Source: Actinomycetota bacterium
GTDB taxonomy: Bacteria; Actinomycetota; Actinomycetes; Streptosporangiales; Streptosporangiaceae
Assembly: GCA_021324595.1 (NCBI GenBank)
Contig: JAJPIV010000091.1
Location: 1-55,852, forward strand
Direction of reading: 5' to 3'
Length of the DNA stretch: 55,852 bases
Shown: positions 1 to 55,852 of the stretch, in pieces
Numbering within the stretch: position 1 is the first letter of the stretch
Layout of the letters: every line of letters begins with the position of its first letter
Program-made: the position numbers and the translations under genes
The notes under the pieces: model-generated
The model's input: only the letters and a program-made list of their open reading frames with translations
Database searches by the model: none
What the model was told of the DNA's origin: nothing

Positions 1-198
1 CTGCTCGACGTCCTGGTCGGCGACCCGCCGCTGTTCCCCCGGCACGAGGAGGTCGAGCTGTGCTGGCGGATCCTCGACCCGGTGGAGGAGTTCTGGGCCG
101 CCGGCGGCCGGCCCGAGCAGTACCCGGCCGGCACGGCCGGCCCGGCCGGCGCGGACGCCCTGATGGCCAGGGACGGCCGGGCCTGGCGGCGGCTGTGA
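1..198 (+). CDS. zwf: Glucose-6-phosphate dehydrogenase, C-terminal fragment
   Basis: Open from base 1 in frame 1 to TGA at 196-198, leaving 65 residues. The tail contains GDPPLFPRHEEVEL, then WRILDPVEEFW, and ends MARDGRAWRRL, the usual C-terminus of actinobacterial NADP-dependent glucose-6-phosphate dehydrogenases. The enzyme starts the oxidative pentose phosphate pathway in the cytoplasm. The next gene is opcA, its assembly and activity factor, followed by the next enzyme, pgl, so this is the end of a zwf-opcA-pgl operon. The NADP-binding and catalytic parts lie outside the window. The call rests on the C-terminal signature plus context. Confidence 0.9.
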   Translation: MLDVLVGDPPLFPRHEEVELCWRILDPVEEFWAAGGRPEQYPAGTAGPAGADALMARDGRAWRRL

Positions 199-250
199 GC
201 GGCCGGGCGCGCCGCGGGCGCGGGAGCGGGCACGGCGGGGAGGGGACCGG

Positions 251-1165
251 GTGCGGATCGACCTGACGGACACCACGGCGGCCGCCGTGCGGACCGCGCT
301 GATGCGCTCCAGCCAGCAGCTGGGCGGGCTGACCACGGGCGTGGTGCTCAACCTGGTCATCGTGACCGACGAGGCCCGCCAGCACGACGCGCTCCGCGCG
401 GCCAGCCAGGCCGGCCGGGAGCACCCGTGCCGGGTGCTCGGCGTGATCGCCCGGGACGGCCGGTCAGAGTCCCGGCTGGATGCCGAGATCACGGTCGGCG
501 AGAACGCCCCGGGCCAGACGGCGGTGCTGCGGCTGCACGGCGAGCTGGCTGAGCACGCGGACTCGGTGGTCATGCCGCTGCTGGTCCCGGACACCCCCGT
601 GGTGTCCTGGTGGCCGGGCCCGGCGCCCGGCGCGCCGGGAGCCGACCCGCTGGGAGTGCTCGCCCAGCGCCGGATCACCGACGCGGCCGCCAGCCCGCAG
701 CCCCTCCGAGCGCTGCGCGACCTGGCCGCCGGGTACCGGCCGGGAGACACCGACCTGTCCTGGGCGCGGACCACCCCGTGGCGGTCGCTGCTGGCCGCGG
801 CGCTCGACCGGCCGCGCGGGCCGGTGCGCGCGGCGACCGTGACCGCCGAGCCGGGCAATCCGAGCGCCGAGCTAATGGCCGCGTGGCTGGAGGGCCGGCT
901 GCGCGTGCCGGTTCGCCGCGACGCGTCCGGCGGGCCGGGGCTCACCTGCGTCGCCTTCCACGCCCGAGACGGCGACATCTCCATCAGCCGCCCGGACGGC
1001 CGGAACGCCACGCTGTCCACGCCCGGCGAGCCTGACCGCCACGTCGCGCTGCACCGCAGGGAGACCGCCGACCTGCTCGCCGAGGAGCTGCGCAGGCTCG
1101 ACCCCGACGAGGTGTACGGTGAGGCGCTGGCCGCCGCTGCGGCCCGGCCGGCGGAGCAGTCCTGA
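251..1165 (+). CDS. opcA: Glucose-6-phosphate dehydrogenase assembly protein OpcA
   Basis: A 304-residue protein starting at GTG 251 (MRIDLTDTT), preceded by a purine-rich stretch (ggggagggg) about 5 nt upstream. Recognisable OpcA features are the early LNLVIVTD segment, HPCRVLGVI near residue 60 and VMPLLVPDTPVVSWWPG near residue 112. In actinobacteria and cyanobacteria OpcA promotes oligomerisation and activity of G6PDH, and it almost always follows zwf, as here. It is cytoplasmic with no signal peptide. The end overlaps the longest possible reading frame of pgl, consistent with translational coupling. Confidence 0.93.
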   Translation: MRIDLTDTTAAAVRTALMRSSQQLGGLTTGVVLNLVIVTDEARQHDALRAASQAGREHPCRVLGVIARDGRSESRLDAEITVGENAPGQTAVLRLHGELAEHADSVVMPLLVPDTPVVSWWPGPAPGAPGADPLGVLAQRRITDAAASPQPLRALRDLAAGYRPGDTDLSWARTTPWRSLLAAALDRPRGPVRAATVTAEPGNPSAELMAAWLEGRLRVPVRRDASGGPGLTCVAFHARDGDISISRPDGRNATLSTPGEPDRHVALHRRETADLLAEELRRLDPDEVYGEALAAAAARPAEQS

Positions 1166-1967
1166 GCCGAGGAGGGCAGCACCCATCACGGTCCCGCAGA
1201 TCCTCATCCACCGCGACGGCGAGCTGCTGGCTAAGGCGGTCGCCGCCCGCCTGGTGACCAGGCTGGTCGACGCGGTCGCCGCCAAGGGCCGCGCCGCGCT
1301 GGTGCTTACCGGCGGCGGCATCGGCACCGCCGTGCTCGCTGAGCTCGCCGCCGCCCCGGCGCGGGACGCCGTCGACTGGCGGCGCGTGGACATCTGGTGG
1401 GGGGACGAGCGGTTCCTGCCCGCGGGCGACCCGGAGCGGAACGAGACCGGGGCCAGGACCGCCCTCCTGGACCACGTCGACGTGCTGCCCGGGCAGATCC
1501 ACCCGATGCCCGGCCCGGACGGCCCGGACGGCCCGGACCCCGAGGCGGCCGCCGAGCGGTACGCCAGGGCGCTGCGCGCCGCCGCGGAGCCGCAGGACCG
1601 GCGCGGCGTTCCCGCGTTCGACGTGCTGCTGCTCGGCATCGGCCCCGACGCCCACGTGGCCTCGCTCTTCCCCGGCATGCCCGCGCTCTACGAGGAGGAG
1701 CGGACCGTCGTCGCGGTGCGCGGGGCGCCCAAGCCCCCGCCGACCCGGCTCACGCTCACGCTGCCGGCGATCACCGCCGCATCCGAGGTCTGGATCCTGG
1801 CCTCGGGCCGGGAGAAGGCCGCCGCGGTCCGCATGGCGCTCTCCGGCGCCGGCCCGATCCAGGTGCCCGCGGCCGCGGCGCGCGGCCGGCAGCAGACTCT
1901 GTTCCTGCTCGACCGCGCCGCCGCCGGGCAGGTCCCGCCCCAGCTCGGCCGGATCGCCTCACCGTGA
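1119..1967 (+). CDS. pgl: 6-phosphogluconolactonase
   Basis: Hydrolyses 6-phosphogluconolactone to 6-phosphogluconate, the second step of the oxidative pentose phosphate pathway. Family features include ILIHRDGELLAKAVAARL at the N-terminus, LTGGGIGTAVL, the WWGDERFLP segment and LLGIGPDAHVASLFPG. Coordinates use the only upstream in-frame ATG/GTG start (GTG 1119), which overlaps opcA by 47 nt and adds a 22-residue Arg/Pro-rich leader unlike the family. Homologues begin MTVPQIL, which here corresponds to ATC at 1185-1187 (I-T-V-P-Q-I-L) with a good gaggagg about 8-10 nt upstream. The real start may therefore be a non-canonical ATC giving 260 residues. Confidence 0.9.
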   Translation: MRRWPPLRPGRRSSPEPRRAAPITVPQILIHRDGELLAKAVAARLVTRLVDAVAAKGRAALVLTGGGIGTAVLAELAAAPARDAVDWRRVDIWWGDERFLPAGDPERNETGARTALLDHVDVLPGQIHPMPGPDGPDGPDPEAAAERYARALRAAAEPQDRRGVPAFDVLLLGIGPDAHVASLFPGMPALYEEERTVVAVRGAPKPPPTRLTLTLPAITAASEVWILASGREKAAAVRMALSGAGPIQVPAAAARGRQQTLFLLDRAAAGQVPPQLGRIASP

Positions 1968-2002
1968 CCGGGCCCTGGGACGGCCGTCCCGGCCCCCGGG
2001 CG

Positions 2003-2030
2003 CCCCTGCGGTCAACCCGCGCCGCAGGGG
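2003..2030 (+). terminator. Stem-loop after pgl
   Basis: A perfect 9-bp GC-rich stem (cccctgcgg at 2003-2011 with ccgcagggg at 2022-2030) with a 10-nt loop, 36 nt after the pgl stop. There is no T-tract, which is common for actinobacterial terminators. It probably closes the zwf-opcA-pgl transcript. The rest of 1968-2332 shows no convincing gene. Confidence 0.5.
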
Positions 2031-2332
2031 ACTCCCGCAAACCGCCGGCTGGCGTTACGCTCAGGACAGGACTTCCGCGTGAGCCTGGTGAGTCCAGCGG
2101 GACACGCCGGATGGCAGGGAGAAAGGCGGGGCATGGCCGGACTGGTCGGGCGTGACCGGATGGCGCCGCCCGTTCCCGGCCGGGCGGTTCCCGAAGGGGA
2201 CACGGGGAGATCGCAAGGGAATGGGGGCACGGGGACCCGGGGGAACGTGATAGGTACCTGCGCAGTTCCTTCCGCCGCCCGCCCGGGCCAGCCACCCCGG
2301 GCAGCGGCGCCTACCTCCCGAGGAGGATGCAC

Positions 2333-2965
2333 GTGAGCACTCCGACTGAGTCACCCGCCGCGCCCGCAGTCGCCGACCCGGCGCCGCTCGGCCTGGCGGG
2401 CTTCGCCCTGACGACGTTCCTGCTCTCCGCGGTCAACGCGCACTGGGCGACCTCATCCAGCGGCCTGGACTGGCTCGGCTACGCGTTCGCCTACGGCGGC
2501 CTGTGCCAGCTCCTCGCCGGCATGTGGGAGTTCAAGAACAAGAACGTGTTCGGCGCGACCGCGTTCTCCACCTACGGCGGCTTCTGGATCGGCTTGTACT
2601 TCTACATCCACGACGTCGTCCTCGGCGGGCTCGCGAAGGGCCTGCAGGTCAACCGCGACCTGGGGTGGATCCTGCTCGCCTTCGCCATCTTCAACACCTA
2701 CATGCTGATCATCAGCACCCAGGTGAACATGGCCGTGTTCCTGGTGTTCCTGACCCTCGAGCTCACCGAGATCTTCCTGTTCATCGGGCAGTTCACGATC
2801 ACGGCCAGCGACGCCGGCACGGACGCGCTGATCAAGGTGGGCGGCGTCATCGGCGTGATCACCGCGCTGGTCGCCTGGTACACCTCGGCGGCCGGGGTGA
2901 TCAACGGCGTCAAGGGCAAGCACGTCTTCCCGGTCGGCAAGCCGCTGTTCGACATGGGCGGCTGA
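2333..2965 (+). CDS. satP: Acetate uptake transporter, GPR1/FUN34/SatP family
   Basis: A 210-residue membrane protein of the SatP/YaaH (AceTr) family, which imports acetate and succinate with protons. The family signature near the N-terminus is ADPAPLGLAGFALTTF (NPAPLGL in most members). About six hydrophobic segments follow, with the conserved FAYGGLCQLLAGMWEF and FSTYGGFWIGLYF in between. GTG 2333 is chosen because aggagg at 2321-2326 lies 6 nt before it; the ATG at 2327 abuts the Shine-Dalgarno and is unlikely. The gene stands alone between the pgl stem-loop and mscS. Confidence 0.92.
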   Translation: MSTPTESPAAPAVADPAPLGLAGFALTTFLLSAVNAHWATSSSGLDWLGYAFAYGGLCQLLAGMWEFKNKNVFGATAFSTYGGFWIGLYFYIHDVVLGGLAKGLQVNRDLGWILLAFAIFNTYMLIISTQVNMAVFLVFLTLELTEIFLFIGQFTITASDAGTDALIKVGGVIGVITALVAWYTSAAGVINGVKGKHVFPVGKPLFDMGG

Positions 2966-3036
2966 GCCGGCGCTCGCCCCAGCCGGCCCTGCGCGCCCGC
3001 CGGGATGCCGGGCGCGCAGGGCCGGTGCCGTCTGGG

Positions 3037-3042
3037 TACCGT
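3037..3042 (+). promoter_or_regulatory. Candidate -10 hexamer for leaderless mscS
   Basis: TACCGT lies exactly 12 nt before GTG 3049, and no Shine-Dalgarno sequence is present. This spacing places the transcription start at or next to the start codon, as in leaderless actinobacterial mRNAs. No clear -35 was found. Confidence 0.4.
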
Positions 3043-3048
3043 GGGTGC

Positions 3049-3840
3049 GTGGCGCGACGCAACCGGCCCCTGCGGGCCATCAGCACCCTGGTGCTCGCGG
3101 TGGCCGCGGCTTCCGCGGTGCACGTCGCCGGGGTTCCGCTCGACGTGACCACCTCGCAGGGATCGGCCCGGATCAACCCGAACGTCTCGATCACCGTCGG
3201 CCATGCGATCACGATCGCCGGGGCAGCCGCGTTCTGCGTGTTCGCGCTGGTCTCCACGTTCGCGTTCGGCCGGTGGGCCCGATCAGTGCTCGAGCGGTTC
3301 ATCGGCCTCGCCTACGGCGACATCGTCCGGTACGTCATGATCCTCGTCGGGCTCAGCGTGGTCATCCTGGCCACGCTGAGCATGCTCGGCTTCCGCGTGG
3401 CCCAGCTCGTGGTCGGCGGCGCCGTCACCGGGGTCCTGTTCACGATCGCGGCGCAGCAGGCGCTGTCGAACCTGTTCGCGGGGATGATGCTGCAATTCGC
3501 CAGGCCGTTCCGGGTCGGCGACCGAGTCCGGATCACCGCGGGCTCGCTCGGCGGGCCCATCGAGGGCACCGTCACTGAGTTCAGCATCAGCTACGTGCGC
3601 ATGGAGACCGACACCGGCCGGGTGCTCCTGCCGAACGCGCAGGTGCTCGCCGCGGCGATCAGCCCCGCCCCGTCATCGACGCAGGTGCCGCCGCCATCGG
3701 CGCAGCGGCCGGCGGCCGGGCCGCCCGGGCCGGCGGCCGGGCGCGATCACGCCCGGCCGCCGGCCGACCCGGCGGATGCTACTGATGGTTCGCCTCGTAC
3801 TTGGCGATCACCTGCGACGGGATCCGGCCGCGATCGCTGA
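3049..3840 (+). CDS. Small mechanosensitive ion channel (MscS family)
   Basis: A 263-residue protein with three hydrophobic segments (about residues 8-28, 46-70 and 90-130). These lead into the MscS pore/beta-domain signature: GGAVTGVLFTIAAQQALSN, LFAGMMLQFARPFRVGDRV, then EGTVTEFSISYVRMETDTGR and LLPNAQVLAA. MscS channels open on membrane tension during hypo-osmotic shock. This is a short form without the large C-terminal vestibule. After about residue 205 the sequence becomes a Pro/Ala-rich low-complexity tail, and its last 62 nt overlap the convergent lsr2 gene. GTG 3049 was chosen from where homology begins. Confidence 0.82.
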   Translation: MARRNRPLRAISTLVLAVAAASAVHVAGVPLDVTTSQGSARINPNVSITVGHAITIAGAAAFCVFALVSTFAFGRWARSVLERFIGLAYGDIVRYVMILVGLSVVILATLSMLGFRVAQLVVGGAVTGVLFTIAAQQALSNLFAGMMLQFARPFRVGDRVRITAGSLGGPIEGTVTEFSISYVRMETDTGRVLLPNAQVLAAAISPAPSSTQVPPPSAQRPAAGPPGPAAGRDHARPPADPADATDGSPRTWRSPATGSGRDR

Positions 3841-4117
3841 CCTCCATCCCGGCGCGCTTGGCCCACGCGCGGATCTCCGCGCTGCGCCGGCGGTGCGCCA
3901 TCGTGCGCCGCTTCGCCCGGGCCGGCTTGGCCGACACCCTCCGCGCCTTCTCCGCGAAGCGGCGCATGATTTCGTCGAACTTCTGGCTGTGCTTCTCGCA
4001 GAGGTCGATCTCGTAGTCCCGACCGTCGAGGCTGAAGTGGCGAGTCAGGTGCTCGCCGCTCACTATCTCCTTCGAGTCGTAGTCACAGGCGTATGTGACC
4101 GAGACCTTCTGTGCCAC
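3779..4117 (-). CDS. lsr2: Nucleoid-associated protein Lsr2
   Basis: A 112-residue Lsr2, the actinobacterial H-NS-like xenogeneic silencer that bridges AT-rich DNA. The N-terminal dimerisation domain begins AQKVSVTYACDYDSKE and includes HFSLDGRDYEIDLCEKHS. A basic linker of Arg/Lys/Ala follows. The C-terminal DNA-binding domain has IRAWAKRAGMEVSDRGRIP with the AT-hook-like RGR and ends IAKYEANHQ. GTG 4117 is chosen because aagggggg lies about 8 nt upstream and homology begins there. The 3' end overlaps the convergent mscS tail by 62 nt. Lsr2 often represses horizontally acquired clusters; whether it acts on genes in this window is unknown. Confidence 0.95.
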   Translation of the reverse strand: MAQKVSVTYACDYDSKEIVSGEHLTRHFSLDGRDYEIDLCEKHSQKFDEIMRRFAEKARRVSAKPARAKRRTMAHRRRSAEIRAWAKRAGMEVSDRGRIPSQVIAKYEANHQ

Positions 4118-4367
4118 GTCTGTTTCCCCCCTTCCCCAACTGCGACGATATTCCCGCTCCGGGCGCACTCATAACAGACGGTGATCGCGCTCTATCCCAG
4201 AGCAGGCATTGAGCGCGGATCGCCTGCCGCTCGCGCCCGCGGGTGAACCAGCCGTGCGCGCTCCCGCGGGTCCGCCGAATGGGCGCGTGACCGCCACTGG
4301 GATGGCCACCCAGGCCCGGGCCTGCCTCCGCTCACCCGGAGGGCCATGGCCGCGACGCCCGCCGGGG

Positions 4368-5321
4368 TCATCGGCGCGGAGGGTGGGCGGCAGCCGTTCC
4401 CCGGCCCGCGTCGCGGCCCGGGGGCGGCCCGTACGGGAAGCCCAGCACGTCCGTGCCAGCACCCGGCTCGCCGTCGCTGGGCTCGGCGGCCTCGGGCGGG
4501 CCATCTCCGGGGACAGGGGATCCGATCCACCCGCCCGGCGGGGCGTGCGGCGGCACGACCTGACGCAGGTGGCCCGGCACGGGGCGATCGCGGGCAGTGG
4601 CATCCAGGATGCGGTCCGGCAGCGGGAGCGCCGTGTCCCAGCGGCCGTGGGAGGCGAGATCCGGCCACGCTGTGCCCGCAGGCGGGGGTCCCGGCCGTCC
4701 GCCCCGGCCCGCGGGGTGCGCCGGACCCGGCTCCGCCCTTCGGTCGGGCGGCTCCGGGTAGGCGGGCGGCCCCGGGTAGGCGGGTGCCCCCGGGTAGGCG
4801 GGTGCCCCGGCGGGCGCCTCCGGGTAGGCGGGCGGCCCCGGGTAGGCGCCGGGCCCGGGCCGGGCGGGCGGCTCCGGGTAGGCGGGCGGCCCCGGGTAGG
4901 CGGGCGGCCCCGGGTAGGCGCCGGGCCCTGGATGGGCGGGCAGGCTCACCGTCCCGCCGGGACGGGTGCCTCCGGCCGGCCCCCGGTCGGGAAGGCCTGC
5001 CCGCGGATCGCCGTAGGCTGGCGGGCGCCTGCCGGTGATTTCCGGTACGGCCGACGCGCCGGTGACGTCCGGGCCGCCGTAGGGCGGCATCGCCGCCCCG
5101 CCCTGGCGCGCGTGCGGGCCGGACTGGAGCACGGCGATCATCCGGGCCAGGTCGCCGAAGGGCAGCCGGAAGGTCCCGGTGCAGCGATTGCCCTGCCAGA
5201 TGCTGAACACCGCGACCGCGGTGTCGGCGTACCAGCTCAGCCGCATGCACCGGGCTTCGCCGCGGACGTCGAAGAACACCTCACCGTCCCGGGGCAACGG
5301 AACGGCATCCGGCTCGGCCAT
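4368..5321 (-). CDS. Conserved actinobacterial protein with a Pro/Tyr repeat tail
   Basis: 317 residues from ATG 5321. The first 80 residues (MAEPDAVPLPRDGEVFFDV, RLSWYADTAVAVFSIWQG, GTFRLPFGDLARMIAVL) form a compact domain that I recognise as recurring in hypothetical actinobacterial proteins, function unknown. After that the protein is Pro/Gly/Ala-rich with about ten AYPGPP/AYPEPP repeats (residues about 130-195) and a low-complexity C-terminus. There is no signal peptide or membrane segment. Such Pro/Tyr repeats behave as disordered linkers or binding surfaces. The gene is isolated between lsr2 and whiB. The C-terminal boundary is less certain because all frames here are open. Confidence 0.65.
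   Translation of the reverse strand: MAEPDAVPLPRDGEVFFDVRGEARCMRLSWYADTAVAVFSIWQGNRCTGTFRLPFGDLARMIAVLQSGPHARQGGAAMPPYGGPDVTGASAVPEITGRRPPAYGDPRAGLPDRGPAGGTRPGGTVSLPAHPGPGAYPGPPAYPGPPAYPEPPARPGPGAYPGPPAYPEAPAGAPAYPGAPAYPGPPAYPEPPDRRAEPGPAHPAGRGGRPGPPPAGTAWPDLASHGRWDTALPLPDRILDATARDRPVPGHLRQVVPPHAPPGGWIGSPVPGDGPPEAAEPSDGEPGAGTDVLGFPYGPPPGRDAGRGTAAAHPPRR
4755..4935. repeat. Degenerate tandem repeat of about 18 bp encoding AYPGPP/AYPEPP
   Basis: Repeated units of ggtaggcgggcggccccg (+ strand orientation), some as 15-mers or interrupted by ccgggcccggg spacers. Read on the minus strand they encode AYPGPP-type hexapeptides. Unit conservation at the DNA level suggests recent slippage expansion. Confidence 0.85.
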
Positions 5322-6006
5322 GGAGCCTATCGTTGCCCGGCCTGCCCGGGTTGTCCAGTCAATGGGCCCATTAGTGGCCTGGGTCACACCAAAACCGGAC
5401 ACCACAGCAGGCTGGAACCGCCCGCGGGCGCGGGCTTCTTCGGCGCCTGAGGCACCCCGGGCACGGGGCGCTCGCGGCGCCGGAACGGCCCGGCGCGGGC
5501 GCTCCGGGCAGGGCGAGCGCCCGCCGCGCCCGGCGCCGAGGAGACCCGGCGCACCGGAGCAGAATCGGCATCTTGGCCCCGCATCCTGGCCCGGGGTGGC
5601 ATCATTGTCCCGCGGCGTTCCGCGCCGCGTTCCGCGTCAGGCACCTGGGTTTCGCGCGGCATCACGTGAGCGCAGGCCTGGCGCGCGCTGGATCCGCTGG
5701 AGATTGGCCGAGGTACGGCCAGGCCACGACTGCTGGCCGGCCGGGCCGGAGCGATTTCCGCCCCCTGCTGCCCGCGGATGCGGGGCGCTCCGGTCATCCG
5801 GATGCCCCGGATCCGCGTCGGCGCGGGCCGCGATCCGGACCAGGGCGCCCAGACGGGGCGTCGGCGCGGGAACACTTCGGCCCTGCAAGGCGTTTGCATC
5901 ATGCGACGGGGCGTAGCCACATCGCGAGGTTTGTCGTGCGTGCGTCCAGCGAGCCGGGTGCTGCGCGAGGCGAAGTTGACGGTGAGCTGGTTGAGGAGAG
6001 CTTTTC
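5322..6006. other. 685-bp region without a convincing gene, upstream of whiB
   Basis: The open frames on both strands here are Arg/Pro/Ala-rich and match no family I recognise. The region presumably holds the promoters of the minus-strand repeat protein and of whiB. The only clear element is a strong whiB Shine-Dalgarno (gaggagag) at about 5993-6000. Confidence 0.5.
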
Positions 6007-6312
6007 ATGTCTGAGGTACGCGATCAGGCCGTGTTGTTGCCGCAGCCCGGCTGGGGCTGGCAGGACCGGGCCGCGTGCCGTGGCGCCGACATCCTCCTGT
6101 TCTTCGGGCCCGATGGCGAGCGGCAGCCCGAGCGCGAGATCCGCGAGCGCAAGGCGAAGGCGCTGTGCATGGCCTGCCCGGTCCGGATGGAGTGCCTCGG
6201 CTATGCGGTCAGCCGGCCGGAGAAGTACGGCACGTGGGGCGGCCTCAACGAGGACGAGCGGTCGGCCGAGCGGCGGCGCCGGATGCGGCGCGCGAACGCG
6301 AACGCGGCCTGA
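6007..6312 (+). CDS. WhiB-family Fe-S transcriptional regulator
   Basis: 101 residues with ATG 6007 preceded by gaggagag. The four cysteines that bind a [4Fe-4S] cluster are visible: AACRG near residue 24, then CMACPVRMEC near residues 58-67. The downstream GTWGGLNEDE turn motif contacts region 4 of the primary sigma factor in WhiB proteins. A basic RRRRMRR tail probably binds DNA. WhiB proteins act with RNA polymerase and respond to O2, NO or redox state. The paralogue cannot be fixed from the sequence alone; it is not WhiB7, since the RGR AT-hook is absent. It shares strand with the small Cys-rich gene and cysH downstream. Confidence 0.93.
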   Translation: MSEVRDQAVLLPQPGWGWQDRAACRGADILLFFGPDGERQPEREIRERKAKALCMACPVRMECLGYAVSRPEKYGTWGGLNEDERSAERRRRMRRANANAA

Positions 6313-6359
6313 GCCGGCCCCGGCGGCAGGCCGTGCCGCCGGGCTGGGACAATGAGGCC

Positions 6360-6488
6360 GTGGTCTGCCGCCATTGCCGCCAGGGCGAGCATGACAGGTG
6401 CCGGGGCGGCACCTGGTGCGACTGCCAGCACCAGCAGCCGTCCGGGGTCAGTCCCGAGCCCGCCCTGAACTGGGTGCGGCAGGGTTAG
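6360..6488 (+). CDS. Small Cys-rich protein (42 aa), probable metal binding
   Basis: GTG 6360 to TAG 6488 encodes VVCRHCRQGEHDRC, then RGGTWCDCQHQQ, and ends in an unremarkable PALNWVRQG tail. Five Cys and three His are packed into the first 30 residues in a C-X2-C-X7-C-X5-C-X-C pattern, typical of a single zinc site. I recall similar tiny GGTWCDCQH proteins in other actinobacteria but know no function. Translation starts 47 nt after whiB. A gacaat hexamer begins 12 nt before the GTG, so it may also have a leaderless transcript. Confidence 0.6.
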   Translation: MVCRHCRQGEHDRCRGGTWCDCQHQQPSGVSPEPALNWVRQG

Positions 6489-6617
6489 CCGGGCGGAGGC
6501 GGGTGAGCTGCCCGGAGGCAGGGTTGGACGCCCGCCGCCCGGGCACACCGGAATAGCATGGTCCGCGCGAAGGTTCCCGACACCGGGTCCCCCGGCGCTC
6601 GCGAGGAGGCAGCCCCG

Positions 6618-7292
6618 ATGGAGAAGCTGGCCGCGCAGGCCGCGCAGGCGCTGGAGGGCGCGGTCGCGGACGAGATCATCGCCTGGGCCGCGCGGACCTT
6701 CGGCGACCGCCTGTGCGTGACGTCCTCGATGACCGACGCGGTGATCATCGACCTCGTCTCGCGCCAGGTCCCCGGCATCGACGTCCTCTTCCTCGACACG
6801 GGCTACCACTTCGCCGAGACCATCGGCACCAGGGACGCCGTGTCGGTCGTCTACCCGGTCAACGTGATCAGCGTCACGCCGGCGATGACCGTCGCAGAGC
6901 AGGACGCCGAGCTCGGGCCCGACCTGTACGCCCGCAACCCCGACCTGTGCTGCTACCTGCGCAAGGTGGTGCCCCTTGAGCAGGCGCTGGAGCGCTACGA
7001 CGCGTGGATCACTGGCGTGCGCCGCGAGGAGACCGCGGCGCGAACCTCGACCAGGGCGGTCGAGTGGGATGCGCGGCGCCAGAAGGTCAAGGTCAATCCG
7101 ATCGTGGCGTGGAGCCAGGCGGACGTCGACGCCTACATCGCCGAGCACGGCGTCCTGGTGAACCCGCTCGTGGACGAGGGCTACCCATCGATCGGCTGCC
7201 GCACCTGCACCGCGCGCGTCGCACCCGGAGCCGACCCGCGCAGCGGCCGCTGGGCCGGGACGGCCAAGACCGAGTGCGGCATCCACACCTGA
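6618..7292 (+). CDS. cysH: Adenylyl-sulfate (APS/PAPS) reductase
   Basis: Reduces activated sulfate to sulfite with thioredoxin in assimilatory sulfate reduction. The protein has 224 residues from ATG 6618 with gaggagg 9 nt upstream; an ATG at 6558 gives an unsupported 20-residue extension. Motifs are SSMTDAVIIDLV (nucleotide loop), FLDTGYHFAET, the paired Cys in NPDLCCYLRKV, ITGVRREETAART, the second Cys pair IGCRTCTA, and ECGIHT at the C-terminus. The CC and CXXC pairs bind a [4Fe-4S] cluster, so the substrate is probably APS, as in mycobacteria. No other sulfate-assimilation gene lies nearby, which is unusual because cysH usually clusters with cysDN or sirA. Confidence 0.93.
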   Translation: MEKLAAQAAQALEGAVADEIIAWAARTFGDRLCVTSSMTDAVIIDLVSRQVPGIDVLFLDTGYHFAETIGTRDAVSVVYPVNVISVTPAMTVAEQDAELGPDLYARNPDLCCYLRKVVPLEQALERYDAWITGVRREETAARTSTRAVEWDARRQKVKVNPIVAWSQADVDAYIAEHGVLVNPLVDEGYPSIGCRTCTARVAPGADPRSGRWAGTAKTECGIHT

Positions 7293-7365
7293 CCGGCATG
7301 GCCAGCACCGGCGCGCCCCGCCCGAGCCGGACCGCGCACCAGGGCGCCGGCCAGCTCCGGCCCTG

Positions 7366-9543
7366 GTGATGCGCGTCTGGCCGGGCTCGGCCTACCCCCT
7401 CGGGGCCACCTGGGACGGCTCGGGCACCAATTTCGCGATCTTCTCCGAGGTGGCCGAGCTCGTCGAGCTGTGCCTGTTCAGCGAGGACGGCGACGAGACC
7501 CGGGTCGCGCTGTCGGAGGTAGACGGCTTCGTCTGGCACTGCTACCTGCCGGACGTCGGTCCCGGCCAGCGGTACGGGTACCGCGTTCACGGGCCCTACG
7601 AGCCACGCCGCGGGCATCGCTGCAATCCCGCCAAGCTCCTCCTGGACCCGTACGGCAAGGCCGTCGACGGCGATGTCCGGTGGGATCCGGCCCTGTACTC
7701 CTACACCCCGGGCGGTGACCCGTCCGTGCTCAACCGCACGGACAGCGCACCGTTCATGCCGAAGAACATCGTCATCAACCCCTACTTCGACTGGGCGGGG
7801 GACCAGCAGCTGCGGACCCCCTACCACGAGACGCTGATCTACGAGGCGCACGTGCGCGGCCTGACGCTGCGCCACCCTCAGGTGCCGCCCGAGCTGCGCG
7901 GCAGCTACGCCGGGCTGGCCTCGCCGCCGGTCATCGACCATCTGCGCCGGCTGGGAGTCACCGCGATCGAGCTGATGCCGGTCCATCAGGCGGTGCCCGA
8001 GCCGTTCCTCGTCGAGCGCGGGCTCACCAACTACTGGGGCTACAACACGATCGGGTTCTTCGCCCCGCACCACGGGTACGCCTCCGCCACCGCCGCGCAC
8101 GGCCAGGTTGCCGAGTTCAAGTCGATGGTCAAGACGCTGCACCAGGCGGGCATCGAGGTCATCCTCGACGTGGTCTACAACCACACCGCCGAGGCCGCCG
8201 AGCTCGGCCCGACGCTGTCCTTCCGCGGCATCGACAACGCCGCGTACTACCGGCTCGCCGACGACGACCCGTCGGTCTACCTCGACTACACCGGCTGCGG
8301 CAACAGCCTGAACGTCCGCCACCCGCACGCGCTCCAGCTCATCATGGACTCGCTGCGGTACTGGATCGAGCAGATGCACGTCGACGGGTTCCGGTTCGAC
8401 CTCGCCTCGGCCCTGGCCAGGGAGCTGCACGACGTGGACCGGCTGTCCGCCTTCCTCGACCTGGTGCAGCAGGACCCGCTGGTCTCCCAGGTCAAGCTCA
8501 TCGCCGAGCCGTGGGACGTCGGCGAGGGCGGCTACCAGGTCGGCCGGTTCCCGCCGCTGTGGACCGAGTGGAACGGCAAGTACCGCGACACGGTTCGCGA
8601 CTACTGGCGCGGCACGCCAGGGCAGCTGCCCGAGCTGGCCTCCCGCCTGACCGGCTCCAGCGACCTGTACGAGACCAGCGCGCGGCGCCCGGTGGCCTCG
8701 GTGAACTTCGTGACCTGCCACGACGGCTTCACCCTCGCCGACCTGGTCAGCTACGACCACAAGCACAACGAGGCGAACGGCGAGGGCAACCGGGACGGCA
8801 CCGACGACAACCGGTCGTGGAACTGCGGCGCGGAAGGGCCGACCGACGACCCGGAGATCCTCGCGCTCCGGCAGCGGCAGGTACGCAACTTCCTGGCCAC
8901 GCTCTTCTTCTCGCAGGGCATCCCGATGCTGCTGGCCGGGGACGAGCTGGGCCGCACCCAGCGCGGCAACAACAACAGCTACTGCCAGGACAACGAGATC
9001 TCCTGGGTGGACTGGGACGCCGCGGCCAAGCACGCCGACTTGACGGACTTCGTCGCGACGCTGTCCGCGCTGCGGCGCGCCCACCCGGTGTTCCGGCGGC
9101 GCAGGTTCTTTTCCGGCCAGGCAGGCGGCTCGGCCGACGGCCAGCGCGACATCGTCTGGCTGGGCCCCTCCGGCGCGGAGATGTCCGACCACGACTGGCA
9201 CGCCGGCCATGCCAAGGCCATCGCGGTCTGCCTCAACGGCGACGCGATCACCGAGCCGGGGCCGCGCGGCGAGCGGATCAGCGACGACGACTTCATCCTG
9301 CTGGTGAACGCCCACGGCGAGCCGGTGACGTTCACGATCCCGCCCACCGTCGGCGCACCCGGCACCACGTGGCGCGTGGTGGTTGACACCGGGCAGGTTC
9401 CGGCGCTCGCGGCCACCGGCGGGACGAGGCTGGCCGTTGCCGGAGGGGCCGTCGGCGGCGATCCCTCCCCAGGCGCACCGCTCACCGTCGGGCTCGCCCC
9501 GCGCTCGCTGGTCCTGCTGCGCGGCGCCCTGGAACCCTCGTGA
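7366..9543 (+). CDS. glgX: Glycogen debranching enzyme GlgX
   Basis: A 725-residue GH13_11 isoamylase-type enzyme that hydrolyses alpha-1,6 branches of phosphorylase-limit glycogen. The N-terminal CBM48-like domain includes PLGATWDGSGTNFAIFSE. Catalytic regions follow in order: DVVYNHTAE near residue 270, GFRFDLAS near 345 with the nucleophile Asp, LIAEPWDVG near 380 with the acid/base Glu, and VTCHDGFTL near 450. LLAGDELGRTQRGNNNSYCQ is typical of GlgX. GTG 7366 and ATG 7369 are adjacent starts with no clear Shine-Dalgarno. The gene is single, with no glycogen or trehalose partners in the window. Confidence 0.95.
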   Translation: MMRVWPGSAYPLGATWDGSGTNFAIFSEVAELVELCLFSEDGDETRVALSEVDGFVWHCYLPDVGPGQRYGYRVHGPYEPRRGHRCNPAKLLLDPYGKAVDGDVRWDPALYSYTPGGDPSVLNRTDSAPFMPKNIVINPYFDWAGDQQLRTPYHETLIYEAHVRGLTLRHPQVPPELRGSYAGLASPPVIDHLRRLGVTAIELMPVHQAVPEPFLVERGLTNYWGYNTIGFFAPHHGYASATAAHGQVAEFKSMVKTLHQAGIEVILDVVYNHTAEAAELGPTLSFRGIDNAAYYRLADDDPSVYLDYTGCGNSLNVRHPHALQLIMDSLRYWIEQMHVDGFRFDLASALARELHDVDRLSAFLDLVQQDPLVSQVKLIAEPWDVGEGGYQVGRFPPLWTEWNGKYRDTVRDYWRGTPGQLPELASRLTGSSDLYETSARRPVASVNFVTCHDGFTLADLVSYDHKHNEANGEGNRDGTDDNRSWNCGAEGPTDDPEILALRQRQVRNFLATLFFSQGIPMLLAGDELGRTQRGNNNSYCQDNEISWVDWDAAAKHADLTDFVATLSALRRAHPVFRRRRFFSGQAGGSADGQRDIVWLGPSGAEMSDHDWHAGHAKAIAVCLNGDAITEPGPRGERISDDDFILLVNAHGEPVTFTIPPTVGAPGTTWRVVVDTGQVPALAATGGTRLAVAGGAVGGDPSPGAPLTVGLAPRSLVLLRGALEPS

Positions 9544-9591
9544 TCGACAGGGATTTCTCCGCAGATGCCGCGCAGCCGATCCCGTCGATCA
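9541..9591. repeat. Imperfect inverted repeat after glgX (possible terminator)
   Basis: tgatcgacagggat (9541-9554, including the glgX stop) and atcccgtcgatca (9579-9591) form a 13-bp stem with one bulged A and a 24-nt loop. It sits between glgX and the next same-strand gene. It could terminate glgX or be a protein-binding site; there is no T-tract. Confidence 0.45.
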
Positions 9592-9625
9592 TGAACTCAG
9601 GCCCGAGCCCGCGGGGAGGAGCAGC

Positions 9626-10513
9626 GTGCGCCAGATCTACCCGGCCGCACCCGGCCCGGCACCGGAGCCGCTCGGGCCGTCGGACCCGCTGCGGCTGAGC
9701 CCGCCGGTCCGGCCCGGCCGCGCGCCGCTTCCGCCGGCGGCCGAAGGCCTCATCGCCGCCCTGGCCGCGGCCTACGCCAGCCCCGCCGGCCGGTGGGTGC
9801 GCGCCAACATGATCGCCAGCGCGGACGGCGCGGTCACCGCGCAGGGACGGTCCGGCGGCCTGTCCGGCCCGGCGGACCGGGTCGTCTTCACCGTGCTGCG
9901 CAGCCTGGCCGACGTGATCCTGGTGGGCGCCGGCACCGCCCGGGCCGAGCGGTACGGCACGATCAGGGCCGGCGAGGTCTGGCCGCACCTGCGGGCCGGC
10001 AGGCCCGCCGTCCCGCCGATCGCGGTGATCACCAGGCGGCTGGACCTCGACCCCGACGGGCCCCTGCTGGCCGGCTGGGGCACCGGGGCCGGCCCGGCGG
10101 CTCCGGCCGGGCCGGGAACCAGTGCCGGGCCGGTGGCCCGGACGATCGTGCTGACCACCCGGCTCGCGCCGCCCGGCCGCAGGAACGCCGCCGCCCGCAC
10201 CGCGCAGGTGATCATCGCCGGCGAGCGCGAGGTGAGCGCCGAGGCGGCGATCGCCGCGCTGACGCGCCTGGGCCACCGCCGGATCCTCGTCGAGGGCGGG
10301 CCGAGCCTGCTTGGCCAGGTCATCGCCGCCGGGCTGCTCGACGAGCTGTGCCTGACGATCAGCCCCGTGCTGGAGGGCGGCGCGGCCGGGCGGATCACGG
10401 CGGCCGCGGCGGGCTCCTGCGCGGGCCGGGACCCGCAGCGGCTCGCCAGGCTCAGGCTCGCCTGCCTGTTCGAGGACGACGGCTTCCTGCTCGCCCGGTA
10501 CCTGCGCGCCTGA
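9626..10513 (+). CDS. RibD C-terminal-domain reductase (pyrimidine reductase family)
   Basis: 295 residues from GTG 9626 with ggggagga about 6 nt upstream. It carries the RibD C-terminal (DHFR-like) fold: RWVRANMIASADGAVT near residue 55, LRSLADVILVGAGTARAERY near 90, and ILVEGGPSLLGQVIAAGLLD near the C-terminus. Members use NADPH to reduce a diaminopyrimidine in riboflavin synthesis or act on related heterocycles. It lacks the RibD deaminase domain and no rib operon is present, so the substrate is uncertain. It converges tail to tail with rbpA, whose stop codon begins at the next base. Confidence 0.82.
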   Translation: MRQIYPAAPGPAPEPLGPSDPLRLSPPVRPGRAPLPPAAEGLIAALAAAYASPAGRWVRANMIASADGAVTAQGRSGGLSGPADRVVFTVLRSLADVILVGAGTARAERYGTIRAGEVWPHLRAGRPAVPPIAVITRRLDLDPDGPLLAGWGTGAGPAAPAGPGTSAGPVARTIVLTTRLAPPGRRNAAARTAQVIIAGEREVSAEAAIAALTRLGHRRILVEGGPSLLGQVIAAGLLDELCLTISPVLEGGAAGRITAAAAGSCAGRDPQRLARLRLACLFEDDGFLLARYLRA

Positions 10514-10861
10514 TCAGGCCCGCTGCGCCTGCCCCTGGCGCAGCCGCTCCAGCGCCTCGGCGAGGATCGCGGCGCCATCGCGCGCCGACCGGCGCTCCTT
10601 GACGTAGGCGAGGTGAGTCTTGTAGGGCTCGGTGTGCGGCGGCGCAGGCGGGTTCGCCGGGTCGCGGCCGGCGGGCACGCCGCACCGGGGGCAGTCCCAC
10701 AGGTCGGGCACCGGGGCGTCGTTCGCGAAGCTCGGCACCGTCTCGTGGCCGTTGCAGCAGTAGAACGACACCCGGACCCGCGGCGCCGCCTCGCCTCGCT
10801 CCGCTTCCCCCATCGGCCCGGCACCGACACGGCTGCCGCGAATGGCGCTACCACTACTCAC
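10514..10861 (-). CDS. rbpA: RNA polymerase-binding protein RbpA
   Basis: A 115-residue RbpA, the actinobacterial factor that binds group 1/2 sigma factors and RNA polymerase and stabilises open complexes. Sequence order is the N-terminal SAIRGSRVGAGPMGEAER, the zinc-binding core FYCCNGHETVPSF with WDCPRCGVPAG, the basic linker/sigma-interaction domain PYKTHLAYVKERRS, and a helix ending LERLRQGQAQRA. GTG 10861 is chosen because homology begins there and aaagagg lies just upstream. The location directly downstream of secG on the same strand is the conserved order in many non-Streptomyces actinobacteria. Confidence 0.96.
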   Translation of the reverse strand: MSSGSAIRGSRVGAGPMGEAERGEAAPRVRVSFYCCNGHETVPSFANDAPVPDLWDCPRCGVPAGRDPANPPAPPHTEPYKTHLAYVKERRSARDGAAILAEALERLRQGQAQRA

Positions 10862-10957
10862 TACTGGCCTCTTTCTGACCTGACGCTGTTGAGGATGGCG
10901 CTGCTCAGCCCGCTGCGGTGACGGCGGCTCCCGGCGGCGGCACGGCCCGGGCAACCG

Positions 10958-11185
10958 TCACTTCAGGAGCAGGCCGAGCACGAGGATGCAGATGAACCAC
11001 AGTATGCCGGTGAAGATCGTGATGCGGTCCAGGTTCCGCTCCACGACCGAGGACGACCCGAGCGACGAGGTCATCCCGCCGCCGAACAGGTCGGACAGCC
11101 CGCCGCCCTTGCCCTTGTGCAACAGCACGAGCAGCACCATGAGCACGCTCGTGACGATCAAGACGATCGAGAACGCGATTACCAC
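10958..11185 (-). CDS. secG: Preprotein translocase subunit SecG
   Basis: A 75-residue inner-membrane protein with two transmembrane helices (residues 2-22 and 54-74), joined by a cytoplasmic loop containing LLHKGKGGGLSDLFGGG, the SecG signature. SecG assists SecYEA protein export. Start is GTG 11185, 24 nt after tpiA, so it is the last gene of the gap-pgk-tpiA-secG transcript. It is placed as in other actinobacteria. Confidence 0.95.
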   Translation of the reverse strand: MVIAFSIVLIVTSVLMVLLVLLHKGKGGGLSDLFGGGMTSSLGSSSVVERNLDRITIFTGILWFICILVLGLLLK

Positions 11186-11208
11186 CGGCTAGTCGTCCCT
11201 CCGGGCGA

Positions 11209-11997
11209 TCAGGGCAGCGCCTCCCGGTAACGACAGATCCGCACGAATCCCTCGTAGTCGAGACTGGCGCCACCGACCAGCGCGCCGTCGATGTCGGGCT
11301 GCGCCATGATGGCGGGCATGTTGTCGGGCTTGACGGAGCCCCCGTACAGGATACGCACCGCGGCAGCCGTGCCGGGGCCGTGCCGTTCGGAAATCCGCTC
11401 CCTGATGGCCGCGCACGCCTCCTGAGCGTCCTGCGGGCGGGCCACCTCGCCCGTCCCGATCGCCCACACCGGCTCGTAGGCGATGACGCTGGACGCCACC
11501 TGCGCGGCGTCCAGGCCGTCGAGCCCGCCGTCGAGCTGGCGCAGGATGTGCTCCAGGTGGCGGCCGGCCCGGCGGACCGCGATCGGCTCGCCGACGCACA
11601 GCACTGGCGTCATCTGATGACCGAGGACCGCGCGGGCCTTGGCGTTGATCAGCGCGTCTGCCTCGCCGTGATGCTGCCGCCGCTCGGAGTGGCCGACGAG
11701 CACGTAGCGGCAGTCCAGCTTGGCCAGCATCCGGGCGCTGACCTCCCCCGTGTAGGGGCCGTCGGGGTGCGCCGAGACGTCCTGCGCGCCGTACTGCAGC
11801 CTGAGCTTGTCGCCCAGCACCAGGGACTGCACGCTGCGCAGCGCGGTGAACGGCGGGAGCACCGCGATGTCGGCGGCGTCGAAATCCTTGTCGGTGAGGC
11901 GGAACGCCAGCTGCTGGGTGAGGGCCAGCGCCTCGAAGTGGTTGTTGTGCATCTTCCAGTTGCCCGCGACCAGGGGCTTTCGCCCCCCGCGGCTCAC
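11209..11997 (-). CDS. tpiA: Triosephosphate isomerase
   Basis: A 262-residue TIM-barrel enzyme converting dihydroxyacetone phosphate to glyceraldehyde-3-phosphate. Catalytic residues are visible: Lys in GNWKMHN, His in LVGHSERRQ, Glu in [11 protein letters not shown]. The phosphate-binding [10 protein letters not shown] and ALVGGASL loops follow. GTG 11997 overlaps the pgk stop in a GTGA tetranucleotide, indicating translational coupling. Confidence 0.98.
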
Positions 11998-13202
11998 CGG
12001 CCGTCCCCCAGCGCCTCCAGGCCGGGCAGGGTCTTGCCCTCCAGGTACTCCAGGCTGGCCCCGCCGCCGGTCGAGATGTGCCCGAAGGAGTCCTCGGGGA
12101 AGCCGAGGGCGCGGACGGCGGCGGCGGAGTCCCCCCCGCCGACCACGGTGAACCCGGCGGCCCCGCTGATCGCCCGGGCTACCGCGCGGGTGCCCTCGGC
12201 GAACGCGGGGAACTCGAAGACCCCCATCGGGCCGTTCCAGAAGACCGTCCCGGCATCCGCGAGCTCGGCCGCGAACAGCTGGCCGGTCCGCGGGCCGATG
12301 TCCAGACCCATCCGGTCCGGCGGGAACTGCTCCACCGGGACCACCTCCCAGTCGGCGTCCGGGGCGAACGAGCCCGCGGCGGCCACGTCGACGGGGAGCA
12401 CGATCCGCTTCCCCTCCCGCTCCGCCCGTGCCAGCACCTCGGCGACCTCGCCGATCATCTCGGCCTCCACCATCGAGCGGCCGACGCCCAGGCCCCGTGC
12501 CGCGAGGAACGTGAACGCCATGCCGCCGCCGATCAGGATCCGGTCGGCGGTCCGCAGCAGGCTCGCCACGACACCGATCTTGTCGGAGACCTTGGCGCCG
12601 CCGAGCACGACGACGTACGGGCGCGCCGGGCTCAGCGTGAGCCGGCGCAGCACCGCGAGCTCGGCCTCGACCAGGTGCCCCGCCGCGTGCGGCAGCAGCG
12701 CGGGAACATCGTAGACGCTGGCGTGCCGGCGGTGCAGCGCGCCGAACCCGTCGCCCACGTAGAGGCCGACCAGGCCGGCCAGCGCCGCGGCGAGCCTGCC
12801 GCGCTCGGCATCGTCCCTGGCCGTCTCCGCCGGCTCGAACCGGACGTTCTCCAGCAGGCCGACCTCGCCGTCGGCGAGCGAGCCGGCCAGCCGCCTGGCC
12901 GACTCCCCGGCCACGTCGGCGGCGAGCGGGACCGGCCGCCCGAGGAGCTGGCCCAGGCGCTCGGCGACCGGGCGCAGCGACGGCCCGGCCGCGGCCCGGG
13001 ACGCGAAGTCCTCGCCCCGCGGGCGGCCCAGGTGCGCGCAGATCAGCACCCGGGCGCCCCGCCCGGCCAGGTCGGTGATCGTCGGCATGCTGGCCCGGAT
13101 CCGGCCGTCATCGGTGATCACCGCACCGTCGAGCGGCACATTGAGGTCAGCGCGCAGGAGCACGACGCGCCCGCCGACCGCCAGGTCGGAGATCGACTTC
13201 AC
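11994..13202 (-). CDS. pgk: Phosphoglycerate kinase
   Basis: 402 residues from GTG 13202 ([11 protein letters not shown]). Substrate-binding signatures are [11 protein letters not shown], the [10 protein letters not shown] loop, and [17 protein letters not shown]. The C-terminal nucleotide site is [11 protein letters not shown] and [15 protein letters not shown]. It transfers phosphate from 1,3-bisphosphoglycerate to ADP. The start overlaps the gap stop (GTGA, 13199-13202) and the end overlaps the tpiA start, so gap, pgk and tpiA are translated as a coupled unit. The frame stays open far upstream into gap, but that part is a shadow. Confidence 0.97.
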
Positions 13203-14209
13203 AGGCTGGCCGCCACCATCGCGGTCAGGTCGGCGAGCCGGCTGGAGTAGCCCCACTCGTTGTCGTACCAGCCGACCACCTTGACCTGGTCGCCGGACGC
13301 CATCGTGAGCAGCGAGTCGAACGTGCACGAGTACGGCGTCCCGACGATGTCGGAGGAGACGATCGGGTCGGCGGTGTACTTCAGGTACCCCTTCAGCGGC
13401 CCTTCCGCCGCGGCCGCCGCGTAGGCCTCGTTCACCTCCTCGACGCCGGCCTCCCGCTCCAGCTGGACGACCAGGTCGGTGACCGAGCCGTCCATGACCG
13501 GCACCCGCATGGCGATGCCGTCCAGCTTCCCCTTCAGCTCCGGGAGAACCAGCGAGGTCGCCCGGGCGGCACCGGTGGTGGTCGGGATGATGTTCTGCGC
13601 GGCGGCCCTGGCCCGCCGCAGGTCCTTGTGCGCGTAGTCGAGGATGACCTGGTCGTTGGTGTAGGCGTGGATGGTCGTCATCAGGCCCTTGACGATGCCG
13701 AAGCCGTCGAGCAGCACCTTGGCGAGCGGGGCGACGCAGTTGGTCGTGCAAGAGGCGTTCGAGATGATCCGGTGAGCCGACGGGTCGTACCGGCCGTCGT
13801 TCACCCCCATCACGATCGTGATGTCCTCGCCCTTGGCGGGCGCGGAGATGATCACCTTCTTGGCCCCGGCCCGCAGGTGCTTGGCCGCGCCGGCGGCGTC
13901 AGTGAACAAGCCGGTGGACTCGATGACGATGTCGACGCCCAGGTCGCCCCAGGGCAACGCCTGCGGGTCCCGCTCGGCGAGCCAGGCGAGCGTGCGGTCC
14001 CCGACCACGAGGCCGTCACCGGTGGCGCGGACGTCCACGTCGAGCGTGCCGAGCACCGTGTCGTACTTCAGCAGGTGCGCGAACGTCGCGATGTTCCCGA
14101 GGTCGTTGACCGCCACGATCTCGAAGCCAGGTGCCCGGCTCTCATGCACGGCCCGCCAGAAGTTCCTGCCGATCCGGCCGAACCCGTTGATTCCCACCCG
14201 GACGGTCAC
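13199..14209 (-). CDS. gap: Glyceraldehyde-3-phosphate dehydrogenase, type I
   Basis: 336 residues from GTG 14209 ([19 protein letters not shown], the NAD-binding start) with aagggg about 9 nt upstream. The catalytic Cys is in [12 protein letters not shown] near residue 155, and the C-terminal domain ends with [15 protein letters not shown]. It oxidises glyceraldehyde-3-phosphate with NAD and phosphate. It leads the gap-pgk-tpiA-secG operon, separated from whiA by about 200 bp that carry its promoter. Confidence 0.97.
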
Positions 14210-14407
14210 GCGGTGCTCCCCTTCGCCTCGTAGCTGCCTGCCGCGCCGCTGGCCAGCGGCGGGACCGGAGCGCGCAGGCCGCGCCTCACGCGCACGATAA
14301 CATCGTGCCCGCACCGCGCCCAGCGCCAACGTCCCCCGCCGGCATGGCCCAACGTCCCGGCCCAGCGGGCCGTGGGGGCCGGGCTCGGGCGCGCCGACGC
14401 CCGGCGC

Positions 14408-15385
14408 TCAGGGCAGCATGTCCGGGGTGAGCTGCGCCTCAGTGGTGGGCACGCCGAGCTCGATCGCCCGCCGGTCGGCGAGCGCGAGCAGCCGCCGGAT
14501 CCGCCCGGCGATCGCGTCCTTGGTCAGCGGCGGGTCGGCGAGCTGGCCGAGCTCCTCCAGGCTCGCCTGGCGGTGCCTCATCCGCAGCTGCCCGGCCGCG
14601 ATCAGGTGCCCGGGGGCGTCGTCGCCGAGGATCTCCAGCGCTCGCTCCACCCGGGCGCCGGCGGCGACCGCTGCCCGCGCGCTCCGGCGCAGGTTCGCGT
14701 CGTCGAAGTTCGCCAGCCGGTTGGCGGTCCCCCGGACGGCGCGCCGGACTCGGCGCTCCTCCCAGGCGAGCACGGCGCCGTGCGCGCCGAGCCGGGTGAG
14801 GATCGCGCTGATCGCATCCCCGTCGCGGATCACCACGCGGTCGACCCCCCGCACGTCACGGGCCTTGGCCGCGACCTTCAGCCGCCGCGCCGCGCCCACC
14901 ATCGCGAGCGCGACCTCCGGGCCCGGGCAGGTCAGCTCCAGCGACATCGACCGCCCGGGCTCGGTGAGCGAGCCGTGGGCGAGGAACGCACCGCGCCAGG
15001 CGGCCTCGCAGTCGCAGGCGGCGCCGGCCACCACCTGCCGCGGCAGGCCGCGGACCGGCCGCCCCCGGCCATCGACCAGCCCGGTCTGCCTGGCCAGGCT
15101 GTCGCCGTCCTTGGCGACCCGGACGACGTACCTGCTGCCCTTGCGCAGCCCGCCGGGCGCGACCACGATCAGCTCGGAGGCGTGGCCGAAGACCTCCATG
15201 ATGTCCCGGCGCAGCCGCCGGGCCGCCGCGCCGGTGTCCAGCTCGGCCTCGACCATGATGTGGCCGTTGCTCAGGTGCAAGCCGCCGGCGAACCGGAGCA
15301 GGGTCGACACCTCGGCCTTGCGGCAGCACGGCTTGAGCACGCTCACCCGGCTGAGCTCGTCCTTGACCAGGCCGGTCAGCGCCAC
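14408..15385 (-). CDS. whiA: Sporulation/cell-division transcription factor WhiA
   Basis: 325 residues. The N-terminal LAGLIDADG-endonuclease-like fold spans [19 protein letters not shown] through [15 protein letters not shown]. The C-terminal helix-turn-helix domain includes [37 protein letters not shown] and [12 protein letters not shown]. In Streptomyces WhiA works with WhiB to commit hyphae to sporulation septation; in non-sporulating species it affects division. GTG 15385 lies 5 nt after the yvcK stop, the usual rapZ-yvcK-whiA order. Confidence 0.96.
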
Positions 15386-15389
15386 GCTC

Positions 15390-16391
15390 TCACTCCCCCT
15401 CGAAGATCCGCCCGAGCGCGCCCGCGAGCCGCCGCGGGTCGTGCCGGTCCGGCCGCCCGGCCATCGCCAGGTCGGCGAGGACCAGCCGCCCGCCGAGCAG
15501 GCCGGTCGCCTCCTTCAGTTCCGCCACCGCGCCCCGCACCGCGGCCCGGTCGGCCAGCACGACATCGATGCCCAGCGCCGGGGCGTGCCGCGCGAGCACC
15601 TCCAGGTGCGCGCGCGGCGAGAAGCCGTCGGTCTCCCCCGGCTGGGGCGCCAGGTTCAGCGCCACCAGCCGACGCGCCCGCGTGGCGACCAGCGCCGCGG
15701 CCAGGTCCGGCACCAGCAGGTGCGGGATCACGCTGGTGAACCACGAGCCGGGGCCGAGCACCACCCAGTCCGCCTCGGCGACCGCCTGGACGGCCTCGGC
15801 GCAGGCGGGCGGGTCGGCCGGCATCAACGACACCGACCGTACCCGGCCGGTCGTCGTCGCGCAGGCAACCTGGCCCCGCACCGTGGTGACCTCGCCGGGG
15901 CGATCCGGGTCGATCCCCTCCACCTCGGCGGCCAGCTCGAGCGGGACCGATGCCATCGGCAGCACCCTCCCGTGGGCGCCGAGCAGCCGCGCGACCCAGT
16001 CGAGTCCCTGGACCGGGTCGCCGAGCAGCTCCCAGAGCGCGACGATGAGCAGGTTCCCCACGGCATGGCCGCCCAGCTCCCCCGACCCGGTGAACCGGTG
16101 CTGGACCACCCGGCTCCAGGTGGTGCCCCAGGAGTCGTCGCCGCATAGCGCGGCGAGCGCCATCCGCAGGTCCCCGGGGGGGAGCACGCCGTACTCGCGC
16201 CGCAGCCGGCCGCTCGACCCGCCGTCGTCCGCGACGGTGACGATGGCGGTCAGGTCCCGGGTCACCCGGCGCAGCGCCGACAGCGAGGCGAACAGGCCGT
16301 GCCCGCCCCCGAGCGCCACCACGCGCCGCCTGGCCGGCCGCGCCGCCCCGGCCCCGGGCACCCCGGCCCCGGGGACGCGCGGCTCACTCAC
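15390..16391 (-). CDS. yvcK: YvcK/CofD-like gluconeogenesis/UDP-GlcNAc-binding factor
   Basis: 333 residues. The N-terminal nucleotide-binding [36 protein letters not shown] and [13 protein letters not shown] identify the YvcK branch of the CofD-like family. YvcK binds UDP-GlcNAc and links carbon supply to peptidoglycan synthesis. The first 22 residues are Pro/Ala/Gly-rich and probably disordered. The start overlaps the rapZ end by 8 nt. Confidence 0.94.
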
Positions 16392-17261
16392 GCCCGAGAT
16401 CGCGGTGCGTGACCCGCACTGCCGACCACGCGCCGCCCAGCCGCGCCGCGATCTCCTCGGCCATCACCACGCTGCGGTGCTTGCCGCCCGTGCAGCCGAC
16501 CGCGACGGTCACGTAGAGCTTGCCGGCCCGCTCGTATCCCTCCAGCGCGATCTGCAGCACCCGCGCGTACGCGCCGAGGAACTCGGCCGCCCCCGGCTGC
16601 CCCAGCACGTAGTCCCTGACCGGCTGGTCCAGGCCGGTCAGCGGGGCCAGGTCGGGCACCCAGTGCGGGTTCGGCAGGAACCGGCAGTCGGCCACCATGT
16701 CGGCATCGACCGGCAGGCCGTACTTGAAGCCGAAGGAGAGCACGGTGACCCGGACCGTCGCTTCGCGGTCGCTCCCGAACCGCTCCCGGATACGCGCCCG
16801 CAGGTCGTGGATGTTGAGCCCCGAGGTATCCAGCACCAGGTCGGCGTCGGCCCTGACCTCCCGCAGCCGCGCTCGCTCGGCGGTGATCCCGTCGACCACC
16901 CGCCCGCCGTCCTGCAGCGGGTGGGGCCGGCGGACGTTCTCGAAGCGGCGCACCAGGGTCTCGTCGCTGGCCTCCAGGAACAGCACGTACGGGCGCGCCC
17001 CGGCGTCCTGCAGCTCGGTGATCACCGGCTTGAGGTCCGCGGAGAACGCCCGGCTGCGCAGGTCCACCACCGCGGCGATCCTGGGGACGTCCGCCCTGGC
17101 CCGCCTGGCCAGCTCCAGCATCGTCACCAGCATCGCCGGCGGGAGGTTCTCGGCGACGAACCAGTCGAGGTCCTCAAGCGCCTTGGCCGCCGATGACCGG
17201 CCGGCGCCCGACATGCCGGTGATGATGACGATCTCGGGCGCCCCGCCGTGCTGTGCCGCGG

Positions 17262-17265
<4 letters not shown>
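16384..17265 (-). CDS. rapZ: RapZ-family nucleotide-binding protein
   Basis: 293 residues. The Walker A motif is [18 protein letters not shown] near residue 18 and Walker B-like sequence VVDLRSRAF near 67. The C-terminal domain has [28 protein letters not shown] and [10 protein letters not shown], typical of RapZ/YvcJ. In E. coli RapZ controls GlmS through small-RNA decay. In actinobacteria the partner RNAs are unknown but synteny with yvcK and whiA is strict. ATG/GTG 17265 overlaps the uvrC stop by 4 nt. Confidence 0.95.
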
Positions 17266-19346
<2,081 letters not shown>

Positions 19347-19352
19347 GCAGCC

Positions 19353-19358
19353 ACTCTA
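19353..19358 (-). promoter_or_regulatory. Candidate -10 hexamer for leaderless uvrC
   Basis: On the minus strand TAGAGT starts 12 nt before GTG 19346, the spacing expected for a leaderless transcript. The same hexamer and near-identical spacing occur before menF. Confidence 0.45.
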
Positions 19359-19430
19359 TTCACCCCGCGGCGGACCTCGGCAGCCTCAGGCCGCGGGTGA
19401 CGCCGGCCGTCCCCCGGCCGCCATCGGCCC

Positions 19431-19478
19431 CAGGTCACGCCGTCAGTCCCAGGTCACGCCGTCAGTCCCAGGTCACGC
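19431..19478. repeat. 19-bp direct repeat (about 2.5 copies) at the cupin 3' end
   Basis: caggtcacgccgtcagtcc occurs at 19431-19449 and 19450-19468, and a third partial copy (caggtcacgc) runs into the cupin stop codon at 19473. The duplicated unit lies in the 126-bp gap between cupin and uvrC. Confidence 0.85.
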
Positions 19479-19802
19479 CCGTGACCCTTCCGCGGGGGCG
19501 AACATGACGATCACGGCGAGGTCGGCGGTCACCCCGGTGAAGCGGTGCGGCTCGCCGGCCGGGACGTAGATCACCGAGCCGGGGCCGACCGGGACCCGCT
19601 CGCCGCCCGCCTCGAACGACGCCCGGCCCGCGGTCACCACGTACACCTCGTCCTCGGTGTGCGGTTCCTGTTCGTCCGCGCCGTCGGCCGGGATCGAGTA
19701 CGTGCCGACGCTGAGGTCCGCCACGCGCAGCTGCTCGGCCCAGTGCGCGCCGCCCGGCTCGTCCGGCCTGGTGAACTCCCCCGCCCCGGTGATCACCCGC
19801 AT
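19473..19802 (-). CDS. Cupin-domain protein
   Basis: 109 residues from ATG 19802 with ggaggcacgg upstream. A single double-stranded beta-helix domain is visible: HTEDEVYVVTAGRASFEAGG matches the GX5HXHX3,4E cupin motif 1 (only one His, with Glu/Asp). GPGSVIYVPAGEPHRFTGV matches motif 2 with its metal His. Small single-domain cupins may be sugar isomerases, dioxygenases or ligand sensors; the substrate cannot be inferred. It is adjacent to uvrC on the same strand but separated by the 19-bp repeats. Confidence 0.8.
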   Translation of the reverse strand: MRVITGAGEFTRPDEPGGAHWAEQLRVADLSVGTYSIPADGADEQEPHTEDEVYVVTAGRASFEAGGERVPVGPGSVIYVPAGEPHRFTGVTADLAVIVMFAPAEGSRA

Positions 19803-19935
19803 CCGTGCCTCCCGCCTGGAAACCGGCCCGCGGCCCGGCCGGCCGCGCCGGCCCGCGGGCTCCATCCTGGCAGATCCTCACTCGCTCCCTTCGCCCAGGC
19901 CCGGCCGGTCCGGCCCGGTGTGCCACGCTGGCCTG

Positions 19936-21225
19936 GTGCCGGTCTTCGTCATCGCCAGCGCCCTCGCCGCCGTCGCCTGGCTCTACCTGATCGCCGGCCA
20001 CGGCGGGTTCTGGCGGACCAGCCAGCGGCTGCCTCCGGCGGCCCCGCCCGGGGCGGCCCCGCCCGGGGCGGCCGGCCGGGTCGTGCGGCCCGCCGCCCGG
20101 TGGCCGGACGTGGTCGCGGTCGTCCCGGCCAGGGACGAGGCCGAGATGCTGCCGCAGGTTCTGCCGGGCCTACTCTGCCAGGACTACCCGGGGCGGCTGC
20201 GGGTGGTGCTGGTCGACGACGAGAGCCGCGACGGCACCGCGGCAGTGGCCGCCGCCGCGGCCGCCGCCGCGGCCGCGGCGGACCCGCGGGCGGCGGGACG
20301 GCTGACGGTGATCGCGGGGCGGCCGGCGCCGGCCGGGTGGGCGGGCAAGGTCTGGGCCATGCAGCAGGGGGTGCAGGCGGCGGGCGAGGCGGAGTACATC
20401 CTGTTCACCGACGCGGACATCGCCCACGCGCCGGGCACGCTGACCGCGCTGGTCGGCGCGGCGCGTGACCGCGGCAGGGCGCTAGTCTCCCAGATGGCCC
20501 TGCTGCGCACCGCGACGCCCGCCGAGCGGCTGCTGATCCCCGCGTTCGTGTACTTCTTCGCGATGCTCTACCCGTTCCGCCGGGTCAGCCGGCCCGCCTG
20601 CCGCACCGCGGCCGCGGCGGGCGGCTGCATGCTCGTCGCGCGGGAGGCGCTGGACGCCGCCGGGGGCCTGGCGCGGATCGCCGGGGCGCGCATCGACGAC
20701 GTCGCGCTCGGCGCGCTGATCAAGCGGTCCGCGGGCGGGGACTGCTGGCTGGGGTTCAGCACCGACGTGACCAGCCTGCGCCGCTACGAGCGGCTCTCGC
20801 ACATCTGGGACATGGTCGCCCGCAGCGCCTACACCCAGCTGCGCCACAGCCCCGCGATGCTCGCCGCGACCGTGGCCGGACTGGCCTGGCTGTTCCTGCT
20901 CCCGGTCGCCGCGGCCCTGGCCGGCCTCGCGATGCTCGCCGCGGCGGGCACCGGGCCGGGCCGCCTTGGCGGCCAGGCAGTCCCGCTGGCCGTGGCAGGG
21001 CTGGCCGCCTGGGCGATCATGTCCGTGACGTACCTGCCCGTGCTCCGGCTGTGCCGGCTCTCCGCGCTGCGGGCCCCGGCGCTGCCGCTGGCCGCCGCGC
21101 TCTACGCGGCGATGACGGTGAGCTCGGCCTGGCGGCACCACCGGGGCCGCGGCGGCGCGTGGAAGGGGCGGACCATCCCCCGTCCGCCGCCCGGCGCGCG
21201 CCGCCCGGCACGCTCCCGCCGGTGA
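19936..21225 (+). CDS. HpnB-type (hopanoid-associated) glycosyltransferase
   Basis: 429 residues. An N-terminal transmembrane segment (VFVIASALAAVAWLYLI) precedes a GT2 domain: VVAVVPARDEAEMLPQ, VVLVDDESRDGTAAV, AGWAGKVWAMQQGVQAA, YILFTDADIAHAPGTL, then AAAAGGCMLVAREALD and IDDVALG. Three or four C-terminal hydrophobic helices follow, ending WRHHRGRGGAWKGR. The order and wording match the hopene-associated HpnB family. An alanine run near residues 100-115 interrupts the GT domain. GTG 19936 is where homology starts. No squalene/hopene genes are in the window, so the lipid acceptor is uncertain. Confidence 0.82.
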   Translation: MPVFVIASALAAVAWLYLIAGHGGFWRTSQRLPPAAPPGAAPPGAAGRVVRPAARWPDVVAVVPARDEAEMLPQVLPGLLCQDYPGRLRVVLVDDESRDGTAAVAAAAAAAAAAADPRAAGRLTVIAGRPAPAGWAGKVWAMQQGVQAAGEAEYILFTDADIAHAPGTLTALVGAARDRGRALVSQMALLRTATPAERLLIPAFVYFFAMLYPFRRVSRPACRTAAAAGGCMLVAREALDAAGGLARIAGARIDDVALGALIKRSAGGDCWLGFSTDVTSLRRYERLSHIWDMVARSAYTQLRHSPAMLAATVAGLAWLFLLPVAAALAGLAMLAAAGTGPGRLGGQAVPLAVAGLAAWAIMSVTYLPVLRLCRLSALRAPALPLAAALYAAMTVSSAWRHHRGRGGAWKGRTIPRPPPGARRPARSRR

Positions 21226-21244
21226 ACGCGCGGCCGGGCGGGCG

Positions 21245-22735
<1,491 letters not shown>

Positions 22736-22738
22736 TCA

Positions 22739-22768
22739 GCTAGTCAGGATGAGGTGCGCTTGACTAGC
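22739..22768 (-). terminator. Inverted repeat between gcvP and tpl
   Basis: gctagtca (22739-22746) and tgactagc (22761-22768) form a perfect 8-bp stem with a 14-nt loop, 60 nt past the gcvP stop on the minus strand. It may terminate gcvP transcription or be a second regulator site for tpl. Confidence 0.4.
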
Positions 22769-22827
22769 CTGGCGGCCACCTGGAGGCTCCGGCGCCCGTG
22801 CCCGGGCGCCGGGGGCCGTGCGGGACG

Positions 22828-25710
<2,883 letters not shown>

Positions 25711-25759
25711 CTGAGCCTCCGGGCGGGTGCCGGGTTGCCCGGGCGGCGCCGCCGCCCGG

Positions 25760-25885
25760 CTCCCCCTCTGTCGCCCGCCGGCTCCAGAGTCGCCTGTCCC
25801 GTCCGGTCCTGGTGCCTGAGAGGTTCCGGGGAGGTTGCCCCTTCGGCGCCGCGTGCCCGCGGACTCTCCCGGACGGTGTCGCTGG
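25760..25885 (-). ncRNA. Glycine riboswitch (one aptamer plus ghost-aptamer tail) controlling gcvP
   Basis: On the minus strand the conserved core is cgggagagtc, gccgaaggggcaacctcccc, ggaacctctcaggcaccagg and accggacggg. The outer P1 stem pairs ccgtccgg (near 25876-25869) with ccggacgg (near 25807-25800). The following 40 nt (gcgactctggagccggcggg...) resembles the shortened partner that actinobacterial singlet glycine riboswitches keep downstream. The aptamer ends about 90 nt before ATG 25710. In known cases glycine binding turns the gcv gene on. Confidence 0.9.
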
Positions 25886-26040
25886 CGTTATCCGAGCCTA
25901 CTCCTGCCGCGGCGGGAACGGGGCGCGCGCCGGACCGTTCCTGCCGCCGGGCGGTGCCCGCCCGGGCCGGCCGGCGCCACGCGGGGGGACCACGTCCTCG
26001 CCTGCCCGCCCCAACCACGCCGGCCTGCCAGGCTGGCGTC

Positions 26041-26903
26041 ATGCCGGTACCTGGCGACGGCGACGTGCGGGAGCTCCTGGCTGAGGCCGCCGGGGAGCGG
26101 AACGCTGCCTCGCGGGCCTGGAGCACCGCCGGGTGGCCCCTGACGACGCGGCGCTGGCCGGGCTGGCCCGCCTTGACGAGCCATTGCCGGAATCGGCGGC
26201 AGCCGCGAGCGCCACGTTGGCGCTGCTGGATGAGGCGGGATCCCCGGCCACGGTCGCGATCGCGGGCGGCCGCTACCTCGGCTTCGTCACCGGGGGCTCT
26301 CGCCCTGTGGCGCTGGGCGCCGCACGGCTGGCGACGGCGTGGGATCAGAATGCCGCGCTGCCGGTGATGTCGCCAGTCGCAGCCCGCCTGCATGAGGTCG
26401 TGACGCGCCGGCTGATCAGCCTCTTCGGCCTGCCGGCCGGGAGCGCCGCGGTCTTCGTGACCGGTGCCGCGGGCTACCTGCCCCCGGGAGGCCGGGTTCG
26501 AGGCAATGCGCCACACCCCTCAGGCCTCCCGGCGGGCGCGCCAGGTCGAGGTGCGGGCGGTGCTCGCGCCCTTGGCCGGCAGGGCGCGGCCGATCTGGTC
26601 GCCAGGACCTGCCGCCACGCCCAGACGATGGCCTCCAGCCTGCGCGACGCCGGCCTGGAAGTGCTGAACGAGGTGGTGCTGAACCAGGTGCTGGTGCGCG
26701 CACCAACCGACCGCCTGACGCTGGACCTCGTCGCGGCCGTCCACGGGGATGGAACCTGCTGGTGCGGGCCGACCACCTGGCAGAGCCGGCCGGCCATGCG
26801 GATCAGCATCTGCGGCTGGGCGACATCCGGCCACGACGTCGAGGCGAGCGCGGATGCCATCGTCGCCGCGTGCCGGCACGTGCGCGCGCACCGGCGCAGG
26901 TAG
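26041..26903 (+). pseudogene. Decayed group II pyridoxal-dependent decarboxylase/aminotransferase-like gene
   Basis: Fragments in order resemble one PLP decarboxylase-family protein of about 460 residues. From ATG 26041, VRELLAEAAGER is in frame 1. The frame then changes near 26100, continuing as RCLAGLEHRRVAPDDAALAG in frame 3. RYLGFVTGGSRPVALG and LISLFGLPAGSAAVFVTGA run up to about 26470. There FVTGA jumps straight to AGYLPPGG, skipping roughly 200 residues that include the PLP lysine and substrate loops. Between about 26485 and 26575 the expected FEAMRHTPQASRRARQVEV lies in another frame, so two compensating shifts exist. The C-terminus (NQVLVRAPTD, GTCWCGPTTWQ) is intact. Confidence 0.82.
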
Positions 26904-26956
26904 GCCCGGCGGTGGCCGCGCCCGCGCCCGGGCGGGCCCGGGTCGACGCGGCCCGG

Positions 26957-28252
26957 TCAGCCGGCGGATCGCGCGCGGGCCTCGATGATGTCGGCTGCCC
27001 GCACCAGGCCCTGGCGCGACCTGATCCGCGCGGAGGCCCGGGCCAGCCGGGCCCGCAGCCCGGCGTCGCCGAGCAGGCCGGTGATCGCGCCCTGCAGCTG
27101 CTCGTCGGTGCACCGGTACGGGTCGAGCCGCACGCCCAGGCCGAGCTCGGCGATCCGCTGGGCGTTGTCGTGCTGGTCCCAGAACAGCGGCAGCACGATC
27201 ATCGGCTTGCCGAAGTGCAGGCACTCGGTCACCGTGTTGTTGCCGCCGTGCGTGATCACCAGGTCGGCGAGCGGCAGCACCGAGGTCTGCGGCAGGAACT
27301 GCGCGCCCCACATGTTCGGCGGGAGCTCGATCTCGTGGTGCAGCGGGCCCTTGGAAACGATGTAGCGGTGCGGGGTCTGCGCGAGGCAGGCGATCAGCCG
27401 GCGCATCAGGCCGACGTCCGCCGAGCCGAGCGAGCCCAGCGAGAAGTAGATCAGCGCCCCGCCGCCCGCGGCGAGCTCGCCGGGCAGGGTGAACGCCGCG
27501 TCGGTCCGGCGCACCGACGAGTCGATCCGGTGCCACGCCGGGCCGAGCGGCCGCTGCCTGGGGTAGTCGGCGACCTCGGGGTACACGTAGATGTTGGCCG
27601 CCCCTTCCCCGATGAACTCCAGGTAGGGCAGCGGCCCGGCGCCACGGCTGGTGACCCACTCGTTGAACTCGCCCCACAGGCCCGCGTGCACCCGCTCGTA
27701 CTCGGCGCGGAACTCCGCCCACCCGGCGCGGTCCGCGGACGGGTAGCCGGAGAACGCCGGCGGCAGCGCGGGGTCCTTCACCTCCAGCGGGTTGCACGAG
27801 ACGATCCGGATGAACGGGACGCCGGCCGTGGTCAGCGCCGGGAACGCGACGACGTTGTCCTCGACGATCACGTCGGGCCGGGCCCGGGCGATGATCTCGG
27901 TGAGCTGGTCGTGGCTGTACCTGGCGCCTGCGATCAGCTCCTCCCAGACCGGCCTGATCCACGTGGCCAGCTGCTCGATCGTGGGCTTGCGGAACTCGCC
28001 GGCGGTGCGGGCCACGAAGTCCTTCCAGAACTGGCCCGCGTCCTGCCCTGCGGTGCCGGCCGCCGGCTCGGACAGGCTCACCAGGTCCTCGGTGAAGCCG
28101 AGCGGTGCCAGCTTGCCTTCCCACGACGCCTCGGCCGCGAACACGACCCGGTGCCCGCGTTCCCGGAGCACGTCGCCGATCCCGACGCAGTTGTTCGTCG
28201 GCCCGTAGGCGCTCTCCGGCATGAACAAGATCGTCAGTGGCCGGCCGGCCAT
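26957..28252 (-). CDS. GT1-family glycosyltransferase (macrolide/UDP-glucuronosyl type)
   Basis: 431 residues from ATG 28252 with gaggagctg upstream. GT-B fold: the N-terminal acceptor domain begins LTILFMPESAYGPTNNCVGI and includes DVIVEDNVVAFPALTTAGVPF. The donor domain has ALIYFSLGSLGSADVGLMRR and the signature LVITHGGNNTVTECLHFGKP, then LPLFWDQHDNAQR. This HGG-NNTVTE-DQ pattern is that of YjiC/MGT-like enzymes glycosylating small hydrophobic acceptors. No natural-product cluster adjoins it, so the acceptor is unknown; detoxification or lipid glycosylation are possible. Confidence 0.85.
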   Translation of the reverse strand: MAGRPLTILFMPESAYGPTNNCVGIGDVLRERGHRVVFAAEASWEGKLAPLGFTEDLVSLSEPAAGTAGQDAGQFWKDFVARTAGEFRKPTIEQLATWIRPVWEELIAGARYSHDQLTEIIARARPDVIVEDNVVAFPALTTAGVPFIRIVSCNPLEVKDPALPPAFSGYPSADRAGWAEFRAEYERVHAGLWGEFNEWVTSRGAGPLPYLEFIGEGAANIYVYPEVADYPRQRPLGPAWHRIDSSVRRTDAAFTLPGELAAGGGALIYFSLGSLGSADVGLMRRLIACLAQTPHRYIVSKGPLHHEIELPPNMWGAQFLPQTSVLPLADLVITHGGNNTVTECLHFGKPMIVLPLFWDQHDNAQRIAELGLGVRLDPYRCTDEQLQGAITGLLGDAGLRARLARASARIRSRQGLVRAADIIEARARSAG

Positions 28253-28309
28253 CGGCAGCTCCTCAGCGTGCGGAACGGCAGCCCAGGCTACGGGCATGCC
28301 AGCCCGGAT

Positions 28310-28321
28310 GATACCGGTATC
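28310..28321. promoter_or_regulatory. 12-bp palindrome upstream of the GT1 gene
   Basis: gataccggtatc is a perfect dyad, 58 nt before ATG 28252. It could be an operator for a small regulator, but 12-bp palindromes can occur by chance and no regulator gene is adjacent. Confidence 0.3.
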
Positions 28322-28393
28322 CGGCCAGAGGCCGCATGTGCGCCTGCGACGGGACGGGCACCTGGATCCCGCGGCGGCCGCCGGCCGCCCGGC

Positions 28394-29017
28394 TCAGCTC
28401 GTCGGCGAGCCGGCCCTGCGGGCGCGCCTGCGGGCCAGTTCATCGGCCCGGTCATGGTCGCCGTGCGGCTGCGCGCCCGCCTCGACGGCGTCGGCCGGCA
28501 GCTCGGCGAGCGTGCCCTCCACCTCCTGCCAGACCCGGCCGAGTGCGATGCCGAAGACGCCCTGGCCGCCCTGCAGCAGGTCCACGACCTCGTCGGGGGA
28601 GGTGCAGCCGTAGACGCTGACGCCGTCGCTGACCAGCGTGACCTGGGCCAGGTCGGTGGTCCCGTGCTCGCGCAGGTACGCGACCGCAGCCCGGATCTGC
28701 TGCAGCGAGATGCCGGTGTCGAGCAGCCGCTTGACCACCCGCAGCACCAGGATGTCGCGGAACCCGTACAGGCGCTGGGAGCCCGATCCCCTGGCCGGCC
28801 GCACGCTCGGCTCGACCAGCCCGGTCCGCGCCCAGTAGTCGAGCTGGCGGTAGGTGATGCCCGCCGCCGCGCACGCGGTCGGTCCCCGGTACCCCACGTC
28901 CTCGGGCGGCGGCGCGACCTCGTCGTCGAAGAGCAGGCCCTGCTCGCCCGCCTGCTGGGCGGCGGCGCTGCGCTCCTCGTCGCGCTGATCCTGACCGTCG
29001 CCCTTGATTACCGCCAC
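28394..29017 (-). CDS. MerR-family regulator (Rv1830-like)
   Basis: 207 residues. The helix-turn-helix near residues 40-65 reads PTACAAAGITYRQLDYWART, followed by SVRPARGSGSQRLYGFRDIL and RVVKRLLDTGISLQQIRAAV. This matches the second MerR of the garA-ftsR-DUF151-merR locus (Rv1830 in M. tuberculosis). The Cys-poor C-terminal half lacks a metal site. GTG 29017 is preferred because ggagg is 5 nt upstream; GTG 29023 abuts it. Its targets are not known to me. Confidence 0.87.
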   Translation of the reverse strand: MAVIKGDGQDQRDEERSAAAQQAGEQGLLFDDEVAPPPEDVGYRGPTACAAAGITYRQLDYWARTGLVEPSVRPARGSGSQRLYGFRDILVLRVVKRLLDTGISLQQIRAAVAYLREHGTTDLAQVTLVSDGVSVYGCTSPDEVVDLLQGGQGVFGIALGRVWQEVEGTLAELPADAVEAGAQPHGDHDRADELARRRARRAGSPTS

Positions 29018-29242
29018 GCCCACCTCCGGCCGGGCATTCCCTGGTGCGGCGTCACCAGGTGCACGTTTCGCACGTTAGGCCCGGCCGATGATCGCGTCAA
29101 CGATCACCGCCGGCGCGTCGCCGCGGGATTGCGGCCGAGTTCCGGCGCGCCACGACGGCCGCTGCGATCCCGTCCGCCGGGCACAGCGCGCGCGGACCGC
29201 CGCGCCGGGCGGCGCCGCGGCGCCAGGTGGCCGGGTGCGGCG

Positions 29243-29713
29243 TCAGGTCGCGCTGCCGAAGTCCTCGGGCGTGATGTTGTCGAGGAACTCGCGGAACTTC
29301 TCGACCTCGTCCTCCTGCTCGTCGGGAATCGAGACGCCCGCCTCATCGAGGATGTCCTCGTTCGCGTAGATGGTCGTCCCTGTGCGCAGCGCGAGCGCGA
29401 TCGAGTCGGACGGGCGCGCGCTGACCGTGGTGCCGTTGGAGAAGACCAGGTCGGCGAAGAAGATCCCGTCCCGCAGCGCGGTGATGTTGACCTGCTTCAG
29501 CTCCACGCTCAGCGCCTGCAGGATGTCGCGCATCAGGTCATGGGTGAGCGGGCGGGCGGGCACCATGCCCTGCTGCGCGAAGGCGATGGCCGTCGCCTCC
29601 ATCGGGCCGATCCAGATCGGCAGGTACCGCTGGCCGCCGGACTCCTTGAGCAAGACGATGGGCTGGTTCGTGGGCATCTCGACCCGGACGCCTACGACCT
29701 CCATCTGCTTCAC
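29243..29713 (-). CDS. Bifunctional nuclease family protein (DUF151)
   Basis: 156 residues. It matches the DUF151/BFN family (Rv1829-like): MEVVGVRVEMPTNQPIVLLK, RYLPIWIGPMEATAIAFAQQ, RPLTHDLMRDIL and SARPSDSIALALRTG. The C-terminus is acidic (DEQEDEVEKFREFLDN). Plant members show DNase/RNase activity; the bacterial role is uncertain. Start is GTG 29713. It lies between two merR genes in the conserved garA locus order. Confidence 0.88.
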   Translation of the reverse strand: MKQMEVVGVRVEMPTNQPIVLLKESGGQRYLPIWIGPMEATAIAFAQQGMVPARPLTHDLMRDILQALSVELKQVNITALRDGIFFADLVFSNGTTVSARPSDSIALALRTGTTIYANEDILDEAGVSIPDEQEDEVEKFREFLDNITPEDFGSAT

Positions 29714-29825
29714 CGCGACTCCGTCCTCACCTGAGCCTCATGCCGGCCTTGTTCCCGCTCAGCATCCCGAGCATTCTCCCTGCCAACGTACACCCGCCGC
29801 CGTGATGCGCCTGTCACCCCCGAGC

Positions 29826-30629
29826 TCAGGCGCTTGCGCCCCCGGCGCGCCCGCGGCCATCCCGTGCCGCGGGCGCGCGGGCCGCGGGCGGCCGCCGGCG
29901 GGCGGGAGCCGCGGCGGGCTCGGGCAGCTCGCCCCCGGGCAGGGCGGCCTCGGCCAGCGCCGACTCGATCAGGGCGCGGCGCAGCCGCAGCACCAGCGCG
30001 GCGATCTCGCGCGCGGTCCGTCCCGCCTGCTCCCTGGCCCGTGGGCTGCGCTGGCGCAGCACGGGCGCGACCAGCTGCTCGATCAGCGCCACGTCGCGCT
30101 CGGCTGAGGTCACCACCGGCCGCAAGTTCCGCGCCTGGACGCCATGCCTGGCGAGCCCGGCGACGGCGCACGCCACGTCGAGCGCGTCCTGGCCGTAGAG
30201 CCGGCCGGAGCGGCGGATCAGCCCATGGTCCTCCAGCTCGGCGAGCTGCTCGTCGTCGATGCCCGCGGCCTCGAGCAGGTCGCGCCGGCCGACCATCTCC
30301 GACCGGCCGCCGGCGCCGGCCTGCGGGCCCGGGTCATCCGGCCGGTCTCCAGGCCCCCGGCCGCCGGGACCGGCCTGGCCATGCTCAAGCCGCTCCCTGA
30401 TCACGCGCAGCGGCAAGTAGTGATCACGCTGGGCGGCGAGGATGAACCGCAGCCTGGCGATGTCATCCGGGCTGAACCGCCGGTAGCCGGAGGGCGACCG
30501 AGCCGGGCTGATCAGCCCCTCGGATTCCAGGAAGCGGATCTTGGAGACGCTGACGTCAGGGAACTCGGTGCGCAGCTTGACAAGCACCTCGCCGATGCCG
30601 AGGTATGCCTGCGCAAACTGGCCGCTCAT
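29826..30629 (-). CDS. ftsR: MerR-family regulator, FtsR-like
   Basis: 267 residues. The N-terminal HTH reads YLGIGEVLVKLRTEFPDVSV, SKIRFLESEGLISPARSPSG and YRRFSPDDIARLRFILAAQR, the hallmark of Rv1828/FtsR, which activates ftsZ in corynebacteria. The middle domain (LLEAAGIDDEQLAELEDHGL, VVTSAERDVALIEQLVAPVL) is also conserved. The C-terminal 45 residues are a Pro/Ala/Arg-rich tail, and a Gly/Pro-rich insert (about residues 85-110) separates the domains. It starts 14 nt after garA, so the two are co-transcribed. Confidence 0.88.
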   Translation of the reverse strand: MSGQFAQAYLGIGEVLVKLRTEFPDVSVSKIRFLESEGLISPARSPSGYRRFSPDDIARLRFILAAQRDHYLPLRVIRERLEHGQAGPGGRGPGDRPDDPGPQAGAGGRSEMVGRRDLLEAAGIDDEQLAELEDHGLIRRSGRLYGQDALDVACAVAGLARHGVQARNLRPVVTSAERDVALIEQLVAPVLRQRSPRAREQAGRTAREIAALVLRLRRALIESALAEAALPGGELPEPAAAPARRRPPAARAPAARDGRGRAGGASA

Positions 30630-30643
30630 CCCGTCCCGCGAGG

Positions 30644-31174
30644 CTACCCGCCGTTCGCGGCATGCGAACGGCGGCCCTGCAAGAAGACCAGCCTGAACTT
30701 GCCGATCTGCACCTCGTCTCCGGCGTTGAGCATCACTTCCTCGATCCGGTCGCGGTTGACGTAGGTGCCGTTGAGGCTGCCGACGTCACGCACGGCGAAG
30801 CGCCCGCCGTGGCGGTAGAACTCCGCGTGGCGGCGGGAGACCGTCACGTCGTCGAGGAAGATGTCGCTGTCCGGCCGTCGGCCCACCTCGGTCAGATCGG
30901 AGTCGAGCAGGAACCTGCTCCCGGCGTTCGGCCCGCGCCTGACCACCAGCAGCGCCGTGTTCGGCGGCAGGGCGTCGAGCGCCGCCGCGTCGGGGGCCGG
31001 CTCCTCACCCGCCTCGGCCTCGGCCGGCTCGACGCCGGCGAAGATCATCGAGGTGGTCTCCCCGGCGGTGGCCCGCTCGGCCGCCTCCCTGGTCAGGGGC
31101 CTGCCGCAGTGCAGGCAAAAGCGCGCGTTCTCGGGATTCGCCTCGCCGCATCCGGTGCAGTAGACGCTGGGCAT
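30644..31174 (-). CDS. garA: FHA-domain protein GarA/OdhI-like with zinc ribbon
   Basis: 176 residues from ATG 31174. A zinc ribbon is at the N-terminus (YCTGCGEANPENARFCLHCG). Next is ETTSMIF near residue 50, matching the ETTS motif that PknB and PknG phosphorylate in GarA. The FHA domain follows: VGRRPDSDIFLDDVTVSRRH and RDVGSLNGTYVNRDRIEEV. GarA/OdhI switches 2-oxoglutarate dehydrogenase and glutamate metabolism through intramolecular FHA-phosphothreonine binding. The frame is open upstream for 93 codons of unrelated composition; the zinc-ribbon Met is chosen as start. Confidence 0.9.
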   Translation of the reverse strand: MPSVYCTGCGEANPENARFCLHCGRPLTREAAERATAGETTSMIFAGVEPAEAEAGEEPAPDAAALDALPPNTALLVVRRGPNAGSRFLLDSDLTEVGRRPDSDIFLDDVTVSRRHAEFYRHGGRFAVRDVGSLNGTYVNRDRIEEVMLNAGDEVQIGKFRLVFLQGRRSHAANGG

Positions 31175-31626
31175 CTGGCCGCCTGGCCTCCCCCTCGGCG
31201 ATCGCGCCGCGCTGACGACATGCGCCTCCGTCCGCACGCCCGCCGGGGCGGCAGTCGGCCGCGCATTCCACGCTACCTGCGGCGCCGGCCGCTGGTCCAT
31301 CTGCCACGCGGCCTCGGCGGCCTCGCCGGGATGGCGCCCGCGCGGCGCCGAAGGCCGCGCCGCCACCACCTGCGCCCGGTTGCGACGCCTCCGCCAGATC
31401 ACGCTGCCCACCTCCGGCACTCCGCGGCAGCCCGCCGGACGGGCGGCCGCCACTCAATGACGGCAATTGTCGCACGTCCTGGCCGGGCCACGCCGTCCTT
31501 CGCGGGGACCGGCCCGCCGGGAAGGCCGGCTCGCCGCCAGGGCCGGGCGCCGAGCGCAGGACGGGCGGCCAGGGGAGACCGCCGCCGCAGGGGGCAGAGC
31601 CGGCCGGCCCGCCAGGCCCCGGGGGA
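31175..31626. other. 452-bp intergenic region between garA and the guanylyltransferase gene
   Basis: No convincing gene in any frame. It should hold the promoter of the minus-strand garA operon; the least GC-rich patch (caatgacggcaattgtcgca, near 31456-31475) is the likeliest place. Confidence 0.45.
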
Positions 31627-34137
31627 TCAGCCATGCCGGGGCCGGCCCGCGTGCTCGATCACGCCGGCCCACTCGTCGAGCAGCGCCTGCGCGGCGTCGG
31701 CGTCGGCGGCCTCGGCCCACAGGTGCGTCAGGGCCTGGGTGGTGTCGGGCAGCACGAGCGCCCAGCTGCCGTCTGGCTCGATCACCCGCACGCCGTCGGT
31801 GGTGTCGATCGGGCGGTCCCTGGCCGCCTCGACGATCTTGCGCATCACGCTGCCCTTGGCTGCCCACGGTGTCGGCACGGTGCGCTTCAGCAGATGAGCC
31901 ACGGGAATCCTGGCGTGGATCTGGCTCAGCGTGAGCCTCGTCCGCGCCACCAGGCCGACCAGGCGGGTGAACGCGGCGATGCCGTCGATGGACCGGGAGA
32001 ACTCGGGCACCACGAACCCGCCGCGGCCGTCGGCCGCGAAGATCACGTCCTTGTCGGCCGTGGCCTCGTAGAGGCCGTGCGGGGAGGTCGGCGTCCAGCC
32101 CACCTCCACGCCGTGGAACCGGCACACCTGCTCGGCCACCCGGGTCGTGGTCACCGGGAGCGCCACCCGGCCGGACCGCCGCTCGGCGGCCACCAGGTCC
32201 AGCACGACGAGCAGCGCGCGGTCGTCGCTGACCAGGGCGCCCTTGTCGTCGATCAGCATGATCCGCTCGCCGACCGGGTCGAAGCGGACGCCGAACGCGG
32301 CCCGCGAGGAGTAGACCAGCTCGGACAGCCGGTGCACGTCCGCCCTGATCTGGGCGAGCGACTGGGTGGGCATCGCCTCGTCGAGGCGGTTGTTCACGGT
32401 GAGCACGTCGACGCCGATCCGGCCGAGCAGGCCGGGGAGCACCAGCGAGGCGGTGCCGCCGGCGCAGTCGGCGACCACCTTGAGCCCGGCCTCCCTGACC
32501 CCGGTCATGTCCACGCAGCGCAGCAGTTCGGACAGGTACGCCTCGACCACCCGGGGCGGGTAGGTCAGCTCGGCGATCTCCCCGGGGAACGCGCGCCGGT
32601 ACTCCTGGCGGGAGAACACCCGCTCCAGCTTGCGCTGCACCGCCTGCGACAGGTCGGCGCCGTGCTCGTCGAAGAACAGGATGTCGATCGACTGCGGGTT
32701 CCCCGGCGTGGTCCGCATCGCGATCCCACCGCTGCAATCGCTGCGGGCCGTCTCGAAGCGGGCGACCGGCAGCGGCTGCGCCTCGAGGTCCACGACGTTG
32801 ATCGCGCTCGCGTTCAGCGCCCCGTGGACGGCGCGCTTGAGCGCGCGCGCGGCGCGGGACACGTCCCGCGACGTGGTGACCGCCGAGCCCTTCGTCAGGA
32901 TGGTCGCGTAGGCGCTGGCCAGCCGGACGCACAGCTCCGGCGTGATCTCCACGTTCACCAGCCCGGAGACGCCGCGCGGCCCGAACAGCGTGCGCTGGCC
33001 GCGCGACTCCCAGATCACGCTGGTGTTGACCACCGCGCCGGCCTCGATCGTCTTGAACGGGTAGACCCGGACGCCGGCCGACAGGTACGCCTCGGGCTCG
33101 ATCACGCACTCGTCGCCGACGACCGCGCCCTCCTCGATCCTGGCGCTGGCCATCACGTCGGTGTTCTTGCCGATCACGCAGCCCCGCAGGGTCGCGCCGA
33201 CGCCCACGTAGACGTTGCTGTGCACCACCGCGCGGTGCAGGAACGCGCCCTCCTTGACCACGACGTTGCTGCCGATCACGGTGACCTCGCGCAGCTGCGC
33301 GCCCGCCTCGATCTTGGCGTAGTCACCGATGCACAGCGGGCCGGTCAGCACCGCGTCCGGGTCGACCTCGGCGCCCTCGGCGACCCACACTCCCGGGGAG
33401 AGCTCGAACCCGTCGATGTCCGCCTTGACCTTCCCGGAGAGCACGTCGGCCTGGACCCGGTGGTAGGCCTCGTGCGTCCCCACGTCCTCCCAGTAGCCGT
33501 CGCTCACCCAGCCGAACAGCGGCGCGCCGCGCTCCAGCAGCCGCGGGAAGACGTCCGCCGACCAGTCGACCACCTCCCCGGCGGGCACCAGGTCGAGGAC
33601 CTCGGGCTCCATCACGTAGATGCCGGTGTTCACGGTGTCGGAGAAGACCTGCCCCCAGGTCGGCTTCTCCAGGAAGCGCCGGATCCGGCCGTCCTCGCCG
33701 GCGATGACGATGCCGAACTCCAGCGGATCGGGCACCCGGGCCAGCGCGACGGTGACGATGGCGCCGTTCTCCTTGTGGAACCTGACCAGCTCCGACAGGT
33801 CGATGTCGGTCAGCGCGTCGCCCGAGATCACCAGGAACGGCGCGTCCCGCAGCGCGTCCTGAGCGTTCTTCACGCTCCCCGCGGTGCCCAGGGGGATGTC
33901 CTCGGTCGCGTACTGCAGGCGCATCCCGGCCTCTTCGCCGTCGCCGAAGTAGTTCCGCACCATGGAGGCGAGGAACTGGACGGTGACGACGGTCTCCTCG
34001 AAGTTGTGCCTGCGCAGGAGCCGCAGCACGTGCTCCATGATGGGCTTGTTGACCACCGGCAGCAGCGGCTTCGGCTGGTTGGCGGTCATCGGCCGCAGCC
34101 TGGTGCCCTCCCCGCCCGCCATCACTACGGCCCTCAC
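31627..34137 (-). CDS. Sugar-phosphate nucleotidyltransferase fused to a degenerate phosphohexomutase domain
   Basis: 836 residues. Residues 1-235 are a nucleotidyltransferase (MRAVVMAGGEGTRLRPMT, KPIMEHVLRLLRRHNFEE, GTAGSVKNAQ, VSDGYWEDVGTHEAYHRV), most like mannose-1-phosphate guanylyltransferases. Residues 250-370 are left-handed beta-helix hexapeptides (VTVIGSNVVVKEGAFLHRAV). Residues about 380-830 have the phosphomannomutase fold (TTSRDVSRAARALKRAV, VDCAGGTASLVLP), but the catalytic loops are altered: AMRTTPGNP where TASHNP is expected, RFDPVGERIML where DxDGDR is expected, and DGRGGFVVPEF for the sugar loop. It probably makes GDP-mannose for the cell envelope. The downstream neighbour is garA, on the same strand. 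Confidence 0.87.
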   Translation of the reverse strand: MRAVVMAGGEGTRLRPMTANQPKPLLPVVNKPIMEHVLRLLRRHNFEETVVTVQFLASMVRNYFGDGEEAGMRLQYATEDIPLGTAGSVKNAQDALRDAPFLVISGDALTDIDLSELVRFHKENGAIVTVALARVPDPLEFGIVIAGEDGRIRRFLEKPTWGQVFSDTVNTGIYVMEPEVLDLVPAGEVVDWSADVFPRLLERGAPLFGWVSDGYWEDVGTHEAYHRVQADVLSGKVKADIDGFELSPGVWVAEGAEVDPDAVLTGPLCIGDYAKIEAGAQLREVTVIGSNVVVKEGAFLHRAVVHSNVYVGVGATLRGCVIGKNTDVMASARIEEGAVVGDECVIEPEAYLSAGVRVYPFKTIEAGAVVNTSVIWESRGQRTLFGPRGVSGLVNVEITPELCVRLASAYATILTKGSAVTTSRDVSRAARALKRAVHGALNASAINVVDLEAQPLPVARFETARSDCSGGIAMRTTPGNPQSIDILFFDEHGADLSQAVQRKLERVFSRQEYRRAFPGEIAELTYPPRVVEAYLSELLRCVDMTGVREAGLKVVADCAGGTASLVLPGLLGRIGVDVLTVNNRLDEAMPTQSLAQIRADVHRLSELVYSSRAAFGVRFDPVGERIMLIDDKGALVSDDRALLVVLDLVAAERRSGRVALPVTTTRVAEQVCRFHGVEVGWTPTSPHGLYEATADKDVIFAADGRGGFVVPEFSRSIDGIAAFTRLVGLVARTRLTLSQIHARIPVAHLLKRTVPTPWAAKGSVMRKIVEAARDRPIDTTDGVRVIEPDGSWALVLPDTTQALTHLWAEAADADAAQALLDEWAGVIEHAGRPRHG

Positions 34138-34201
34138 CGCTTCGCTGCGCTCCCTCCACGACGAACGGGCTCCCGCCGGCTTGCCGCGGCCGCGGACCCG
34201 G

Positions 34202-34930
34202 TCATCGGCCGCGGCCCCGGCCGGCCGTCGCCCCGCCGGCCTCCCGGGGCTTCCTGCCCGCTGCCAGCAGCCGGCGGGCCTGCTCGGCGTAGAGCGCGGC
34301 GGCCCACCAGTACAGTGCAGTTCCCCAGAGCGCGAATGCCCAACCGACGACCGACGCCGCGGCGGAGTACGAGGTGGCGTGCGACCCGAGGAAGAGCAGG
34401 GGAAACGCGTAGAGCAGCGCGAGGGTCGCCGCCTTCCCCACGAAGCTCACCCGCAGCGGGCTCCAGCCGCGCGCCCGCAGCGCCAGCAGGACGATCCCCA
34501 GGAACAGCTCCCTCGCGCCGAGGACGCCGACCAGCCACCACGGGATGATGGACCTGATGGCCAGCGCGATGATCGTCGCCACGATGTACAGCCGGTCGGC
34601 CGCGGGGTCGAGGACCTCGCCGAGCCGGCTCTGCTGGCCCAGCGCGCGCGCGATCCGCCCGTCCAGCCAGTCGGACAGGCCGGCCGCTGCCAGCAGGCCG
34701 AGCGCCCACCAGTCGCCGGCGGCCGTGCGCACCCCGAGGACCAGCCAGACGAAGGCCGGCACGCCGAGCAGGCGGGCGATGCTGATGGCGTTGGGGATCG
34801 TGAGGATGCGCTGCGGCGCCGGAGGCTGGCCCGTCCCGGCGCCCGGCTCCCCGGGGGCTGACGGCACCCGGGGCTCCCCGGCGCCGGCCGGGCTGGCCCC
34901 GGCCGGGCGCTGGCGTGATCGCCCGGTCAT
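34202..34930 (-). CDS. CDP-alcohol phosphatidyltransferase family protein
   Basis: A 242-residue integral membrane enzyme. The family motif D-x2-DG-x2-AR-x8-G-x3-D-x3-D is complete in SDWLDGRIARALGQQ, RLGEVLDPAADRL (near residues 85-112). About five or six hydrophobic segments surround it, and the first 40 residues are a Pro/Ala-rich cytoplasmic tail. Enzymes of this type make phosphatidylglycerophosphate, cardiolipin or phosphatidylinositol phosphate; the alcohol cannot be chosen from the motif. It precedes the guanylyltransferase by 64 bp on the same strand, suggesting joint envelope biogenesis. Confidence 0.86.
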   Translation of the reverse strand: MTGRSRQRPAGASPAGAGEPRVPSAPGEPGAGTGQPPAPQRILTIPNAISIARLLGVPAFVWLVLGVRTAAGDWWALGLLAAAGLSDWLDGRIARALGQQSRLGEVLDPAADRLYIVATIIALAIRSIIPWWLVGVLGARELFLGIVLLALRARGWSPLRVSFVGKAATLALLYAFPLLFLGSHATSYSAAASVVGWAFALWGTALYWWAAALYAEQARRLLAAGRKPREAGGATAGRGRGR

Positions 34931-35183
34931 CGTCGCGCCTCCCTCCCCGCGGCAGACGTTACGCGGCCGGCCTGCCTGCCCGCCACCCCGCGGACGGCTC
35001 GCTGGCCAGCGGGTTCGCAGTCACGCTGGCCGCCCTGCCCGGCGCCTGCGCCGCCGGCTGGCCGGGCTCGGTGACTTTCGCCCTGGCGGGGCGCGGGTGC
35101 TCGCGGACGGCAAGTCGGGCACCGGATACCTGCGGCGGGCGGGCCGGCTCGGCGCGATCGGCAGCCGGGCGGCCGGGGCCTGG

Positions 35184-35222
35184 CCTGCCCGCCCGGGCGT
35201 CACCTGCCCGCCCGGGCGATCA
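35184..35222. repeat. Direct repeat of 19-20 bp next to the thiolase stop
   Basis: cctgcccgcccgggcgtca (35184-35202) and cctgcccgcccgggcgatca (35203-35222) are adjacent, differing by one inserted base. Each half contains the cccggg dyad. The repeat abuts the stop codon (35224-35226, minus strand). Confidence 0.8.
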
Positions 35223-35223
35223 C

Positions 35224-36408
35224 CTACTCCGACTGCCACAAGCTGGCGATGCCCTGCCCCACCCCGATGCACATCGTGGCCGCGCCCCGCCCGCCGCCGC
35301 GCCGGCGCAGCTCGTGCAGGAGCGTCGTGGTGATCCGGGCACCCGAGCAGCCGAGCGGATGGCCGATCGCGATCGCCCCGCCGTTGACGTTCACCAGGCC
35401 GGGGTCGCAGCCAAGCTGGTCGATCACTGCGACGGCCTGCGCCGCGAACGCCTCGTTGACCTCGATCAGCGCCAGGTCGCCGATCGCCCAGCCGGCCCGC
35501 TTGAGCACCCGCTCCATCGCCGGGACCGGGCCGATCCCCATGTAGTCGGGGTGCACCCCGGCCGAGGCGGCACCCACGTACCTGGCCAGCGGCCGGATCC
35601 CGGCGGCCTCCACGGCCCGCTCGGACATCAGGATCAGCCCGGCCGCGCCGTCGTTGAGCGGGGACGAGTTGCCCCCGGTCACCGTTCCCCCCTTGCGGAA
35701 GGCGGGCTCGCGCGCGGCGAGGTCGGCCATGGTCAGGTCTCCGCGGATCCCCTCGTCCGCCGTCACCGTGCCGCCGGGCGCCTCCACCGGCACGATCTCC
35801 GCGTCGAACCGCCCGGACCCGGCGGCCGCGGCCGCCCGCTGGTGGCTGCGCAGCGCGAACTGGTCCTGCCGCTCACGGCCGACGCCGTACCTGTCCGCGA
35901 CGTTCTCGGCGGTCTCGCCAAGCGTGATCGGCGGGTACATCTCGCGCATCCGGGGGCTGACCAGCCGCCAGCCGAGCCTGGTGTCGGCCAGGCCCGCGTC
36001 GCGCGGGAAAGGCTCGGCGGGGCGAGGCAGCACGAACGGCGCGCGGGTCATCGATTCGGCGCCCCCGGCGATGCAGATGTCGGCGTCCCCGGCTGCGATC
36101 GCCCGGGCCGCGGAGGCGATCGCCTCCATCCCGGAGCCGCAGAGCCGGTTGACCGTGGCCCCGGGCACCTCCACCGGCAGGCCGGCGAGGAGCACGCCCA
36201 TCCGGGCGACGTTGCGGTTGTCCTCCCCGGCCTGGTTCGCCGCGCCCCAGTACACGTCGTCGATCGCGGCCGGGTCCAGCCATGGGTTCCGCGCCATCAG
36301 GGCGGCGATCACATCCGCCGTCAGGTGGTCGGGCCGGACGCCCGCGAGCGCGCCCTTGATCTTCCCGATCGGCGTCCGGCACGCGTCGGCCGCGAACACG
36401 GCGGGCAT
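35224..36408 (-). CDS. Thiolase (acetyl-CoA acyltransferase)
   Basis: 394 residues, ATG 36408 with ggaggtg 6-7 nt upstream. The nucleophilic Cys is in NRLCGSGMEAIASAARAI near residue 89, the catalytic His in NGGAIAIGHPLGCSGAR near 350, and the second Cys in CIGVGQGIASL near 380. GGNSSPLNDGAAGLIL and EVNEAFAAQAVAV complete the family pattern. The sequence is closer to degradative thiolases (PcaF/FadA type) than to biosynthetic acetoacetyl-CoA thiolases, but the chain length is not predictable. It lies 150 bp after the acp gene on the same strand and could belong to the preceding operon. Confidence 0.92.
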   Translation of the reverse strand: MPAVFAADACRTPIGKIKGALAGVRPDHLTADVIAALMARNPWLDPAAIDDVYWGAANQAGEDNRNVARMGVLLAGLPVEVPGATVNRLCGSGMEAIASAARAIAAGDADICIAGGAESMTRAPFVLPRPAEPFPRDAGLADTRLGWRLVSPRMREMYPPITLGETAENVADRYGVGRERQDQFALRSHQRAAAAAGSGRFDAEIVPVEAPGGTVTADEGIRGDLTMADLAAREPAFRKGGTVTGGNSSPLNDGAAGLILMSERAVEAAGIRPLARYVGAASAGVHPDYMGIGPVPAMERVLKRAGWAIGDLALIEVNEAFAAQAVAVIDQLGCDPGLVNVNGGAIAIGHPLGCSGARITTTLLHELRRRGGGRGAATMCIGVGQGIASLWQSE

Positions 36409-36558
36409 CGGCCACCTCCCCGGGCCGCAGGGTGCTTCAGGCCAGATTACCCAAGGACGCGCGGCCCGCCGCGGCGCCCTGTGCCCTTGGTCCCGGTGCG
36501 CCCGGATGCTCCGGCATGGGCGCCATCCCGGCCTGCCCGCGAGCCGCGGGCACCTCGG

Positions 36559-36852
36559 TCACGGGGCTGTTCCCTCCGGAAGCGGGTCGCCGGCCCGCTG
36601 CGCGATGAACGCGGCGAGCGAGCCGATGGTGGCCAGGCTGTCCAGGTTCAGGTCCTCATCGGCGACGTCGACGCCGAACCTGCGGTGGACTGACCGCAGC
36701 AGCAGCGCGCCACCGAGCGAGTCAAGGCCGATGCCGTCGCGCAGCAGCGGGGTGTCCGGCGGGGCCCGCAGCGGCCAGGCATCCCCCGTCAGGTCGGCGA
36801 GGATCCGGCGGAGCTCGGCCAGCACGGCGGGCGCCCGCCCGGCCGCGGTCAC
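36559..36852 (-). CDS. Acyl carrier protein-like protein
   Basis: 97 residues from GTG 36852, overlapping the fkbH stop by GTGA. It carries the 4'-phosphopantetheine attachment site DGIGLDSLGGALLLRSVHRR with Ser in LDSL near residue 46, followed by a helix-rich acidic stretch (DVADEDLNLDSLATIG, LAAFIAQR). It is a discrete carrier protein, not the fatty-acid synthase ACP by sequence or context. Next to an FkbH-like protein, such ACPs carry glyceryl or other small acyl groups in polyketide pathways; that is an analogy only. Confidence 0.85.
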   Translation of the reverse strand: MTAAGRAPAVLAELRRILADLTGDAWPLRAPPDTPLLRDGIGLDSLGGALLLRSVHRRFGVDVADEDLNLDSLATIGSLAAFIAQRAGDPLPEGTAP

Positions 36853-37901
36853 CAGGTGCCCCTGGCCCAGCCGGGCAGCTCGGGCAGGGACCCGTCCAGG
36901 CGGCGCGAGTAGGTCGCCATGCGGTGCCCGCCGCCCGCCGCAGGGGCGACGGCAGGCTCGGCGGCCCGGAAGCCCGTCGCGGCGAGCGCGATGCGCAGCG
37001 GCACGTTCCGCGGGCTGACCACGCAGGCCACGCTCACCCGGCCCGCCCCGGCGCTGCGGGCCGCGCGGCAGATCCACGCGAGCAGCGCCTCGATGACGCC
37101 GCGGCCCATCGCCCGGCACGACATCATCAGCAGCTCGACCGACCACTCCCCGGGCGCGGCCGCGGGCAGCGCGACGACGGCGGCGCCGACCAGCCCGTCG
37201 TCGCCGAACCGGTCCCGGAGCCGGACGGCGATCACCCGGCGATCCGGCGCGGCGAGCAGGCGGGCGAGCCGCTCCCGGGAGAGCGCGGCCCCCGCGGAGT
37301 TGAACTGCCGGGTCCGCGCGGACAGCTCGTGCAGCCTGGGCAGGTCGGCCGGGCCGGCCGGGGCGATCGTCACCTGGGTCCGGCAGTGGCGCAGGAACTC
37401 CTCGCGCGAGCCGCCGAACGCCGCCTCCTCCTCCCGCCGCGCCCGGCGCGCGAGGTACAGCTCGCCGCGGCGGCGCGCCTCGTCGGTGATCACCGGCGGG
37501 CTGAACTGCGGCCAGCCAGCCGCCTCCGGCACCTCCTGCGGGGCAAGCACGAGGACGCCGGGATGCGCGTGGGCCACCTCGGCGCGCTCCAGCGGGTCGT
37601 CATCGACGAACGCGACGGCGCCGGGCTCGAGCTCCAGCTCGGCCATGATCTCCGTGACCGCCTGCGACTTGGCCCCCCAGCCGCACGCCGCCGCCGCGAA
37701 CCTGTGCCCGGTCGCCTGCTCGGCGTGCCCGGCGGCCTCGGGCGGGTTCCGGCTCGCGATCGCGTGCAGGATCCCCCGGGCGGCCAGCTCGGCCACGACC
37801 GCGGCCAGCGCGGGAACGGCCGACGGCGGCTTGTCCGGCGATTCCAGGTAGACGCCGTCCAGCAGGGTGTTGTCCAGGTCCCAGACCACGCACTTGATCA
37901 C
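36849..37901 (-). CDS. FkbH-like HAD-superfamily protein with C-terminal GNAT domain
   Basis: 350 residues. The HAD domain (residues 1-130) has VVWDLDNTLLDGVYLE with the DxD motif, ARGILHAIASRNPPEAAGHA, ACGWGAKSQAVTEIMAELEL and AVAFVDDDPLERAEVAHAHP, all FkbH/HAD-IIIC hallmarks. The C-terminal half is GNAT-like (ARTRQFNSAGAALSRERLAR, LLMMSCRAMGRGVIEALLAW). FkbH proteins load and dephosphorylate 1,3-bisphosphoglycerate-derived glyceryl groups onto an ACP. The partner ACP overlaps its stop codon and the upstream GNAT gene overlaps its start. Confidence 0.88.
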   Translation of the reverse strand: MIKCVVWDLDNTLLDGVYLESPDKPPSAVPALAAVVAELAARGILHAIASRNPPEAAGHAEQATGHRFAAAACGWGAKSQAVTEIMAELELEPGAVAFVDDDPLERAEVAHAHPGVLVLAPQEVPEAAGWPQFSPPVITDEARRRGELYLARRARREEEAAFGGSREEFLRHCRTQVTIAPAGPADLPRLHELSARTRQFNSAGAALSRERLARLLAAPDRRVIAVRLRDRFGDDGLVGAAVVALPAAAPGEWSVELLMMSCRAMGRGVIEALLAWICRAARSAGAGRVSVACVVSPRNVPLRIALAATGFRAAEPAVAPAAGGGHRMATYSRRLDGSLPELPGWARGTW

Positions 37902-38419
37902 GGCGGCTGGCCTCCGGGGTCATTCTCCCCGCGAATCCCGCGCGGCCCGGCCGAACGCCATTCCATGGTCAGGTGCGTGGCGCTGAAGCCGAACGCCCGG
38001 TACAGCGCGCGCATGCCGAGATTGGCCGCGTGGACCTTGCCGGTCAGGTGATCGAACCCGGCGGACTCGGCGGCGCGCAGCACCTCGGCCATCAGCAGCT
38101 CGCCGACCGGGCCCCGGTCCGGGCCGTCGGCGACGGCGAGCGAGCGGAAGTTGCCGTAGCGGTCCCCGGTGAGCGAGTTGGTGCGCTCCGTCACCCAGGC
38201 CCAGCCGACGGGCGCCCCCGCCTGGTCCTCGGCGACCAGCGTGATCTCGCCGGGCCGGCCAAGCGCCGCCGCCACCCGGCGGCGGTGGAACGCCTGGTCG
38301 GTGATCGCGTCGGCGCCGAAGGAGGCGCGGGCGATCGCGATCTCGAACCGCGCGATCGCGTCCAGGTCCCGCTCGCCGGCCGGCCTGATCCGGTGCCGGC
38401 CGCCGCCGGCCGCGGTCAC
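37898..38419 (-). CDS. GNAT-family N-acetyltransferase
   Basis: 173 residues from GTG 38419. GNAT motifs are visible: RIRPAGERDLDAIARFEIAI at the N-terminus, EITLVAEDQAGAPVGWAWVT (beta strands), NFRSLAVADGPDRGPVGELL (acetyl-CoA pyrophosphate loop) and KVHAANLGMRALYRAFGF (motif B). Both ends overlap neighbours by GTGA, so it is translated with the BpsA-like protein upstream and the FkbH-like protein downstream. A polyamine or a carrier-bound amine is a plausible acceptor given the upstream gene; this is inference. Confidence 0.85.
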   Translation of the reverse strand: MTAAGGGRHRIRPAGERDLDAIARFEIAIARASFGADAITDQAFHRRRVAAALGRPGEITLVAEDQAGAPVGWAWVTERTNSLTGDRYGNFRSLAVADGPDRGPVGELLMAEVLRAAESAGFDHLTGKVHAANLGMRALYRAFGFSATHLTMEWRSAGPRGIRGENDPGGQPP

Positions 38420-39723
38420 GCCGGCCCTCCGGCCCGTCGCCGGGCCGCCGGGCCGCGCGGGCGCGCCGCGCTCCTGGGCATCGGCCGGAACGTGGTCCCG
38501 CCGCAGGCCGGGCAGCCGGCCGCCCGCAGCTCGGCGATCAGTGCCCAAGCCGGGTCAGGGCTGCCGCCCGCCCGGCCGCCGCCCGCCCGGCCCGGCCCGT
38601 GCCCCCGGCCCGGCCCGCCGCCCCGGCCATCCGGGCCGCTCTCCCGGCCCGGCCCGGCCGCCGGGCCCACGAGGTGAACCGCCCCGCAGCCGGCGCACCG
38701 GTAGGGGCGCGCCCGCGCGGCGCGCGCGTCCGCGGTGTACAGCGGGCCGTCGTAGTCGCCTTCGATCACCGGCCTGGCGGCGGCGGCGCTGCGCAGGTGG
38801 TACAGGTGACTGGTCCCGGCCAGGATCCCGGCGCCCGCGTAGCTGTTGAAGTTCGGCGTGACCGACCGGATCACCAGGCCCAGCCGGGCGATCAGCCGCT
38901 GGGTGGCGAGCGCCTCCTCCGGGCGCCGGGGTCCGAAGGAGAAGAACACGTGACGCCCGGGGCGGGAGTCCAGCACCGAGACGGCGCGGGACAGGAACAG
39001 CTCGGCGCCTGGGACCGTGTACGGGGGGTCGGTGCAGGCCACGTCGAATCCGCCGGCCAGCCCGGCGGGCAGCGGGCGCCTCAGGTCATGCTCGACCAGC
39101 TCGAGCCCGACCCCGCTGCCGGCCGCCTGCTCCGCGATCCAGCGGAGCACGGCGGGGTCGGAGTCGACCACGGCCAGCCGCCGGATGCGGGCGGCCGTGC
39201 CGGTGGCCCTCGCGAAGGCGGCGATCGCGACGGCGATCAGGTCGTCGTCGCCGAGCAGCGCGATCCTGGCTCCGGCCAGCGCCCCCGCCTCGTGCATCCG
39301 CAGCACCCGGTGGATCTTCGTCCGCACGGTGCAGTGCGCCTGGTCCAGATCGGGGCGAGCCCGCGGCGCCCCGGCCGCAGCCCGCTCAAGCTCGGCCGCC
39401 AGCCCGGCGAGCCCGGCGGGGACGCGCTGGCCCAGCCCGCCGCAGGACGGGCAGGTCAGGTCCCCCACGACGGCGCCGGCCAGCGCCTCGCGCGCCCACG
39501 GCGTGAGCCTGGCCGGCCGGGTGGCGTCGACGACCGACCGCCGGCGCAGCTCGTTGCAGATCGCGGCGACGATCGGCACCGGCAGCCCGGTGCTGCGGCT
39601 GACCCGGCTGGCCGGGCTGGTCCCGCTCACCGCGATCGCGCGCAGGACATCGCGAACGCCCGCCTCGCCCTCGGCCAGGCCCACGGCGGCGGCGGCCTCG
39701 GCGATGATCGCGTCCATGTCCAT
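38416..39723 (-). CDS. Bis-aminopropyl spermidine synthase (BpsA/DUF43)-family protein
   Basis: 435 residues from ATG 39723 with gagga about 12 nt upstream. The N-terminal winged helix (ASRVSRSTGLPVPIVAAICN) is followed by a Cys pair (CPSCGGLG). The class I methyltransferase-like core has IALLGDDDLIAVAIAAFAR, IRRLAVVDSDPAVLRWIAEQ and FDVACTDPPYTVPGAELFLS, and FSFGPRRPEEALATQ follows. The C-terminal zinc ribbon (RCAGCGAVHLV ... CPACGGTTF) is split by a Gly/Pro/Arg-rich insert. In thermophiles BpsA adds two aminopropyl groups to spermidine from decarboxylated SAM to make branched polyamines. No speE or speD is in the window. First gene of the coupled operon. Confidence 0.85.
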   Translation of the reverse strand: MDMDAIIAEAAAAVGLAEGEAGVRDVLRAIAVSGTSPASRVSRSTGLPVPIVAAICNELRRRSVVDATRPARLTPWAREALAGAVVGDLTCPSCGGLGQRVPAGLAGLAAELERAAAGAPRARPDLDQAHCTVRTKIHRVLRMHEAGALAGARIALLGDDDLIAVAIAAFARATGTAARIRRLAVVDSDPAVLRWIAEQAAGSGVGLELVEHDLRRPLPAGLAGGFDVACTDPPYTVPGAELFLSRAVSVLDSRPGRHVFFSFGPRRPEEALATQRLIARLGLVIRSVTPNFNSYAGAGILAGTSHLYHLRSAAAARPVIEGDYDGPLYTADARAARARPYRCAGCGAVHLVGPAAGPGRESGPDGRGGGPGRGHGPGRAGGGRAGGSPDPAWALIAELRAAGCPACGGTTFRPMPRSAARPRGPAARRRAGGPA

Positions 39724-39977
39724 CGCAGCCGAATCCTCGCACATCGCGGCGCGGCGCAGATCCGGCGCCTGCCGGAGCCTCGCCCCGGGCGGCCGGTGAT
39801 GCCCTTGTCGCCAGCCTATCCGCGGGCCCTGTTCCGCGGCCACGACCTGGCACCGCCAGTGGCATGCGAGCATCGCGACGGCGCTCGCGCTGCTGGCCGC
39901 GGGCGTCAGGCCGGTGGTGACATCCGGCGCGAGCCGGTGCATGGTAGACAGCGACGCCGACCCCGAGGACGACCGCC

Positions 39978-41531
39978 ATGCCCGACATCCTGACCGCGTA
40001 CGCCCGCAGCCAGCCGGACAAGCCGGCCGTGATCGAGGACCGTGACGGCAGCGTGACCACCTGGACGTACGCCGAGCTCGAGGCGGAGTCGAACCGGCTG
40101 GCGAACGCGCTGCGCGCCCTGGGCGCGGCACCGGGGGCGAAGGTGATCTGGTGCGGGCCGAACTCGCCGCAGGTGGTCGCGGTGGTGAACGCGACCAGGA
40201 AGATCGGCGCGGTGGCGGTCCCGCTCAGCTACCGGCTGACCCCGGCGGAGGCGCGCCACATCATCGAGCACTCCGACGCGGCGTTCGCCTACGTCGACGC
40301 CGACTACGCCGGCCTGCTCGGCGCAGGCTCGCCGGGCGCCGGGCGCATCGGCTCGCTGCGCGAGGTCCTCGTCTACGGCGGGCCGGCGCCCGCCGGGATG
40401 CTCGGCGAGGGCGCCGTCGCGGCCGCGCCCGCCGCGCCGCCCGGCAACCCGCCCAAGGCCGCCGGGACGATGATCTACACGTCGGGGACGACGGGCAGGC
40501 CCAAGGGCGCGGTGCGCCGGGTGCGCGACCAGCCCGCGGCCGCCGCCCTGCTCGGCCTGCTCGGTTATCGCGGCGATGACGTCTACCTCACCTCGGGGCC
40601 GCTCTACCACAGCGGCCCGGGCGCGTTCATGGGCGCGGCGCTCGCGTTCGGCCAGACGATCGTGGTGCAGCGCCGGTTCGACCCGCGGGACTGGCTGCGC
40701 CTGGTCGATGCCTACCAGGTCACCTCGACGTTCTCCGCCCCGGCGCCGATCCGCATGGTGTGCGCCCTGCCCGGGGAGGTCAAGGCCCGTTATGACCGCT
40801 CGTCGATGCGGATCATGCTGGCCAACGCCGCGCCGTGGAGCTTCGCGCTCAAGCAGGCGTACCTCGCCGACTTCCCCGCCGACTCGCTGTGGGAGATCTA
40901 CGGCTCCACCGAGCTGGGCGTCAACTGCGTGCTCGAGCCGAAGGACCAGCTGCGCAAGCCCGGCTCGTGCGGCAGGCCGGCGCCCGGCGTTGAGATCGTC
41001 CTGCTCGGCGAGGACGGCAGCGAGGTCACCGGGACCGGCCCGGATCACCCGGGCGAGCTCTGCGTGCGGTCGGCCGGGGTCTTCGACGAGTACTACAAGC
41101 AGCCGGAGAGCTACGAGGCGGCCCGGCGGGGGGACTATCACACGGTGGGCGACATCGCCTACCGGGACGAGGAGGGCTACTACTACATCTGCGACCGCAA
41201 GGCCGACATGATCATCTCCGGCGGCATGAACGTCTACCCGGCAGAGGTCGAGGCCGCGCTGGAGGAGCACCCCGCGATCTTCGACGTGGCGGTGTTCGGC
41301 ATACCGTCCCCGGAGTGGGGCGAGCTGGTGCATGCCACGGTCGTGCTGGCTCCCGGGGCGTCCCTGTCCCCCGCCGAGATCACCGCGTTCGCCCGCGAAC
41401 GGCTGGCCGGCTACAAGGTGCCGCGGTCGGTGGCGTTCACCAGCGAGCTGCCCCGGACCGGCTCGGGCAAGCTGCTCAAGCGCGAACTGCGCGCGCCCTA
41501 CTGGGCCGGGCACTCCCGGCAGGTCGGCTGA
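39978..41531 (+). CDS. Acyl-CoA synthetase (AMP-forming, ANL superfamily)
   Basis: 517 residues, ATG 39978 with gagga about 9 nt upstream. Motifs: MIYTSGTTGRPKGAVRR (P-loop, near residue 165), LWEIYGSTELGVN (A5), YHTVGDIAYRDEEGYYYICD and DRKADMIISGGMNVYPAEVE (A7-A8 hinge), and RTGSGKLLKREL with the catalytic Lys. It activates a carboxylic acid as adenylate, then CoA thioester. The FadD-like sequence does not define the acid. It is divergent from the BpsA operon across 254 bp, so it might supply acyl groups to that system, but this is unproven. Confidence 0.9.
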   Translation: MPDILTAYARSQPDKPAVIEDRDGSVTTWTYAELEAESNRLANALRALGAAPGAKVIWCGPNSPQVVAVVNATRKIGAVAVPLSYRLTPAEARHIIEHSDAAFAYVDADYAGLLGAGSPGAGRIGSLREVLVYGGPAPAGMLGEGAVAAAPAAPPGNPPKAAGTMIYTSGTTGRPKGAVRRVRDQPAAAALLGLLGYRGDDVYLTSGPLYHSGPGAFMGAALAFGQTIVVQRRFDPRDWLRLVDAYQVTSTFSAPAPIRMVCALPGEVKARYDRSSMRIMLANAAPWSFALKQAYLADFPADSLWEIYGSTELGVNCVLEPKDQLRKPGSCGRPAPGVEIVLLGEDGSEVTGTGPDHPGELCVRSAGVFDEYYKQPESYEAARRGDYHTVGDIAYRDEEGYYYICDRKADMIISGGMNVYPAEVEAALEEHPAIFDVAVFGIPSPEWGELVHATVVLAPGASLSPAEITAFARERLAGYKVPRSVAFTSELPRTGSGKLLKRELRAPYWAGHSRQVG

Positions 41532-41549
41532 GCACGGGCCCGCCGTGGG

Positions 41550-41555
41550 TAGGCT
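41550..41555 (+). promoter_or_regulatory. Candidate -10 for the CHAD-parA pair
   Basis: TAGGCT lies 37 nt before GTG 41587, in the short gap after the acyl-CoA synthetase gene. The -35 is not clear, so this is a weak assignment. Confidence 0.25.
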
Positions 41556-41586
41556 GGCGGCACCTGACCGCGCGAACCATGGGGCT

Positions 41587-43164
41587 GTGGCGGTGCGCAT
41601 CGCTTCGCGGGAGTTCGTCCTGGCCGGCCACGCGCCCGGCGCCGGGGTCTGGCAGGCCGGGGAGCCCGGGTTGCGGATCACGCCCGGCGGCCGGGCGCGC
41701 ACCGTCCGCCGCGCCTGGCTGGACACGTTCGACTGGCGGCTCTTCCGCGCCGGGCTGACCCTGGAGCTGCGCGCGCCCGGCCGGCCGGCCGGCCGCGGCG
41801 GGCGGGCGGGCGCGGTGCTGGTGCTCACCGGCCGGGACGGCCGGGCCGTGACGGGCGAGGCCGGGCCCGCGGCGCGCCCGCCGTTCCTGGCCGGCGCGCT
41901 GCCGGACGGACCGCTGCGCGCGCGGCTCGCCGCCGCCGCCGGCGTGCGGGCGCTGCTGCCGCTCGCCGAGGCGACCAGCGTGCTCACGGAGGCCCCGGCG
42001 CTGAACGCCGACGGCAAGACGGTGGCCGTGGTCACGCTGGACCGGTCCGAGCTCACCGCGCCGAGCCGGGCGGCCCTGCCCGCCCGGCTCGTGATCGGCC
42101 CGCTGCGCGGCTACCAGGCCGAGGCGGACCGGCTCGCCGCGGCGCTGGCCGGGGCGCCGGGCGTCGAACCCGCCGCCGGCTCCGCCTTCGAGACGGCCCT
42201 CGCCGCCGCCGGGCGAAGGCCCGGCGACTGCTCCGGCAGGGCAGACGTGCGGCTGTCCGCGGGCATGCCGGCAGCGGCGGCGGTCGCGGTCATCCTGCTC
42301 TCGCTGCTCGACGCCGCCGAGGCGAACGTGCCGGGGACCCTGCGTGACCTCGACACGGAGTTCCTGCACGACCTGCGGGTCGCGGTCCGCCGGACCCGCT
42401 CGGTGCTGAGGGCCGCCGGCGCTGCCCTGCCCCCGGGGCTGGCCGACCGGTACCGGGCCGAGTTCAAGTGGCTGGGCGACCTGACCACCCCGGTGCGCGA
42501 CCTGGACGTGTACCTGCTCGGCTACCCGGCGATGGCCGCTGGCCTGGTCGCGGCGGCGCCCGCCGACCTCGAGCCGTTCCGCGAGCGCCTGCGGCAGCGC
42601 CGTGCGCGGGCCCGCGGGCGTCTGGTCCGCGGGCTGCGGTCGGAGCGGTTCGCCGACCTGGCCGCCGGCTGGCGGCGGGACCTCGCCGGACTCGCGGGCG
42701 CCTCCGGCGGGCCATCGGCCGGCGAGCTGGCGGCCGGCCAGATCGCGCGGGCGCACCGCCGGGCGCTGCTGCTCGGCGGCTCGATCGGCCCCGGCTCGCC
42801 CCCGCAGGCGCTGCACGAGCTGCGGAAGGCCTGCAAGGAGCTGCGGTACCTGCTGGAGGCCTTCGCCTCGCTGCACGACCCCGCTCGCCAGCGGCGCGCG
42901 GTCCGCGAGCTCAAGGCCCTGCAGGACTGCCTGGGGCGCTTCCAGGACGCCGAGGTGCAGCTGGCCGTCCTGCGCGAGATCGCCGGGCAGCTGCACGCGG
43001 ATGGCTCGGCACCCGCCGCGGCGCTGCTGGCGATGGGGGAGGCCGCCGGCGCTGTCGCGGCCAGGCAGGCCGCCGCCCGCGGCGAGTTCGCCGAGCGGTT
43101 CGCCGGATTCGCCAGCCCCGGCGGGCGGGCCCGGATCCGGGCGCTGACCCGGGGCGCGCGGTGA
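41587..43164 (+). CDS. CYTH-like/CHAD domain protein
   Basis: 525 residues from GTG 41587 (41593 also possible). Residues about 1-210 resemble a divergent CYTH (triphosphate tunnel) domain: RTVRRAWLDTFDWRLFRAGL, LELRAPG and VAVVTLDRSEL; the tunnel EXEXK motif is not evident. Residues about 235-520 are CHAD: DLDTEFLHDLRVAVRRTRSV, FKWLGDLTTPVRDLDVYLLG, LHELRKACKELRYLLEAFAS and LKALQDCLGRFQDAEVQL, with the conserved His and basic residues. CHAD domains bind inorganic polyphosphate and localise to polyphosphate granules. The stop overlaps parA by GTGA. Confidence 0.88.
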   Translation: MAVRIASREFVLAGHAPGAGVWQAGEPGLRITPGGRARTVRRAWLDTFDWRLFRAGLTLELRAPGRPAGRGGRAGAVLVLTGRDGRAVTGEAGPAARPPFLAGALPDGPLRARLAAAAGVRALLPLAEATSVLTEAPALNADGKTVAVVTLDRSELTAPSRAALPARLVIGPLRGYQAEADRLAAALAGAPGVEPAAGSAFETALAAAGRRPGDCSGRADVRLSAGMPAAAAVAVILLSLLDAAEANVPGTLRDLDTEFLHDLRVAVRRTRSVLRAAGAALPPGLADRYRAEFKWLGDLTTPVRDLDVYLLGYPAMAAGLVAAAPADLEPFRERLRQRRARARGRLVRGLRSERFADLAAGWRRDLAGLAGASGGPSAGELAAGQIARAHRRALLLGGSIGPGSPPQALHELRKACKELRYLLEAFASLHDPARQRRAVRELKALQDCLGRFQDAEVQLAVLREIAGQLHADGSAPAAALLAMGEAAGAVAARQAAARGEFAERFAGFASPGGRARIRALTRGAR

Positions 43165-43976
43165 AGGTCCTCGCCGCCTACGCCATCAAGGGCGGGGTCG
43201 GCAAGACCGCCGCCGCGGTCAGCCTCGCCTGCCTGGCCGCGGGCGACGGCATGCGGGTGCTGCTGTGGGACCTGGACCCGCAGTCGGCGGCCACCTTCAT
43301 GTTCCGCGTCCGGCCGAAGGTCAAGGGCGGCGGGAGGGCGCTGGTCGCGGGCCGGCTCCCGGCCCGGGATGCGATCAAGGCGACCGACTTCCCCGGCCTG
43401 GACCTGCTCCCGGCTGACTTCACCTACCGCAACCTCGACCTGCACCTGGACGGGCAGGCCAAGCCGGCCACCCGGCTGCGCGCCGTGCTGCGGCCGCTGC
43501 GGCCCGAGTACGACCTGGTCGTGCTCGACTGCCCGCCGGGCATCTCGCTGCTGTCGGAGAACGTCCTGCGCGCCGCGGACCTGCTGCTCGTGCCGGTCAT
43601 CCCGGCCACGCTGTCGGTGCGCACGCTGGACCAGCTCGCCGGCTTCATCGCCGGGCTCGGCGGCAGGCACCCCCAGCTGCTGTCGTTCTGGTCCATGGTC
43701 GACCGGCGCAAGCTCCTGCACCGCCAGATCACGGCGGGGCCGCCGGAGGGTCACGGCGACGGCATGGCCTCGACCGCGATACCCGCGCTGTCGGCGATCG
43801 AGCGGATGTTCGCCGAGCGCCGGCCGGTGACCGCGGCCGCGCCGCGCGGCCAGGCCGCGCGGTGCTACCAGGGCCTGTGGCGCGAGGCGCAGGCGCGGCT
43901 GGGCCTGCGGCCCGCGGAGGCGGGCGCATCCGGGCTCAGCCCAGGCCCCGCAGGAAGGCGATCATCGCCTCGCTGA
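43161..43976 (+). CDS. ParA/MinD-like P-loop ATPase coupled to the CHAD gene
   Basis: 271 residues from GTG 43161. Deviant Walker A with signature Lys: VLAAYAIKGGVGKTAAAVSL. Switch I region: VLLWDLDPQSAATFMF. Walker B: YDLVVLDCPPGISLLSENVL. The last 25 residues are low complexity and overlap the convergent epoxide hydrolase gene by 41 nt. ParA ATPases position cargo (plasmids, carboxysomes, chemoreceptors) on the nucleoid. No parB or parS-like repeat is nearby; the only coupled partner is the CHAD protein, suggesting a non-chromosomal cargo. Confidence 0.88.
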   Translation: MKVLAAYAIKGGVGKTAAAVSLACLAAGDGMRVLLWDLDPQSAATFMFRVRPKVKGGGRALVAGRLPARDAIKATDFPGLDLLPADFTYRNLDLHLDGQAKPATRLRAVLRPLRPEYDLVVLDCPPGISLLSENVLRAADLLLVPVIPATLSVRTLDQLAGFIAGLGGRHPQLLSFWSMVDRRKLLHRQITAGPPEGHGDGMASTAIPALSAIERMFAERRPVTAAAPRGQAARCYQGLWREAQARLGLRPAEAGASGLSPGPAGRRSSPR

Positions 43977-44886
43977 CCTGGGCGGGCCGCTCCTGCTGGG
44001 TCCAGTGCCCGCAGCCGGGGAGCAGCCGCGCCTCGCGCAGCCCGGGTGCCGCCGCGGCCAGGCCGGCCAGCATCGCCGGACCGCCCGAGAAGCTGACCAC
44101 CAGGTCGCGGTCTCCGGCCAGGTACAGCGCGGGCACGCCGACCCGCGCGTGCCGCCAGGCGGCCATCAGCTCCCAGCTGCGGTCCAGGCTCCGGTACCAG
44201 TTCAGCGGCCCGGTGAAGCCGGAGCGCGCGAACTGCCCCGCGTAGGCCTCGATGTCGCGGCTGGTGAGCCAGGCCGGCAGCGACCTGGGCTCGGGGCACA
44301 GGTCGAGCAGGCCGCCGCCCTCCGGGACGACCGGGACGCCGCTGAGCGGCCCGTCGCCGGAGGCCGCGACCAGGAGCCGGCGGAACGTCGCCGCCGGGTC
44401 GCGCGCCAGCTCGGCATCGGCGGGGCCCTCTTGCTGGAAGTAGCAGATGTAGAACCGGTCGGAGTAGAGCGCGCGCAGCGCCTCGACCGGCGGGGTGCTG
44501 CCCCGCGGCAGGTAGGGCACGCTCAGCCCGATCACGCCGCGGATCCGGTCGGGGCGCAGCAGCGCGGCGTTCCAGGCCACCGGCGCCCCCCAGTCGTGCC
44601 CTGCCACGACCGCGCGCTCCTCGCCGAGGGCGTCGATCAGGCCGATCACGTCGCCCACCAGGTGCAGCATCGTGTAGCCGGCCGGGTCGGCCGGGCCGCC
44701 GGTCTCGCCGTAGCCCCGCTGGTCGGGGGCGACCGCATGGTACCCGGCCGCCGCGAGGGCGGGGAGCTGGTGGCGCCAGGAGTACCAGGACTCGGGGAAC
44801 CCGTGCAGCAGCAGGACCAGCGGCCCCGACCCGGCCTCGGCGACGCGGATCCTCAGGTCCCCGGCGTCGATCACCCGGTGGGTCAC
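43936..44886 (-). CDS. Alpha/beta-hydrolase, epoxide hydrolase type
   Basis: 316 residues from GTG 44886. The oxyanion motif is LLHGFPESWYSWRHQLPAL, the nucleophile Asp is in VVAGHDWGAPVAWNAALL, and a cap domain follows (TGPLNWYRSLDRSWELMA). The acid Asp is in YLAGDRDLVV and the His in LLPGCGHWTQQERPAQV. Asp rather than Ser as nucleophile points to epoxide hydrolases or haloacid-type members; PDQRGYGETG is typical of soluble epoxide hydrolases. No signal peptide. Both ends touch unrelated neighbours, so it is probably monocistronic. Confidence 0.88.
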   Translation of the reverse strand: MTHRVIDAGDLRIRVAEAGSGPLVLLLHGFPESWYSWRHQLPALAAAGYHAVAPDQRGYGETGGPADPAGYTMLHLVGDVIGLIDALGEERAVVAGHDWGAPVAWNAALLRPDRIRGVIGLSVPYLPRGSTPPVEALRALYSDRFYICYFQQEGPADAELARDPAATFRRLLVAASGDGPLSGVPVVPEGGGLLDLCPEPRSLPAWLTSRDIEAYAGQFARSGFTGPLNWYRSLDRSWELMAAWRHARVGVPALYLAGDRDLVVSFSGGPAMLAGLAAAAPGLREARLLPGCGHWTQQERPAQVSEAMIAFLRGLG

Positions 44887-44966
44887 GGGCTGCTCAGCGC
44901 TGGCGGGCCCGCCCGGGGGATGGCGCCCGTCCCCGGACCGGGCCGGCCCCAGCCGGTCGCCCGCGG

Positions 44967-45386
44967 CTACCGCCGGCCCTGCCAGGCGCCCCCGGAGCAC
45001 GAGGCGGGGGCGACCGTCGCCAGGCAGTGCACCACCCCGGTGGTGCTGAGCGGGCTGGCCGGTGCCGCGGGGACGGCCGCCCGGGCGCCGGCGGGCGACC
45101 GGAGCGGCACCGACTGCCGCGCCGAGGGCGTCGCCCGCGGCAGGTGCGTGGCCGGGCCGCCGCTGGCGAGCCGGAACGCGCTGAGGATGTAGATCACCAC
45201 CGCGGCCGCGGCGACCACGCCGAGGAGCATCAGCGAGAACGTCACCCGCGCCCGCCTGCCCCGCATCACCTCGGTGAAGCCTGGCCTGCCGAAGGCGGCG
45301 AGCCGCGCGGCCAAGCGCGGATCGTCAGCGGCGAGCATGCGCTCCATCTCCTCGAGGATGCGCTGCTCATCCATGGGAAGCGCCAC
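44967..45386 (-). CDS. DUF3040 membrane protein
   Basis: 139 residues, GTG 45386 with ggaggtgac upstream. The N-terminal MALPMDEQRILEEMERMLAA and DDPRLAARLAAFGRP are the DUF3040 signature, and a single transmembrane helix follows (VTFSLMLLGVVAAAAVVIYIL, about residues 48-68). The C-terminus is a Pro/Ala/Ser-rich extracytoplasmic tail with two Cys. The function is unknown; DUF3040 proteins are small actinobacterial membrane proteins. It is transcribed away from the radical SAM gene. Confidence 0.8.
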   Translation of the reverse strand: MALPMDEQRILEEMERMLAADDPRLAARLAAFGRPGFTEVMRGRRARVTFSLMLLGVVAAAAVVIYILSAFRLASGGPATHLPRATPSARQSVPLRSPAGARAAVPAAPASPLSTTGVVHCLATVAPASCSGGAWQGRR

Positions 45387-45546
45387 GTGTCACCTCCGCC
45401 GCCGCCCGTCCGCCGGGTCACCGGCTGGACTGATCCTTACTATCCCCTGATGGAAGATCTTTTACCGGCCCATGACCCAAGACTAATCGCGACCATACCT
45501 ACGTGGAAAGAATCGAAAGTATGTCGTAGCCGGCGGGACGCGCTGA

Positions 45547-45562
45547 TCGAACACTCGTTTGA
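45547..45562. promoter_or_regulatory. LexA-type SOS box 1
   Basis: tcgaacactcgtttga matches the actinobacterial LexA dyad TCGAAC-N4-GTTCGA with one mismatch (GTTTGA). It overlaps the -35 hexamer ttgact (45559-45564) of the radical SAM promoter. Confidence 0.75.
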
Positions 45563-45587
45563 CTTCTTCGAACGGCTGTTCTAGCAT
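45559..45587 (+). promoter_or_regulatory. Housekeeping promoter of the radical SAM gene
   Basis: -35 ttgact (45559-45564), 17-nt spacer, -10 tagcat (45582-45587). ATG 45595 lies 13 nt after the first base of the -10, so the mRNA should be leaderless. Both SOS boxes overlap this promoter. Confidence 0.7.
45568..45583. promoter_or_regulatory. LexA-type SOS box 2
   Basis: tcgaacggctgttcta matches TCGAAC-N4-GTTCGA with one mismatch (GTTCTA). It fills most of the spacer and touches the -10. Its start is 21 nt, two helical turns, from box 1. Confidence 0.75.
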
Positions 45588-45594
45588 GGCGGCC

Positions 45595-46698
45595 ATGCGC
45601 TGGGAGGGCCTGCTGGCCGTCGCCGGCCCGCCCGGGGCCGGCGACGGCACGCGGTGCGGCGGAGCGGGCGCGCCCGGGGCCGCCCCCGTGCTCTTCGGGC
45701 GCGAGCTGGCCGCCCGCTCCTTCGACACGCCCGGCTTCCGGGGCATGACGTTCTTCGAGGTCCGGGCCAGGTCGATCATCAACCAGGTGCCGCCCGCCTC
45801 GCGGATGCCGTTCCGCTGGACGGTCAACCCCTACCGGGGGTGCAGCCACGCCTGCCGGTACTGCTTCGCCAGGAACACCCACACCTACCTGGACCTCGGC
45901 GCCGGGCGCGACTTCGACTCCAAGATCGTCGTCAAGGTCAACGCGGCCGAGCTCGTGCGGCGGGAGCTCTCCTCCCCCCGCTGGCAGGGCGAGCACATCG
46001 CGATGGGCACCAACGTCGACTGCTACCAGCGCGCCGAGGGAAGGTACCGGCTGATGCCCGGCATCATCGCCGCCCTGCGCGACGCCCGGAACCCGTTCTC
46101 CATCCTCACCAAGGGCACGCTGATCCTGCGCGACCTCGACCTGCTCGCCGAGGCCGCGCAGGTCACCTCGGTCGCGCTGAACGTGTCCGTGGGCATCACG
46201 GACCCGCAGCTGTCCCGGTCCGTGGAGCCGGGGGCGCCCAGCCCCCAGCGGCGGCTGGACGCCTGCGCCGCCATCACCGCCCGCGGCCTGCGGTGCGGCG
46301 TCCTGATGGGACCAGTCCTGCCGTACCTGACCGACTCGCCCGCCCAGATCGACGCGGCCGTCCGGCAGATCGCGGCGGCGGGCGCGGCGAGCGTGAGCCC
46401 GATCGTGCTGCACCTGCGGCCGGGCGCCCGGGAGTGGTACCTCAGCTGGCTTGCCGAGCACCACCCCGGGCTGGTCGGGCGGTACGAGCGGCTGTACCGG
46501 TCCGGCGCCTACGTCCCGGCCAGCTACGCCGGGCGGATCGGCGGCCTGGTGGCCGAGGCGGCGCGGCGGCACGGGGTCGGCAGCGCCAGCCCCGCGGCCA
46601 CCCGGAGGATGCCGTCCGGCCCGGCCGGCCGGGCCGCCGCCGCCATCCGGCCGCGCGCGCCGGGCCCGGGCGCCGGGGTGCAGCTCGCCCTGCTGTAG
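45595..46698 (+). CDS. Rv2578c-family radical SAM protein
   Basis: 367 residues from ATG 45595 (MRWEGLLAV). The [4Fe-4S]-binding CX3CX2C motif is in YRGCSHACRYCFARNTHTYL near residue 88. Flanking family blocks are INQVPPASRMPFRWTVNPYR, AMGTNVDCYQRAEGRYRLMP, FSILTKGTLILRDLDLLAEA, and WYLSWLAEHHPGLVGRYERL. This is the M. tuberculosis Rv2578c family, distantly like spore photoproduct lyase (SplB). The reaction is unknown. Dual SOS boxes over its promoter imply induction by DNA damage and a role in repair. The ATG at 45586 is possible but falls inside the -10. Confidence 0.9.
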   Translation: MRWEGLLAVAGPPGAGDGTRCGGAGAPGAAPVLFGRELAARSFDTPGFRGMTFFEVRARSIINQVPPASRMPFRWTVNPYRGCSHACRYCFARNTHTYLDLGAGRDFDSKIVVKVNAAELVRRELSSPRWQGEHIAMGTNVDCYQRAEGRYRLMPGIIAALRDARNPFSILTKGTLILRDLDLLAEAAQVTSVALNVSVGITDPQLSRSVEPGAPSPQRRLDACAAITARGLRCGVLMGPVLPYLTDSPAQIDAAVRQIAAAGAASVSPIVLHLRPGAREWYLSWLAEHHPGLVGRYERLYRSGAYVPASYAGRIGGLVAEAARRHGVGSASPAATRRMPSGPAGRAAAAIRPRAPGPGAGVQLALL

Positions 46699-46739
46699 CG
46701 GCCGCTCGCCCCGGCGGCCGGGCAGGCCGCGCCCGCACG

Positions 46740-46745
46740 TAGAGT
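46740..46745 (+). promoter_or_regulatory. Candidate -10 hexamer for leaderless menF
   Basis: TAGAGT begins 14 nt before GTG 46754, with no Shine-Dalgarno. No clear -35. Confidence 0.4.
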
Positions 46746-46753
46746 GGTGTGCC

Positions 46754-48070
46754 GTGGGATCTTCGAGCGGCGGGGCACCGGACCGCGCGCCCGGCCGGCT
46801 GGTCGTCCGCACCGTGGCCGTGCCCGATCCCGGTGACCTGATCGGCCGGCTCCCGGGGCCGCGCCCGCTGGCCTGGATCCGCCGGGGCGAGGGCCTCGTC
46901 GGCTGGGGATCCGCCGCCATGATCACGCTCCCGGCCGGCGCCGACCGGTTCGCCGCCGGCGAGAAGTGGCTACGCGAGATCTTCGACGGGGCCGAGGTCA
47001 CCGACGAGGTGCGCGTTCCGGGCAGCGGACCGGTCGCGTTCGGCAGCTTCACGTTCGACCCGGCCTCGGACGGTTCGGTGCTGATCGTGCCGCGCACGGT
47101 GGCCGGGCGCAGGGACGGCGCCGCGTGGGTGACCACGATCAGCCCCGAGCGCGACTCCCGGGCGGCGCCGGGGGATCCGGGCGCGGCCCCGCCGCGCGCC
47201 GGGCTGCCGCGGCGCGCGCCGCTGAGCGCGCCGCTGAGCGCGCCGTCCGCTGTGCGCTGGTCGGACGGCCGCCTGACCGCGCCCGAGTGGGAGCACGCGG
47301 TCGCCGCCGCGGTGGCCGCGATCCGGGCGGGAGCCGTGCGCAAGGTGGTGCTCGCCCTGGACCTGTACGCGGTCGCCGCGCAGGACCTGGACGCCCGGGT
47401 GCTGCTGTCCAGGCTGGCCGAGCGCTACCCGGACTGCTACACGTTCTCCTGCGCCGGCCTGGTCGGCGCGACGCCGGAGCTGTACATCCGGCGCACTGGC
47501 AGGGCCCTGCACTCGCTCGTGCTCGCCGGCACCATGCCGCGGGGGGCGACGGCCGGGGAGGATGCCCGGATCGGCGCGCGCCTGCTCGCATCGGCCAAGG
47601 ACCAGGACGAGCACCAGTACGCCGTCGCCGACGTCCGCGCCGCGCTCGCGCCGCTGTGCGCGAGCCTGGAGGTGGAGGGCACGCCGAGCCTGCTCCGCCT
47701 CGCCAACGTCCAGCACCTTGCCACCCGCGTGAACGGCACGCTGGCCGACGGCGAGGCTGCCTGCTCGGCGCTGGCCCTGGCCGCCGCGCTGCACCCGACC
47801 GCGGCCGTGTGCGGCACGCCGGCCGAGCCGGCGATGGAGCTGATCCGCGAGCTGGAGGTGATGGACCGTGGCCGCTATGGCGGGCCGGTCGGCTGGATGG
47901 ACGCCCACGGGAACGGCGAGTGGGGCATCGCGCTGCGCTGCGGCGAGATCTCCGGCCGCCAGGCCAGGCTGTTCGCCGGCTGCGGGATCGTCGCCGGTTC
48001 CGACCCCGCCGCCGAGCTCGCCGAGGCTAGGGCCAAGTTCTGGCCGATGCGCCACGCGATCGAAGGCTAA
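46754..48070 (+). CDS. menF: Isochorismate synthase
   Basis: 438 residues from GTG 46754. It converts chorismate to isochorismate, the committed step of menaquinone synthesis. The ADC/isochorismate synthase fold is recognisable by VRKVVLALDLYAVAAQDLDA near residue 195, YTFSCAGLVGATPELYIRR, LVLAGTMPRGATAGEDARIG, ASAKDQDEHQYAV, ALHPTAAVCGTPAEPAMELI, and the C-terminal EWGIALRCGEISGRQARLFA, GCGIVAGSDPAAELAE, AKFWPMRHAI. Other men genes (menD, menC, menE) lie 2.6-7 kb downstream. The gad gene follows 27 nt after its stop, so they may be co-transcribed. Confidence 0.9.
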   Translation: MGSSSGGAPDRAPGRLVVRTVAVPDPGDLIGRLPGPRPLAWIRRGEGLVGWGSAAMITLPAGADRFAAGEKWLREIFDGAEVTDEVRVPGSGPVAFGSFTFDPASDGSVLIVPRTVAGRRDGAAWVTTISPERDSRAAPGDPGAAPPRAGLPRRAPLSAPLSAPSAVRWSDGRLTAPEWEHAVAAAVAAIRAGAVRKVVLALDLYAVAAQDLDARVLLSRLAERYPDCYTFSCAGLVGATPELYIRRTGRALHSLVLAGTMPRGATAGEDARIGARLLASAKDQDEHQYAVADVRAALAPLCASLEVEGTPSLLRLANVQHLATRVNGTLADGEAACSALALAAALHPTAAVCGTPAEPAMELIRELEVMDRGRYGGPVGWMDAHGNGEWGIALRCGEISGRQARLFAGCGIVAGSDPAAELAEARAKFWPMRHAIEG

Positions 48071-48097
48071 GGCGGCTGCGGCGCCCGGGGAGCCGGC

Positions 48098-49489
48098 ATG
48101 GCCCTGACGCACCCGAGGGCGCACGGCCGGCCGGCCGGCGACCTGGCCGCCGCTCCGCTGTTCGGGCTGGAGCCCCGCCGCATCCCCCGGCACGAGATCC
48201 CGGCCGGGGAGCTGCCCCCGGACGTCGCGTACCAGATCATCCACGACGAGCTGATGCTCGACGGGAACGCCAGGCTGAACCTGGCCACGTTCGTCAGCAC
48301 GTGGGCCGAGCCCCACGCCGACCGGCTGATGGCCGAGTGCGCCGACAAGAACATGATCGACAAGGACGAGTACCCGAGCACCGCCGAGCTGGAGGCCAGG
48401 TGCGTGAGCATGCTGGCGCACCTGTGGCACGCCCCGGACCCGGCGTCGCCGGTCGGCTGCTCGACCACGGGATCCAGCGAGGCCGCCATGCTCGGCGGGC
48501 TGGCGCTCAAGCGGCGCTGGCAGCGCGCTCGTGCCGCCGCGGGCCGCGCGCCCGGCGCTCCCAACCTGGTGATGGGCGCCAACGTCCAGGTCTGCTGGGA
48601 GAAGTTCGCGAACTACTGGGACGTGGAGCCGCGGCTGGTCCCGCTGGAGGGCGACCGGTTCCACCTGTCCGCGGCTGAGGCCGCCCGGGCGTGCGACGAG
48701 AACACGATCGGCGTCGTGGCCGTCCTCGGCTCCACCTTCGACGGCTCCTACGAGCCGGTCGCGGACATCTGCGCCGCGCTCGACCGCCTCCAGGAGGCAA
48801 CCGGCCTGGACGTGCCGGTCCACGTCGACGGCGCCTCCGGCGCCTTCGTCGCCCCGTTCCTGGACCCCGGCCTCGCCTGGGACTTCCGGCTCCCGCGGGT
48901 CGCGTCGATCAACGCGTCGGGTCACAAGTACGGGCTGGTCTACCCGGGCGTCGGGTGGATCCTGTGGCGCGACGCGGGCGCGCTGCCCGATGACCTGATC
49001 TTCTGGGTCAGCTACCTCGGCGACACCATGCCGACGTTCGCGCTGAACTTCTCCCGGCCGGGCGCCCAGGTCGTCATGCAGTACTACAACTTCCTGCGGC
49101 TGGGGTTCGAGGGGTACCGGAGCGTCCACCAGTACTGCCGTGACGTGGCGACGCGGCTGGCCACGGAGATCGCCAGGCTCGGGCCGTTCGAGCTGCTCAC
49201 CGCCGGCGACCAGCTACCGGTCTTCGCGTTCACCGTGCGCGGCGGCGCGCGGAACTTCACGGTCTTCGACGTGTCCGCCGCGCTCCGCGAGCGAGGCTGG
49301 CTGGTGCCGGCGTACACGTTCCCCGCCAACCGGCAGGACCTGGCCGCCCTTCGCGTCGTCGTCAAGCGCGGCTTCTCGCACGACATGGCCGACATGCTGA
49401 TCGCCGACCTGCGGCAGCAGCTGCCGCGGCTGCGCGGGCAGCCCGGCCCGGCGCGCCACGCGGCGGCGGGCACCAGCTTCCATCACTAG
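48098..49489 (+). CDS. gad: Glutamate decarboxylase
   Basis: 463 residues, ATG 48098. A PLP-dependent group II decarboxylase turning glutamate into GABA while consuming a proton. Bacterial GAD signatures are ARLNLATFVSTWAEPHADRL, KNMIDKDEYPSTAELE, VGCSTTGSSEAAMLGGLALK (substrate/PLP site), VHVDGASGAFVAPFLDP, and SINASGHKYGLVYPGVGW with the PLP Lys near residue 275. The C-terminus ends SFHH; like E. coli GadB, His near the end may matter for pH response, which is speculative. No GABA antiporter is in the window. Confidence 0.93.
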   Translation: MALTHPRAHGRPAGDLAAAPLFGLEPRRIPRHEIPAGELPPDVAYQIIHDELMLDGNARLNLATFVSTWAEPHADRLMAECADKNMIDKDEYPSTAELEARCVSMLAHLWHAPDPASPVGCSTTGSSEAAMLGGLALKRRWQRARAAAGRAPGAPNLVMGANVQVCWEKFANYWDVEPRLVPLEGDRFHLSAAEAARACDENTIGVVAVLGSTFDGSYEPVADICAALDRLQEATGLDVPVHVDGASGAFVAPFLDPGLAWDFRLPRVASINASGHKYGLVYPGVGWILWRDAGALPDDLIFWVSYLGDTMPTFALNFSRPGAQVVMQYYNFLRLGFEGYRSVHQYCRDVATRLATEIARLGPFELLTAGDQLPVFAFTVRGGARNFTVFDVSAALRERGWLVPAYTFPANRQDLAALRVVVKRGFSHDMADMLIADLRQQLPRLRGQPGPARHAAAGTSFHH

Positions 49490-49564
49490 GCGCCGCCCGG
49501 CTCCCCCGATGCGGAACCGCCTCGCCTTCCGCGCGGCGGAGCGGAGCGGACCAGAGCGCTGATC

Positions 49565-49586
49565 TAGTTGCGTAACTGCGCAACTA
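49565..49586. promoter_or_regulatory. Palindromic operator of the arsR-grx-groES genes
   Basis: tagttgcg-taactg-cgcaacta: perfect 8-bp arms with a 6-nt spacer. It overlaps -35 ttgcgt (49568-49573), which is spaced 18 nt from -10 tagcct (49592-49597). Typical for ArsR autorepression. Confidence 0.7.
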
Positions 49587-49604
49587 AATGCTAGCCTAGT
49601 GCCC

Positions 49605-50003
49605 GTGCGAATCCCGGACGGCCGTGTGCGAGCCCCGGACGGCCCCGTCCCCGCCGCGCCCCGCCCGGCGGGCGGCGCCCGCTCCGGCGGCGAGCTCGCG
49701 GCGCTCGCCGTGCACGCGGACCTGTGCCGCGTGCTGACCGATCCCAAGCGGCTGATGATCCTGCGCGCGCTCGGCGAGCGCGACCGCACGGTGACCGAGC
49801 TGGCCGAGGAGATCGGCTGCGCGCTGCCGAACGCGAGCCAGCACCTGACCGTCCTGAAGGCGGCCGGGCTGATCGCCGGCCAGCGCGACGGCACGATGAT
49901 CCGCTACCACCTGACCGAACCCGACATCCTCACCGCGTGCGACATCGTCGCCGCGATCGCCATCCGGCTGCACGGCCGGCGAGCAATCCGGAGGCCAGCA
50001 TGA
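49605..50003 (+). CDS. ArsR/SmtB-family regulator, probably thiol-responsive
   Basis: 132 residues from GTG 49605, 13 nt after the first base of -10 tagcct (leaderless); GTG 49599 is an alternative. Winged HTH: HADLCRVLTDPKRLMILRAL, RTVTELAEEIGCALPNASQH, LTVLKAAGLIAGQRDGTMIR. There is no metal CXC site. Three Cys (LCRVL, IGCAL, TACDI) lie in helices 1, 3 and 5; helix 1 and 5 Cys resemble the disulfide/tetrasulfide pair of BigR/SqrR-type persulfide sensors. The N-terminal 30 residues are Pro/Gly-rich. It overlaps glutaredoxin by ATGA, so redox sensing and response are coupled. Confidence 0.86.
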   Translation: MRIPDGRVRAPDGPVPAAPRPAGGARSGGELAALAVHADLCRVLTDPKRLMILRALGERDRTVTELAEEIGCALPNASQHLTVLKAAGLIAGQRDGTMIRYHLTEPDILTACDIVAAIAIRLHGRRAIRRPA

Positions 50004-50275
50004 CGACAGCCTCACCGGCCGGCGCCCGGTCCGCGCAGCGTGCGCACCGGGTGCTGGTCTTCACCACCCCGTCCTGCCCGTGGTGCAACCGCGCCAAGGC
50101 CTACCTGCGGGAGCGGCGAGTCCCCTTCCGCGAGATCGACGTCTCGCGGGACGCCGCCGCGGCCAGGGACATGATCCGCCGCAGCGGCCAGATGGGCGTG
50201 CCGGTGATCGAGATCGACGGCCGGCCCGTCGTGGGCTTCGACAGGCGCCAGATCGACCGCCTGCTGGGCCTGTAG
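50000..50275 (+). CDS. Glutaredoxin
   Basis: 91 residues from ATG 50000 with gaggcc upstream. The active site is FTTPSCPWCNRAKAYLRERR (CPWC near residue 27). The GSH-binding cis-Pro loop is QMGVPVIEIDGRPVVGFDRR. Actinobacteria mostly lack glutathione, so it may act with mycothiol as a mycoredoxin-like protein. The gene overlaps arsR (ATGA), which suggests control by that regulator. Confidence 0.9.
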   Translation: MTTASPAGARSAQRAHRVLVFTTPSCPWCNRAKAYLRERRVPFREIDVSRDAAAARDMIRRSGQMGVPVIEIDGRPVVGFDRRQIDRLLGL

Positions 50276-50320
50276 TCCCGGCTGGGCGCGACTGGGGAGA
50301 GAGAAAGGAGCAGTGCGGCG

Positions 50321-50614
50321 ATGAACCAGGAGATCCAGCCGCTCGGCGACCGCGTGCTGGTCCGGCTCGTCGAGGAGGACGCGTTCACCAAGGGCGGGCT
50401 CGTCATCCCGGACACGGCCAGGGAGAAGCCGCAGCGCGGCGAGGTCGTCGCGATCGGCGACGACGAGGAGGCGATCAAGGTCAGGCCCGGCGACCTGGTC
50501 CTGTTCGCCAAGTACAGCGGGACCGAGCTGCGGCTGGACGGCGCCGAGCACCTGATCCTGGGCTCCGCCGACGTGCTCGCCGTGATCAAGCGGGCCGCCG
50601 CCAGGGCCGCCTGA
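50321..50614 (+). CDS. groS: GroES-like 10-kDa co-chaperonin without adjacent groEL
   Basis: 97 residues, ATG 50321, with aaaggag upstream. GroES core: IQPLGDRVLVRLVEEDAFTK, GGLVIPDTAREKPQRGEVVA, VLFAKYSGTELRL and HLILGSADVLAVIK. The mobile loop (AFTKGGLVIP) that binds GroEL is present but the roof hairpin (residues 45-55) is short. No groEL follows; menD is antisense. No CIRCE element is visible upstream. It starts 45 nt after glutaredoxin, so it is probably in the arsR-grx transcript. A canonical groES-groEL may exist elsewhere. Confidence 0.88.
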   Translation: MNQEIQPLGDRVLVRLVEEDAFTKGGLVIPDTAREKPQRGEVVAIGDDEEAIKVRPGDLVLFAKYSGTELRLDGAEHLILGSADVLAVIKRAAARAA

Positions 50615-50648
50615 CGCGCCGGGCCGCCCGCGCGGGCGCCCGTCCGGC

Positions 50649-52457
50649 TCACCGGCTGGCCAGCGCGGCGCCCGCGGCCTCGGCGAGCGCGCCGCGCAGC
50701 GCGGCCTGCGCCGTGCGGTCGGTCCGCACCTCGGCCAGCCGCAGGCCGTGGCCCGCGCCGCCGGCCAGGCCGGCGATCAGCGCCGTGAGGTCCCCGGCAG
50801 TCCCGGCCCGCTGGTACGGCACGCCTGCCGCCGCGGCCAGGCCGGCCACGTCCGCCCCGTGCGGCGTGCCGAAGACCCGCTCGAACGGCCCGGGGAACGC
50901 TGCCTGCTCCAGCAGCGAGAAGATCCCGCCGCCGTCGTTGTTCACCACGATCAGCAGCAGGTCGGGCCGCGGCTCGCGACGGCCGGCCAGCAGCCCGGGG
51001 GCGTCGTGGATGAGCGCGAGGTCCCCGAGCAGCGCGGCCGCCGGGCCGCCACCGGCGGCCTGATGGGCAAGCGCCGCCCCAGTCGCCGAGGAGATCATGC
51101 CGTCGATTCCGCTGGCCCCCCGGCTGGCCAGGACGCGCAGGCCGGACCGGGGCCGCATGTGCCGGTCGAGGTCCCGGACCGGGAGGCTGGAGGCGACCCA
51201 CAGCATCGCGCCGGCCGGCAGGCCGGCCGCCAGGTCCCTGGCCAGGCGCGGCTCGCTGAGCCGGTCATCGGCGTCCAGCAGGGCGTCCACGGCGGCGCGG
51301 GCCGCGCGGTCGGCGCGCGCCCACTCGGCCAGCCAGCCGCCGGAGGCGCCGGCGCGGCGGGCCGCCGAACGGGCGCGCGCGCCAGCCGGCCGGCCCGTGA
51401 GGCGGACGCCCCCGGCCACCTCGGTGGCGGTCCGGGCCGGGTCGGACCACCGCCCGGGGCCCTGGGCGATCACCACGTGCCGGGCGGCCCCCGCCCGCAG
51501 CAGCGCGGTCTGCCCGCGGGCCAGGCCGGGCCGGCCCGCCGAGACGATCGCGTCGGGCCGGTGCGCGGCCATGAACGCGGCGTCGGCGAGCAGGTACTGG
51601 TAGGCGGACAGGGCGTTCGGCCCGTGCCGGGCGTTGGAGGAGGGCTCGGCGAGGACCGGCCAGCCTGCCTCGCGGGCCAGGTCGAGCAGCGGCTCGGGAT
51701 CGTAGTCGCCGTCGCCGCAGACAACCAGGCCCCGTTCGGTCCACGGCAGCTCGGTGACCGTCCCGCCGCCCCGGGGCGGCGGGACGGCCGCGAACCGGGT
51801 CCACGGCTCTCCCCCCGGCCGCCCGTCCGGCGGGCCGGGCCACGGGCCGTCCGCGTCCGGGTCCGGGGCGCCCGGCGCGAGCGGCTCGCGCAGCGCCAGG
51901 TTCAGGTGGACCGGCCCGGCCGGGCCGCCCGCCTGGCCCGACGCCAGCCCCCACGCGCGGCAGGCCGCGCTGCGCCAGTAACCCGCCATCGCCGGCCGCG
52001 CCTCGGCCACGCCGACCTCGCAGAACCAGCGCACCGCCCCGCCGTAGAGCTTCAGCTGGTCGATCGTCTGGTTCGCGCCGGTCCCGCGCAGCTCGGGCGG
52101 CCGGTCGGCGGTGAGCACGAGCAGCGGCACGCACGCCTCGTCCGCCTCGATCACCGCCCCGTGGAAGTGCGCCGCCGCCGTCCCGGAGGTGCAGGCCACC
52201 GCGACCGGCGCCCGGCTCGCCTTCGCCAGGCCGAGGGCGAGGAAGGCCGCGCTCCGCTCGTCGATCCGCACGTGCAGCCGCAGGTCCCCCGCCTGCTCAC
52301 GGCGCCACAGCTCCATCGCCAGCGGCGCGCTGCGCGATCCCGGCGCCAGGACCGCCTCGCGCAGGCCGCACCGGATCAGCTCGTCCACCAGGACCACGGC
52401 CAGGGCCGTGGACGGGTTCGCCGCCGGCCCGCGCTCCTGCGGGCGCGGCGAGCTCAC
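50649..52457 (-). CDS. menD: 2-succinyl-5-enolpyruvyl-6-hydroxy-3-cyclohexene-1-carboxylate synthase
   Basis: 602 residues. A ThDP enzyme joining isochorismate and 2-oxoglutarate. Early MenD motif: GLREAVLAPGSRSAPLAMEL near residue 32, then LRLHVRIDERSAAFLALGLA with the catalytic Glu-like region. CTSGTAAAHFHGAVIEAD and RPPELRGTGANQTIDQLKLY follow. The ThDP-binding segment is AALLGDLALIHDAPGLLA to IVVNNDGGGIFSLLEQ. GTG 52457 overlaps the menC stop by GTGA, so menC-menD are coupled on the minus strand. The middle carries Pro/Gly-rich inserts usual in actinobacterial MenD. Confidence 0.95.
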   Translation of the reverse strand: MSSPRPQERGPAANPSTALAVVLVDELIRCGLREAVLAPGSRSAPLAMELWRREQAGDLRLHVRIDERSAAFLALGLAKASRAPVAVACTSGTAAAHFHGAVIEADEACVPLLVLTADRPPELRGTGANQTIDQLKLYGGAVRWFCEVGVAEARPAMAGYWRSAACRAWGLASGQAGGPAGPVHLNLALREPLAPGAPDPDADGPWPGPPDGRPGGEPWTRFAAVPPPRGGGTVTELPWTERGLVVCGDGDYDPEPLLDLAREAGWPVLAEPSSNARHGPNALSAYQYLLADAAFMAAHRPDAIVSAGRPGLARGQTALLRAGAARHVVIAQGPGRWSDPARTATEVAGGVRLTGRPAGARARSAARRAGASGGWLAEWARADRAARAAVDALLDADDRLSEPRLARDLAAGLPAGAMLWVASSLPVRDLDRHMRPRSGLRVLASRGASGIDGMISSATGAALAHQAAGGGPAAALLGDLALIHDAPGLLAGRREPRPDLLLIVVNNDGGGIFSLLEQAAFPGPFERVFGTPHGADVAGLAAAAGVPYQRAGTAGDLTALIAGLAGGAGHGLRLAEVRTDRTAQAALRGALAEAAGAALASR

Positions 52458-53389
52458 CGCAGGAACTCCGCCGCGGCCAGCGCCCGCTCGCGCCAGGGCC
52501 CCGGGTCACTCTCCCACCGCGCGGCCTGCTCTGCATCGACCGCGACCGCGCGCACCGGGAGGCGGCCCCCGGCCGGGGCCAGCGGCTCGGCGGTCACGTC
52601 CCCGGCCAGCAGGCTCATCGTCCCCAGGCCGCAGTCGTAGCGCAGCTCGGGGAGCGCGGCGGCCAGCGCGACGCCCGCGGCCAGGCCGACCGAGGACTCC
52701 ACTGCGCTCGACACCACCACCGGCAGCCCGCACTCGGCGGCGACGGCCAGCGCGGGCCTGACCCCGCCGAGCGGCGCGACCTTGAGCACCACGATGTCGG
52801 CCGCGCCGGCCGCGCGGACCGCCAGCGGGTCGGCGGCCTTGCGGATCGCCTCGTCCGCGGCCAGCGGGACGTCGACGACCCGGCGCAGCCGCGCCAGCTC
52901 GCCCAGCGTCGCGCACGGCTGCTCGGCGTACTCCAGGCCGTAGGCGGCGAGCCGGCGCAGCATCCGAGCGGCCTGGTCCACATCCCACCCGCCGTTCGCG
53001 TCCACCCTGATCCGGCCGCCCGGGCCGAGCGCGTCCCTGACCGCGGCCACCCGCTCGATGTCGTCGGCCTCGCCCTGGCCGGCCTCGGCGACCTTGACCT
53101 TCGCTGTCCGGCACCCGGACCGGGCGACCAGCTCGCGCGCCCGCTCCGGCCCCACCGCGGGCACGGTGACGTTCACGCCGACCGTGTCCCGCACCCGGGC
53201 CGGCCAGCCGGCCGCCGCCGACTCGATCGCGCTCGCCAGCCAGCGGGCGCTCTCGCGCGGGCCGTACTCGGGGAACGGGGAGAACTCGCCCCACCCGGCA
53301 GGGCCGCGCAGCAGCGCCCCCTCGCGAACCGTGATGCCGCGGAACCTGGTGCGCATCGGGATCGCGAACGCGCGCAGCGTCGGCAGCAT
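52454..53389 (-). CDS. menC: o-succinylbenzoate synthase
   Basis: 311 residues from ATG 53389 (MLPTLRAFAIPMRTRFRGIT). An upstream GTG at 53458 would give 334 residues, with no Shine-Dalgarno for either, so the start is uncertain. Enolase superfamily: CRTAKVKVAEAGQ contains the catalytic KVK Lys, RIRVDANGGWDVDQAARM and YAEQPCATLGELA carry metal Asp/Glu, PLAADEAIRKAADPL has the third ligand, and VVLKVAPLGG the second Lys. It dehydrates SHCHC to o-succinylbenzoate. Followed by menD (GTGA overlap). Confidence 0.92.
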   Translation of the reverse strand: MLPTLRAFAIPMRTRFRGITVREGALLRGPAGWGEFSPFPEYGPRESARWLASAIESAAAGWPARVRDTVGVNVTVPAVGPERARELVARSGCRTAKVKVAEAGQGEADDIERVAAVRDALGPGGRIRVDANGGWDVDQAARMLRRLAAYGLEYAEQPCATLGELARLRRVVDVPLAADEAIRKAADPLAVRAAGAADIVVLKVAPLGGVRPALAVAAECGLPVVVSSAVESSVGLAAGVALAAALPELRYDCGLGTMSLLAGDVTAEPLAPAGGRLPVRAVAVDAEQAARWESDPGPWRERALAAAEFLR

Positions 53390-53605
53390 CTCGGCCAGCA
53401 AGTCGCGGGCGCCCGGCAGGCCGACCCGGGCGCCGAAGGCGACGCCAGGCGCCGTCACGGCCGCCGGGGCGCCCGGGCACCGCGGGGAACCTCGCCGGTG
53501 GCCGCGCCGGGCCGTCGTGGCGCGCGGTACCGCCGCGGGGCCGGCCCGGGCGCCTTCCAGTCGGTCACGCCTCCCTCCTCCCCATGGCTGGGTGACTTCG
53601 CCGAC

Positions 53606-53611
53606 TAACCT
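53606..53611 (+). promoter_or_regulatory. Candidate -10 hexamer for leaderless menE
   Basis: TAACCT begins 13 nt before GTG 53619, with no Shine-Dalgarno in between. The 229-bp gap to menC holds divergent promoters. Confidence 0.4.
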
Positions 53612-53618
53612 TACGACC

Positions 53619-54926
53619 GTGACGACGCGGCCCCTGCACGCGGTGCTGATCCCGTCCCGGGCCGCCGCCGGCCAGCTACTCGGACCGCTGCGCGCGGCTC
53701 TGGACGGCACCGGCCCGGCCCTGCTGCCGCTGGACGCCGCGCTGCCGCGGGCGCGGCTGGAGGAGCTCCTCGCCGCGTTCCGGCCGGCCGCCGTGCGGAT
53801 GCTCGGCGGCGAGGACGCAGCCGGGGCCGGCCCGGGCCGGGACGGCCGGCACCAGGCCGGCCGGGACAAGGGTGAGCCGGACTGGGGCGCGGGCCGCCCG
53901 GCTCTGCCCCGGCCTGGCGGCGGCGAGCCGGAGGGCGTCGCGCCCGGCGTCGCGGTTGTGCTCGCCACGTCCGGCTCGACCGGCATGCCGAAGGGCGCCG
54001 AGCTCCCCGCGGACGCGCTGCGCGCCTCGGCGCGCGCGTCGCTGGCCCGGCTCGGCGCCGGGCCTGGGGCGCGCTGGCTGTGCTGCCTGCCGGCGCACCA
54101 CGCCTCAGGCCTGGGCGTGCTGGTCCGCTCGCTGGAGAGCGGCTCGGTGCCGGTGGCGGCCGACCGGGCCGATCCCGCCACGATCGCGGCCGCGCTGCGG
54201 GACGGCTGCGAGTTCGTCTCCCTGGTGCCCGCCCAGCTGCGGCGGCTGATCGACGCGGGCGCTCCGCTGGCCCGGTTCCGCGCGATCCTGCTGGGCGGGG
54301 CCGCGGCGCCGCGGGGGCTGCTGGCCAGCGCCGCGGCGGCGGGCGCCCGGGTGGTCACCACCTACGGGATGACCGAGACCTGCGGGGGCTGCGTGTATGA
54401 CGGCGTGCCGCTGGACGGCGTCCGGGTCCGGGCGGGAGGGGACGGCCGGGTGCGGATCGCCGGGCCGGTGCTGTTCTCCGGGTACCGGCTGGCTCCCGGG
54501 CTGACCCGGGAGGCGCTGGACGGCGGCTGGTTCATCACCTCCGACCTCGGCGAGGTGGGCGGCGACGGCCGCCTGGTGATCCGCGGGCGGGCCGACGACG
54601 TGATCAACACCGGCGGGGAGAAGGTCGTCGCCCAGATGGTGGAGGAGGCGCTGCGGGACTGCCCGGGGATCCGCGACGCGGTCGTCGTCGGCGCGCCCGA
54701 CCGGGACTGGGGGGAGCGGGTCACGGCGGTTGTGGTGCCCCGCGACCCGGCTGACCCGCCGGACCTGGGCCGGCTGCGGGCCGCGCTCGCCGGGCGGCTG
54801 CCGGGCCACGCCGCGCCGCGCGCGCTGCTGGTCGTCCCCGAGATCCCGATGCTCGCATCGGGCAAGCCCGACCGCCAGGCGCTCCGCCTGCTCGCCGCGC
54901 GGCCCGGGACCTGGCCGGCGGCCTGA
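53619..54926 (+). CDS. menE: o-succinylbenzoate-CoA ligase
   Basis: 435 residues from GTG 53619. An ANL adenylating enzyme activating o-succinylbenzoate. The P-loop is VVLATSGSTGMPKGAELPAD near residue 115. LCCLPAHHASGLGVLVRSLE is a MenE-typical segment. TTYGMTETCGGCVYDG, WFITSDLGEVGGDGRLVIRG and GRADDVINTGGEKVVAQMVE are A5-A8, and IPMLASGKPDRQALR has the catalytic Lys. It is shorter at the N-terminus than FadD enzymes, as MenE is. Divergent from menC-menD, completing the chorismate-to-DHNA-CoA precursor steps except menB and menH, which are absent. Confidence 0.92.
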   Translation: MTTRPLHAVLIPSRAAAGQLLGPLRAALDGTGPALLPLDAALPRARLEELLAAFRPAAVRMLGGEDAAGAGPGRDGRHQAGRDKGEPDWGAGRPALPRPGGGEPEGVAPGVAVVLATSGSTGMPKGAELPADALRASARASLARLGAGPGARWLCCLPAHHASGLGVLVRSLESGSVPVAADRADPATIAAALRDGCEFVSLVPAQLRRLIDAGAPLARFRAILLGGAAAPRGLLASAAAAGARVVTTYGMTETCGGCVYDGVPLDGVRVRAGGDGRVRIAGPVLFSGYRLAPGLTREALDGGWFITSDLGEVGGDGRLVIRGRADDVINTGGEKVVAQMVEEALRDCPGIRDAVVVGAPDRDWGERVTAVVVPRDPADPPDLGRLRAALAGRLPGHAAPRALLVVPEIPMLASGKPDRQALRLLAARPGTWPAA

Positions 54927-55024
54927 CGCTCCCCGATGGCCCGGCCCCCGGGCCCGGTCACCGGGAACCTCCGGGAACGGCGCTGCCGCGAGGGCCGGCG
55001 AATTCCGGCACGCTCACGCAGGGC

Positions 55025-55051
55025 GGGAAACAAACCGGCCCGCCGCGCGTT
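55025..55051 (+). promoter_or_regulatory. Sigma-R/SigH-type promoter upstream of the sigma factor gene
   Basis: gggaaa (55025-55030), exactly 18 nt, then gtt (55049-55051), against the sigma-R consensus GGGAAT-N18-GTT. It lies about 105 nt before ATG 55156. tatacg just after it could also serve a housekeeping promoter. Confidence 0.55.
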
Positions 55052-55155
55052 ATACGTATCGCCTGCCACTGCACGATACCAGGGGACGCAAGCCCGCGAC
55101 AGTTCGGCGGCGGGCGATGAGCGTCAGCGGACGCGCGGACGGACGGAGGTGCGTG

Positions 55156-55852
55156 ATGCCGGGTACTGCCAGCGCGATGAGGCGCGGCGACGAGCCGGCT
55201 GCCGTCGCGCGCGGCACGGGGGTTCCCGTGGATCAGCGACGCGCCCCGGGATCCCGGGCGCGGCACGGCGGCGCGCGCCGCCGGGCCATGGCGGGGCGGG
55301 TTCCCCAGCCGGAGCCGCGCCGGGCGCCGGAGACTGAGCCTTCCGACATGGCCAGCGCCGACCCGGACCTGGCCGACCTGGCCGGGCCCGGCCTGGCCGA
55401 GCTCGGCGACCCCGACCTGGGCGACCCCGACCTGGGCGACGCCAGCCTGGACATCGCCGACCTCGGTGACCCCGGCCCGGATGACGGCGTGCTCCCCGGG
55501 GCCGGGCCCGCCGGGGGCGGCGGCCCGGCGGGCGAGGGCCCGGCAGGGGCGGCCGGCGACGCCGCGGACGACACCGTGACCGAGGCCGACCTGGACGATC
55601 AGACGTCGGCCATGGGCGACTCGGTGCACACGTACCTGAAGTCGATCGGCCGCAGGAGCCTGCTCACCGCCGAGCAGGAGGTCGAGCTCGCCAAGCGGAT
55701 CGAGGCCGGCCTGTACGCGGAGCACAAGCTGGAGACCGAGCCCGACCTGCCGCCCGACTACCGGGCCGACCTGGAGGCCGTGGCGGCCGACGGGCGCGCG
55801 GCCAAGGCCCACATGCTCGAGGCCAACCTGCGGCTGGTGGTCTCGGTGGCCA
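55156..55852 (+). CDS. RNA polymerase sigma factor, RpoD/HrdB family (5' part)
   Basis: Runs off the window after about 232 codons. ATG 55156 has ggagg 8 nt upstream (GTG 55153 is an alternative). Residues 1-155 are disordered and acidic, with repeats such as ELGDPDLGDPDLGDASLD, and lack a recognisable region 1.1. Region 1.2 starts at GDSVHTYLKSIGRRSLLTAE and EVELAKRIEAGLYAEHKLE. Region 2 begins AKAHMLEANLRLVVSVA at the edge. These are group 1/2 sigma-70 features. Whether it is the primary factor or an alternative Hrd paralogue cannot be decided without regions 2-4. Confidence 0.88.
   Translation, partial: MPGTASAMRRGDEPAAVARGTGVPVDQRRAPGSRARHGGARRRAMAGRVPQPEPRRAPETEPSDMASADPDLADLAGPGLAELGDPDLGDPDLGDASLDIADLGDPGPDDGVLPGAGPAGGGGPAGEGPAGAAGDAADDTVTEADLDDQTSAMGDSVHTYLKSIGRRSLLTAEQEVELAKRIEAGLYAEHKLETEPDLPPDYRADLEAVAADGRAAKAHMLEANLRLVVSVA
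55405..55440. repeat. 15-bp tandem repeat in the sigma factor N-terminus
   Basis: ggcgaccccgacctg at 55405-55419 and 55420-55434, continuing ggcgac, encodes GDPDL GDPDL GD. The surrounding region holds degenerate DLADL/GLAEL units. Confidence 0.85.

Follow-up and report, generated by a model that had tools for sequence, protein, structure and literature searches.

What might a bacterium make with a BpsA-like protein, a GNAT N-acyltransferase, an FkbH-family protein, and a stand-alone acyl carrier protein (ACP) encoded in one operon? The question is raised by a 55,852-nucleotide stretch of DNA (the window; contig JAJPIV010000091.1 of assembly GCA_021324595.1, here G000) from an actinobacterium of the family Streptosporangiaceae. 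Branched polyamines are presented in PMC12979288 as thermophile products made by BpsA. A search of open-licence PMC papers, which is not proof of absence, found no pathway joining FkbH with an aminopropyltransferase or spermidine. The Michael laboratory may have worked on bps/speD gene clusters, and any such work was not found in that search.

Organization and conservation of the operon

The order bps > gnat > fkbH > acp on one strand and the span 36559-39723, as given in an earlier note on this DNA, proved exact, as did the 4-nucleotide GTGA overlaps claimed for all three junctions, where each stop codon overlaps the GTG of the next gene. The features are as follows.

acyl-CoA ligase (AMP-binding), 39978-41531, plus strand, divergent to bps
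divergent intergenic region upstream of bps, 39724-39977, 254 bp
bps, 39723-38416, minus strand, 435 aa; BpsA-like (PF01861) putative aminopropyltransferase with a winged-helix N terminus, GDDD motif, TDPPYT, NFNSY, and a C-terminal zinc ribbon (C343, C346, C404, C407)
gnat, 38419-37898, minus strand, 173 aa, GTG start within the 4-nt overlap; GNAT N-acyltransferase family
fkbH, 37901-36849, minus strand, 350 aa, GTG start; FkbH-family (TIGR01686) HAD-IIIC protein
acp, 36852-36559, minus strand, 97 aa, GTG start; stand-alone acyl carrier protein with the DSL serine
thiolase (acetyl-CoA C-acyltransferase type), 35224-36408, minus strand, downstream of acp

Profile scores were 117.5 bits for bps against PF01861 (cut-off, 27), 31.5 for gnat against Acetyltransf_1 (20.7), 206.3 bits for fkbH against TIGR01686 (146.65), and 38.6 bits for acp against PP-binding (20.8).

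Co-occurrence of the four families in relatives, which the earlier note had set as a check, was found at 20 of the 21 actinobacterial loci with room downstream (at least 2.3 kb of sequence). Because the gene set recurs when the search is seeded from Bps alone, the linkage is not due to chance, and the four families are supported as a single conserved unit. The sole actinobacterial exception, L113, has a Bps that stops before the zinc ribbon. In other phyla the full set was present at 2 of 12 loci with room, giving 22 of 33 Bps-subfamily loci overall, with the set missing from 11. Loci counted out of 41 are L091-L131; L155, a Streptomyces locus with its bps match in two pieces, lies outside them, and some contigs were retrieved twice (L110/L031, L116/L089, and L091/L181, of equal lengths; L096/L173, identical). 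Of the 29 rows surveyed, among them three second views of contigs listed before, 27 offer a start codon that gives the four-base fkbH/acp overlap; the distances at L111 could not be interpreted in this survey. Bps and GNAT are a single open reading frame (ORF) in Streptomyces and Nocardioides relatives, and in L096 an opposite-strand gene lies between the two. A tyrosinase-like gene, named by eye, lies downstream in 9 of 13 Streptomyces loci. A tblastx synteny comparison returned low-complexity noise only. Separately, a plasmid search gave one weak, partial match.

Most PF01861 proteins of the class, at 55 of the 60 loci fetched, fall in a separate group and were not taken as module members. 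They had no gnat, fkbH, or acp match; these 55 proteins are 30-40% identical to the window Bps over about 180-280 aa, and the six non-module proteins that were aligned have GDHD in place of GDDD and form one clade. Locus retrieval left out 19 more genomes above the class-wide PF01861 cut-off, so module genomes among them could be missed.

Bps is a relative of BpsA

The earlier description of the first protein as BpsA-like stood with respect to PF01861, the fold, and the GDDD, DPP, and NFNxY residues, and was weakened in that the protein is not BpsA proper. The Bps model matched the BpsA structure 5xnc_A with a Z score of 28.5 and a root mean square deviation (rmsd) of 2.5 over 232 residues, and the next match after BpsA and 2qm3 had a Z score of 19.3. 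Residues G158-D161, D232, and Y295, which match D158-D160, D225, and Y290 of Tk-BpsA, are invariant in 36 of 36 aligned rows (the window and 35 of the 41 loci, with L105, L107, L108, L112, L113, and L124 omitted); the roles of the GDDD, Asp225, and Tyr290 residues in Tk-BpsA are as given in PMC12979288. At the equivalents of Tk Glu259 and Tyr316 the Bps alignment was gapped or had ended. The acidic, aminopropyl-carrying C-terminal tail of BpsA was not seen in the alignment, and its place is taken by the zinc ribbon, whose four cysteines are invariant in all 36 rows; this replacement makes Bps a BpsA relative rather than BpsA itself. The window Bps has an acidic residue at position 332. The genera in which module Bps occurs are not known for thermophily.

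Proposed pathway

We tentatively propose, at somewhat less than even confidence, that this operon forms the core of a dedicated small-molecule pathway that has not been described before. From the observed families, conserved linkage, fusions, catalytic residues, and recurrent SpeD (an AdoMet decarboxylase homologue), we infer the reactions, acceptor, and product as follows. SpeD, whose gene adjoins bps in most relatives, would supply decarboxylated S-adenosylmethionine (dcSAM), from which Bps would transfer an aminopropyl group to an acceptor: a diamine, a polyamine, or some other small amine. FkbH would take a C3 unit from 1,3-bisphosphoglycerate, dephosphorylate it, and attach it to the stand-alone ACP as a glyceryl thioester; the ACP would be made holo by an Sfp-type phosphopantetheinyl transferase (PPTase) such as that found nearby in Streptomyces. 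The GNAT, fused to Bps in many species, would then transfer the ACP-bound acyl group to an amine on the molecule that Bps has aminopropylated. Our best guess at the product, and the most likely one under this scheme, is an N-glyceroyl (2,3-dihydroxypropanoyl) aminopropyl-amine or polyamine conjugate. A pathway combining aminopropyl transfer with a carrier-bound acyl unit had already been suggested in the earlier note; it gained weight from the Bps-GNAT fusions, the adjacent or fused SpeD, and a PPTase inside the fetched flanks of 12 of 41 loci, and was weakened by the finding that the protein is not BpsA proper. Counting against the scheme are the 11 subfamily loci with room that do not have the complete set, the split of bps and gnat in L096, the missing acidic tail, the altered SpeD residues in Streptomyces, and the lack of speD and speE in the window genome.

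FkbH, ACP, and the acyl donor of the GNAT

FkbH residues D8, D10, S50, K78, D100, and D101, which we take to be the HAD catalytic residues, are invariant in 20 of 20 aligned rows, and the ACP phosphopantetheine serine is present in 29 of 29. The C terminus of FkbH has a weak GNAT-like match. The module FkbHs are not one clade (AU test, p = 0.003; the 19-row clade tests were picked after the tree was seen, and the one without L122 was not significant, at p = 0.056), pointing to repeated recruitment beside Bps-GNAT; FkbH was thus apparently recruited more than once. An argument from cysteine was rejected: the module FkbHs lack the Cys of the BF1531 CSKN stretch, and since L196, L197, and L199, from non-bps contexts, lack it too, no inference is drawn from its loss.

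The GNAT model has the GNAT fold, and its best match was the DpA polyamine acetyltransferase (PDB 8A9N/8A9O; Z score of 18.5, rmsd of 2.1, 139 residues), which was tied with other, unrelated GNATs and is 12% identical. The GNAT may use plain acetyl-CoA instead of acyl-ACP. Taken further, it could be an ordinary acetyl-CoA polyamine acetyltransferase while the ACP loaded by FkbH delivers its C3 unit to a different group or to an enzyme outside the cluster. We regard this as fairly improbable: most neighbors of the GNAT, by sequence and by fold, carry acetyltransferase names, with DpA among the best, and L131 has the Bps-GNAT pair with no FkbH detected, yet FkbH and ACP are translationally coupled to the GNAT, FkbH was apparently recruited more than once, and among the neighbor families listed no further enzyme is common to the Streptosporangiaceae and Streptomyces sets.

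SpeD and the aminopropyl donor

In the proposed pathway, the aminopropyl group would come from dcSAM, which is supported by SpeD homologues adjacent or fused to bps. Thirty of the 41 loci carry such a homologue close to bps. L121 and L125 encode Bps-SpeD single ORFs, the latter scoring 144.5 bits, above the NCBIfam AdoMet decarboxylase equivalog cut-off of 75.65. Across the class, speD is rare (18 of 394 genomes), yet five of the six known module carriers have it (hypergeometric, 6e-7, with relatedness ignored), and in those five it is the sole PF02675 gene.

It is fairly improbable that the actinobacterial SpeD is instead not an AdoMet decarboxylase, being inactive or an amino acid decarboxylase that makes the acceptor, and that Bps uses SAM (aminocarboxypropyl transfer) or another donor. 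Streptomyces-type SpeD has Tyr at the catalytic Cys83 and Ala for the Glu before the pyruvoyl Ser, L113 SpeD likewise lacks the catalytic Cys, and the three actinobacterial SpeDs scored reached 69.3-71.4, just under the cut-off. Furthermore, SpeD homologues have turned into ornithine or arginine decarboxylases, Actinomycetota included (PMC10407285), and two genomes with bps, G000 and G397, gave no speD match. However, the Ser, His, and Cys positions are kept in Streptosporangiaceae and most Bacillota-side SpeDs, and Bps shows no variation at the residues with which BpsA holds the aminopropyl group of dcSAM.

The absence of speD and speE from the window, correctly stated in the earlier note, extends to the whole G000 assembly (96.9% complete). 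Among genomes of the same genus, G395 and G396 have speD divergent to bps, a place where the window has none; G397 (81% complete) yielded no match, and PF01564 speE was not found in G000 or G395. As the sole PF02784 match in G000 resembles a diaminopimelate (DAP) decarboxylase (named by eye), the sources of donor and acceptor in this genome are unaccounted for. The window operon could accordingly be a nonfunctional remnant after speD loss, or be fed by imported or unassembled components, a reading that the uneven occurrence of speD within the genus and the lack of speE favor; we give it a low probability, because the four ORFs are intact, the catalytic residues and overlaps are conserved, and about 3% of the window genome is estimated to be missing. 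Very improbable is the reading that FkbH and ACP supply a distant polyketide synthase (PKS) or nonribosomal peptide synthetase (NRPS), as an ordinary cassette of the methoxymalonyl or tetronate type, with Bps and GNAT incidental: cassettes of this type do supply glyceryl-ACP through FkbH and a stand-alone ACP, according to PMC7489565, but the bps-gnat linkage recurs across families, the six genes profiled include no dehydrogenases, O-methyltransferase, or FabH-like enzyme, and the window, as the earlier note had claimed of PKS and NRPS genes, has no megasynthase-sized gene, since the largest ORF in its gene list is 960 aa and none exceeds 1,000 aa.

Flanking genes and significance

The earlier note suggested two flanking genes as possible additional parts. 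The thiolase follows acp only within the genus (window, L181, L182). It was rejected as a core candidate: no loci but L181/L091 and L182 gave a strong match next to acp (82-83% identity in L181 and L182), and the match in L116, of 38%, lay some way off. It is probably not core. An orthologue of the acyl-CoA ligase occurs in L096 of G397 (76% identical, opposite strand, about 1.1 kb from bps, with a MurT-like ORF, named by eye, in between) and in none of the other loci searched (L091-L131, L181, L182, and L172-L174, of which L173 is the L096 contig). Of the four same-genus genomes with bps, G000 and G397 have the ligase, and in G395 and G396 speD takes its place, which makes the ligase no more than a sublineage extra; a role of that kind is possible, and the gene is probably not core.

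The four-gene operon is found across actinobacteria, Streptomyces included, and in a small number of bacteria from other phyla, which places a BpsA relative with a different C terminus, usually with an AdoMet decarboxylase homologue nearby, in cultured lineages. If the chemistry proposed here is true, it would be an unrecorded link, with no PKS or NRPS involved, between the glycolytic intermediate 1,3-bisphosphoglycerate and molecules of the polyamine type. The pathway is directly testable, given that named Streptomyces strains carry the Bps-GNAT fusion; S. griseoruber and S. humidus are examples of species with the cluster. A broader and more doubtful proposition is that there is a cross-phylum class of carrier-protein-dependent acyl-polyamines, in which a zinc-ribbon BpsA subfamily outside thermophiles would have its own SpeD and a GNAT cap drawn from an FkbH-loaded ACP, with FkbH independently recruited more than once.

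Comparison with known systems

The neofunctionalized SpeDA and SpeDC enzymes of PMC10407285, whose main text does not mention BpsA or FkbH, resemble module SpeD in belonging to genomes with an odd polyamine gene complement; module SpeD, whose function here is putative, differs in adjoining bps-gnat-fkbH-acp. DpA has the GNAT fold in common with the module GNAT, which unlike DpA is tied to an aminopropyltransferase-like protein by coupling or fusion and adjoins an ACP. With FkbH/ACP glyceryl-ACP loading pairs, the module shares an FkbH above cut-off, the HAD residues, and an adjoining stand-alone ACP, whereas its FkbH-ACP partners, unlike those of methoxymalonyl-ACP and tetronate cassettes, are the aminopropyltransferase-like protein and the GNAT. 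A further comparison is with BpsA (N4-bis(aminopropyl)spermidine synthase, EC 2.5.1.128; Thermococcus, Thermus): PF01861, the winged helix-turn-helix plus Rossmann-type fold, and the GDDD, DPP, and NFNxY residues are common to both, and speD is often near bps. Bps differs in having the four-Cys zinc ribbon in place of the acidic tail, in reading mostly TDPPYT where BpsA reads TDPPET, and in its association with GNAT or SpeD, through linkage or fusion, and its linkage to FkbH-ACP.

A translationally coupled operon

The earlier note had proposed four minus-strand genes joined by four-base overlaps at GTG starts, and both coordinates and profile searches confirmed this arrangement, with each of the four proteins scoring above the curated cut-off of its profile.

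39723-38416, minus strand: bps, BpsA-like putative aminopropyltransferase (Bps; PF01861 BpsA_C profile)
38419-37898, minus strand: gnat, putative N-acyltransferase (GNAT profile)
37901-36849, minus strand: fkbH (TIGR01686 FkbH profile)
36852-36559, minus strand: acp (PP-binding profile)
36408-35224, minus strand: thiolase, next after acp
39978-41531, plus strand: acyl-CoA ligase, divergent from bps

The stop codons of bps, gnat, and fkbH each share four bases with the GTG start of the following gene. The gene list of the whole window contains no open reading frame (ORF) longer than 1,000 amino acids. Genes resembling tpiA, pgk, and gap by eye lie at 11209-14314, approximately 22 kb from the operon, and would supply 1,3-bisphosphoglycerate, the putative FkbH substrate.

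Conservation of the gene set

Of the 394 class genomes sampled, 87 encode PF01861 proteins, 80 of them with scores above the cut-off. Surroundings were compared for 60 of the 79 other class genomes with PF01861 above the cut-off; bps was followed by gnat, fkbH, and acp in five, four of which belong to a single genus (f18 g36) and the fifth to f26 g56. The remaining 55 loci represent a distinct PF01861 group, in which GDHD replaces the GDDD of BpsA in the six rows aligned, these six proteins forming one clade (SH-aLRT 100). This GDHD-type group occurs commonly both in the window's family and elsewhere in Actinobacteria (L034, L041, L054, and others among loci L031-L090), its genes lying near position 8000 in each locus and often near gltB-, lgt-, and trpA/trpB-like genes, as judged by eye.

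Scanning public genomes with a Bps profile yielded 80 loci, of which 41 (L091-L131) were taken as the window's Bps subfamily. At least 2.3 kb lies downstream of bps in 33 of these, and the full set with gnat, fkbH, and acp is present in 22 of the 33 (20 of 21 actinobacterial loci, 2 of 12 others). Co-occurrence of the four families across Actinobacteria, a check named in the earlier note, thus held, the carriers being Streptosporangiaceae and other actinobacterial metagenome-assembled genomes (MAGs), Streptomyces, Crossiella, and Nocardioides. The sole actinobacterial exception, L113, encodes a Bps that stops before the C-terminal zinc ribbon. Outside Actinobacteria, the full set occurs in L122, from a Bacillota MAG, and in L125, from a Eubacteriaceae genome, where acp comes before fkbH. 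In L131, from a Spirochaetales MAG, gnat and a weak acp match are present, with fkbH not found. Brevibacillus, Paenibacillus, and Virgibacillus loci (L126, L128, L129, and L130) encode a zinc-ribbon Bps and gave no speD, gnat, fkbH, or acp matches in the flanks compared.

A start codon allowing the four-base fkbH/acp overlap is present in 27 of 29 rows, and bps-gnat or gnat-fkbH overlaps are also frequent. Single bps-gnat ORFs (L031-L033, L035, L089, L101-L106, L108-L110, L112, and L116) tie GNAT directly to Bps; contrary to these fused loci, an opposite-strand, lipoprotein-like gene separates bps from gnat in L096 (1-3597), the contig of a same-genus genome, G397. FkbH HAD residues are retained in 20/20 rows and the ACP serine in 29/29; a PPTase was found in the flanks compared of 12/41 loci, 11 of them Streptomyces-type. 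The best fold match of GNAT was the polyamine acetyltransferase DpA (Z 18.5), level with other GNATs. When compared with eight FkbHs taken from other settings, module FkbHs did not form one clade (AU p = 0.003; with subsets chosen afterwards, 0.0098 without L125 and 0.056 without L122), although long branches weaken this test. On our reading, Bps-GNAT apparently acquired an FkbH-ACP pair more than once, and such repeated joining would not be explicable by an accident of gene order.

Bps and its putative SpeD partner

The Bps model (mean pLDDT 85.7) matched BpsA with Z 28.5 over 232 residues, the best chain besides BpsA and 2qm3 reaching Z 19.3. Equivalents of Tk-BpsA Asp158-160, Asp225, and Tyr290 are invariant in 36/36 aligned Bps rows; passages of PMC12979288 assign Asp159, Asp160, Asp225, and Tyr290 to handling of decarboxylated SAM or spermidine, and describe aminopropyl groups as loaded onto a short acidic C-terminal tail. 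Several other PF01861 rows end in DEE-like residues matching this tail, whereas window-type Bps proteins replace it with an LYT stretch, an acidic residue, and a zinc ribbon of four Cys, in that order. Given its fold and residues, Bps probably works like BpsA, but without one of BpsA's defining features.

In 30 of the 41 subfamily loci, bps has a gene for an AdoMet decarboxylase homologue (SpeD; PF02675) nearby. Actinobacterial speD is on the opposite strand to bps save in L113 and L115 and, where opposite, is upstream and divergent except in L116 (downstream). Bps and SpeD form a single ORF in a Bacteroidota MAG (L121, 9950-11581) and the Eubacteriaceae genome (L125, 137-1684). SpeD is rare in the class (18/394 genomes), yet occurs in five of the six genomes known to carry the module (hypergeometric 6e-7, relatedness ignored). 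Against the AdoMetDC equivalog cut-off of 75.65 bits, the SpeD part of the L125 fusion scored 144.5, and SpeDs encoded as separate proteins in L119 and L131 scored 152.5 and 135.6, while the three actinobacterial SpeDs compared fell slightly below (69.3-71.4). The Ser, His, and Cys positions of Thermotoga maritima AdoMetDC, as named in passages of PMC10407285, are retained in Streptosporangiaceae SpeDs and in L119-L121, L125, L127, and L131. The 17 Streptomyces-type homologues aligned (L031-L033, L035, L101-L112, and L155) read SASH, with Ala before the pyruvoyl Ser and Tyr replacing catalytic Cys83, and are otherwise highly conserved; this SpeD is the genome's only one in the four genomes checked.

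Proposed pathway

The combined evidence favors amine aminopropylation followed by acylation, all chemical steps of which we infer. An amine would be aminopropylated first, and GNAT would then acylate it with FkbH-loaded ACP as acyl donor, giving an N-glyceroyl aminopropyl-amine. The acceptor is the weakest point. In the window's genus, four of five genomes carry bps, with speD divergent to it in G395 and G396 and no speD match in the window's genome or in G397 (81% complete). The absence of speD and speE noted earlier for the window extends to its whole assembly (96.9% complete), where PF01564 (spermidine synthase) had no match; G395 likewise had none and G396 only a weak one. Since, in addition, the only PF02784 protein of the window's genome resembles a DAP decarboxylase, spermidine may not be the acceptor, and the lack of speD there may mean that the pathway is incomplete or the donor different. 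Acyl-CoA ligase orthologues of the window's genome and G397 (76% identical) lie upstream of bps on the opposite strand, with a MurT-like ORF (by eye) between the ligase gene and bps in G397 (L096).

Comparison with known systems

A search of open-licence PMC literature yielded no description of aminopropyl transfer joined with FkbH-ACP. Passages of PMC7489565 describe FkbH-ACP pairs for methoxymalonyl and tetronate units, and those of PMC10491745 place aminopropyl groups in polyamines, microcin C, and muraymycin-type nucleosides (a putative methionine-derived unit). We rate the module as a conserved but undescribed combination of known enzyme families, its BpsA subfamily being divergent.
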